DNA from: Patescibacteria group bacterium | GTDB lineage: Bacteria > Patescibacteriota > Minisyncoccia > Phycocordibacterales > UBA1006 | NCBI GenBank assembly: GCA_028286885.1 | Contig: JAQBQS010000009.1 | Location: 1 to 44,323, forward strand | Direction: 5' to 3' | Length of the DNA stretch: 44,323 bases | Shown here: one piece after another, positions 1-44,323 of the stretch | Position numbering within the stretch: position 1 is the first letter of the stretch | Layout: each line of letters begins with the position of its first letter | Translations under genes and position numbers: made by a program | The notes under the pieces: generated by a model | Told to the model about the DNA's origin: nothing | What the model saw: only the letters and a program-made list of their open reading frames with translations | Databases searched by the model: none

Positions 1-48
1 GCGAAAAATTTTTCTCAGGTCGAGAAAAACTATATCCAGAGTATAGGA

Positions 49-106
49 TTGGTCAAAAGAGACAAGATCGCTTGCATTAGCAAGTAATTTTGTCTCTGGT
101 GACCAA
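49..106. repeat. Imperfect palindrome / nested stem-loop just upstream of the sigma-DnaA fusion gene
   Basis: TTGGTC(49-54) aaaa GAGACAA(59-65) gatcg CTTGC(71-75) atta GCAAG(80-84) taatt TTGTCTC(90-96) tggt GACCAA(101-106): three nested paired segments separated by symmetric 4x4 and 5x5 internal loops. Confidence 0.85.
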
Positions 107-112
107 CACGAG

Positions 113-1351
113 ATGCGACTTAGGCCCGAAGAGGGGGGTTATGACGAAAAGACCAGTCATTATTTACTCGCCTGCAACCTAAGGCTTGTTATATGGTGGT
201 CAAAAACTTATTATTTCTCTCCTAGTAATAGAGATAGGAAGGGGCTGAGTCTTTTAGATTACATTCAAGAAGGAAATCTCGGCCTAATAAGGGCCCTTGA
301 AAAGTATAATTGGAGGATTGCAAAATTTTCGACATATGCCACTTGGTGGATACGTCAATCGCTTAGAACAATTCAGCAAAACAGGACTGCGATTTATCTG
401 CCGGCACATATCCTTGAAAAGATGGCCAAGTACAAACGTGTTTTCGTTCAATATGAACTTAAGTACTCCAGAAAACCCTCACCGCAAGAAGTTTCAAAGG
501 AATCGGGCCTGACCGTAGAAGAGGTCTATCTTATTGAAAAAGTAAGAAGCCAGCGATTTGTTTCAATTTCCGGACCTTCATCATCAAGGGATGAAACTCC
601 TGATATGGAATATCTTATTCCTGATAGTCCCAAGTTGTCCATTGAGCAATCAATAGATAACAGTATTATCAAGAAAGAACTACAAAGGATTCTGAAGTTA
701 GAACTTAACCCAAAAGAGTATGGAATCGTATGCGCTCGTTTTGGATTAGTGGACGGAGAAGAATTTACAGGAGAAGAAGTTGCTCAAAAGTATGGAGTGA
801 GTCGCCAGAGGATAAATCAGATAGAAACAAAGATTAAAGAAAAACTTCAAAAAAATATTTCCTTCATTAATCTGGCGAGAAGGGAAAAGTATATCTCTCA
901 TGAAAAGTATCAACTGATTCTCAAAGAAATAGAAGCATCAAACGCAGTCAAGAATCCATTTGCGCTCGCGCCTGTGATTAAGCAGCAAGATGGTTTAATT
1001 AGTCATGATTCAGAAATCTTGGAAAAACTAGTGACGGGAGATATTGCAAAAAACGTCACGATTCTCGTGGGTTCGGCTACTGGATTCTCTTATGATGACA
1101 TCATTCGACCAGATCGCACTAAAAAACTCGTAGAAGCAAGACAGGTTGTAATGTATTTCTTACACATTGATATGAGGATGTCCTTTCCTAAAATTGGGGA
1201 ATCACTCGGCAATCGTGACCACACCACTGTCATGCACGGAGTTCAGAAAATCGAGGAGCGTTTAAAATCCGATTCTCAATTTTGTGATTATGTTGAAAAA
1301 ATAAGAAATTATTTACAAACAATGATGTCAGCCAAATTGGCTGCATTATAG
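113..1351 (+). CDS. Sigma-70 family RNA polymerase sigma factor fused to a C-terminal DnaA domain IV (Bac_DnaA_C-like)
   Basis: Regions 2-4: NLRLVIWWSKTYY, GLSLLDYIQEGNLGLIRALEKYNWRIAKFSTYATWWIRQSLR, region 4.2 EEVAQKYGVSRQRINQIETKIKEKL. C-terminus LVEARQVVMYFLHIDMRMSFPKIGESLGNRDHTTVMHGVQKIEERL matches the DnaA domain IV signature (GGRDHTTVLHAxxKIE). Confidence 0.9.
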   Translation: MRLRPEEGGYDEKTSHYLLACNLRLVIWWSKTYYFSPSNRDRKGLSLLDYIQEGNLGLIRALEKYNWRIAKFSTYATWWIRQSLRTIQQNRTAIYLPAHILEKMAKYKRVFVQYELKYSRKPSPQEVSKESGLTVEEVYLIEKVRSQRFVSISGPSSSRDETPDMEYLIPDSPKLSIEQSIDNSIIKKELQRILKLELNPKEYGIVCARFGLVDGEEFTGEEVAQKYGVSRQRINQIETKIKEKLQKNISFINLARREKYISHEKYQLILKEIEASNAVKNPFALAPVIKQQDGLISHDSEILEKLVTGDIAKNVTILVGSATGFSYDDIIRPDRTKKLVEARQVVMYFLHIDMRMSFPKIGESLGNRDHTTVMHGVQKIEERLKSDSQFCDYVEKIRNYLQTMMSAKLAAL

Positions 1352-1360
1352 AATCTCAAT

Positions 1361-1390
1361 CCCATGCACCTTGCATGGGATTTTTTACTG
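1361..1390 (+). terminator. Intrinsic terminator
   Basis: AATCCCATGCA cct TGCATGGGATT then T-run. Confidence 0.85.
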
Positions 1391-1474
1391 TCCAAATCAT
1401 TTCAAAATTCTTTTCCACTTTTTATTTCCATTTCCTTGCACGTGAAAGTTTTTCTCGTGATATACTTTCTCCAT

Positions 1475-2542
1475 ATGGAATCAAATTACTCCCAGGAACT
1501 CGACACGCTTCTCGACATCGTGTATCAGAACGGCGCGTCTGACTTGCATCTTGCGGCGGGACGGCATCCGTTTATCCGGGTGAGCGGCGCGCTGACGCCC
1601 GTTGCAAACTATCCGGAACTTACGCCCGAAGACATGATCGGGCTTGTTACGGCGTTTGCGGGGGATGAGAAGGCTTCGAAATTGGCGGAACTCGAGGAGA
1701 TCGATTTCGCGTACGCCTATGGGGACAAGATGCGATTGCGAGGAAATGCCTTTGTTCAGTCCGGCAAGATTTCAATTGCGCTTCGAACGATTCAGAAAAT
1801 CAGAACGCTTGCGGACTTGCGATTGCCTGAAGCTTTGATGCAGTTTACGCATGCCAAGCAGGGATTCTTCTTGGTGGTAGGTCCTGTCGGGTCAGGAAAA
1901 TCGACAACGCTTGCCGCGATGATCGATTCGATCAACTCGGAACGTCGTGAGCACATTATGACGATCGAGCATCCGATCGAGTACATCCATGCGGAAAAGC
2001 AGTCCATTATCGACCAGCGTGAAGTCGGGATCGATACCAAGTCATTTCATGCGGCGCTCGAATCCGCGTTCCGCGAGGACATCAATGTCATTTTGGTAGG
2101 CGAGATGCAGAATCCCGAGACGATCGCGACGGCTGTGACGGCTGCCGAAACGGGACACTTGGTTTTCTCGACATTGCATACCAACAGCGCCGCGCAGACG
2201 ATCGACCGTATCATCGACTCGTTCCCGCCGCAGCAGGAAGACCAGGTTCGCATGCAGCTTTCTGCAACGCTCCTCGGCGTATTCTCGCAGCGATTGATTC
2301 CGAGCCTCAAAGGGGGCTTGGTTCCGGCGTACGAGCTTTTGATCAATACGAATGCTGTTGCCAACTTGATCCGAGAGAAGCGAACGCATGAAATCGATAC
2401 GCTGATTGAAACGGGAAGTGACCACGGCATGATCTCGATGAACCGGTCTTTGATCGAACTTGTCCGTTCAGGCGAAATTTCCATCGACAGTGCCAAGGAA
2501 TTCTCGACGAATCCTGCGGGGATGGAGAGCATGATGCAGTAG
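1475..2542 (+). CDS. pilT: Type IV pilus retraction/twitching ATPase PilT-like
   Basis: GASDLHL, Walker A GPVGSGKSTTLAAMID, EHPIEYIH, AETGHLVFSTLHTNSAAQTIDRIID; start placed at MESNYSQEL rather than the track start. Confidence 0.92.
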   Translation: MESNYSQELDTLLDIVYQNGASDLHLAAGRHPFIRVSGALTPVANYPELTPEDMIGLVTAFAGDEKASKLAELEEIDFAYAYGDKMRLRGNAFVQSGKISIALRTIQKIRTLADLRLPEALMQFTHAKQGFFLVVGPVGSGKSTTLAAMIDSINSERREHIMTIEHPIEYIHAEKQSIIDQREVGIDTKSFHAALESAFREDINVILVGEMQNPETIATAVTAAETGHLVFSTLHTNSAAQTIDRIIDSFPPQQEDQVRMQLSATLLGVFSQRLIPSLKGGLVPAYELLINTNAVANLIREKRTHEIDTLIETGSDHGMISMNRSLIELVRSGEISIDSAKEFSTNPAGMESMMQ

Positions 2543-2548
2543 TTTTCC

Positions 2549-2578
2549 TAAAAAACCGCTTCGTTGCGGTTTTTTATT
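2549..2578 (+). terminator. Intrinsic terminator after pilT
   Basis: AAAAACCGC ttcgtt GCGGTTTTTT. Confidence 0.8.
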
Positions 2579-2632
2579 TTAGTGGTATGATGAAAAAAGA
2601 ACTCATTCATTTCACCCACAAAAAAATACCTG

Positions 2633-2821
2633 ATGAAATATCTAACAAAAAGGCAGGCATATAGTATGTATATCCAACTCGTTCTTGCTGATCTTATGCC
2701 AAGTGAGGAATTCCGTGAGAAAATAAATAGGTTCCTGAGAATGATCAAATTTTTTGTCATTATCGGAACATTTCCACTTTTCTTGATTCTCGTAGCCCTC
2801 ATTGCAATTTACAAAGTCTGA
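2633..2821 (+). CDS. Small single-TM protein
   Basis: 62-aa ORF with hydrophobic C-terminus FFVIIGTFPLFLILVALIAIY, followed by a terminator hairpin (GCCGGAAtagTTCCGGC). Confidence 0.5.
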   Translation: MKYLTKRQAYSMYIQLVLADLMPSEEFREKINRFLRMIKFFVIIGTFPLFLILVALIAIYKV

Positions 2822-2914
2822 AGTGCGAACCTCATTTTTAAGGCCGGAATAGTTCCGGCTTTTTTATGCACATTTTTCTTGCCCTTGTGCATTGATTCCC
2901 TGTATACTTGTCGC

Positions 2915-4120
2915 ATGAATTTCAATTACAAAGTCATCGACCAGGCGGGACGCGAAGTCTCCGGGACTATCGACGCGGTATCGTCGGATCTCGCGATTTC
3001 GTCGCTCCAGCGCCGAGGATTCATCGTCGTATCGGTTATTGCCGACTCGCAGAAAAACATCCTGCAGAAGAGCTTCTCGTTCTTCGACAAGGTGCCGATG
3101 AAGGATCTGGTGGTGATGTCGAGGCAGCTCTCCGCATTGTTTGAGGCGCAGGTGTCGGCATTGAAAGCCTTCACGCTCTTGGCGACGAACTCGGAAAACA
3201 AGATGCTCGCGTACGCCCTAAACGCCGTGACGCAGGACATCCAGGGAGGAATATCCATCTCGCAGGCGATGGCCAAGCATCCGAATGCCTTCTCGACGTT
3301 TTACATCTCGATGGTCAAGGCCGGCGAGGAATCGGGAAAGCTGACGGAAACATTCCGCTATCTTGCTGACTACTTGGAACGCGAATTCGAACTTGCTTCA
3401 AAGACCAAGAATGCCCTGATCTATCCGGCGTTCGTAATCGTAACGTTCATTGTCGTAATCGTGCTCATGATGACGACCGTGATCCCGAAGCTCTCGTCGA
3501 TCTTGATCGAGACAGGACAGGAGCTTCCGATTTATACGCGCGTCGTGATTGCCGTTTCAAACTTCTTCGTCCATTACGGCATCTTCCTCCTCATCGCCTT
3601 GATCGCGATCGGCGTCTATTTCGGATATCTTGCGCGTACCGACGCGGGGAAGAAGAGAATCGACGGATGGAAACTGACATTGCCGGCGATTGGCGGACTG
3701 TACCGCAAGCTGTACTTGGCCCGCATGGCGGATAACCTAAACACGATGCTCTCCGCCGGAATTCCGGTCCTGCGCGCGCTCGAGATTACGGGCGACGTCG
3801 TGGACAACAAGGTCTACAAGCAGATTTTGGAAGACGCTGTAACGGATGTTCGAGGAGGGCAGAGCATTTCCGGGTCGCTTGAAAAACACGAACCGATCCC
3901 GCCGATCATGGTTGCCATGGTGCGCGTGGGCGAGGAGACCGGTTCCTTGGGACAGATTCTCTCGACATTGGCCCGCTTCTACAAGCGCGAGGTGGACAAT
4001 GCGGTGGACACCTTGATCGGCCTTATTGAACCGGTCCTGATCGTAGGGCTCGGCGTCGGCGTAGGATTCCTCCTGACGGCCGTACTTATCCCGATCTACA
4101 ACATTGCAGGATCGCTCTAG
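2915..4120 (+). CDS. pilC: Type IV pilus inner membrane platform protein PilC
   Basis: T2SSF domains: LVVMSRQLSALFEAQVSALKAF, MVKAGEESGKL, GGLYRKLYLARMADNLNTMLSAGIPVLRALEITGDVV, MVRVGEETGSL. Confidence 0.93.
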   Translation: MNFNYKVIDQAGREVSGTIDAVSSDLAISSLQRRGFIVVSVIADSQKNILQKSFSFFDKVPMKDLVVMSRQLSALFEAQVSALKAFTLLATNSENKMLAYALNAVTQDIQGGISISQAMAKHPNAFSTFYISMVKAGEESGKLTETFRYLADYLEREFELASKTKNALIYPAFVIVTFIVVIVLMMTTVIPKLSSILIETGQELPIYTRVVIAVSNFFVHYGIFLLIALIAIGVYFGYLARTDAGKKRIDGWKLTLPAIGGLYRKLYLARMADNLNTMLSAGIPVLRALEITGDVVDNKVYKQILEDAVTDVRGGQSISGSLEKHEPIPPIMVAMVRVGEETGSLGQILSTLARFYKREVDNAVDTLIGLIEPVLIVGLGVGVGFLLTAVLIPIYNIAGSL

Positions 4121-4161
4121 TCCTTGGTATACTTTTAACGTTAATCACTAATTCTCATTTC

Positions 4162-4626
4162 ATGAAAAAATCATTTCACAAAGGCTTTACCCTGATCGAG
4201 CTCCTCGTCGTCGTCGCGATCATCGCACTTCTTGCTGCGACGATCTTGGCATCTCTTGGCGGAGCACGAACCAAGGCTCGAGACGCGCGAACGACGTCCG
4301 AACTTTCGAGCATGCGCGCGCAGGCGGAGCTTTATTACAACAACCATACATTCAGCTATGGAACGGCAGGAACAAACTGTGCTGATACGGCTAACTTGTT
4401 CGGCGCAGCCTCAAACGATTCTCTTAAGACGCTCCTTGCTGACGTGATCAGCTACGCAGGCGGAAGCAGCAACGTCGCATGTGCGACAGATGGAAACGCT
4501 TGGGCGGTTTCAGGAAAGCTCAGCACAGGATTCTTCTGTGTCGACTCAAACGGAACATCGAAGGCCGCTGCATCAAGCGTAACGACGGCTGCAGGAGCCA
4601 TCGCTTCAAACCAGTGCGCACCGTAA
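4162..4626 (+). CDS. Type IV pilin (prepilin)
   Basis: Class III signal HKGFTLIELLVVVAIIALLAATILASLGGARTKARDART. Confidence 0.92.
   Translation: MKKSFHKGFTLIELLVVVAIIALLAATILASLGGARTKARDARTTSELSSMRAQAELYYNNHTFSYGTAGTNCADTANLFGAASNDSLKTLLADVISYAGGSSNVACATDGNAWAVSGKLSTGFFCVDSNGTSKAAASSVTTAAGAIASNQCAP
4176..4265 (+). repeat. Exact 90-bp direct repeat, copy 1 (pilin signal/N-helix)
   Basis: tcacaaaggctttaccctgatcgagctc...cttggcggagc is identical at 4698-4787. Confidence 0.95.
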
Positions 4627-4683
4627 TCATGTCATTTAAAAAACCGCTTGGCGGTTTTTTTGTTTCCTTGATATACTTTCTCC

Positions 4684-5184
4684 ATGAATAATAATTCTCA
4701 CAAAGGCTTTACCCTGATCGAGCTCCTCGTCGTCGTCGCGATCATCGCACTTCTTGCTGCGACGATCTTGGCATCTCTTGGCGGAGCGCGGTCAAAGGCA
4801 AAAGATGCGCGCATCACGTCAGAGCTCTCAAGCCTTCGAGCGCAAATGGAGCAATTCTATAACTCAAACGGATTCAGTTATGTCGATCCGTCCGGTCCGG
4901 CATCTGTTGCCAGCTGTGCCAGCGGGCCGTTTGCAACCGGTACCGACAATACGGGCATCTTGATCAAGGATATCGGCAAGCAGACAGGCGATGGAACAAA
5001 CTATTACTACATGTACTGTGCCGCTGATAAGACATCTTGGGCTGTTGCGGCGCTCCTGCCCGGAACAGGCAAAACATTCTGCGTTGATTCAAACGGCGTT
5101 TCAAAAGCGGGAGTGGATGTCAACGGCGTGCCCTCTAACAGTCCGATAAACACGCTGGTTTCGAATCCGTATCGCTGCTGGTAA
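4684..5184 (+). CDS. Type IV pilin (prepilin), paralog
   Basis: HKGFTLIELLVVVAIIALLAATILASLGGARSKAKDARI; diverges C-terminally from the upstream pilin. Confidence 0.92.
   Translation: MNNNSHKGFTLIELLVVVAIIALLAATILASLGGARSKAKDARITSELSSLRAQMEQFYNSNGFSYVDPSGPASVASCASGPFATGTDNTGILIKDIGKQTGDGTNYYYMYCAADKTSWAVAALLPGTGKTFCVDSNGVSKAGVDVNGVPSNSPINTLVSNPYRCW
4698..4787 (+). repeat. Exact 90-bp direct repeat, copy 2
   Basis: Identical to 4176-4265. Confidence 0.95.
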
Positions 5185-5189
5185 TATCT

Positions 5190-5741
5190 ATGAACAGGAA
5201 AACATTTCACAAAGGCTTCACCGTCCTCGAGCTCCTGATCGTCATTGCGATCATGTGCATTTTGATCGGGCTCATTTTGGTGGGACTGAACGCCGCACGC
5301 TCGCACGCTCGCGATGAAGACAAGGTTACGAATATCCAAACGGTTGTTGTCGGATTGACGCAATTCTTCGATGTTTGCAGATCGTATCCAAGCGTTCTTG
5401 ATCCGAATGATCCGTCGGCTACCTGTTCGAATCTTGGAAACAAAACGATTGCTGATTTTATTCCAGGCCTCGATGCGTACCATTTCAACCAGGCCGGATC
5501 GGATTTTCATTATGCAGGCCTCGTGACCGACACGGGAAGCCCTCTTACTGATACGTCGGTATGCACCAATTTCCATATTGGCGTTGATTTGGAAGGAACG
5601 TCCGACGGTTTTCCTACGAAATCAAAATTTGGGCCTTCGAATTATCCATACGGCACCATCGCATGCACCGCGCATGCAGGAGGTTCGGCGGCTACCGACT
5701 TTGACGGAACCTCTTCATCGGTCTTCGATATCAAAAAATAA
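5190..5741 (+). CDS. Type IV pilin-like protein
   Basis: HKGFTVLELLIVIAIMCILIGLILVGLNAARSHARDEDK. Confidence 0.88.
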   Translation: MNRKTFHKGFTVLELLIVIAIMCILIGLILVGLNAARSHARDEDKVTNIQTVVVGLTQFFDVCRSYPSVLDPNDPSATCSNLGNKTIADFIPGLDAYHFNQAGSDFHYAGLVTDTGSPLTDTSVCTNFHIGVDLEGTSDGFPTKSKFGPSNYPYGTIACTAHAGGSAATDFDGTSSSVFDIKK

Positions 5742-5742
5742 T

Positions 5743-6540
5743 ATGATAGTTGCTCTTGGAATCCTGGCGTTCATACTCGGCTCCATCATAGGGAGCTTTT
5801 TGAACGTTGTTGTCTTGCGCATGAACACCGGAAAAAACCTTGGAGGGAGGTCATCGTGTCCGCATTGCAAAACGCAGTTAAAATGGTACGAACTGGTTCC
5901 AATCGTCAGTTGGCTGATACAAAAGGGTAAGTGCCGAACCTGCAAAGCAAAGATTTCATCTCAGTATGTTTTGGTCGAGTCTGGAGCGGCGCTTTTGTTT
6001 GCAGGCGTAGCCTTGAAATTTGCGCCGCTTTTTATAAACGGTCTTTTTTCAAGTTTTATTCTTTATACAATATTATGGATGATTCTTGTCTCGATCGGAG
6101 TTGTGATCGCGGCGTACGATATCAAGTATCAGCTGATCGACGTGCGCGCCTTGTTCGGCTTGGCGTGCGCGTGCATCGTGCTCGGATTTCTTGATCCTAC
6201 GCATATCGGCATTCTTTCTCATATTATCGGTGCAGTCATTGTCCCGTTGCCGTTTTTGGTGTTATGGCTTCTTTCAAAAGGAAGGCTCATTGGATTCGGC
6301 GACATTGAAATCATGGCAGCCACGGGATTCTTGTTCGGTCCGACGGGCGGCTTCTCGTCGGTGACGCTCGGATTTTGGGCGGGCAGTATTATTGCTATTT
6401 CAGTCGTCGCATACCAGTCACGCAAAGGAAACAAGGAAACGCCAAGACAGATAGCCTTCGCTCCATTTCTGCTTCTCGGCATTTATCTGGTCGGCATTCT
6501 CGGCTTTGATATTTTTGCACGGATCCTCGGGATGATGTAA
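5743..6540 (+). CDS. pilD: Prepilin peptidase / leader peptidase PilD
   Basis: GSFLNVVVLRMNTGKNLGGRSSCPHCKTQLKWYELVPIVSWLIQKGKCRTCKAKIS (two CxxC pairs), AYDIKYQLID, GFGDIEIMAATGFLFG. Confidence 0.93.
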   Translation: MIVALGILAFILGSIIGSFLNVVVLRMNTGKNLGGRSSCPHCKTQLKWYELVPIVSWLIQKGKCRTCKAKISSQYVLVESGAALLFAGVALKFAPLFINGLFSSFILYTILWMILVSIGVVIAAYDIKYQLIDVRALFGLACACIVLGFLDPTHIGILSHIIGAVIVPLPFLVLWLLSKGRLIGFGDIEIMAATGFLFGPTGGFSSVTLGFWAGSIIAISVVAYQSRKGNKETPRQIAFAPFLLLGIYLVGILGFDIFARILGMM

Positions 6541-6549
6541 ACTTGGGGC

Positions 6550-7194
6550 ATGCACAAAGGTTTCACCCTCATCGAGTTTATCGTCATCATCAGTATCTTC
6601 GCGATTATGGCGGCGGTGGCCCTCTTTAACTTCCAGGGATTCAGGAGCAATGTCGCGATCAACAATCTCGCGCACGATGTGGCTCTGACGATTCGCCAAG
6701 CCCAAGTTTTCGGATGGTCGGCGCAGTCGGGAATCGATTCAGGTTCGCAATTGCCGATTGATTCAAACGGCAAGCTTCTTCGCTATGCTGACGGAGTTTA
6801 CTTTCCCTATACGGCTGGCGCATTTGACAAGCAATTCATTTTATATACCAAAGTTGATACGACAGCCGGCAATGAAGCGTATGTCGATAACGTCGACACG
6901 ATCAACGACACGATCAAGGTTGCAGGGGCGGTTCATATTGTAGATATCAGAAGAGGATCCTTTGCAGATTTAACGCTTGATCCGACGCACCATATCGTAT
7001 CAGGGATTCCTGCAGCAGGTCCTGTTTCGATCGCATTTTCTCGTCCAAGACCCGAAGCTATTTTTTCAACGAATGGAACGCCACCCCTGGGTCAATACTT
7101 GGCAATTTACATTGCGAGCGACTCCTCGAACGATCCGACCTACGCAGACCATGTCGTGTTGATTTCGAAATTCGGCGAAATCGAGGTACAATAA
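6550..7194 (+). CDS. GspH/FimT-like minor pseudopilin
   Basis: MHKGFTLIEFIVIISIFAIMAAVALFNFQGFRSN. Confidence 0.85.
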   Translation: MHKGFTLIEFIVIISIFAIMAAVALFNFQGFRSNVAINNLAHDVALTIRQAQVFGWSAQSGIDSGSQLPIDSNGKLLRYADGVYFPYTAGAFDKQFILYTKVDTTAGNEAYVDNVDTINDTIKVAGAVHIVDIRRGSFADLTLDPTHHIVSGIPAAGPVSIAFSRPRPEAIFSTNGTPPLGQYLAIYIASDSSNDPTYADHVVLISKFGEIEVQ

Positions 7195-7203
7195 AGCAAG
7201 ATT

Positions 7204-7791
7204 ATGAATTCCATCTCGCGAAAATTTCACAAAGGCTTCACCCTCATGGAGGTGATGGTTTCGGTTTCCATTTTCGCAATCATCGTAACGGTGGGCATTG
7301 TCTCCTTGTTGACCATTAACGACGCATATCGAAAATCCCAAACCGAGCGCCAGGCGATCGACAGCATGACCTATATGCTCGAATCCATGAGCCGGCGCAT
7401 CAGGACAGCTTTAACATGGAGTGCGACAAGTTTTGGTTCACCGTCATCATCATTTTCATTTGCCGATCAGGATCTGATTGGCGTCAATTACCATTGGGAT
7501 GGATCTGACAAATTATTTATGGATATTGTAACTGATCCCGGTTCCGTAAGTACGGCAGTTCCAGTTGCGAATAACTATGATCTGACGCCGGCCCAAGTTC
7601 ATATTTCAACGACCTTGCCCGACGGAACGACGCTTCCGGGCGGCGGCGTTTCGTTTCTTCCTCTTGAAACGACTGCGGGAGTTCCGTATCTTCAGATCAA
7701 TGTCGGAGGATACGTTACCAACGGCAAGCAGATTTCGCCGTTTCAATTCCAGACGGGCGTTTCCAAGCGCGTGATCGACGGAGCGCCATAA
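7204..7791 (+). CDS. PilW/PulJ-like minor pilin
   Basis: HKGFTLMEVMVSVSIFAIIVTVGIVSLLTIND. Confidence 0.85.
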   Translation: MNSISRKFHKGFTLMEVMVSVSIFAIIVTVGIVSLLTINDAYRKSQTERQAIDSMTYMLESMSRRIRTALTWSATSFGSPSSSFSFADQDLIGVNYHWDGSDKLFMDIVTDPGSVSTAVPVANNYDLTPAQVHISTTLPDGTTLPGGGVSFLPLETTAGVPYLQINVGGYVTNGKQISPFQFQTGVSKRVIDGAP

Positions 7792-7797
7792 CTTTTT

Positions 7798-8379
7798 ATG
7801 AACAAGAAAACACTGCCGCAATTTCATAAAGGATTCACGTTGATCGAAACATTATTTGCGATCCTGATCTTTTCGGCTGCACTGATCGCCCTTATGACGA
7901 TCGCGGGAAGGGGAATCTCGGCGACGGCGAATGCCGCGCAGACAACGACCGCTTCATATATCGCCCAAGAAGGCATCGAGGTCGCGCGCAACATGCGCGA
8001 TAGCAACTATGAGTCCGGCGGAGTATGGGATTCGAACCTCTCGTCTTGCGCCTTCAGCACTCCGTGCAAAGTTGTTTACGGAACAGGCTCAACCGCACCC
8101 ATGCTTGCACCATGCTCAAGTTACCTTCCTTCGCTTGCGGGAACGGCGCCTACGTGCGGCGAGGTTGTAAAAGCATCTGCATCCGGAGGATTTGCCGACA
8201 CGGGAACCAATTCGCAGTATTCGCGCACGGTGTATGTCGTTCCCGTCACGCCAGTACCAACGACGCAAAATCCGACGCCTTCAGTCAATGAATACGAAGT
8301 CATCTCGCGCGTGAACTGGGTTTCAAAAACGATTCCTCACGTTGTGACGCTTGAAACGATTGTGAAGGATTGGCACTAA
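7798..8379 (+). CDS. PilV/GspI-like minor pilin
   Basis: HKGFTLIETLFAILIFSAALIALMTIAGRG; YIAQEGIEVARNMRD. Confidence 0.85.
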   Translation: MNKKTLPQFHKGFTLIETLFAILIFSAALIALMTIAGRGISATANAAQTTTASYIAQEGIEVARNMRDSNYESGGVWDSNLSSCAFSTPCKVVYGTGSTAPMLAPCSSYLPSLAGTAPTCGEVVKASASGGFADTGTNSQYSRTVYVVPVTPVPTTQNPTPSVNEYEVISRVNWVSKTIPHVVTLETIVKDWH

Positions 8380-8380
8380 T

Positions 8381-8527
8381 ACCCCCTCGCCCTACGGGCA
8401 CTCCCCCTAAAAGGGGGAGACAGTCCCACAGAGTATTTCCAAAATCTAACATTTAGTTAGATCACAACTGTCAGCTATGCGAAGCTGTCCCCTCCTAACA
8501 GGAGGGGTGCCCGCAGGGCGGGGTGGT
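8381..8527. mobile_element. TA-flanked MITE-like inverted-repeat element
   Basis: Left ccccctcgccctacgggcactccccctaaaagggggagacagt versus reverse complement of right end ccaccccgccctgcgggcacccctcctgttaggaggggacagct; each arm contains an inner hairpin; TA dinucleotide on both sides. Confidence 0.7.
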
Positions 8528-9115
8528 ATGAACATTATGAAATCATTTTTTAACAAGTTAAAAGAAGCTCATAAAGGATTCGTGATTTTGTTCACGGTCT
8601 TGATTTCGGCGATCATCCTGATGATCGGGTTCGGCATTTTCAGCATTGCGACGCGCGAAACGATCCTCTCGGGTACGGCGCGCGAGGCGCAGTTCTCGTT
8701 TTATGCCGCGGACGCCGGCGTCGAATGCGCGCTTTATTTCCAGACGCATTCGAATGTTTTGCATGCGGGAACAGGATTCCCGGGCGTCAGTACCAATGAC
8801 TGGCCAAGCTGCGGAACAACCGGAAATCAAATCAATGGCGCAGGCGATCCGGGAACGGCGAGCAATCCTGCCAGGTTCGATATCATGGTCGACGCAACGC
8901 AGAAAACATGCGCGCATGTCATCGTATATGATCCGACTTCGAGCGAGCGCCGCATTATCTCGCAGGGATATAATATTTGCGCGCTCGATGCCTCGGGTGT
9001 GGCGCATCCCGTTACGAGCAATCCGCTCCTTGTCGAGCGAGTCTTGGATACGACCTTCAGCACCGTTCCATCAACGACAACAACTCCTCCGACAGGCGGA
9101 GCTCCGACGAATTAA
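8528..9115 (+). CDS. PilX-like pilus assembly protein
   Basis: AHKGFVILFTVLISAIILMIGFGIFSIATRETILSGTAREAQFSFYAADAGVECAL. Confidence 0.75.
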   Translation: MNIMKSFFNKLKEAHKGFVILFTVLISAIILMIGFGIFSIATRETILSGTAREAQFSFYAADAGVECALYFQTHSNVLHAGTGFPGVSTNDWPSCGTTGNQINGAGDPGTASNPARFDIMVDATQKTCAHVIVYDPTSSERRIISQGYNICALDASGVAHPVTSNPLLVERVLDTTFSTVPSTTTTPPTGGAPTN

Positions 9116-9162
9116 CCCTTGTATCGCAAGGGTTTTTACGTGGCGCAAACAGCGAGTTGTGA

Positions 9163-11232
<2,070 letters not shown>

Positions 11233-11256
11233 CTTTTAAATGGTATAAATCACATT

Positions 11257-12009
11257 ATGAATCAAACTGAAAAACTTCTCGAAAAAGTTCATACTAATCT
11301 TAAGGTTATTATGGGGAATGAATTTTTTGCTGGCTTGAAAAGTTCACCTGTCAATCTTCGGGGTTATCAGCTTCTTGTCAAACAAAAATACGGAGGAGTG
11401 ACAAACTTCCTTGATTTCCTTAAAAGAGGCGAGGAGCTGTCGTTGTTATATTCGAAAGAAATAGAAGAAGTTTTTCGGCAAAATTATTTGGATGAAATAG
11501 GATTTTTTGCGGGTGAAGTACGCGATGAATATGCGCATGAAACGTGGCGCCAAAGAAGTTTAAAGTCATTTGGTATCAGTCAGAAGGATTTTGAAAGCAT
11601 CCCTCTTCTTTCCGGAGTTGTTCAGCATGCCGAGATGAGAAGAGAATTGATTGCGAAAGGTACTTTTCTTGAATTAGTCGGAGCTCTCCTTTTTCTTGAA
11701 ATTTTTATAGTCTATGAGATGAAACATCTTATAGAGGCTTTCAAGCGTGATCTTCCTGAACTTTTTCCGAAGGATGGGTATGTTCATGAAAATTTTCCAC
11801 TCAATACCCAAGAGTATTGGTACAATCACGCTCTTCATGACGTATGGCATTTCAGTCAAATTAAAGAAGGGCTTCAATCGTATATTGAAAAGGCAAACCT
11901 TGATGAATCACATTTAAATGAAATTGAAAAAGGGATTGAAAATGTCTTCCAATCCAAATCATTCCTTTATTCGAATGAGCTTTTGAATGAAATTAAAAAA
12001 GCAAGATAA
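11257..12009 (+). CDS. Hypothetical protein, possible heme-oxygenase-like diiron (HDO/TENA-PqqC superfamily) fold
   Basis: All-helical protein with spaced acidic/His motifs: DEYAHETW, VVQHAEMRRELI, FLEIFIVYEMKHLIE, HALHDVWHFSQIKEGL. Confidence 0.45.
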   Translation: MNQTEKLLEKVHTNLKVIMGNEFFAGLKSSPVNLRGYQLLVKQKYGGVTNFLDFLKRGEELSLLYSKEIEEVFRQNYLDEIGFFAGEVRDEYAHETWRQRSLKSFGISQKDFESIPLLSGVVQHAEMRRELIAKGTFLELVGALLFLEIFIVYEMKHLIEAFKRDLPELFPKDGYVHENFPLNTQEYWYNHALHDVWHFSQIKEGLQSYIEKANLDESHLNEIEKGIENVFQSKSFLYSNELLNEIKKAR

Positions 12010-12055
12010 TGCTTTTTTTCATGCAAAAAATTTCCGAATATGATAAGGTATTCCC

Positions 12056-12334
12056 ATGATTACGAAGCAACAAATGCAGGATCTGGCCATGCTCGCGCGC
12101 GTCGGAGTACCTGAGGCAGAGCTTGACCAAGTAGCAGGGGAGATCGATGCGATTGTCGGATATATCGATATCTTAAATACGGTTAATGTGGAGGATATTG
12201 TTGATATGCCTTTGCAGGTGAATGTTACGCACGCTGATGCGAACGCAACCACAACGGGGACATATTTCGATACGCTTATCGCGGCTGCACCTGACTCGCA
12301 GGACGGATTTTACAAGGTTCCAAAAATTCTCTAA
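12056..12334 (+). CDS. gatC: Asp/Glu-tRNA(Asn/Gln) amidotransferase subunit C
   Basis: LAMLARVGVPEAELDQVAGEIDAIVGYIDILNTV; immediately upstream of gatA. Confidence 0.88.
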   Translation: MITKQQMQDLAMLARVGVPEAELDQVAGEIDAIVGYIDILNTVNVEDIVDMPLQVNVTHADANATTTGTYFDTLIAAAPDSQDGFYKVPKIL

Positions 12335-12336
12335 AT

Positions 12337-13761
12337 ATGGCACTCGATCTTAAAAACCTCACCATTGAAAAAGCTCACGCAATGCTCGTTGCGAAGGAAA
12401 TTTCAGTTGCCGAACTTGTCGAGGCGCATCTTGCGCATGCTCGTATTGCCGATAAAGAAATTCATGCGTTCATCGAGCTTTTTGAACATGAGTCAGATCG
12501 AGTCGCAAAGGCCCAGGCGATGATTGACGCTGGAACAGCGACAATGCTCACAGGAATTCCCTATGGAATCAAGGATAATATTTTGGTCGAGGGACATATT
12601 GCGAGCGCGGGTTCCCGAATGCTCCGAGATTACACGGCATCATACTCGGCAACGGTAATCAAGAAACTTGATGCGGTCGGAGCGATCCCGATGGGGCGAA
12701 CGAACATGGACGACGCGGCGATGGGTTCGTCAACCGAATCGTCATATTATGGCCCTACGAAAAATCCTCGCAACACGTCGCGTGTTCCGGGCGGATCATC
12801 AGGCGGATCGGCTGCTGCAGTTGCCGCGGACATGTGCCTCTTCGCGCTTGGAACGGATACGGGCGGATCGGTGCGCCAGCCGGCATCGTTCTGCGGAATC
12901 GTCGGAATGGTTCCGACATATGGCGCAGTGTCGCGTTCCGGAGCCATCCCGATGGGAAGCTCGCTTGACCAAATCGCGCCGTTTGCAAAAAACGTAGCCG
13001 AGGCGAAAGTTGTGTTTGACGTCATCAAAGGGTTTGATGGTATGGATGCCCAAACGCTTACGCAAGAAACTCGCGCAAAACTTGCCGAGAAACCGGCAGG
13101 CAAAGTCATCGGTGTACCGCGTCATCTTCTTGAAATGGAGGGAATCAATGCAGAAGTGAAAGCGAACTTCGACGCGTCAATTGAAAAGCTGAAGACTCTT
13201 GGATATGAAATTCGAGACATCGAACTTCCTCATGCGCATTTAAGTCTGGCTGTTTATTACATTATTATGCCGGCGGAAGTTTCAACGAACCTGTCACGGC
13301 TCGACGGAATGCGCTATGCCTTCCGCGCTCCGGGAAAAGATTTGCTCGAAACATATATGAAGACGAAGTACGAAGGATTCGGGAAAGAGGTTCGTCGCCG
13401 CATTCTCCTTGGCACCTATGTCCTGTCTGCCGGATATTACGATGCTTATTACAACAAGGCGATCAAGGTGCGAAGCCTGATCAAGTCCGATTACGAGAAA
13501 GTATTCGCGAGCGGAGTTGATTCGGTACTTGTTCCAACGTCTCCCTCAGTTGCATTCAAACCAGGTGAAAAGTCAGATCCCTTGTCGATGTATCTCGCGG
13601 ATATCTTTACGGTGACGGCCAACTTGTGCCACATGCCGGCGATTTCGGTTCCGTCAGGAGTTGACTCGGAAGGGCTTCCATTTGGAATCCAGTTTACTGC
13701 TAATCAGGGAATGGAAGAAACAATGTTCAGTATCGCGAATGATTTTGAAAAAAACTCCTAG
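12337..13761 (+). CDS. gatA: Asp/Glu-tRNA(Asn/Gln) amidotransferase subunit A
   Basis: Amidase signature GGSSGGSAAAVAADMCLFALGTDTGGSVRQPASFCGIVGMVPTYG. Confidence 0.96.
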   Translation: MALDLKNLTIEKAHAMLVAKEISVAELVEAHLAHARIADKEIHAFIELFEHESDRVAKAQAMIDAGTATMLTGIPYGIKDNILVEGHIASAGSRMLRDYTASYSATVIKKLDAVGAIPMGRTNMDDAAMGSSTESSYYGPTKNPRNTSRVPGGSSGGSAAAVAADMCLFALGTDTGGSVRQPASFCGIVGMVPTYGAVSRSGAIPMGSSLDQIAPFAKNVAEAKVVFDVIKGFDGMDAQTLTQETRAKLAEKPAGKVIGVPRHLLEMEGINAEVKANFDASIEKLKTLGYEIRDIELPHAHLSLAVYYIIMPAEVSTNLSRLDGMRYAFRAPGKDLLETYMKTKYEGFGKEVRRRILLGTYVLSAGYYDAYYNKAIKVRSLIKSDYEKVFASGVDSVLVPTSPSVAFKPGEKSDPLSMYLADIFTVTANLCHMPAISVPSGVDSEGLPFGIQFTANQGMEETMFSIANDFEKNS

Positions 13762-13791
13762 TCGGAGTTTTTTCGTGATATAATTTTTTAT

Positions 13792-14412
13792 ATGAACTCG
13801 ACGCCGAACGTTCCGTATATCAATCTCGAATTTATCTTTACCAAGATTTACGATTTTTTGGTATTCATCAAAAATTTTATCGTGACAGGAGGCCATGTAG
13901 ATACCGCTTCGGGCACGACTGATTACGCCGGGATCGTGCATCATACCGGATCGTGGCTCCTCACGATTCTTGTTTTCTTGTTCATCGGGCTCTTCGCGTG
14001 GGCCGTATACATCCGCATCCGTATCCACGAAGTCGACCAGAATTTGAACGAAAGCTACAGCGGGCATTTCATTCCGCCGGTACCCAAGTCCGAGCATAAG
14101 AACCAGCGGTGGGTGGCTATTACGAATCACTTCGCATCTGACAATCAGAACGACTGGCGCGCCGCGATCCTCGACGCCGATTCCATGCTCGACGAACTCG
14201 TAACGGGGCTCGGATACACCGGTGCGGGACTCGGCGAGAAACTGAATCAGGTCCGTGATGTCGATTTTCCGACGAAACAAGCAGCATGGGAGGCGCATAA
14301 GGTGCGAAATATCATTGCCCACCAGGGCGGGGGATATAACTTGTCGGAGCGGCAGAAGGATTTGGTTCGCAAGCATTACGAAAATGTATTTCGAAGTTCC
14401 GGCATTATCTAA
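13792..14412 (+). CDS. Single-TM protein with cytoplasmic HEPN-like domain
   Basis: TM WLLTILVFLFIGLFAWAVYI; C-terminal DWRAAILDADSMLDELV...AWEAHKVRNIIAHQGGGYNLSERQ with R-x4-H motif RNIIAH. Confidence 0.5.
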   Translation: MNSTPNVPYINLEFIFTKIYDFLVFIKNFIVTGGHVDTASGTTDYAGIVHHTGSWLLTILVFLFIGLFAWAVYIRIRIHEVDQNLNESYSGHFIPPVPKSEHKNQRWVAITNHFASDNQNDWRAAILDADSMLDELVTGLGYTGAGLGEKLNQVRDVDFPTKQAAWEAHKVRNIIAHQGGGYNLSERQKDLVRKHYENVFRSSGII

Positions 14413-14451
14413 TATAAAATCCCCTGAGGGGGATTTTATATTGATTCGTTG

Positions 14452-14522
14452 TTGCGGGGGGACGATTCGAACGTCCGCCTTCAGGTTATGAGCCTGACGA
14501 GATACCATTACTCTACCCCGCT
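14452..14522 (-). tRNA. tRNA-Met(CAT), initiator-like
   Basis: Reverse complement aGCGGGGTAGAGTAATGGTATCTCGTCAGGCTCATAACCTGAAGGCGGACGTTCGAATCGTCCCCCCGCAA; unpaired 1:72 position as in initiators. Confidence 0.85.
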
Positions 14523-14567
14523 ATATGGGGCACAAGTATACTGTATTTCCAGGGTTTGCGCAAGCCC

Positions 14568-14828
14568 TTACTTGGACAGCTTCTTCTTGGCCATGATAAG
14601 AGCTTCAAGCATGATGCGAAGCGCATCAGCATCGCTTTCAGTCGTCTGGATTTCCAATTTTCCAAGATCGCGCACGCGGTTTCTGAAAATTTTATGAGAT
14701 CCTGCAAAGAGTTTCCCAAGTTTTTCCGGCCCATCGATTTTCTTGTCTCGCAGAATAAGGAAAGGGAAGAGATCGGTGCTGACATTTTGAACGATACGAA
14801 ACGTATCGCTGAATTGGTACGTGCGCAT
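14568..14828 (-). CDS. Hypothetical protein downstream of radC
   Basis: ORF MRTYQFSDTFRIVQNVS...; start lies 1 nt past the radC stop. Confidence 0.6.
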   Translation of the reverse strand: MRTYQFSDTFRIVQNVSTDLFPFLILRDKKIDGPEKLGKLFAGSHKIFRNRVRDLGKLEIQTTESDADALRIMLEALIMAKKKLSK

Positions 14829-14829
14829 A

Positions 14830-15564
14830 TTATGAGTTTTCCATAATGCTTGTAAATCCCTTGTCCGAAACAATTATGTGGTCGATGAGCTCGATGCCGA
14901 GCACGGTTCCGACGGCGCGCAGCTGTTCCGTAATCTCGATGTCGGCTTTGCTTGGTTTGGTATTTCCCGACGGGTGGTTATGCACCAAGATGACGGCGAC
15001 AGCTCCGTAGTCGATTGCCGGTTTGAACACGTCGCGGGGATGGACGAGATGAGCGTCGACTGTTCCCACCGAAATCGTTTCGTCGCGTATGACTTTATAA
15101 TGATTGTTCAGATAAATTCCGCGCAAATGTTCGCGCGGCAGGTCGCGGATGCTTTTGGTGAATTCATATACGTCGCGCGCGGTGCGGATCATCTTTTGTC
15201 CTGATGAACCTTTTTCAAAAAGCCTGCGTCCGAATTCCACTGATGCGACGATCTGCGTCGCTTTTCCTTCCGGAATGCCGAGATCCTTGGAAAGCCGTTT
15301 CGGATCGCGCGCGTTCGCGATCGATTTCTCGCCGTATTGCTTCAAAACCCGGCTCGCCATTTCCATGACGTCTTCTTTCTTGGTTCCGATATTGATCATA
15401 ACCGCCAGGAGTTCCGCCATCGATAAAGCTGCAGGTCCTTCGCGAAGCATCGTCTCGCGAGGCTTCTTGTCATTCGGCTGGTCGCGGAATTTTAAAATAT
15501 AGGGCCGCATGCCGTCAGAGACAGCGATCATCGGTTCTAAATTTTTAAAGGCGTATTTGGTCAT
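14830..15564 (-). CDS. radC: DNA repair protein RadC (JAB/MPN+)
   Basis: VGTVDAHLVHPRDVFKPAIDYGAVAVILVHNHPSGNTKPSKADIEITEQL; HxH...D motif. Confidence 0.95.
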   Translation of the reverse strand: MTKYAFKNLEPMIAVSDGMRPYILKFRDQPNDKKPRETMLREGPAALSMAELLAVMINIGTKKEDVMEMASRVLKQYGEKSIANARDPKRLSKDLGIPEGKATQIVASVEFGRRLFEKGSSGQKMIRTARDVYEFTKSIRDLPREHLRGIYLNNHYKVIRDETISVGTVDAHLVHPRDVFKPAIDYGAVAVILVHNHPSGNTKPSKADIEITEQLRAVGTVLGIELIDHIIVSDKGFTSIMENS

Positions 15565-15652
15565 GATGCGAGTATATCATTCCATGGATAAAGAGTTTTT
15601 AAACAAAAACAAAAAAAAGCCGAAAAGCGGCCATTTTGTGTGGATAAGATGC

Positions 15653-16267
15653 TTATGCTTTTCTAATATATCCTCCTTGCGGAAGAATGATTCCCGCAAT
15701 GCCGTTTCGATTTCCATCTTTGTCGATGATTCCATAGTCGCCCCTTGCGCTCAGGCTGACCTTCCCGTTTCGCTCTTTGCCGTCCGAAAAATAGACAACC
15801 GCGTCGCCGTCCTCGAGGCCTGCCTTTTTGATCAGAAGCTTGCTCGGGTCGTCTTGCGGCGGGACCTTTCCGGACATCATATCCCATTCGCCGTAGCCCT
15901 TGGCAGAAAATATTCTGATCTCTTCTTCCCAGTCCTCTTTGGTAATGGTCTTGGGTTCCTGTGCCGCAGGTTCGGTTATGAGCTCATAGACAGACGTATC
16001 AGTTTTCAAGAAAACCCGTCCGTCTTTCGATGTCGCGCCTGTTATGTTGCTGATGGCTTTTGTGTTTCCATCCAGCAGAATCGGTTGTCCCATTTTCACA
16101 TCCGTATCGATGACTCCTGAGATGGAATTTCCAGTCGGGACGCTTGATTGCGTAAGAATTCCAATCTTCGTAAATGTGACACTTTTGCCTGCCTTGAGGT
16201 TGAGACTGTTTAGAAAAATCTCTTCAGGCGATTCGATTTTGGGCGTTGTTCCGAAATTGTTTTCCAT
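15653..16267 (-). CDS. Hypothetical protein
   Basis: Start set to MENNFGTTP because TATAAT lies 6 nt upstream of this ATG. Confidence 0.6.
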   Translation of the reverse strand: MENNFGTTPKIESPEEIFLNSLNLKAGKSVTFTKIGILTQSSVPTGNSISGVIDTDVKMGQPILLDGNTKAISNITGATSKDGRVFLKTDTSVYELITEPAAQEPKTITKEDWEEEIRIFSAKGYGEWDMMSGKVPPQDDPSKLLIKKAGLEDGDAVVYFSDGKERNGKVSLSARGDYGIIDKDGNRNGIAGIILPQGGYIRKA

Positions 16268-16332
16268 TTTTGCATTATAGCAGGTTTCCATAGTCAAGAA
16301 AAAATACCCTTCAAAGGGTATTTTTTCTTCTG

Positions 16333-16406
16333 CGGAGCCGACGGGACTTGAACCCGCAACCTCCCGCGTGACAGGCGGGTGCTCTAACCAGTTGAGCTAC
16401 GGCTCC
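16333..16406 (-). tRNA. tRNA-Asp(GTC)
   Basis: Reverse complement GGAGCCGTAGCTCAACTGGTTAGAGCACCCGCCTGTCACGCGGGAGGTTGCGGGTTCAAGTCCCGTCGGCTCCG. Confidence 0.95.
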
Positions 16407-16470
16407 GTATTTGCGCAAGCGAAACTCTAGCATGAATTCATGAAAAATCCAATGTGCGAGAATGCCCGTG

Positions 16471-16544
16471 TGTCAGAGGTGGGAGTTGAACCCACGACCT
16501 CGGCGTTATGAATGCCGCGCTCTCACCAACTGAGCTACTCTGAC
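16471..16544 (-). tRNA. tRNA with CAT anticodon (elongator Met, or Ile2 if the C is lysidine-modified)
   Basis: Reverse complement GTCAGAGTAGCTCAGTTGGTGAGAGCGCGGCATTCATAACGCCGAGGTCGTGGGTTCAACTCCCACCTCTGACA. Confidence 0.88.
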
Positions 16545-16659
16545 GTGTCCCGCCATAGCTTTATGCGACGGCGGACAAGTCATGACAAAATAGCATGATT
16601 CGCCCCTTTTTTCAAGAGGTCTTCTTGATTTAAATCTGAAATAATACTACAGTATTTCG

Positions 16660-16783
16660 AGCGGCAGCAATGCTGGTTCGGTTCTTGTCTTCAGTCCTCG
16701 GGCGGATTTGCTTGGAAGCAGCAATTCCTTAATGAGTGCGTAACAGCTCACCCAAAGGATCGAGTTTCCCTCGGTCCTTTTTT
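16660..16783 (+). ncRNA. Freestanding RNA containing a 23S rRNA GTPase-associated-centre (H43/H44) mimic, ending in an intrinsic terminator
   Basis: GGAUUUGCUUGGAAGCAGCAAUUCCUUAAUGAGUGCGUAACAGCUCACCC (16704-16753) aligns with E. coli 23S 1055-1106 GGAUGUUGGCUUAGAAGCAGCCAUCAUUUAAAGAAAGCGUAAUAGCUCACUGG, with no indel after 1061. H43-like stem GGAUUUGC/GCAAUUCC; 5' boundary estimated from a putative TTGATT-N17-TACAGT promoter. Confidence 0.75.
16754..16783 (+). terminator. Intrinsic terminator of the GAC-like RNA
   Basis: AAAGGATCGAG tttcc CTCGGTCCTTT TTT, 11-bp stem with one T-G pair. Confidence 0.88.
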
Positions 16784-16821
16784 ATTGAAAAAAGAGGAAA
16801 ATGTGTTAGTATGGCGCTTAC

Positions 16822-16894
16822 GCCGTTGTAGCTCAGCTGGTAGAGCACGTCATTGGTAATGACGAGGTCGCGGGTTCGATTCCCGCCGATGGCT
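16822..16894 (+). tRNA. tRNA-Thr(GGT)
   Basis: GCCGTTGTAGCTCAGCTGGTAGAGCACGTCATTGGTAATGACGAGGTCGCGGGTTCGATTCCCGCCGATGGCT. Confidence 0.95.
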
Positions 16895-17024
16895 CACGTT
16901 CATGATAATGTAAAATCTCCGGAAGGAGATTTTTCGTTTTGAGATAAATTGACTTATTTTATATAATATGTTAATATATAAAAGTAAAAGTTCATTTCAA
17001 TTCATAACATTTAAATAAAAACAT

Positions 17025-17618
17025 ATGCCAGCTAGCGAATTAGATGCCGACAAAAAGTCTTCATGGTTTCAAACATTGAAATCTGATGCCGAAAAAGAGG
17101 GCGTCAGTATTGAAATTCAGAAAATAATAGTGGACTACTCCTTGCCATACAGCGAAGCTGCGAGCAATGGCGATTTGTCGATGGGTCCTGGCAATGACAG
17201 AATTGCCGAGGCTCTTCGCACTATCGAAATGAAAGACGTTTACCAGATTGAAAAAGAAAAGATCGTAGAAACGACCATTCTTCTCAATTGGCCAGAAGGT
17301 GTATCTTATGAGCGTGCGGTCGCATGGGGGATAAAGCATGGTCTCAAGCTATCGACGCCTCATGATGTATTTGCATTTGGCGTGGAAAACTCTTCATTCA
17401 GCCTTCCTCTGATGCCGTTACCTACGTCTGGTCCCATTCTTAGAGGAATTCCGACCGAGCGATACGTATGCGAGACAACAGGGTTCAACGAAGATGTCTT
17501 CGGTATCGAATTCAGGAACTATCGCCAGTGGCGCCATCCTATCTTCAAACCGAAAGAGTATTTCTCGTTTAACAGGGTTTGGTTTATTTTTTTAAAACCA
17601 GCTGATACAGATCTCTAA
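17025..17618 (+). CDS. Hypothetical protein
   Basis: 197-aa ORF preceded by TTGACT-N17-TAATAT and an A-rich leader; terminator-like hairpin downstream. Confidence 0.65.
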   Translation: MPASELDADKKSSWFQTLKSDAEKEGVSIEIQKIIVDYSLPYSEAASNGDLSMGPGNDRIAEALRTIEMKDVYQIEKEKIVETTILLNWPEGVSYERAVAWGIKHGLKLSTPHDVFAFGVENSSFSLPLMPLPTSGPILRGIPTERYVCETTGFNEDVFGIEFRNYRQWRHPIFKPKEYFSFNRVWFIFLKPADTDL

Positions 17619-17707
17619 AGTATGTTCCGCTTCTGTTAAGATCAGAAGCGGATTTTTTTATGTTGCAAAATTTGTCTTCATTAAAAATAACAAGATAAAA
17701 ACGGACA

Positions 17708-18022
17708 TTAGTCCGCTTCTTCTTCCGCCTTCTCGCCGAGCTTTACGATGTCGCCGTCCTTGAACAAAATATTTTTCAAAATTTTGCGCCATTTCGGCTT
17801 TTGCCGCAGCAGAAATTCCAAGTCCATGCCGAAGTGCTTGAACTCCTCGCCCTGCGCGTTTTCCATGATCGCCTTGGCGTCATCGTTTTGCTCGACGGAC
17901 ATGCGCTGCTCGTACCAGTCGATTGCTTCGGCCTCCTCAATGAGTCCCATGATCATGCGGGCGAAGGTGCGGGTTTCCTGCGATAATTCTTCTGCTGGTT
18001 CGTGATATTGGTCAAATGCCAT
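17708..18022 (-). CDS. Encapsulated-ferritin-like (EncFtn) protein
   Basis: YHEPAEELSQETRTFARMIMGLIEEAEAIDWYEQR...GEEFKHFGMDLEFLLRQKPKWRKILKNILF resembles EncFtn (E..EA.DWY..R, EE..H). Confidence 0.78.
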   Translation of the reverse strand: MAFDQYHEPAEELSQETRTFARMIMGLIEEAEAIDWYEQRMSVEQNDDAKAIMENAQGEEFKHFGMDLEFLLRQKPKWRKILKNILFKDGDIVKLGEKAEEEAD

Positions 18023-18136
18023 AATGATTTCAGGTTACCTTATAATGAGTCCATTTTATCATCATTATGCCAAGAAGACAGCAGAGGAACACTTGTTCAC
18101 TTGACACTTATTTTAAGTATTTGATAAAATGAAAGC

Positions 18137-19624
18137 ATGAGTCCTTCGATATCATTCCAGCCTGATTCTGCCTTGGCAAAAATCCCGGGTATTTTTACGA
18201 TCGTGGACGTGGAAACGACCGGTATGCGTGCGGCAAGTTCGCGAGTAATTGATATTGGGATAATTAGAATAGAAAATGGAATAGTTACAAAAACATTCAA
18301 GTCATTCGTGAATCCAGGATCAAGAATTTCGTGGTCGTCCACCTTGATCACGGGAATTACAAACGACGACGTCGAAAATGCTCCGAGCTTCGAGGATATT
18401 TCAAGTGATATCTATGAATTTTTTGAGAATGCGGTTTTCGTCGCGCACAATGCGAGCTTTGATTATTCGTTCATCAAAGCCGAGTTTGCAAGATGCGGAA
18501 TTGATTTTTCAGCAGAGACCCTCTGTACGGTAAAGCTTTCCCGTGCGCTTTACCCGAGAGAGCGTCGCCACAATTTGGATGCGGTGATTGAACGATTCGG
18601 ATTCACATGCGAGACGCGCCATCGCGCATATCCGGACGCGGACGTGCTGCGGCAGTTTTTGGAACACATCCAAATGCATCATACGGAAACGGAAATCAAT
18701 TCTGCCATCTCGGGAATCTTATTCGCAGGGAAGAAGGAATTCTTATACGACCGCAAATCGCTTTCAAGGTTGCCCGACGGTCACGGCATTTACCAATTTT
18801 ACGGACCTGATAATGAGCTTCTGTATATCGGCAAGAGCAAGCATATTCGCACGCGTGTGCGATCACATTTCTCGGATGACGAGCCGATGGAGCGCAAGCT
18901 CATGAAAAAAGTTGCGAAGATCGAATGCGAGGAAACCGCCGGGGAACTTTCGGCGCTGATTCTCGAGGCGCATCGCATAAAGCGCGACCTGCCGATTCAT
19001 AACCGCAAACTGCGGAAATTGCGCGAGATGGTTGCACTGGTTGAATCCAAGAATGCAGGGGGCTATCTTGTCCCAGTGATTGAGAAACATGAGACCATTG
19101 ATCCGCAAGCGGGGATTTTGTCCGTCTTCAGAAGCATGCCGCAGGCACGCGCGAAGCTGCGCGAATTCGCAGCAAAAAATAATTTGTGCGAGAAGCTTCT
19201 CGGTCTCGAGAAGACCGACCGCGCATGCTTCGGATTTGGCCTTGGCAAATGTTCTGGTGCTTGCATCGGGCGCGAATCCGCAGATGAATACAACAAGCGC
19301 TTCAAGGCCGTATTCAAAAGCCGCCGCATTAAGACATGGCCTTTCAAGGACACGATCATGATCGACGAGAAAAAAGACGATCAGTCCGGAATCGTTTTCT
19401 TTGTCCGCGATTGGAGAATTTTGAAATCATTTTCATACGAGGGTTCCGAGATGGGTGAGTTCATTGCCTCGCCGGGAACGTTCGACGTAGACACGTATAA
19501 GATTCTTGCAAGGTACATGCTCGATCCTGCGAACAGAAGAAGCGTAAAACAAATTTCCGAACAGGAGTTCAGAAATTCGCTTCAGGCATTGGACGAGGGA
19601 GAATATGTAATCGAGTTTGCCTGA
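18137..19624 (+). CDS. DEDDh exonuclease (DnaQ-like) fused to GIY-YIG (UvrC/Cho-like) nuclease
   Basis: FTIVDVETTGMRAASSRVIDIGII...VAHNASFDYSF...HRAYPDADVL plus GHGIYQFYGPDNELLYIGKSKHIRTRVRSHF. Confidence 0.92.
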   Translation: MSPSISFQPDSALAKIPGIFTIVDVETTGMRAASSRVIDIGIIRIENGIVTKTFKSFVNPGSRISWSSTLITGITNDDVENAPSFEDISSDIYEFFENAVFVAHNASFDYSFIKAEFARCGIDFSAETLCTVKLSRALYPRERRHNLDAVIERFGFTCETRHRAYPDADVLRQFLEHIQMHHTETEINSAISGILFAGKKEFLYDRKSLSRLPDGHGIYQFYGPDNELLYIGKSKHIRTRVRSHFSDDEPMERKLMKKVAKIECEETAGELSALILEAHRIKRDLPIHNRKLRKLREMVALVESKNAGGYLVPVIEKHETIDPQAGILSVFRSMPQARAKLREFAAKNNLCEKLLGLEKTDRACFGFGLGKCSGACIGRESADEYNKRFKAVFKSRRIKTWPFKDTIMIDEKKDDQSGIVFFVRDWRILKSFSYEGSEMGEFIASPGTFDVDTYKILARYMLDPANRRSVKQISEQEFRNSLQALDEGEYVIEFA

Positions 19625-20310
19625 TATAGTTTGTGTACTGATATTTCATTCTTGCGGAACGCGTTGACCAAGTTATGCGCGAGGCGCGTCGGTTCGGGCA
19701 ATCGGTATCCTCGCAAGCATGTTTTTATGATGGACAAAGATTCAGCCAGTGTAATGAGATTTCCCGGAGAAATCAAAAGAGGATTTGATTTCTTTTTCGA
19801 GCGGAGCGCAATGCCGATAACTTCGCCGGTTTTCGGGTCGATGATTTCGGTTTCGCTGCCGGGTTCTTCGCTTGGCATGTCATATTCGCCGTACAATCGC
19901 GACTTTGCGCATCCGATCGTCGGCACGTCGGCAACAAGTCCGAAATGCGCCGCGATGCCGAGCCTGCGCGGATGGGCGATTCCGTGTCCGTCAACGACAA
20001 CAACGTCAGGCTTTGTTTTGAGGGCATCCCAGCATTCCAAAAGTCCGGGAATTTCGCGGAACGACAAGAGTCCCGGTACATAGGGGAATGTAACAGGCGT
20101 CTTGATGCACGAATGCTCGACAATTTCCAAACTCGGATATGACAGTACGATAATGCCGGCGAAGAGTTCCGTTCCAAACCGTTCGAGTGAGACATCCGCG
20201 CCTGCGATAAACTTCGGTTTCCTTGGAAGGCTGATATGGCGAAGCTCCTCGCGCAATTTCTTTTGCAAGGCGACGGCTTCGGTCGGCGACATGTCGAATG
20301 AGTGTCTCAT
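19582..20310 (-). CDS. nfi: Endonuclease V
   Basis: FIAGADVSLE, FPYVPGLLSFREIPGLLECWDAL, VVVDGHGIAHPRRLGIAAHFGL, TIGCAKSRLYGEY; 3' end overlaps the convergent exonuclease/GIY-YIG gene by 43 bp. Confidence 0.93.
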   Translation of the reverse strand: MRHSFDMSPTEAVALQKKLREELRHISLPRKPKFIAGADVSLERFGTELFAGIIVLSYPSLEIVEHSCIKTPVTFPYVPGLLSFREIPGLLECWDALKTKPDVVVVDGHGIAHPRRLGIAAHFGLVADVPTIGCAKSRLYGEYDMPSEEPGSETEIIDPKTGEVIGIALRSKKKSNPLLISPGNLITLAESLSIIKTCLRGYRLPEPTRLAHNLVNAFRKNEISVHKLYQANSITYSPSSNA

Positions 20311-20415
20311 AGTCGTACTTTAGAACGCGCCGAATAACTTGGCAAGTATGCAAATCGATAAGTCGGCGTATACTAAAATTGGTGGACATTATCAGCAGTT
20401 AATCTTTTACATTAT

Positions 20416-20592
20416 ATGTTGAAATGGAGTGTTATTTTCTTGATCATCGCAATTGTTGCAGCTATCCTTGGATTCGGAGGAATCGCGGGCGCTGCGGCAA
20501 CGATTGCCAAGATTCTCTTCTTCGTCTTCCTCGTTGTCTGGATCATTTTCTTGGTTCTTGGCTTCACGGTCGCAAAGAAGATTACGAAATAA
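20416..20592 (+). CDS. DUF1328/YtjA-like small membrane protein
   Basis: 58 aa, absent from the ORF track in this frame: [58 protein letters not shown]. Confidence 0.82.
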
Positions 20593-20653
20593 TAAAAGCC
20601 TGCGGGCTTTTTTTACTTGAATAATTTGGGATTTCTGCTACCATGGTCCCATC

Positions 20654-20726
20654 GCCAAAGTAGCTCAGTTGGTAGAGCACGTCTTTCGTAAAGACGGGGT
20701 CGCCGGTTCAATCCCGGCCTTTGGCT
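20654..20726 (+). tRNA. tRNA-Thr(CGT)
   Basis: GCCAAAGTAGCTCAGTTGGTAGAGCACGTCTTTCGTAAAGACGGGGTCGCCGGTTCAATCCCGGCCTTTGGCT. Confidence 0.95.
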
Positions 20727-20730
20727 CACG

Positions 20731-21462
20731 ATGTCACGACAAGAAAATAACAATGCGTCCGCATGGGAACGAGAATACCGGGAGCCGACGTTTTTAACGA
20801 TGGGAACGGAACCCATTAATGCGGTAAAAGATTTTGTGAAATGGATGAGGAAACAGGTGCGGAAAAATCCTGCGGATTTTTCCGCACCTGTTTCCGAGTG
20901 GAATATCCTTGATCTCGGCTGCGGCAACGGAAAAAATTTGAAATACATTGTCGAGAATTATGCAAAGAGCGGAATTGGTTATGACGTATCCGAAACGGCG
21001 ATTGCGGCTGCGCGCGGGCTTGTCGATGGCTTAAAATTAAATTACGAAGTTCGTTCAATTGCGAATATCTTTCCGACTCGCGATTCGTCGATTGATTTAG
21101 CACTCGATGTTACGAGTTCGAATTCTCTCACAAATTCTGAACGTGAAAAGTTTCTCGCCGAAGTTTCGCGCGTATTGAAGCCGGGTTCATATTTCTTTAC
21201 TCGAGCATTATGCAAAGATGGCGATGCCAATGCGAAAAATCTGATCAAACAATTCCCGGGAAGCGAACCCGATACTTACATTCTTGGCGAAACGGGAATT
21301 ACTGAACGAGTATTCTCAAAACAGGATTTCGAGGGGGTCTACGCGCCGTATTTTGAAATTGTTCACTTAGAGAAATTATGGGGATACCAGAAATGGGGAG
21401 ACCGGACGTACAAGAGAAACTACTGGATTGCTTATCTAAAATCCAAGAAATCCGCCTCATAG
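20731..21462 (+). CDS. Class I SAM-dependent methyltransferase
   Basis: ILDLGCGNGKNLKYIVENYAKSGIGYDVSETAIAAARG; begins 4 nt after the tRNA. Confidence 0.85.
   Translation: MSRQENNNASAWEREYREPTFLTMGTEPINAVKDFVKWMRKQVRKNPADFSAPVSEWNILDLGCGNGKNLKYIVENYAKSGIGYDVSETAIAAARGLVDGLKLNYEVRSIANIFPTRDSSIDLALDVTSSNSLTNSEREKFLAEVSRVLKPGSYFFTRALCKDGDANAKNLIKQFPGSEPDTYILGETGITERVFSKQDFEGVYAPYFEIVHLEKLWGYQKWGDRTYKRNYWIAYLKSKKSAS
20849..20895. repeat. Perfect 22-bp-arm inverted repeat within the methyltransferase ORF
   Basis: GGAAACAGGTGCGGAAAAATCC TGC GGATTTTTCCGCACCTGTTTCC. Confidence 0.97.
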
Positions 21463-21494
21463 ATTTGTTGCGCCATATTTGATACACTCGCCTT

Positions 21495-22292
21495 ATGACC
21501 GTTTCCGAAATCAGGAATTTGTTTCGCGAATTCAAGGGCAGGGAAGAAGGATTGAAAAAAGTAACTCGTTATTCGCTCTACCCGGTGATGTTTTACCGAA
21601 CCGATCTTTGGGCGCATACGCTTCACGTGCATTGGATTACGCTCCAGCTAGCCAAGCGCGTCAAATCGACTCATCCTGAATTTAATACGGAACGCGCAGC
21701 TACGATGGCCCTTGTCCACGATGATCACGAACTTTTTCTCGGTGATATCCAGGCGGGATTGAAGCTTCGAATGAACAAAGAAGAAAAAGAAAATTTAAAA
21801 AACAGCGAAATTCACGCGATCGATCAAGTTTCAGATTCGTTTCCGAAAACGGTAAACGGTTACGAATATCGAAGCCTTCTTATTGAAGCGATGAATGCTG
21901 AAACACTTGAATCGCAGATTGTGAAATTGGCAGACAGACTGGATGCGTTCGGCGAGGCCCTACATGAACTGTACGCTGGAAACATGGTATTTGCGGTCAG
22001 TGTCGGGCATGAGCGCGGCGACATTCCGACGCCCGCGGACTTTTACGTAAATTGGCTTGAGAAAATACCATCAACTTTTCCAGAGCTGGCAGTGCTTTGG
22101 AACAAGGGAGAGGTGTTATTTTCAACTCCAGAACGCCTTGATTGGAAACATGTCGCTGAAGAAGGATCTCCTGCGACGATCGAATCGCTCTCAACAAGTT
22201 CGCATTATCCGCATTATGGCGAATGGTTGAGCATTGTTTTGAAAAACAGCGATGACGAGCTTATCGCGAAACTTGTTACAAAAGCTGAGTAA
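21495..22292 (+). CDS. HD-domain hydrolase (YfbR-like)
   Basis: DLWAHTLHVHWIT...ALVHDDHELFLGD...QIVKLADRLDAFGEAL. Confidence 0.75.
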   Translation: MTVSEIRNLFREFKGREEGLKKVTRYSLYPVMFYRTDLWAHTLHVHWITLQLAKRVKSTHPEFNTERAATMALVHDDHELFLGDIQAGLKLRMNKEEKENLKNSEIHAIDQVSDSFPKTVNGYEYRSLLIEAMNAETLESQIVKLADRLDAFGEALHELYAGNMVFAVSVGHERGDIPTPADFYVNWLEKIPSTFPELAVLWNKGEVLFSTPERLDWKHVAEEGSPATIESLSTSSHYPHYGEWLSIVLKNSDDELIAKLVTKAE

Positions 22293-22297
22293 TTTAT

Positions 22298-23173
22298 ATG
22301 ACCAAGGAAGACATTCAATCAAAAATTGCCGAACTCGAGGCGCGCATGTACGCGCCTGATTTTTGGAATGACAAGGAAGCGGCTCAGGCAGCACTTCGTG
22401 AAATTGAAGAATTGAAAGCGAAACTCGAGGGCGGCGGAAAATATGACAAGGGCGATGCCGTGCTTTCCATTTTCACAGGCGCAGGCGGGGACGACGCGGA
22501 GGATTTTTCAAGAATGCTCTATGAGATGTATTTGAAATTCTGCGACAACAAGAATTGGAAAACGATTCTGTTGGATAAGAATGAAAATGGCAGCGGAGGG
22601 TTCAGATCTATTTCTATTGAAATTCATGGCAAGAATGCATACGGCACTCTAAAGAATGAGTCCGGCGTGCACCGATTGGTGCGCATCTCGCCGTTCAATG
22701 CGAAAGGCAAGCGCAATACGAGTTTTTCGATGGTAGAGATTTTGCCAAAATTCGAGAAGCTTGATTTTGAAATTCCCGAGTCTGACCTCGACATTGCGTT
22801 TTCGAAATCCGGCGGCAAGGGCGGACAGAACGTGAACAAACGCGAGACCGCCGTGCGCATTACGCATACACCTACTGGATTGACCGCGCATGCGACTGCG
22901 GAGCGTAGCCAAGAAGCCAACAAGGAAGAGGCGATCAAAACGATTTCCGCAAAAGTCTGGCGACTTGAAGAAGAAAAACAAAAAGCCGCCGAGCGCGGCA
23001 TGGCCATCTCGGCTACGACCGATAACGAATGGGGAAGCCAAATCAGATCGTACGTCTTGCATCCCTACAAAATGGTCAAGGATCATCGAACAGGTGTGGA
23101 GACATCAAACGCGGAAAAAGTTTTAGAGCGAGGGGAACTTGATGAATTCATTGAAGCTGAAAAAGATTTGTAA
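22298..23173 (+). CDS. prfB: Peptide chain release factor 2, domain 1 shortened
   Basis: SPF motif (RLVRISPFNAKGKRNTSF), GGQ motif GGKGGQNVNKRETAVRITHTPTG, EWGSQIRSYVLHPYKMVKDHRTGVET; only about 51 residues before domain 2. Confidence 0.92.
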   Translation: MTKEDIQSKIAELEARMYAPDFWNDKEAAQAALREIEELKAKLEGGGKYDKGDAVLSIFTGAGGDDAEDFSRMLYEMYLKFCDNKNWKTILLDKNENGSGGFRSISIEIHGKNAYGTLKNESGVHRLVRISPFNAKGKRNTSFSMVEILPKFEKLDFEIPESDLDIAFSKSGGKGGQNVNKRETAVRITHTPTGLTAHATAERSQEANKEEAIKTISAKVWRLEEEKQKAAERGMAISATTDNEWGSQIRSYVLHPYKMVKDHRTGVETSNAEKVLERGELDEFIEAEKDL

Positions 23174-23217
23174 TATAAAAAAGCCTGGCGAGATATGCCA
23201 AGCTTTCGAATTTAAGG

Positions 23218-23580
23218 TTAGGCCTTGAATCCTTGCAGAATTTCTAAAATATTCAGAAGTTCTTTTTCTGCGAGCTCCAGAGCGGCTATGCGGTTGATCT
23301 TTTTACCGGAAGCTTTTTCCCTTGACCATGAGTTTCTTACGTCGTTCAAGCTGTTGTTTGCAGCATCGATGACATTTTGGATTTTCTCGTTGGACAAGGT
23401 GAGCTTTTTCGATGAAGAAAAGGTGAGAGCGGGGAAGTTAGTTCTGTAGAGCGCGCCTACCATACTGATCGATTTTCCCGCCTTAGTAGATAGGCCTATA
23501 GGGGAAACCATGAGGAGATTTTGTAAGGATAGCATTGCTTGGTAAATTTGCAGGGAGCTTTTGTAGTTGTTGTTTATCAT
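23218..23580 (-). CDS. Hypothetical protein
   Basis: 120-aa ORF with TTGACT-N17-TATAGT promoter and A/C-rich leader. Confidence 0.6.
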   Translation of the reverse strand: MINNNYKSSLQIYQAMLSLQNLLMVSPIGLSTKAGKSISMVGALYRTNFPALTFSSSKKLTLSNEKIQNVIDAANNSLNDVRNSWSREKASGKKINRIAALELAEKELLNILEILQGFKA

Positions 23581-23726
23581 AACGGTATTGTTTTTTGTTT
23601 CTGAACAACTATATCATATTTATCATTAAAAGTCAATAGATCCCAAAAACCTTGCTTTATAATGCTAAATAAAAAAAATCCCTGTGCCATTAAAGGTAAG
23701 GGATTCCGAATAATTTTTAACATTTT

Positions 23727-24083
23727 TTAGTCAGTGTCGTGATTGCTGTTGGGATGAAGCGGGAAGAGGTCTTCGAGAGCTTTCTCCATTTCTGGCAGGG
23801 ACTCTTTTATATAATTTTCCTGCATCTGTTTCATTTCCTCGAGATGGCTGGCAGATTCGGTCAAATTCTCGCTCATACGGGATCCATGATAGTCTTCCCA
23901 GAAAAAGTCCGTAAGAATTTTAAATGCCAGCTTTACGGAAGGGTTCATAACATAGCCCTCCTTGGCTTTTTGATAAAAGCTGATGCCGCTCGCATCTTTT
24001 TTCGAATGGAGTTCTTTGAGAAAATTGAGCGCCTTGCGCACGGCCGAAACGCTTGTTCCGCCTATGATTACTTCCTTACTCAT
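23727..24083 (-). CDS. Hypothetical protein
   Basis: 118-aa ORF with TTGATT-N17-TATATT promoter and leader cgacaaatcaataaaaccaaactga. Confidence 0.6.
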   Translation of the reverse strand: MSKEVIIGGTSVSAVRKALNFLKELHSKKDASGISFYQKAKEGYVMNPSVKLAFKILTDFFWEDYHGSRMSENLTESASHLEEMKQMQENYIKESLPEMEKALEDLFPLHPNSNHDTD

Positions 24084-24193
24084 TCAGTTTGGTTTTATTG
24101 ATTTGTCGAAATAAAAATCTCGGATGAAATATAACATAGTTATATGACTTAATCAAGATCTGAAAAATGAGCGTATGCTATAATGCCAAAACT

Positions 24194-24814
24194 ATGATTA
24201 TTACCCACCACGGAAAGGAATTTTTCAAGCTTCAGACCGGCGACATGGTTCTGGCCTTGAATCCTATCTCAAAAGACTCAAAATTTAAGACGAATGGATT
24301 CGGCGCCAATATCGCACTCGTCTCCATTAATCATGACGATTACAACGGCGCCGATTTGGTGGAATACGCAGGCAAGGTTCCGTTCGTGATCAAAGGTCCC
24401 GGCGAATATGAAATCTCGGACATTATGTTCCAGGGATGGGCGACCAAGGGATACGACGACAAGATCAACTCGATCTATTATTTCGAATTCGATGGGATGA
24501 AAATTCTGTATCTCGGCGCGATGTACCAGAGCGAGATTTCGATCGAGGCGCGGCAGGCGATCGGGGACGTGGACGTTCTGTTCGTTCCGATCGGGGGCAA
24601 GTCCGTTCTCGGCGCTGAGGCTGCGCACAAGCTCGCCGTAACATTTGGTCCGAAAGTCATCATTCCGATGGACTTCGGAACGGATCAAGAAAAAGATGCA
24701 CTCAAAGATTTCTTGAAAGAATCGGGGAGCGAGAAAGTTGCACCGATTGATAAGCTTACGATCAAGTACAAGGATATTTCGAGCAAGGAGCAGGAAATAA
24801 TCGTCATTGAATAA
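24194..24814 (+). CDS. Metallo-beta-lactamase-fold-like protein, apparently lacking the HxHxDH motif
   Basis: MIITHHGKEFFKLQTGDMVLALNP...ALVSINHDDYNG...VIKGPGEYEISDI...DVLFVPIGGKSVLGAEAA. Confidence 0.6.
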   Translation: MIITHHGKEFFKLQTGDMVLALNPISKDSKFKTNGFGANIALVSINHDDYNGADLVEYAGKVPFVIKGPGEYEISDIMFQGWATKGYDDKINSIYYFEFDGMKILYLGAMYQSEISIEARQAIGDVDVLFVPIGGKSVLGAEAAHKLAVTFGPKVIIPMDFGTDQEKDALKDFLKESGSEKVAPIDKLTIKYKDISSKEQEIIVIE

Positions 24815-24854
24815 AAGAAAACCCCTCTCGGATGAGTGGGGTTTTTAAATTCGA

Positions 24855-25214
24855 TTACTCGACAGGCGTCACGCTTACGATATTCGGATAGCCGTCCATC
24901 CTATGGATGCGGATTCCGTAACATCCGATTTTGTACTTCTTTCCGACAGTCATCTTGTTTTGGATGTCGGATGAGTTGTACTTGTCATATGTCCAGGTGT
25001 CGCTGTTCTGGAACACTCCCTCTTCTTCGGTAAACACCAGGTACGTGTCATCTCCTTTGATGATCTTGTGGTCCAGGCTTTTGATTGTCACTACAATTTC
25101 CCTGTACGTTTGGTGGTTAGTCTTGTAATAGAGAATTAGGAAAGGGCTGATGATCAGGCTTCCCACGATGATTACCAAGATAAGACGGCCGATTTTCTGC
25201 ATTCTTGTCAGCAT
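24855..25214 (-). CDS. Hypothetical single-TM protein
   Basis: MLTRMQKIGRLILVIIVGSLIISPFLILYY; ATG 25214 preceded by an A/C-rich leader; the track start corresponds to an upstream TTG. Confidence 0.55.
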   Translation of the reverse strand: MLTRMQKIGRLILVIIVGSLIISPFLILYYKTNHQTYREIVVTIKSLDHKIIKGDDTYLVFTEEEGVFQNSDTWTYDKYNSSDIQNKMTVGKKYKIGCYGIRIHRMDGYPNIVSVTPVE

Positions 25215-25304
25215 GTTTTTTGATTTTGTTTGCAAGCATTATAACACACTTATATTTAATATGTCAAGTAACGATTGTAAGCGGTTCCTTGCTATAATTT
25301 TTGC

Positions 25305-25589
25305 ATGAAGTTTCTCTCAAAAATCAGAACCAAGAGTCCCGAGTTCCGGCTTATGCTGTCAATTGGTTGCGCGTTCGTCTTGACGGTCGTCATTGTCGGC
25401 GGATATGTTTTGATTCAGTCATCCGGAACCTCCGTGAAATCATCCGCACCGAGTCCTTTTTCAGTCGTTGCAGGATCCATCAAGGATTCCATTGTTACAA
25501 ACTCAAGTCAAAAGACGCAGGTCATTGATGCATCGGCTACGCAAACAACTCATGACGAGTCGAGCCCGTTTGGAACATCGGGGCAATAA
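25305..25589 (+). CDS. Small membrane/secreted hypothetical protein
   Basis: TM LMLSIGCAFVLTVVIVGGYVLI; TGC-TATAAT exactly 6 nt before ATG. Confidence 0.6.
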   Translation: MKFLSKIRTKSPEFRLMLSIGCAFVLTVVIVGGYVLIQSSGTSVKSSAPSPFSVVAGSIKDSIVTNSSQKTQVIDASATQTTHDESSPFGTSGQ

Positions 25590-25600
25590 AAAAGCCGGCA

Positions 25601-26008
25601 CTACGTATCGGCTTTGCATTTTGTGTCATTGACGATCAGTATCGGCAGCTCTTGTTCAAGAGTGAACCACATTTCGCGCGGAACAGGAAACTCGACGAGG
25701 CCTAAGGCATGTCCCATCGCGAACAGCATTTCGGCCGTTTCGAACATCATCGTCCACCAACGGCCGGTGTTTTTGAAATTGGATTCGAGAAATGAGGCGC
25801 CTTTGCTTCCCGAGCTTTTCTTAAAGTCGTAAGGAAGCTCTAGGAGCATGTCCTTGATTTCTTGCTTATGGTCAAGAAGGTCGTTTGAAAAATAAATGTC
25901 ATTTTGAAGTCCGATTCCTCGGAATGATGATGCTTGGGTTTTGGAAACCCTGCACCGGAAGAAAACTTCCTTTACGTTTTTTGAGCACAGCTGGGTTTTG
26001 GTTTCCAT
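25601..26008 (-). CDS. Hypothetical protein
   Basis: 135-aa ORF with TTGACA/TATAAT promoter and A/C-rich leader. Confidence 0.6.
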   Translation of the reverse strand: METKTQLCSKNVKEVFFRCRVSKTQASSFRGIGLQNDIYFSNDLLDHKQEIKDMLLELPYDFKKSSGSKGASFLESNFKNTGRWWTMMFETAEMLFAMGHALGLVEFPVPREMWFTLEQELPILIVNDTKCKADT

Positions 26009-26107
26009 GATATTGAATTGAAATGGTTTGTATTATAATAACCTTTTTTATTTAAATGTCAAGAATAGAAAAATCCCTTTGCTTCGAAAAGCAAAGGGAT
26101 CTGATGT

Positions 26108-26467
26108 TTAAATAGAAAGACGATAGTTTAACTTTTCGTCATAGAAACCTTCAACTCTTATGTCGTTCTCTGTGAATGTTATTTTGCAGCCCTCAGTCAT
26201 GCAGACACTGAACTTACTTGCAAGTCCGGTGTAGTTGTTATTCGGATAAAACTGAAGGATCGTATTGACTCTTGTATGTTCGATATTAAAGATGTCAGCT
26301 ACAGCGTAGGAGATGGTGTCTGTGGTTAGCATTCCATGGCAAGGATAAGAAGTGAATCCGTCATCGGTTTTTAATACTATGCTTGGACCTTTCTTTAAAA
26401 ATTCTAGCATTGTTTTAATAATGGTGACGTTATCTTCGCCATCTTTCTTGAATGTAAGTGTAGGCAT
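26108..26467 (-). CDS. Hypothetical protein
   Basis: 119-aa ORF with TTGACT-N16-TAATAT promoter and leader aaaaacaaaccaa. Confidence 0.6.
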   Translation of the reverse strand: MPTLTFKKDGEDNVTIIKTMLEFLKKGPSIVLKTDDGFTSYPCHGMLTTDTISYAVADIFNIEHTRVNTILQFYPNNNYTGLASKFSVCMTEGCKITFTENDIRVEGFYDEKLNYRLSI

Positions 26468-26601
26468 TTGGTTTGTTTTTATTTGATTATAAATAGAGCT
26501 TTATATGGATATATTAGCATACTATATAGATAAGTCAAGTATTCCAATCCTGCCAATTTGCTATAATACTCAAGCATTTAAACGATATTTTTACTATTCC
26601 T

Positions 26602-29055
26602 ATGGCAGACAAAACACCCGAAATCAAGCCCGACCACGTCAACATCATACCGATGAACATCGCGACCGAAATGCGCGAAGCCTTCATTGCATACTCGATG
26701 TCGGTCATCACGTCCCGCGCCCTTCCCGACGTCCGAGACGGATTGAAACCCGTACACCGGCGCATTCTCTACGGCATGCACGACATGGGCATTTACGCGA
26801 ACTCGAAATTCGTAAAGTCCGCAAAGGTTGTCGGAGAGGTGATGGCGAAATACCACCCGCACGGCGATGCCTCGATTTATGACTCCATGGTGAACATGGC
26901 GCAGACATTCTCGTACCGATATCCGTACGTCTGGGGACAGGGAAACTTCGGTTCGATCGACGGCGACAATGCGGCCGCGATGCGTTATACCGAGGCCAAG
27001 ATGATGAAGCTCACCGCGGAACTTCTTCGCGACCTTGAAAAAGAAACGGTTGATTTTACGCCAACCTATGATGCAACCGGCAAGGAGCCGAGTGTTTTAC
27101 CTACGGCCATTCCTGCGCTCCTTCTCAATGGTACTCTCGGTATTGCAGTAGGTATGGCGACGAACATTCCTCCTCATAACTTGACCGAGGTTATTGATGC
27201 AACTATTGCAACAATTGATAATCCCAAGATTACGAATGAAGATTTGATGGAATATGTGAAGGGGCCTGATTTCCCAATTGGAGGAATTATTTACAACAAG
27301 AAAGACATTGCTCACGCATACGCGACAGGACGCGGTCCGGTTGTTGTTCGCGGAGAAACAGAAATTGTCGAGCAGAAGAACGGATCATTCCAAATTGTCA
27401 TCACATCAATTCCGTTTCGTGCGAACAAAACGTCGATGATCGAGAAGATTGCCGAACTCGTTACCGAGAAAAAACTTACCGAGGTAAAGGCGATGCGCGA
27501 CGAATCAACGCGCGACATGCGCATGGTGCTCGACCTCAAAGCGGGAGTCAATCCGCAGAAGGTTTTAAACTACCTGTTCAAGCACACTGAACTCGAAAGC
27601 AACTTCAACTTCAACATGGTTGCACTTGTCGACGGGACGCCGCAGACGTTGGCACTCAAAGATTTCCTCACGAACTTCATTTCGCATCGACAAGTTGTCG
27701 TGCGCAGGCGAACAGAATTCGATCTGCGCAAGGCGGAAGCACGTGCTCATATCTTGGAAGGGTTGAAGATCGCGCTCGACCACATCGACGAGGTCATCAA
27801 ATTGATCCGCGCGTCGCGTGATACCACGGATGCCAAGGAAGGACTCATGAAAAAATTCAAGCTCTCCGAGATTCAGGCGCTTGCCATCTTGGACATGAAG
27901 CTTCAGAAACTGGCTGGACTCGAGCGCAAGAAAGTCGAGGACGAGCTCAAGGAAGTCCTCGGCGTTATTTCAGATTTGAAAGCCTTGCTTGCGTCAGTTG
28001 CCAAGATGATGAAGATCATCCGGACGGAATTGGTTGATATCAAGGAAAAATACGGCGACGAGCGCCGAACGAAAGTCGTCGCAAAGGCGGTTGGAAATAT
28101 TTCAGACGAGGACTTGATCGCTGATACGAATGCGGCTCTCGTCTACACGGCTGGCGGTTACATCAAGCGAACCGATCCGACCGAATACAAATCGCAGAAA
28201 CGCGGTGGCGTCGGCGTCGTTGATCTCGACACTAAAGAAGAAGATGTCGTGACGCATTTGCTCACGGCGTCCACCCACAGCGACCTGCTCTTCTTCACAG
28301 ACTTGGGCAAGGTGTACCAGATCAAGATGTACGACATCATGGAGGGGCGTCGCGCAACCAAGGGCAAGTCAATCATGAATTACTTGTCGCTTGCGGATAA
28401 CGAAAAAGTTACAAGTATATTGCCAGTTCCGAAGGGGGCCGACAGCCAAGGCAAGTCGATCTTCTTCGTTACTAAACAGGGAACGATCAAGAAGGTTCCG
28501 GCCGATTCATTCTCGACCGTACGAAGGTCAGGATTGATCGCAATCGGACTCAACGGCGGCGATACGCTCCTCGGTACGGTCATGACGCAGAAGGGAGACA
28601 CAGTATGCCTCATCACATCCGACGGCCAATCAATTCGATTTGCGGAATCAGACGTCCGCGATATGGGTCGCACTGCAGCGGGTGTTCGGGGAATCAATCT
28701 CGACAAGTCTGATGCGGTTGTCGGACTCGGCGTGGTGAACGACTCGATGAAGAATCCGACGCTTATGGTCATGTCTGATCACGGATACGGCAAGCGAACC
28801 GCAATCGACGAGTACAAGGTTCAGGGACGAGGCGGTTCCGGAATCAAGACGGCGAACGTTACGGACAAGACAGGTCCGATCGTCGGCGCGAAAATCGTAA
28901 CAGACGATAACACGGAACTCATTGCGATTTCCAAGAAGTCGCAAGTCATCCGAACCGAGATTGAATCTATTCCGGTTCTGTCGCGAGCAACACAAGGTGT
29001 TCGCGTGATGAAACTTCGGGAAGGGGATTCGCTTGCGAGCTTGACGCTGCTTTAA
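26602..29055 (+). CDS. gyrA: DNA gyrase subunit A
   Basis: EAFIAYSMSVITSRALPDVRDGLKPVHRRILYGM, KYHPHGDASIYDSMVNMAQTFSYRYPYVWGQGNFGSIDGD, AAAMRYTEAKM. Confidence 0.96.
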   Translation: MADKTPEIKPDHVNIIPMNIATEMREAFIAYSMSVITSRALPDVRDGLKPVHRRILYGMHDMGIYANSKFVKSAKVVGEVMAKYHPHGDASIYDSMVNMAQTFSYRYPYVWGQGNFGSIDGDNAAAMRYTEAKMMKLTAELLRDLEKETVDFTPTYDATGKEPSVLPTAIPALLLNGTLGIAVGMATNIPPHNLTEVIDATIATIDNPKITNEDLMEYVKGPDFPIGGIIYNKKDIAHAYATGRGPVVVRGETEIVEQKNGSFQIVITSIPFRANKTSMIEKIAELVTEKKLTEVKAMRDESTRDMRMVLDLKAGVNPQKVLNYLFKHTELESNFNFNMVALVDGTPQTLALKDFLTNFISHRQVVVRRRTEFDLRKAEARAHILEGLKIALDHIDEVIKLIRASRDTTDAKEGLMKKFKLSEIQALAILDMKLQKLAGLERKKVEDELKEVLGVISDLKALLASVAKMMKIIRTELVDIKEKYGDERRTKVVAKAVGNISDEDLIADTNAALVYTAGGYIKRTDPTEYKSQKRGGVGVVDLDTKEEDVVTHLLTASTHSDLLFFTDLGKVYQIKMYDIMEGRRATKGKSIMNYLSLADNEKVTSILPVPKGADSQGKSIFFVTKQGTIKKVPADSFSTVRRSGLIAIGLNGGDTLLGTVMTQKGDTVCLITSDGQSIRFAESDVRDMGRTAAGVRGINLDKSDAVVGLGVVNDSMKNPTLMVMSDHGYGKRTAIDEYKVQGRGGSGIKTANVTDKTGPIVGAKIVTDDNTELIAISKKSQVIRTEIESIPVLSRATQGVRVMKLREGDSLASLTLL

Positions 29056-29138
29056 AATTCAAATCAAAAAATATCCGAGAATTCTCGGATATTTTTTGTA
29101 AATAAAAAACCGGCTGCAGAGCAGCGCGGTTTGTAATG

Positions 29139-30242
29139 TTACTCAACAGGAACGAGAAGTTCTTTTCTCATGGCGGCAAATTTCTTCATGGATTTCGCCG
29201 GTGCGATGTAATTCTTTTCCGCCTTGAGGAACTCGAGGTTTTGCTTCAGGATGCTAAGCTCCATGGCATGCAGCGCGTCGGTACTTGTCCCGTGCTCCTT
29301 GAGGAGATCGCGAAACTCTTCATGCGACACCCAGATGACCGGATTGTTCACATAGAGCGAAGAATGGTGGAACATGATTCCCTCAGGAGTGAACGAAAAT
29401 GATGGAATTCCGTCCAATTTGACACTGTTAATGAGCTGGTTCGCCTGATGAATATTGATATCCTTCTTTGACATCTCTTTTGGGTATCGAGGTATCGTGA
29501 TCATGCGTCCGTGCACAAACATCTTGAGGTTCCTATCGGAGGGGAATGAGTCCATCAGAAGCGAGTTGTACACGATAGGAGCTATGTACTGCATGAGGGT
29601 GAACTTTTTCTGAACCAACTTCGGAAAATCTTTTGTCTCCAAAATTTTATAGAGTACCTGATTGTAAATGCGCGATTGACGCGCCTCGATCATCATGAGT
29701 TCCTTGTTAAACGATTTGTACGGAACCATGTTCGAATGGACTTCAACTTCAATAATGCGTTTCTTGGTATAGATCTTGAGTTCTCTCATGAGAGCCAGGA
29801 GATCGTAGATGAGTTCGCTTTCTTCTTTTGTCATGCGAAACGCATCTTTTGGATAGAACGTGCCGGAGATGCTCTCGAGTTTGAATTCCTTCGAATGGTT
29901 TTCGAGTCCCAGGAGTTGTTCTTTCGTGACATTCAGAAGTTCGGCAAATGACATCGCGTCTTTTGGATCGAAACCGTAGCGCAGTGTTTTAAAGCGCGAA
30001 AAGTCGGATACGAGATTTGAGATATGTGATTGCATATCCTGAACCGGGCCGGCATATACCATCCCATGGGAGATGTTGAGATTGATCATGATCTCCTCAA
30101 AAAGCTTGTATGATGCCAGAACTTCAGGGTTTGTTGATCCTGTATTCTTGACATCTTCACGGCGTGAGAGAGGACAGAGACTGCAACCCGCGGCGCACGA
30201 TTGGCTGGTTGGAAAGATTTCCATTTCGATTATTTTCTTCAT
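29139..30242 (-). CDS. Radical-SAM-like protein (divergent)
   Basis: CAAGCSLCPLSR (Cx3Cx2C) near the N-terminus; start at MKKIIEMEIF after leader gcgcaaacaaataccattacaa. Confidence 0.55.
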   Translation of the reverse strand: MKKIIEMEIFPTSQSCAAGCSLCPLSRREDVKNTGSTNPEVLASYKLFEEIMINLNISHGMVYAGPVQDMQSHISNLVSDFSRFKTLRYGFDPKDAMSFAELLNVTKEQLLGLENHSKEFKLESISGTFYPKDAFRMTKEESELIYDLLALMRELKIYTKKRIIEVEVHSNMVPYKSFNKELMMIEARQSRIYNQVLYKILETKDFPKLVQKKFTLMQYIAPIVYNSLLMDSFPSDRNLKMFVHGRMITIPRYPKEMSKKDINIHQANQLINSVKLDGIPSFSFTPEGIMFHHSSLYVNNPVIWVSHEEFRDLLKEHGTSTDALHAMELSILKQNLEFLKAEKNYIAPAKSMKKFAAMRKELLVPVE

Positions 30243-30330
30243 TTGTAATGGTATTTGTTTGCGCGAGAATATCATCTATTTATCACCAAGTCAAGTATGA
30301 CTAACTCGCGAGCTCTAATATAATGAATGC

Positions 30331-30858
30331 ATGTTTTCAGATCCTCAAAAGATAATCGATTCGCTGCCGATTGAGATCGGTTCGTCCGTTGCCGATCTCG
30401 GAGCGGGAACCGGAGCGTGGAGCATTTTACTTGCCAAGAAAGTCGGATCGACGGGGAAGGTCTACGCATGCGAAGTCCAGAAGGACATGCTCGTTCGCAT
30501 TGAAAACGAAGCAAAGCAGCATAATATAACTAATATCCAGACTGTCTGGTCAAACGTTGAAAATCATCAGGGAACAAAACTGCGCGACGCGTCCGTTGAT
30601 TGGGCGATCGCGGCGAACGTTCTGTTTCAAGTTGAAGACCAGCCGGGCTTTATCAAGGAAATTTCGCGAATTCTAAAACCCGGGGGCAAATGCCTTCTTG
30701 TCGATTGGAAGGAAAGTTTCGGAAATCTCGGTCCGCACGAAAAGGATGTTGTGAGCGAAACCGAGGCGACGGAACAGTTCGCCATTGCCGGACTGCGCAG
30801 GACGCAATCCGTAATCGATGGCGGTTCCCACCATTACGCGATTATCTTTGCAAAGTAA
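30331..30858 (+). CDS. Class I SAM-dependent methyltransferase (UbiE-like)
   Basis: SVADLGAGTGAWSILLAKKVGSTGKVYACEVQKDML...ILKPGGKCLLVDWKE. Confidence 0.85.
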   Translation: MFSDPQKIIDSLPIEIGSSVADLGAGTGAWSILLAKKVGSTGKVYACEVQKDMLVRIENEAKQHNITNIQTVWSNVENHQGTKLRDASVDWAIAANVLFQVEDQPGFIKEISRILKPGGKCLLVDWKESFGNLGPHEKDVVSETEATEQFAIAGLRRTQSVIDGGSHHYAIIFAK

Positions 30859-30862
30859 AGTT

Positions 30863-32209
30863 ATGAAAAAATTCTCCATTTTTCAAATCGTAGTGTACGT
30901 GCTGTGCATCATCGGCATTATTTTCGCCATTCTCATTTTCTCCGGAAAAATTTCAGTCGGCAAGGATTCGAAGTCATCAGTTTCAGGAACCGTTACGATG
31001 TGGGGAACGCTCCCGTCTGAAACTATGGGAAATGCGCTTGCCCTTGTTGCCGGCGCATATCCCGATCTGCATGTCGTGTATTCCCAAAAAGATCCCGCAA
31101 CGATGCAGTCGGATTTTGTGAATGCGCTGGCATCGGGAACGGGGCCTGATTTGATCCAGCTCAGTCCCGCGGATGTCGTCAAGAATTCCGACAAGCTTCT
31201 GACGATCCCGTTTGCGAGCCTGCCGCAGAACACTTACTTGAATACGTTTGTCGATGAGTCGGCGCTTTATTTGAATTCTACGGGAACCGTGGGACTCCCG
31301 ATCTTCATCGATCCGATGGTGATGTATTACAATCGCGACCTTCTCGCCTCGTCGTTTTCCGTATCGGCTCCCAAAACCTGGGACGATGTCGTTGCGCTCA
31401 ACAAGAAAATGACGACCAAGGATGATGCGGGACAGCTTTCGGTTGAAACAGTCGCGCTCGGCACATATTCCAATATCACGCATGCCAAGGAGTTGTTGGC
31501 GCTTCTCGCATTCCAGACAGGCAACAGCTTGGTCAAGATAAATCCGGCAACGAACAAATATGCGTCGCAGTTTGCTACTATTGATCCGAAAACGGGAGCA
31601 TCCATTGCAACGGTATTTAGATACTATACGCAATTTGCGAATCCATCGGACGCGGATCATTATTCATGGAACGATTCGCTGCCGCTTGATTCTACGCAGT
31701 TTATCGCCGGAAGGCTTGGCCTCTATTTCGGATATGCGAGCGAACTTGCTTCTATCCGTGCCAAGAATCCGAATCTCAATTTCGCCGTTGCGGCAATGCC
31801 GCAGTCGAGCAAGTTCCCGACGAAGGCAACCTATGGAAAAATGATCGGGGTCGGCATTACGAAAATTTCCAAGAATCAGGCGCTTGGCGTGATGGTAGCG
31901 AACTTGATGGCAAGCCAGACGTTCATCAATTCTTATTTTATCTTCGATACGACGCTCGCGCCTGCGCGCAAGGACATGCTTGCGGCAGACCAGTCAGGAG
32001 ATGCTACCAAGGCGCTCGTGTATAACTCGGCGATCATTGCGCGCGGTTGGCTCGATCCAGATCCCGCACAGACAAATGATCTCTTCAAGAGGTTTGTCAC
32101 GCAGATTAATGCCGGACTCATCCTGCCCGAAGGAGTTCTCTCAGGAGGCAATTCATTGATCCAAGGAATCCTTGATAGCTTCCAGAAGGATCCGGCGCCC
32201 GTATCCTAA
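30863..32209 (+). CDS. ABC-type sugar substrate-binding protein, family 1-like, N-terminal TM anchor
   Basis: VTMWGTLPSETMGNALALVAGAYPDLHVVYSQKDPATMQSDFVNALASGTGPDLIQLSPADV; GLPIFIDPMVMYYNRDLL. Confidence 0.85.
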   Translation: MKKFSIFQIVVYVLCIIGIIFAILIFSGKISVGKDSKSSVSGTVTMWGTLPSETMGNALALVAGAYPDLHVVYSQKDPATMQSDFVNALASGTGPDLIQLSPADVVKNSDKLLTIPFASLPQNTYLNTFVDESALYLNSTGTVGLPIFIDPMVMYYNRDLLASSFSVSAPKTWDDVVALNKKMTTKDDAGQLSVETVALGTYSNITHAKELLALLAFQTGNSLVKINPATNKYASQFATIDPKTGASIATVFRYYTQFANPSDADHYSWNDSLPLDSTQFIAGRLGLYFGYASELASIRAKNPNLNFAVAAMPQSSKFPTKATYGKMIGVGITKISKNQALGVMVANLMASQTFINSYFIFDTTLAPARKDMLAADQSGDATKALVYNSAIIARGWLDPDPAQTNDLFKRFVTQINAGLILPEGVLSGGNSLIQGILDSFQKDPAPVS

Positions 32210-32273
32210 AAAAAGACCGCAATCCGTTGTGGTCTTTTTGTTTTTTAATTTTTTGCAAGGTATACTGTCAGAC

Positions 32274-33824
32274 ATGAACAGACTCAAATCTTTTGCGCTC
32301 CTTCTCGCGTTCGGGCTTCTTGCAATGGCGCCCTACGCCCATGCCGCATTTACTGCGACTCCGACGCAGACCGTGAGTTCACTGACAGTCAGCTATCACT
32401 ATACCGGAACTCCGACCTCCGATATTCGAGTCTATTCATGGCTCGGCGTTGCAAGCTCGACAACTTGGATCGATCGCAACAATCTCTTGATTACGATTGG
32501 ACATTCCTCGACACCGGTGACGAAGGATTTTAGCGTCACCTATAACTTTTCGGCTCTCGGCCTGACGAACGGGACGAACTATGTTTACTATCTTGCTGAC
32601 GGAACGACCGATCAGTCTACCGTTCTTTCGGGGCCTGCGTATTTTACCGTCGGAGGAACCCAAAATCCGACAACACCTACAACTGGTCAGTATGCGTTTG
32701 CTGCAACAGGGCAGTTTGCCGGCCAAGCCCCTGGAACATTCCAAGAAGGTTTTACTGTTAAGCCGACGACTTCGCTTGCTCAGGCAACAACATTAACGCT
32801 TAAGACATTTGTGAACACGTCTTCGACAACGCTCGTATCAACGGATACGTTTCCAATTGGACCTGGCACGGGAACTGTTTCGCCAAGTACGAACGATCTC
32901 GGACCTGGCGATTATACTGCAGTCATTTACGAAGGAACCACGAGTGTCGGGAGTGTTGATTTCAAGATAACAAGCTCCGCGCCTGCAAATCCGTCAACTC
33001 CTCCCACGACGCCAGCAACTCCGCCTGCAGGACCTACGACTCCGATCACTCCCGCCGTTCAAGTCGGCAACACGCTCATAACCTATTTGCCTGGATATAC
33101 GATTACGAATACGGACGCGACACTTCCGGTCAAGATCAGCGTTGTTGTTGAGGCCCAGGTTAACTTGTCGGTGTATATGGCACCCCAGGGACAGAATCCT
33201 TCGGGAGGGCAGACTCTTGTCAATGAATTTATCAGGCCTTTCGTTCCAAAAAATACTTCGATTAAATTTACGGGGCTCACTGCCGGAACAACGTACGTCT
33301 TCACAATTAAAAATGAATCGACAGGCGACCATACAGCGCCTCTGCAATTTAGAACGACCGGCGGAACAGGAACGACAGGAGGATCATTCGGCGTTGTAGG
33401 AACGAATATTGTTAACGGCATTCCGACCGATGTGCCCGCCCTTGTCGATACCATTTCGGATAAGGGAATCGTTCCTAAGTGCGGTCGTACAGGCAGTGAT
33501 ACCGACACCGTTGGAACGCAGATGTGCGGATACAAGGATTTAATGCAGCTGATCGCGAACGTCATCCAGTTCGGACTCATCATGATCGGTCCGATTGTAG
33601 CGATCCTTGCGATGTATGCGGGTGCGATGATCATCTGGCTCGGCAGATTGCCTGATCCGACGAGCGAGCAGATGAAAACACTTAAGAAGTACAAAGCGAT
33701 GCTCGTCCGCGCCGCTATCGGGATCCTTATTATTGTCTTGGCATGGACGTTGATCGCTACAATCCTGCGGGAGCTTGGCGTCAAGTCGAACTACATCCTG
33801 CTCGACATCTTGAGCGGCAACTAA
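32274..33824 (+). CDS. Secreted surface protein with beta-rich ectodomain and C-terminal two-TM T4SS-pilin-like module
   Basis: Signal peptide MNRLKSFALLLAFGLLAMAPYAHA; C-terminus NVIQFGLIMIGPIVAILAMYAGAMIIWLG...AMLVRAAIGILIIVLAWTLIATIL. Confidence 0.7.
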   Translation: MNRLKSFALLLAFGLLAMAPYAHAAFTATPTQTVSSLTVSYHYTGTPTSDIRVYSWLGVASSTTWIDRNNLLITIGHSSTPVTKDFSVTYNFSALGLTNGTNYVYYLADGTTDQSTVLSGPAYFTVGGTQNPTTPTTGQYAFAATGQFAGQAPGTFQEGFTVKPTTSLAQATTLTLKTFVNTSSTTLVSTDTFPIGPGTGTVSPSTNDLGPGDYTAVIYEGTTSVGSVDFKITSSAPANPSTPPTTPATPPAGPTTPITPAVQVGNTLITYLPGYTITNTDATLPVKISVVVEAQVNLSVYMAPQGQNPSGGQTLVNEFIRPFVPKNTSIKFTGLTAGTTYVFTIKNESTGDHTAPLQFRTTGGTGTTGGSFGVVGTNIVNGIPTDVPALVDTISDKGIVPKCGRTGSDTDTVGTQMCGYKDLMQLIANVIQFGLIMIGPIVAILAMYAGAMIIWLGRLPDPTSEQMKTLKKYKAMLVRAAIGILIIVLAWTLIATILRELGVKSNYILLDILSGN

Positions 33825-33842
33825 TACACTATGAATATTATT

Positions 33843-35780
33843 ATGAAAAAATTACTCGCCATCTTCGCGCTCCTCATATCTGCAGTCGCCCTCGGCGTGC
33901 CGTCTCATTCGTTCGCAACGACGACTACGACGTCGAATTCTATTACTGCAGGAGGTTTAATGTCTCATCCTGGAAGTCTAACAACCACAGTTGATCAAAC
34001 AATGACGGCAGTCACCGTAAACTATCACTTTGTCGGAACACCTGACCAGTCTACAATCAAAGTGTATTCTTGGCTTGGCAGAATTTTGCCGAGCAGCAGC
34101 TGGCTTGACCGATCAAACCTTTTGATTACGATTCCGCAGTCCTCTTCACCTGTAACGAAGGATTTCAGCGTGACGTATGATTTTAATGCGCTCGGGCTTA
34201 TAAGCGGAGACCAATATGCCTTTTATTTGGCAACAGGGAAAACGGATAGTGATTTCCTGATAACGCCCCAAATGACCTTTACGGTTGGAGGAACAGGAGG
34301 GGGTTCATACACTTTCGTTGCAAACGGACAGTCTCCAGGCTCAACGACAGGAATGTATGATGAAAGATTTACCATTACTCCCACGGTTCCCCTTACTCAA
34401 CCGACCACGGTTAAGATACTTACTGAAATGACAGGCGGGAGTAATCCCCACACGCGAAACATTCCTAACATTGCAGTATCAGGCTCGAACCCTGTTTCTG
34501 TGACAATGGATGATCTGGCTCCGGGAACTTACCAAGCGCATCTTTTTGATGCCCATTCTGTGCAATTAATGTTGATTCCATTTACGATTACAGCAGGAGC
34601 CGGACAGGGTCCATACACGTTTACCGCAACCGGACAATTTGCGGGCCAAGCCCCCGGAACATTCCAAGAAGGATTTACGGTCAAGCCGACGACTTCGCTT
34701 GCCCAAGCGGTAACGCTGACGCTCAAGACGTTTATGAATGGAGCCGCAACAACATTGGTATCAACCGATACGTTTCCTATTGGGCCCGGAATTGCCGCAG
34801 TTTCGCCGAGCACGAACGACCTTGGACCCGGCGACTATACCGCCGTCATTTACGAGGGAGGAACGAGCGTCGGGAGCGCCGATTTCAAGATAACAAGTTC
34901 GGTTCCGGGAATCGTCCAAGTCATTTCGCATGTGAACGTTCCATCAACTACGGCGACGATCAGCGGAACCCTTGCCGCAACAGGCGCCGATATTCCGAAC
35001 GCTCATCTTGTCGTAAAATTCGGCGAAGACTTGTCGCATTTAACAATCTCTCCCAAGGTTGCCTTCAGCGGAACGATTCCGCACACGGGCGTTGCTTTTA
35101 CGGTTGCGAGCGACCCTTTTGATCCCGCCGTTTCAAACTTGTATTACTATCAGTTTGACGAAACCACCACGGGAACGACCCTTGGCCAAGGAAGCTTCTA
35201 TATCAATACTCCGGCTGACCAAGTAGGCGGAGCGATCAATCCGGGAGCACAGCCGGGAACGCCAACGAATCAGCCGCCTGCGTGCGTTGCCGGACCCTTT
35301 ACGGACGATACGACGAATGACAAATTATGTTCGACCGGCGCTACCGTGAAAGATCTCGTTAAAACAGCAGGAACCTGGACATGGAAATGCACGAGTTCGG
35401 TCATTGCTTATACTCCGGCATCCTGTACGGCAAGCGTGACGGCTGCCGCAGCCAAACCTTCGGACGATAAAAATCCTGACAACTTCCTCAAGAATCCATT
35501 GTCATCGAGCTTGAACTCGTTTCCCAAGATCATCGCGGCGATCGTCAACAACATCGTGCTCCCGATCATGATTCCGTTTATCGCGCTCATGCTCATCTAT
35601 TCCGGATTCCTGTTCGTGATTGCGCGCAAGAAGGGATCGACCGACGGATACGCTGTTGCCAAGAAGACCTTGATGTATACGATGATCGGTGCGGCGCTTG
35701 TCCTCGGAGCATTCGTCGTCTCAAACGCGCTTCAGGGAACGCTTAACGATCTTCTCGCTCCGACTACAACCACGCAATAA
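33843..35780 (+). CDS. Paralogous surface protein with beta-rich ectodomain and two-TM C-terminal module
   Basis: Shares GQFAGQAPGTFQEGFTVKPTTSLAQA..TLTLKTF...LGPGDYTAVIYEG and SWLGR...LLITI with the upstream gene. Confidence 0.7.
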   Translation: MKKLLAIFALLISAVALGVPSHSFATTTTTSNSITAGGLMSHPGSLTTTVDQTMTAVTVNYHFVGTPDQSTIKVYSWLGRILPSSSWLDRSNLLITIPQSSSPVTKDFSVTYDFNALGLISGDQYAFYLATGKTDSDFLITPQMTFTVGGTGGGSYTFVANGQSPGSTTGMYDERFTITPTVPLTQPTTVKILTEMTGGSNPHTRNIPNIAVSGSNPVSVTMDDLAPGTYQAHLFDAHSVQLMLIPFTITAGAGQGPYTFTATGQFAGQAPGTFQEGFTVKPTTSLAQAVTLTLKTFMNGAATTLVSTDTFPIGPGIAAVSPSTNDLGPGDYTAVIYEGGTSVGSADFKITSSVPGIVQVISHVNVPSTTATISGTLAATGADIPNAHLVVKFGEDLSHLTISPKVAFSGTIPHTGVAFTVASDPFDPAVSNLYYYQFDETTTGTTLGQGSFYINTPADQVGGAINPGAQPGTPTNQPPACVAGPFTDDTTNDKLCSTGATVKDLVKTAGTWTWKCTSSVIAYTPASCTASVTAAAAKPSDDKNPDNFLKNPLSSSLNSFPKIIAAIVNNIVLPIMIPFIALMLIYSGFLFVIARKKGSTDGYAVAKKTLMYTMIGAALVLGAFVVSNALQGTLNDLLAPTTTTQ

Positions 35781-35781
35781 T

Positions 35782-36162
35782 ATGAAACGACACATTACAA
35801 CTCTTTCTTTGTTCGTAGGCGGGCTTGCGTTCGGCATGATGATCAAGGTGGCATTCGCGCAGCAGGGAACTGCCGGCGGGACGTTCAACACGTTGGTTTC
35901 GACGGCCGGCAATTGGATTAGCGCCACAATCGTGCCAATGCTCGTTGCCATCGCGGTGTTAGTCTTCATGTTCAACATGATCATGTTCATCTTCAACTCG
36001 GACAATGAGGCTGAAAGGGCAAAGTTCAAGAAGTATTCGCTCAACTCGATCCTAGCGCTCTTCATCTTGCTTTGCGTGTGGGGTGTCGTCGGGATCTTCA
36101 CTCATACGTTTTTCAACAAGGATCCCGTTATTCCGCAATTGCCGACGAGCGATTCGGCATAA
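35782..36162 (+). CDS. T4SS/VirB2-like two-TM small pilin-like protein
   Basis: Signal peptide MKRHITTLSLFVGGLAFGMMIKVAFA; IVPMLVAIAVLVFMFNMIMFIFNSDNEAERAKFKKYSLNSILALFILLCVWGVVGI. Confidence 0.65.
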   Translation: MKRHITTLSLFVGGLAFGMMIKVAFAQQGTAGGTFNTLVSTAGNWISATIVPMLVAIAVLVFMFNMIMFIFNSDNEAERAKFKKYSLNSILALFILLCVWGVVGIFTHTFFNKDPVIPQLPTSDSA

Positions 36163-36224
36163 TGGAACATTAAAAAACGCACCCTTGGGAGGTGCGTTTT
36201 GCATTTGAACAAAATGCAAAAATG

Positions 36225-36605
36225 TTAGTGGGCTGCTCCACCTCCGCCACCTGCTGGGGGAGCGGCGGCTGCGGCAGCAGGTGCTGCGGCGGGACGCTTG
36301 TCAGGAGCAGTAGCTCTTTTAATCTTCATCTTTTGGATCTTAGTATTGTCGCCGAACTCATTGAGTCCGAGTACACTGTCGATCTCGTCTTTCGTTACGG
36401 CTTTGGCCATGGCAGCATCGTGGCATATACCTAGGAGTACGGAGTTTGTGATTCCGCGGTGCCTGCATGCCCATATAGCTTCCTCATAGTTACCGTCAGT
36501 GACAGCCTTTTTGATGCCTTTTTGGACATCCTCGTTTTTTTGATCGCGAACATCGAGGAATCCCTCGATTGTTTCTTTAAACTTGTCGCTTACTTTTTCA
36601 GCCAT
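36225..36605 (-). CDS. Hypothetical protein with Ala/Pro/Gly-rich C-terminal tail
   Basis: 126-aa ORF ending AAAPAAAAAAPPAGGGGGAAH; TTGACA-N17-TAAACT promoter. Confidence 0.6.
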   Translation of the reverse strand: MAEKVSDKFKETIEGFLDVRDQKNEDVQKGIKKAVTDGNYEEAIWACRHRGITNSVLLGICHDAAMAKAVTKDEIDSVLGLNEFGDNTKIQKMKIKRATAPDKRPAAAPAAAAAAPPAGGGGGAAH

Positions 36606-36889
36606 TTGATTGGTTTTTAGTTGAATAAATGAATTAAATACTTTCGGGAAGAGTTTATCATAATATTAGTATATTGTCAAGTATTCTAATCGCCAGAAAC
36701 CTTGATTTTAAAGGCAAAATAAGGGATTTCTATAAAACCCTTATAAATCAACACTCTAGGACAGATTTGGATGGGGAAGCTCTGAACTACTTGACAAATA
36801 TGTATGAATATGCTAAGATAGTAATAAGAGTAACCTCTGTAAACAAAATAATTTTTTAAACCAACAACAAACAAAAAAACAAAACAACA

Positions 36890-37636
36890 ATGAGAAATTA
36901 CAAAAACAACCTCGCAATGCTCGTAGTAGCAGTACTGATCATCGGCCTTTCATCATGTGCAAAGCAATGTACAGATGCATACGGTAATGCGGTTCAATGC
37001 CAGTCTGCTACCACAACCGGTACCTACTATCCTACTACCACTCCTACGAACGGCAACAACAACGGACAGAACACGCCGACCAATCCTTCAGCAGGATCCG
37101 GTGCTGCCCTGTTTATGGTAGACGTCACTGCGCTTAATATGGTGGGTGTCGCAGGCCAAGGCCAGTTCTATGCCGTAACCCCTGACTATGATCAGAACTG
37201 CGTGCCGGATGCTGACGCACTTGGCACTGCAGTGGACAAAAACAAGGTGCCTCTGTCAGGACTGATCTCATTTGATCAAGGAATCACTTCCTATCCTTCA
37301 GTGCTGATCTGCGATGCAGGTGTTGCCAATAGCTACAAGGGCTATCATGACCTAAACGGAGGAAACGTGATCGTCTCAGTGTTCAGCAGCAATGTGCCCT
37401 ACGGATACTCTATCAAGCCGGGCACTGTAAACTTGACTACAACCAATCTTTGCACGAAGACCAACTCTGGGATTTATGTAAAGACAACGGTTGGAAAAAC
37501 TGATCTGGCATCTCAAGACTCATGGGCAGCTATCAAGAACCTGAGCGACTCTACCAAGTCAACCAGGGAACTGATGAGCCCTGATGCTGAAAAGAACCGT
37601 GTCGATGCGTTTGTAAAGACGTACAAACATAACTGA
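36890..37636 (+). CDS. Putative lipoprotein
   Basis: Lipobox-like signal LAMLVVAVLIIGLSSC; TTGACA-N17-TAAGAT and leader aaaccaacaacaaacaaaaaaacaaaacaaca. Confidence 0.7.
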   Translation: MRNYKNNLAMLVVAVLIIGLSSCAKQCTDAYGNAVQCQSATTTGTYYPTTTPTNGNNNGQNTPTNPSAGSGAALFMVDVTALNMVGVAGQGQFYAVTPDYDQNCVPDADALGTAVDKNKVPLSGLISFDQGITSYPSVLICDAGVANSYKGYHDLNGGNVIVSVFSSNVPYGYSIKPGTVNLTTTNLCTKTNSGIYVKTTVGKTDLASQDSWAAIKNLSDSTKSTRELMSPDAEKNRVDAFVKTYKHN

Positions 37637-37644
37637 TCCTCAAA

Positions 37645-37682
37645 GGATCTCCAAAGCCACCTTACAAATAAGGTGGCTTTTT
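37645..37682 (+). terminator. Intrinsic terminator
   Basis: AAAGCCACCTTA caaa TAAGGTGGCTTTTTT. Confidence 0.85.
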
Positions 37683-37772
37683 TACTTGACAAAATATATA
37701 AAGTATGCTAATATATAAGAAGAGATCTTTCCATTAAAATACTATTCATAAACCAACAAAATTAATTAACAA

Positions 37773-38132
37773 ATGAAAAAACTAATCTTCTTCTTCGCAA
37801 TGATCTGTGCCGGAACAACAATGTCTGCCCAAACTAAACAAGGCTGGGTAAGTCAGGAAGGCATGCAAAGATGGCTGGGTCAATCGCAGTTCTATAACAG
37901 GACTGATGTTACTACCTACAACTGGATCCGCGTATCGTGGCTTCAGGGAGCGGATACGATATCTGCAAATGCTGCGATCAATGCCGGTGAAATCCAAAAC
38001 GGCATCAAGAAAGGAGATGCGGTTACGATCACGCTGATCAACAACGTGAATACTCCTGTCTGTCATACGGCAATAATAAATCCTGATCGGACAATGGTCC
38101 TAGGGTTCTCTATTTACGCCATCGCACAATGA
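37773..38132 (+). CDS. Secreted hypothetical protein
   Basis: Signal peptide MKKLIFFFAMICAGTTMSAQ; TTGACA-N17-TAATAT promoter and A/C-rich leader. Confidence 0.65.
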   Translation: MKKLIFFFAMICAGTTMSAQTKQGWVSQEGMQRWLGQSQFYNRTDVTTYNWIRVSWLQGADTISANAAINAGEIQNGIKKGDAVTITLINNVNTPVCHTAIINPDRTMVLGFSIYAIAQ

Positions 38133-38242
38133 AGCGTCCCCTTAAAGGTTATCCACTCGGATGACCTTTTTTATTTGCTTTTAATTTCCTTGTGGTATAC
38201 TTGGCGTATCCATTATTAAGGATTAACCGTTTCATACCAATC

Positions 38243-38617
38243 ATGAAAAAATTTCTCGCGTCATTATCAACTTTCGCCCTGATTCCTGCGCTCGCATCCG
38301 CGCAGATTATCGGAACATCCGGAACGACGGGATTGGGCAGCTTGGTTGTTCAGTTCAAGGGACTTCTCTCGGCATTGTTTCCAATTGCAATCGCAATCGG
38401 AGTGCTCGCGTTCTTCTACGAGCTCATCATGTTCATCGTTCACAAGAGCGACGACAAAGCTGAGAAATTCAAGAAGGGAATCCTGATGAGCCTCCTCGCC
38501 CTCTTCCTAATGTTCACATTCTTCGGACTTTTGAACGTTATTGCCAACACGCTCGGACTCTCTGGTGCCGTCGGACAGGGTGTTCAGTCAAACCAGATTC
38601 CAGCCGTTCAGCTATAA
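38243..38617 (+). CDS. T4SS/VirB2-like two-TM small pilin-like protein
   Basis: Signal peptide MKKFLASLSTFALIPALASAQ; ALFPIAIAIGVLAFFYELIMFIVHKSDDKAEKFKKGILMSLLALFLMFTFFGLLNVI. Confidence 0.65.
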   Translation: MKKFLASLSTFALIPALASAQIIGTSGTTGLGSLVVQFKGLLSALFPIAIAIGVLAFFYELIMFIVHKSDDKAEKFKKGILMSLLALFLMFTFFGLLNVIANTLGLSGAVGQGVQSNQIPAVQL

Positions 38618-38621
38618 TTGC

Positions 38622-38966
38622 ATGTTTTCCTGGCTGTATCCGATAACCGCATACGCCGCAAGCGATCCGATCAGCGTCAAATTGCTGGTTTTTCGGATCA
38701 GCTACTACATCTTAAACCCGCTCATCAAGGCCGGGTTTGTTGTAGCTTTCGTTTTCTTCATTTGGGGGATCATCAGCTACCTGAAAGATCGAAATGCAGG
38801 ACGCATCTGGGATACGTCGGCATTCGACAAGGATGGCAAGATGACAAGCAAGGCGGGCGACCAGATCGTCTACGGCTTGATCGGACTCTTTATCATGGTC
38901 TCGGCGTTTGGAATTCTCCATTACCTCAAAGATTTCATCGGATCAGGAATTCCTACTCCCTACTAA
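38622..38966 (+). CDS. Two-TM T4SS-pilin-like protein
   Basis: AGFVVAFVFFIWGIISYLKDRN...KAGDQIVYGLIGLFIMVSAFGILHYL. Confidence 0.6.
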   Translation: MFSWLYPITAYAASDPISVKLLVFRISYYILNPLIKAGFVVAFVFFIWGIISYLKDRNAGRIWDTSAFDKDGKMTSKAGDQIVYGLIGLFIMVSAFGILHYLKDFIGSGIPTPY

Positions 38967-39075
38967 CTCAAGTAGGCAAATAAAACTCTCACGTAATGTG
39001 AGGGTTTTATTTTTTAATTTCAAATAAAAAGCCCCTTACTTTGCAGTAAGGGGCTTGCAAGCTTTTCACTCGAGG

Positions 39076-39825
39076 CTACTTGTCCATCTTTCCGCCATCA
39101 ATCTCTACTTGCTCTACTGGTGTTCCAGTCTGAGCGGTAGGATCCTTTGGGGTAGTTGTAGTGGGCGCGTTGTCCGGTTGCCAGTCCTTCTCGTGGTCGT
39201 TCCTGCTTCTGCCTTGTGATCTGTTAGTATTGGCGTTTCCTGAGTTGGATGAAGACGTTTCCTCAAAAACAGCAGGGCTAAAAATTGCGTACATGATCCA
39301 AATGAGGACGATGATAATGAACGCCGGCAAGATAATACGCTTCCAAGGCATTCCTTCAGCAGCGTCGGTAGGAGTCGTAGCCGTTGCATGGTTCGCAGTC
39401 GCCATGTTCCTATGCGCATTTTTGAAAATGTGCGGGGATAGCATGATGATGCAAATAACGACAAATGCCAGGATCTCCGAAGCGCCGAGCATTCCGATCA
39501 TCTTCATTCCTGCATCGTAACTGAAAAGACAGCCGGCGATAATAGGAATCAGAATCAAGCATAAGGCGAACCATGCGGCTCCCGAGTTCGCTTTTCTTAC
39601 ATGGTCAGGATCATAGGCGCTGTCCGTTGTGTGGTAATGGGACAATACCCATAAAGCTCCGAGCGTTCCTATGATTGTGATTACAAGCAAAACGATTGCG
39701 AAGTTTGAGAGGCTATGAGTAGCATCAAACCGTTTGGAAATACTCATGATGAGTATTCCGATGATAAAAGCAGCTATTGCTCCCAGGTAAATCCTAAAAG
39801 CACCTTTGGAAATTGTTGTTGCCAT
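39076..39825 (-). CDS. Multi-TM hypothetical membrane protein
   Basis: Several hydrophobic helices and an acidic/Thr-Pro-rich C-terminal tail; TTGACT-N17-TATAGT promoter. Confidence 0.6.
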   Translation of the reverse strand: MATTISKGAFRIYLGAIAAFIIGILIMSISKRFDATHSLSNFAIVLLVITIIGTLGALWVLSHYHTTDSAYDPDHVRKANSGAAWFALCLILIPIIAGCLFSYDAGMKMIGMLGASEILAFVVICIIMLSPHIFKNAHRNMATANHATATTPTDAAEGMPWKRIILPAFIIIVLIWIMYAIFSPAVFEETSSSNSGNANTNRSQGRSRNDHEKDWQPDNAPTTTTPKDPTAQTGTPVEQVEIDGGKMDK

Positions 39826-39984
39826 ATTTGTTATATTTTGTTTTAAATGAATAAAATAATGACTATGAGTTTCCTGATAACTATAGCATTTTTAGATATA
39901 AAAGTCAAGAGTACAGTATATTTCCAAATAGCCGAATTCATGCTAGTATTTTAAGGCTCATTTGGGATATCCCCCGCAAGAAAT

Positions 39985-40057
39985 GCACCCGTAGCTCAGT
40001 CGGTAGAGCAGTTGCCTCTTAAGCAAACGGTCGTAGGTTCGATCCCTACCGGGTGCA
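39985..40057 (+). tRNA. tRNA-Lys(CTT)
   Basis: GCACCCGTAGCTCAGTCGGTAGAGCAGTTGCCTCTTAAGCAAACGGTCGTAGGTTCGATCCCTACCGGGTGCA. Confidence 0.94.
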
Positions 40058-40063
40058 CACATA

Positions 40064-40105
40064 AAAAAGCGGCGGAAATGCGAAGCATTTCCGCCGCTTT
40101 TTTAT
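40064..40105 (+). terminator. Strong terminator after tRNA-Lys
   Basis: AAAAGCGGCGGAAATGC gaa GCATTTCCGCCGCTTTTTT. Confidence 0.88.
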
Positions 40106-40119
40106 ACCTACTTTTATAC

Positions 40120-40680
40120 TTACCACTTGTAAATAAAAAGATTTTTTGCGAGATCAGATTTCTTGGCCGAGACAGTAACAATGCGGAGCGGCTGTTTTCT
40201 TGAAATTTTAAAATCGCACGAGACAAGAATAGTTCCGGGCTGCAGTTCCCGGTCGAGTTTCCCGCCCAAGTCATCCATGACGCCCGGCAGGAGATAGGCA
40301 AACAAATGCGTTGCCTTTGAAAAATCGTATGAAAAGAAATTTTGCCTGACGATTGAGACATTGGGCAACTTCCGCGTGTTGAATCTCGCAATGAAGTAGG
40401 GAACAAGGTCGTGTTCGATGCCGATCATTTTTGTCTGAGGAAATTTTTGCGTCGCGGCAACCAGAACCTTGCCGTTTCCGCATCCAATTTCGATGAAGAG
40501 GGAATCTTGACCAAGATCGAGTTCAGAGAGTATTGGATCGATTGCGTGGTCCATGACGGGAATAAAAGGCGCATGACCAAAAAGAGTCGATCTAAGAAGC
40601 GAAAAAACAATCCATACTGTCGCAACCAAAAGAAGAATCATCGTCAAGAAGTAAATCACGTTCACGATGATATGAGTCAT
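40120..40680 (-). CDS. Membrane-anchored class I SAM methyltransferase (FAM173-like)
   Basis: N-terminal TM IVNVIYFLTMILLLVATVWIVF, then FIEIGCGNGKVLVAATQKFPQTKMIGIEHDLVP...FAYLLPGVMDDL. Confidence 0.65.
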   Translation of the reverse strand: MTHIIVNVIYFLTMILLLVATVWIVFSLLRSTLFGHAPFIPVMDHAIDPILSELDLGQDSLFIEIGCGNGKVLVAATQKFPQTKMIGIEHDLVPYFIARFNTRKLPNVSIVRQNFFSYDFSKATHLFAYLLPGVMDDLGGKLDRELQPGTILVSCDFKISRKQPLRIVTVSAKKSDLAKNLFIYKW

Positions 40681-40681
40681 G

Positions 40682-40763
40682 TGCCCGGGAGAGGACTTGA
40701 ACCTCCATGGGTCACCCCGCTTGCTCCTAAGGCAAGTGCGTCTACCAATTTCGCCACCCGGGC
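40682..40763 (-). tRNA. tRNA-Leu(TAG)
   Basis: Reverse complement GCCCGGGTGGCGAAATTGGTAGACGCACTTGCCTTAGGAGCAAGCGGGGTGACCCATGGAGGTTCAAGTCCTCTCCCGGGCA. Confidence 0.94.
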
Positions 40764-40817
40764 ATGCTTATTTTATTGTTGCCCCACTTCGCTCGATGCG
40801 AGCTACGCGGGGCGTTG

Positions 40818-40901
40818 TGCCCGGGGTGGGAATCGAACCCACATGACCTTGCGGCCGAGAGATTTTAAGTCTCTAGCGTCTACCAATTTCGCCACCCGGG
40901 C
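40818..40901 (-). tRNA. tRNA-Leu(TAA)
   Basis: Reverse complement GCCCGGGTGGCGAAATTGGTAGACGCTAGAGACTTAAAATCTCTCGGCCGCAAGGTCATGTGGGTTCGATTCCCACCCCGGGCA. Confidence 0.94.
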
Positions 40902-40917
40902 AATCTCGGCATGTTTG

Positions 40918-40989
40918 AGGCGTGGGCGGGAATTGAACCCGCGCATGTCGGTTTTGCAGACCGAAGCGTTACCACTTCGCCACCACGCC
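40918..40989 (-). tRNA. tRNA-Cys(GCA)
   Basis: Reverse complement GGCGTGGTGGCGAAGTGGTAACGCTTCGGTCTGCAAAACCGACATGCGCGGGTTCAATTCCCGCCCACGCCT. Confidence 0.93.
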
Positions 40990-41017
40990 GTTCGCATTTC
41001 TGCGAAGTTACTATATC

Positions 41018-41353
41018 TTATTCCTCGTCTTCCCGCAATAATTCATCCACGCGCTGTCGGTTTTTTTCGCCTGCGTCGAGGGTGAACCTAAACCACGGGA
41101 TGGCTCCTCCTTTGACATGCTTGACGACGTACTTGCGGATGTCATCTTGGTGGCGTTTGAGGAAATTCATCGCAATAGGCTCCGCGCGCTCGGGAAGTAC
41201 CGAGACGTGGATGACGATGTGCTTGTTGTCGAACGAAAAATCAGCACGCGTAATCGTGATCAAAGACACTCGAGAGGACTCGCGTGTGATGTAATCGGAG
41301 GCGTGTTTCTTGATTTCCTTTTCCAAGGATTCGTTGTGGTGGTTTGAGGGCAT
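41018..41353 (-). CDS. rbfA: Ribosome-binding factor A
   Basis: RVSLITITRADFSFDNKHIVIHVSVLP...IRKYVVKHVKGGAIPWFRFTLD; directly downstream of infB. Confidence 0.78.
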   Translation of the reverse strand: MPSNHHNESLEKEIKKHASDYITRESSRVSLITITRADFSFDNKHIVIHVSVLPERAEPIAMNFLKRHQDDIRKYVVKHVKGGAIPWFRFTLDAGEKNRQRVDELLREDEE

Positions 41354-41357
41354 AAAT

Positions 41358-42869
41358 TTATTTGGTCTCGGTCTTAAATGTCTCGATCACGTCGCCGGGA
41401 AGGGGATCTTCCTTGCAGTCGAGCTGCATTCCGAACTCCTCGTCTATTCCTACGCTTGAAACGGGAGCCTTGCCCATCTGGAGTTCAGTGATCGTTCCGC
41501 GGGCGACTTGCTCATCTCCTCGCATCAGTTTGAAGCCTGCCTTCTTGTCCATCGAACCTTCGAGAACCCGACCGCCTGCGACATGGGAATTCTTCTGAGA
41601 GCTGAATACTTTCAGGATCTTCGCTCGTCCTAATATCGTATCCACTTCCTTGCGGGGCCTTCGAACTTCTCGTTCAACCTCGAGCCATTCGGTCAGCTTA
41701 TAAATGATATTGAATGTTTTGACCGTAATCTGGTCGACCTCGTTCATGTCGAGAACTTTCTTGTCGATGTCGACATTGAATCCGATGATGATCGTATTCT
41801 TGTCGGATAATGCAAGTTGCAAGTCAGATTCATTGATGATGCCGACGCCCTTCTTGATGACTTTGAAATACACCTCGTCAGTCGATAGTTTTACAATTTC
41901 GTCGTCGATGGCTTCGGCTGAGCCGAACACGTCGCTCTTGATGATGACAGGAATGATTTTGGTTTCGCTCGTGATCATCGGATTTGCAACATATACGAGA
42001 TTTTCCATATTCTGCTTGGCGAGTTCAATAAACTCTTCAGCGTCCTTCTTGGTCTCGAGAGCTTGGAATTCGGAACCGACGGCTGGCGTAACTGAAAATC
42101 CGGTGATGGTGATAGGGGATGAGAACGTAGCTGACTCGATGGACTTGCCTGCGAAGTCCTCGATGATGCGCGTGCCCGTCATGGATGTTCCTGCCACGAT
42201 GAACTGGCCGCGCGTGACGGTTCCATTTTTGATGATCATGGTTGCCGAAACTCCTCGTTTCTCGTCCAAATGGGACTCGACGACGAATCCTTCCGCAAGC
42301 TTATCTGGATCGCCCGTGAATTCTTGGAACTGTGCGAGAAGCAGAATCGTTTCGAGAAGCTCGTCGATTCCTGCACCCGTCACTGACGAAATGGCGTTGA
42401 CGGGAATGTCACCGCCGTATCCTTCGACGTAGACGCCGTGCTCGAGAAGCTCGGACTTAACGCGCTCCGGGTTTGCATTCGGCCGATCGATTTTTGTAAG
42501 CGCCACGATATAGGGAACTTTCGCGACTAAAATAGTTTTGATGGCTTCGATCGTCTGAGTTTTCACGCCTTCCTCCGCTGATACGATCAAGATGGCAATG
42601 TCGGCAACGCGCGCACCTCGGTTTCGCATAGCAGAAAAAGCCGCATGTCCCGGCGTATCGATGAAGGTAATTTTTTTCAAGGTTCCCGAGGCGTCGGTGT
42701 GCGCGACTTCATATGCCGCGATGTGCTGCGTAATGCCTCCGGCTTCTCCTGACACGATGTTGGACTTCCGGATGTAATCGAGAAGGGAAGACTTTCCATG
42801 GTCAACATGCCCCATGATGGCGACGACCGGAGGGCGTTCTATCAAATTGTTGGTAGTTTTATTTTCCAT
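41358..42869 (-). CDS. infB: Translation initiation factor IF-2 (short form)
   Basis: RPPVVAIMGHVDHGKSSLLDYIRKSNIVSGEAGGITQHIAAYEV, DTPGHAAFSAMRNRGARVADIAILIVSAEEG, TKID. Confidence 0.96.
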   Translation of the reverse strand: MENKTTNNLIERPPVVAIMGHVDHGKSSLLDYIRKSNIVSGEAGGITQHIAAYEVAHTDASGTLKKITFIDTPGHAAFSAMRNRGARVADIAILIVSAEEGVKTQTIEAIKTILVAKVPYIVALTKIDRPNANPERVKSELLEHGVYVEGYGGDIPVNAISSVTGAGIDELLETILLLAQFQEFTGDPDKLAEGFVVESHLDEKRGVSATMIIKNGTVTRGQFIVAGTSMTGTRIIEDFAGKSIESATFSSPITITGFSVTPAVGSEFQALETKKDAEEFIELAKQNMENLVYVANPMITSETKIIPVIIKSDVFGSAEAIDDEIVKLSTDEVYFKVIKKGVGIINESDLQLALSDKNTIIIGFNVDIDKKVLDMNEVDQITVKTFNIIYKLTEWLEVEREVRRPRKEVDTILGRAKILKVFSSQKNSHVAGGRVLEGSMDKKAGFKLMRGDEQVARGTITELQMGKAPVSSVGIDEEFGMQLDCKEDPLPGDVIETFKTETK

Positions 42870-42899
42870 AGGTTTGAAAACTCACCTGATCGGTGAGTG

Positions 42900-43361
42900 T
42901 TACTCGAAGATCTTCGCTGCCTCCTTGAGCGCGTGCGCTTCCTCGTTTGAGAGTTCGTACTCGGACGAGAAGTTGGCGACCGGCTTGGCATAGACGTTCA
43001 TGCGGTCGCGCGAATAGATTGACGAGATGACAACGCCTGTTCCGTCTTCCGATAACAGTGCTGTTGCAAAGCTTTGTCGTCCGCCCACATCGGCAAACGC
43101 GTTATAGCGTACCGTTGCGATTCCTCGAACCGAAGATTTGATCTCGCGGTCGATGCGCGCGTTCTTTTCCTCGACGGATTCAACGCGGCCTTCGAAAATT
43201 TCGTGGTCGTGCATCAATTGGTAGATTGCGTCTTCCAGATTTTTTCCGTTCGTTCCGGTCGTCAATTTCTTGAGCCGTCTGGAGATATTCGAAAGGACAA
43301 TCGCGAATCCGACGACAGCGATCAAAAGAGCTCCTGCAAGTGCGTAAATTGCATACATCAT
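42900..43361 (-). CDS. DUF4446-like protein
   Basis: N-terminal TM, coiled coil, then VRYNAFADVGGRQSFATALLSEDGTGVVISSIYSRDRMNVYAKPV. Confidence 0.8.
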   Translation of the reverse strand: MMYAIYALAGALLIAVVGFAIVLSNISRRLKKLTTGTNGKNLEDAIYQLMHDHEIFEGRVESVEEKNARIDREIKSSVRGIATVRYNAFADVGGRQSFATALLSEDGTGVVISSIYSRDRMNVYAKPVANFSSEYELSNEEAHALKEAAKIFE

Positions 43362-43405
43362 ACTGCGGTGGATTATACACTAAAAGTGTGGTATTTTCAA
43401 GGCAT

Positions 43406-44158
43406 ATGAAGACGAGTGAAAAGAATGTCTTTTTTGACATCAACAAGCTGCCGGGGGAGAAAGGTCATTTGGTGATCGGTCTTTCAATGACAAGATTAGA
43501 GGAGGGTCAAGCGCCAGAAGATATTATGAACTTCCTGCGACATGTTGTTCCTGCAAAAGTTTCAAAACCGTTTATCGGATGCAATTTTTTGTACACGGAT
43601 GGTCTCTATTTATATTCTGACGAGCCGGCAGGTATTCTCAAAAAGAAATATTCATCTTCAATGACGAGACATAAGAATGGACTTTGGAATGCAATTCAAA
43701 AAGCATGGTTTGAGTTCCAGATTCAGAACTCATTTTCATTCTTGGTGTGGAATCAGCTTTATATAGGTCACCATGATTTTTATAATCATGTTTTGGAATT
43801 GAAAAAAATATATGATCAAGATTCAGAATTTCAAAAATATCTTAAATTAGATTGCAAAGACATAGGACGAGAAACTAGTGAAAATCAGATTATGTTTTTC
43901 TTGGAAGAAAGTTTGGCAATGATGTACATCATGAAAGGATTGGTAAGAATTCCAAACGATTTTATTCTTGATCAAGAAGAATGGATTTTGTTCTGCTACA
44001 GCGGACGACCTCTCCGATCACATATTTATATGCATCAGAGAAATATCTTTGGATTGAAAAACTCAAAGAATATTTATGAAAACTCATTTTATAATATCGA
44101 AGGAAAAGAATTGATTAGATTCGACGACGTCGACCTCGAAACCTACTCTGTAAAGTAA
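43406..44158 (+). CDS. Putative divergent tRNA-dependent cyclodipeptide synthase-like (CDPS) protein
   Basis: Ordered similarity to CDPS motifs: HLVIGLSMT (cf. HALIGISAG), IYDQDSEFQKYLKLDCKDI, MFFLEESLAMMYIMKGLVRIPNDFI (cf. YVLAEAPLF), EWILFCYSGRPLRSHIY (cf. SSVLCYHIDTPI). Confidence 0.5.
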   Translation: MKTSEKNVFFDINKLPGEKGHLVIGLSMTRLEEGQAPEDIMNFLRHVVPAKVSKPFIGCNFLYTDGLYLYSDEPAGILKKKYSSSMTRHKNGLWNAIQKAWFEFQIQNSFSFLVWNQLYIGHHDFYNHVLELKKIYDQDSEFQKYLKLDCKDIGRETSENQIMFFLEESLAMMYIMKGLVRIPNDFILDQEEWILFCYSGRPLRSHIYMHQRNIFGLKNSKNIYENSFYNIEGKELIRFDDVDLETYSVK

Positions 44159-44159
44159 T

Positions 44160-44323
44160 ATGTTCTGGAACTCCAAAAAAAGAATCTACCTCGACCACGG
44201 CGCAACGACTCCAATCGATGGAGAGGTTTTACGCGCGATGAATTCTGTATACGAGAATAATTATTTCAATCCGGGCGGATTGTACAAGAATGCCGTTGGT
44301 GCGTCCGTAATCATTTCAGATTC
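44160..44323 (+). CDS. Cysteine desulfurase (NifS/IscS-like), truncated by window end
   Basis: MFWNSKKRIYLDHGATTPIDGEVLRAMNSVYENNYFNPGGLYKNAVGASVIISD. Confidence 0.85.
   Translation, partial: MFWNSKKRIYLDHGATTPIDGEVLRAMNSVYENNYFNPGGLYKNAVGASVIISD

Follow-up and report, generated by a model that had tools for sequence, protein, structure and literature searches.

Template switching at imperfect inverted repeats is an established mutational process in E. coli (PMC7202029), perfect stems or hairpins have been proposed to arise in one event of this kind (PMC8794818), and in yeast template switching is known to alter coding sequences and the proteins they encode (PMC8604942). In this work, we describe a perfect 47-base palindrome lying within a methyltransferase gene, found in a window (the whole stretch of DNA analysed) of 44,323 nt. 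The palindrome is very probably the product of a single, recent fold-back (quasipalindrome) template-switch mutation, fallen within a linker of variable length; it is a fresh instance of an already known mutation type.

As in the quasipalindrome mutations of E. coli lacZ and thyA (PMC7202029), and in the creation of hairpins (PMC8794818), an inverted copy of adjacent sequence would have perfected a short repeat in one event; in contrast to those systems, the present case is reconstructed from one natural sequence with no close ancestor, and 6 nt at the return junction have no explanation. Template switches in yeast coding genes (PMC8604942) similarly change several adjacent codons by reverse-complement copying, but mostly homogenise the arms and invert the spacer, producing substitutions, while here an in-frame insertion of seven residues is observed. 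Perfect inverted repeats within protein-coding genes are also found in the mitochondria of Nematomorpha (PMC6649704), where, however, they are many, reach 284 bp and encode conserved residues in both arms; the methyltransferase contains only one, of 47 bp, whose right arm corresponds to an extra, non-conserved segment. The Rickettsia palindromic elements (PMC10969869) share with our palindrome the in-frame location within a bacterial gene, but belong to families which are present in many copies, measure about 150 bp and encode a conserved peptide, whereas the sequence described here is single-copy, 47 bp long, and accounts for a gain of about 21 nt, encoding a peptide of which no second copy was found.

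The host gene (20731-21462, plus strand) encodes a class-I SAM-dependent methyltransferase of 243 aa, recognized by Pfam as Methyltransf_25 (PF13649, E=9.5e-16) and, likewise above cut-off, Methyltransf_11 (PF08241), and containing motif I, DLGCGNG; no NCBIfam equivalog scored above cut-off. Named relatives of the protein are found in Candidatus Taylorbacteria, Zambryskibacteria and Daviesbacteria, indicating a genome of the Patescibacteria type. A tRNA-Thr(CGT) gene, identified by ARAGORN at 20654-20727 (plus strand) and relevant as context only, lies directly upstream: the methyltransferase ORF starts 3 nt past it, and the palindrome 121 nt past its last base. The palindrome follows the N-terminal helix (VKDFVKWMR) and precedes the LDLGCGNG motif. 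Since the conserved residues SAWEREYREPTFLTMGTEP are encoded upstream of it, the coding sequence does span the palindrome; a mis-called start, which would turn the palindrome into an intergenic one, was considered and rejected because of this conserved N-terminus. Codon usage of the arms (0.64 for the left and 0.71 for the right one, against 0.73 for the whole gene) is not discriminating.

The palindrome consists of two 22-nt arms, 100% complementary, identified by a repeat search at 20849-20870 (GGAAACAGGTGCGGAAAAATCC) and 20874-20895 (GGATTTTTCCGCACCTGTTTCC) on the plus strand, and separated by the 3-nt spacer TGC (20871-20873). It is the longest perfect inverted repeat of the window, and the corresponding RNA is predicted to fold with an energy of -38 kcal/mol (z = -10.5). 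When the whole window was resampled 60 times by a first-order Markov model, allowing loops of up to 8 nt, the longest arm measured 13 nt (median 9), and 13 nt was also the maximum when the synonymous codons of the gene were permuted 2000 times, leaving the protein unchanged: neither base composition nor amino-acid sequence may thus produce an arm of 22 nt. Two statements of a preliminary description of this DNA, namely that the arms are far longer than chance would allow and that the palindrome lies in frame within a methyltransferase coding sequence, are confirmed.

Orthologues were searched for in 61 genomes, including the one under study, and a match was found in 31 of them; the genus comprises only four genomes. 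The nearest congener, G001, has a methyltransferase with 73-75% amino-acid identity and about 70% identity at the DNA level. The G001 protein (WLR-RKEKIDMSDF-V-VLDLG) and the host protein (WMR-KQVRKNPADF-[SAPVSEW]-N-ILDLG) align without gaps through the left arm and the following D-F, after which the host protein features 7 additional residues, SAPVSEW. The linker is equally short in G003 (61% identity), 7 residues less than in the host protein. The left arm, encoding the RKQVRKN region at the end of the N-terminal helix and aligned without gaps to RRKEKID of G001, is therefore probably the ancestral one. Perfect arms longer than 7 nt are absent from the corresponding region of all 33 orthologous sequences, within which the distance to motif I is variable. 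On this comparison the palindrome is private to the host lineage, the right arm appearing as the added part. A refuting test proposed in the preliminary description, namely orthologues keeping the peptide in the absence of the palindrome, came out differently: they have neither the palindrome nor the peptide of the right arm, a result indicative of a private mutation by inverted duplication. The event is recent, since the arms are free of mismatches, although G001 differs at 38 of the 72 synonymous third positions that could be compared.

Relative to G001 and G003, the inserted material corresponds to 21 nt in frame (20881-20901, plus strand), encoding residues 51-57. Its first 15 nt (20881-20895) reproduce 20849-20863 exactly as reverse complement, and directly continue a 7-bp inverted repeat, AAAATCC-TGC-GGATTTT (20864-20880, plus strand). 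An inverted copy which runs on from such a short repeat is characteristic of fold-back template switching. The first 7 nt of the right arm, GGATTTT, encode the shared D-F and look ancestral; the short repeat is compatible with an ancestral seed, as suggested by direct reading and by the gapless alignment to the D-F common to G001, the DNA of which is too diverged to reveal the ancestral bases.

According to this model, the ancestral gene would have contained AAAATCC-TGC-GGATTTT, where either the nascent strand paired with itself or the polymerase jumped to the other strand; about 15 nt of upstream sequence would then have been copied as reverse complement before synthesis resumed on the proper template, resulting in a perfect palindrome with 22-bp arms and in the in-frame addition of SAPVSEW. 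The sequence predicted for the gene lacking the insertion is ...AAAAATCCTGCGGATTTT, directly followed by GAGTGG or AATATC. Against the model count the last 6 of the 21 inserted nt, GAGTGG, unexplained at the return junction; part of the extra linker length could predate the event, as linker length varies anyway. With the nearest relative only about 70% identical in DNA, neither the exact switch points nor the ancestral seed may be reconstructed, and we infer how replication acted and in which direction, as well as the ancestral bases and the neutrality of the insertion. In itself, the palindrome is most likely without function. The insertion would have been tolerated owing to the variable length, within the family, of the segment which joins the N-terminal helix to beta-1/motif I, in agreement with the earlier suggestion that the protein tolerates changes here. 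In an AlphaFold model, built on a 6-row alignment (mean pLDDT 63.7), residues 46-57 mostly fall between a helix (29-45) and a strand (58-61), although a model of this quality is insufficient to demonstrate a surface loop.

The same structure might be an assembly or library artefact, generated by a chimeric snap-back molecule taken into a contig of a fragmented assembly. The genome is indeed an incomplete assembly of 16 contigs, and inverted snap-back chimeras are among the by-products known for strand-displacement amplification (PMC9484634). Such chimeras, however, typically do not return to the original sequence, while here the sequence resumes the reading frame of the correct gene downstream, the net gain being a multiple of three, and does so at a point coincident with the length variation observed among relatives; moreover, 47 bp are short enough to be contained in one short read. 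An artefact is thus quite improbable.

A functional RNA hairpin downstream of tRNA-Thr, for example one which attenuates transcription, stabilises the mRNA or serves the 3' processing of the tRNA, would fit the stability of the predicted fold, the distance of 121 nt from the tRNA gene and the abundance of long perfect hairpins, mostly intergenic, in the rest of the genome. In a sample of 468 of the 846 kb of the genome, taken as stretches and including 408 kb in ORFs of at least 100 aa defined by a simple caller, a search for perfect palindromes with a minimum arm of 12 nt found 73 in non-coding regions or at ORF edges, and 8 inside called ORFs. Among these 8, the methyltransferase palindrome alone, by our reading, falls clearly within the body of a real coding sequence; the others flank tRNAs, occupy implausible frames, or precede what is likely the true start. 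A terminator-like T/A run marks an end of 39 of the 45 palindromes whose arms reach at least 14 nt, but is missing from this one, which is flanked on the right by GAGTGG, with no T-tract. No terminator-like site was found at the end of the full stem on either strand, and those that were reported correspond to short sub-stems within it; the preliminary description was thus right in not regarding it as a standard terminator. It had also proposed an mRNA hairpin, which, as a conserved mRNA or tRNA-processing structure, is not supported: the hairpin is missing from every orthologue, even from those with a tRNA-Thr(CGT) nearby. As it lies in a translated region, it would in addition be unwound by ribosomes. 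A functional role of this kind is therefore highly improbable.

In 400 kb from five relatives, a few arms of 13-15 nt were found in called ORFs, one of them near the start of a 1266-aa ORF, along with one 25-nt arm in a doubtful ORF of 129 aa. A clear coding arm of 22 nt is therefore rare, but not different in kind.

Searches by DNA, pattern and peptide found the palindrome only once in the 846-kb genome (16 contigs), with no second copy of either the DNA or the peptide. Only short, chance-like matches of 14-34 nt were found in 60 relatives, and many of these matches appear on each strand simply because a palindrome was used as query; plasmids did not contain the palindrome, and viral contigs gave no match to its exact 35-mer. 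The insertion of a dispersed element, akin to the Rickettsia palindromic elements as once supposed, is scarcely credible, notwithstanding the in-frame palindrome, its tolerated position in a small bacterial genome and the presence of another small palindrome family in the genus, because neither DNA nor peptide recurs in the genome or, short hits aside, in the 60 relatives, the net gain is just about 21 nt, the left arm can be aligned to the gene in its ancestral form, and the Rickettsia elements, about 150 bp long, occur in multiple copies and encode a conserved peptide (PMC10969869).

A template switch in the methyltransferase gene would show, in a clean natural case, how a single error of replication may write a perfect 22-bp hairpin into an ORF and extend a protein linker. 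It also suggests caution, as a perfect palindrome within a coding sequence is not necessarily a regulatory or mobile element. The mutation is neat, yet ordinary, and opens no new biological system. It is unlikely that fold-back template switching is unusually active in the genus, repeatedly writing or perfecting palindromes such as the intergenic hairpins, a genus-restricted family sharing CCACACCAA and the coding insertion; if this were true, the process would contribute measurably to changes of protein linkers in genomes of this small size.

The intergenic hairpins are perfect, with arms of 14-25 nt, loops of 0-7 nt and A/T runs at their ends; they are found in the window at 16296-16329, 29065-29098 and 40061-40105, and many more in L060-L084. 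Their ends are as expected of two-way terminators, while the perfection of such long structures is notable in itself. The CCACACCAA family, unrelated in sequence to the methyltransferase palindrome, is characterized by a common outer arm, (CC[AG])CCACACCAA...TTGGTGTGG, and by a middle part which is variable, but self-complementary. Five copies are found in G000 (C1:3463-3512 in L072, C8:11725-11774 in L060, C11:1-48 in L079, C14:16479-16529 in L082, and C15:58585-58614), four of which feature perfect arms of 22-24 nt, and three in G001 (C28:7641, C53:6555 and C54:3813); none was detected in 39 other relatives.

In G001, a 49-nt inverted repeat (80%; 1953-2191 of L070, C11) pairs a complete minus-strand tRNA-Thr(CGT) with the remnant of a tRNA-Thr 3' half, which directly precedes the methyltransferase start; this tRNA-methyltransferase junction represents either a rearrangement or a misassembly. 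In a further relative, G055, two adjacent perfect palindromes, with arms of 15 and 14 nt, lie within 90 bp (13786-13874 of L093, C3), in a doubtful ORF of 123 aa.
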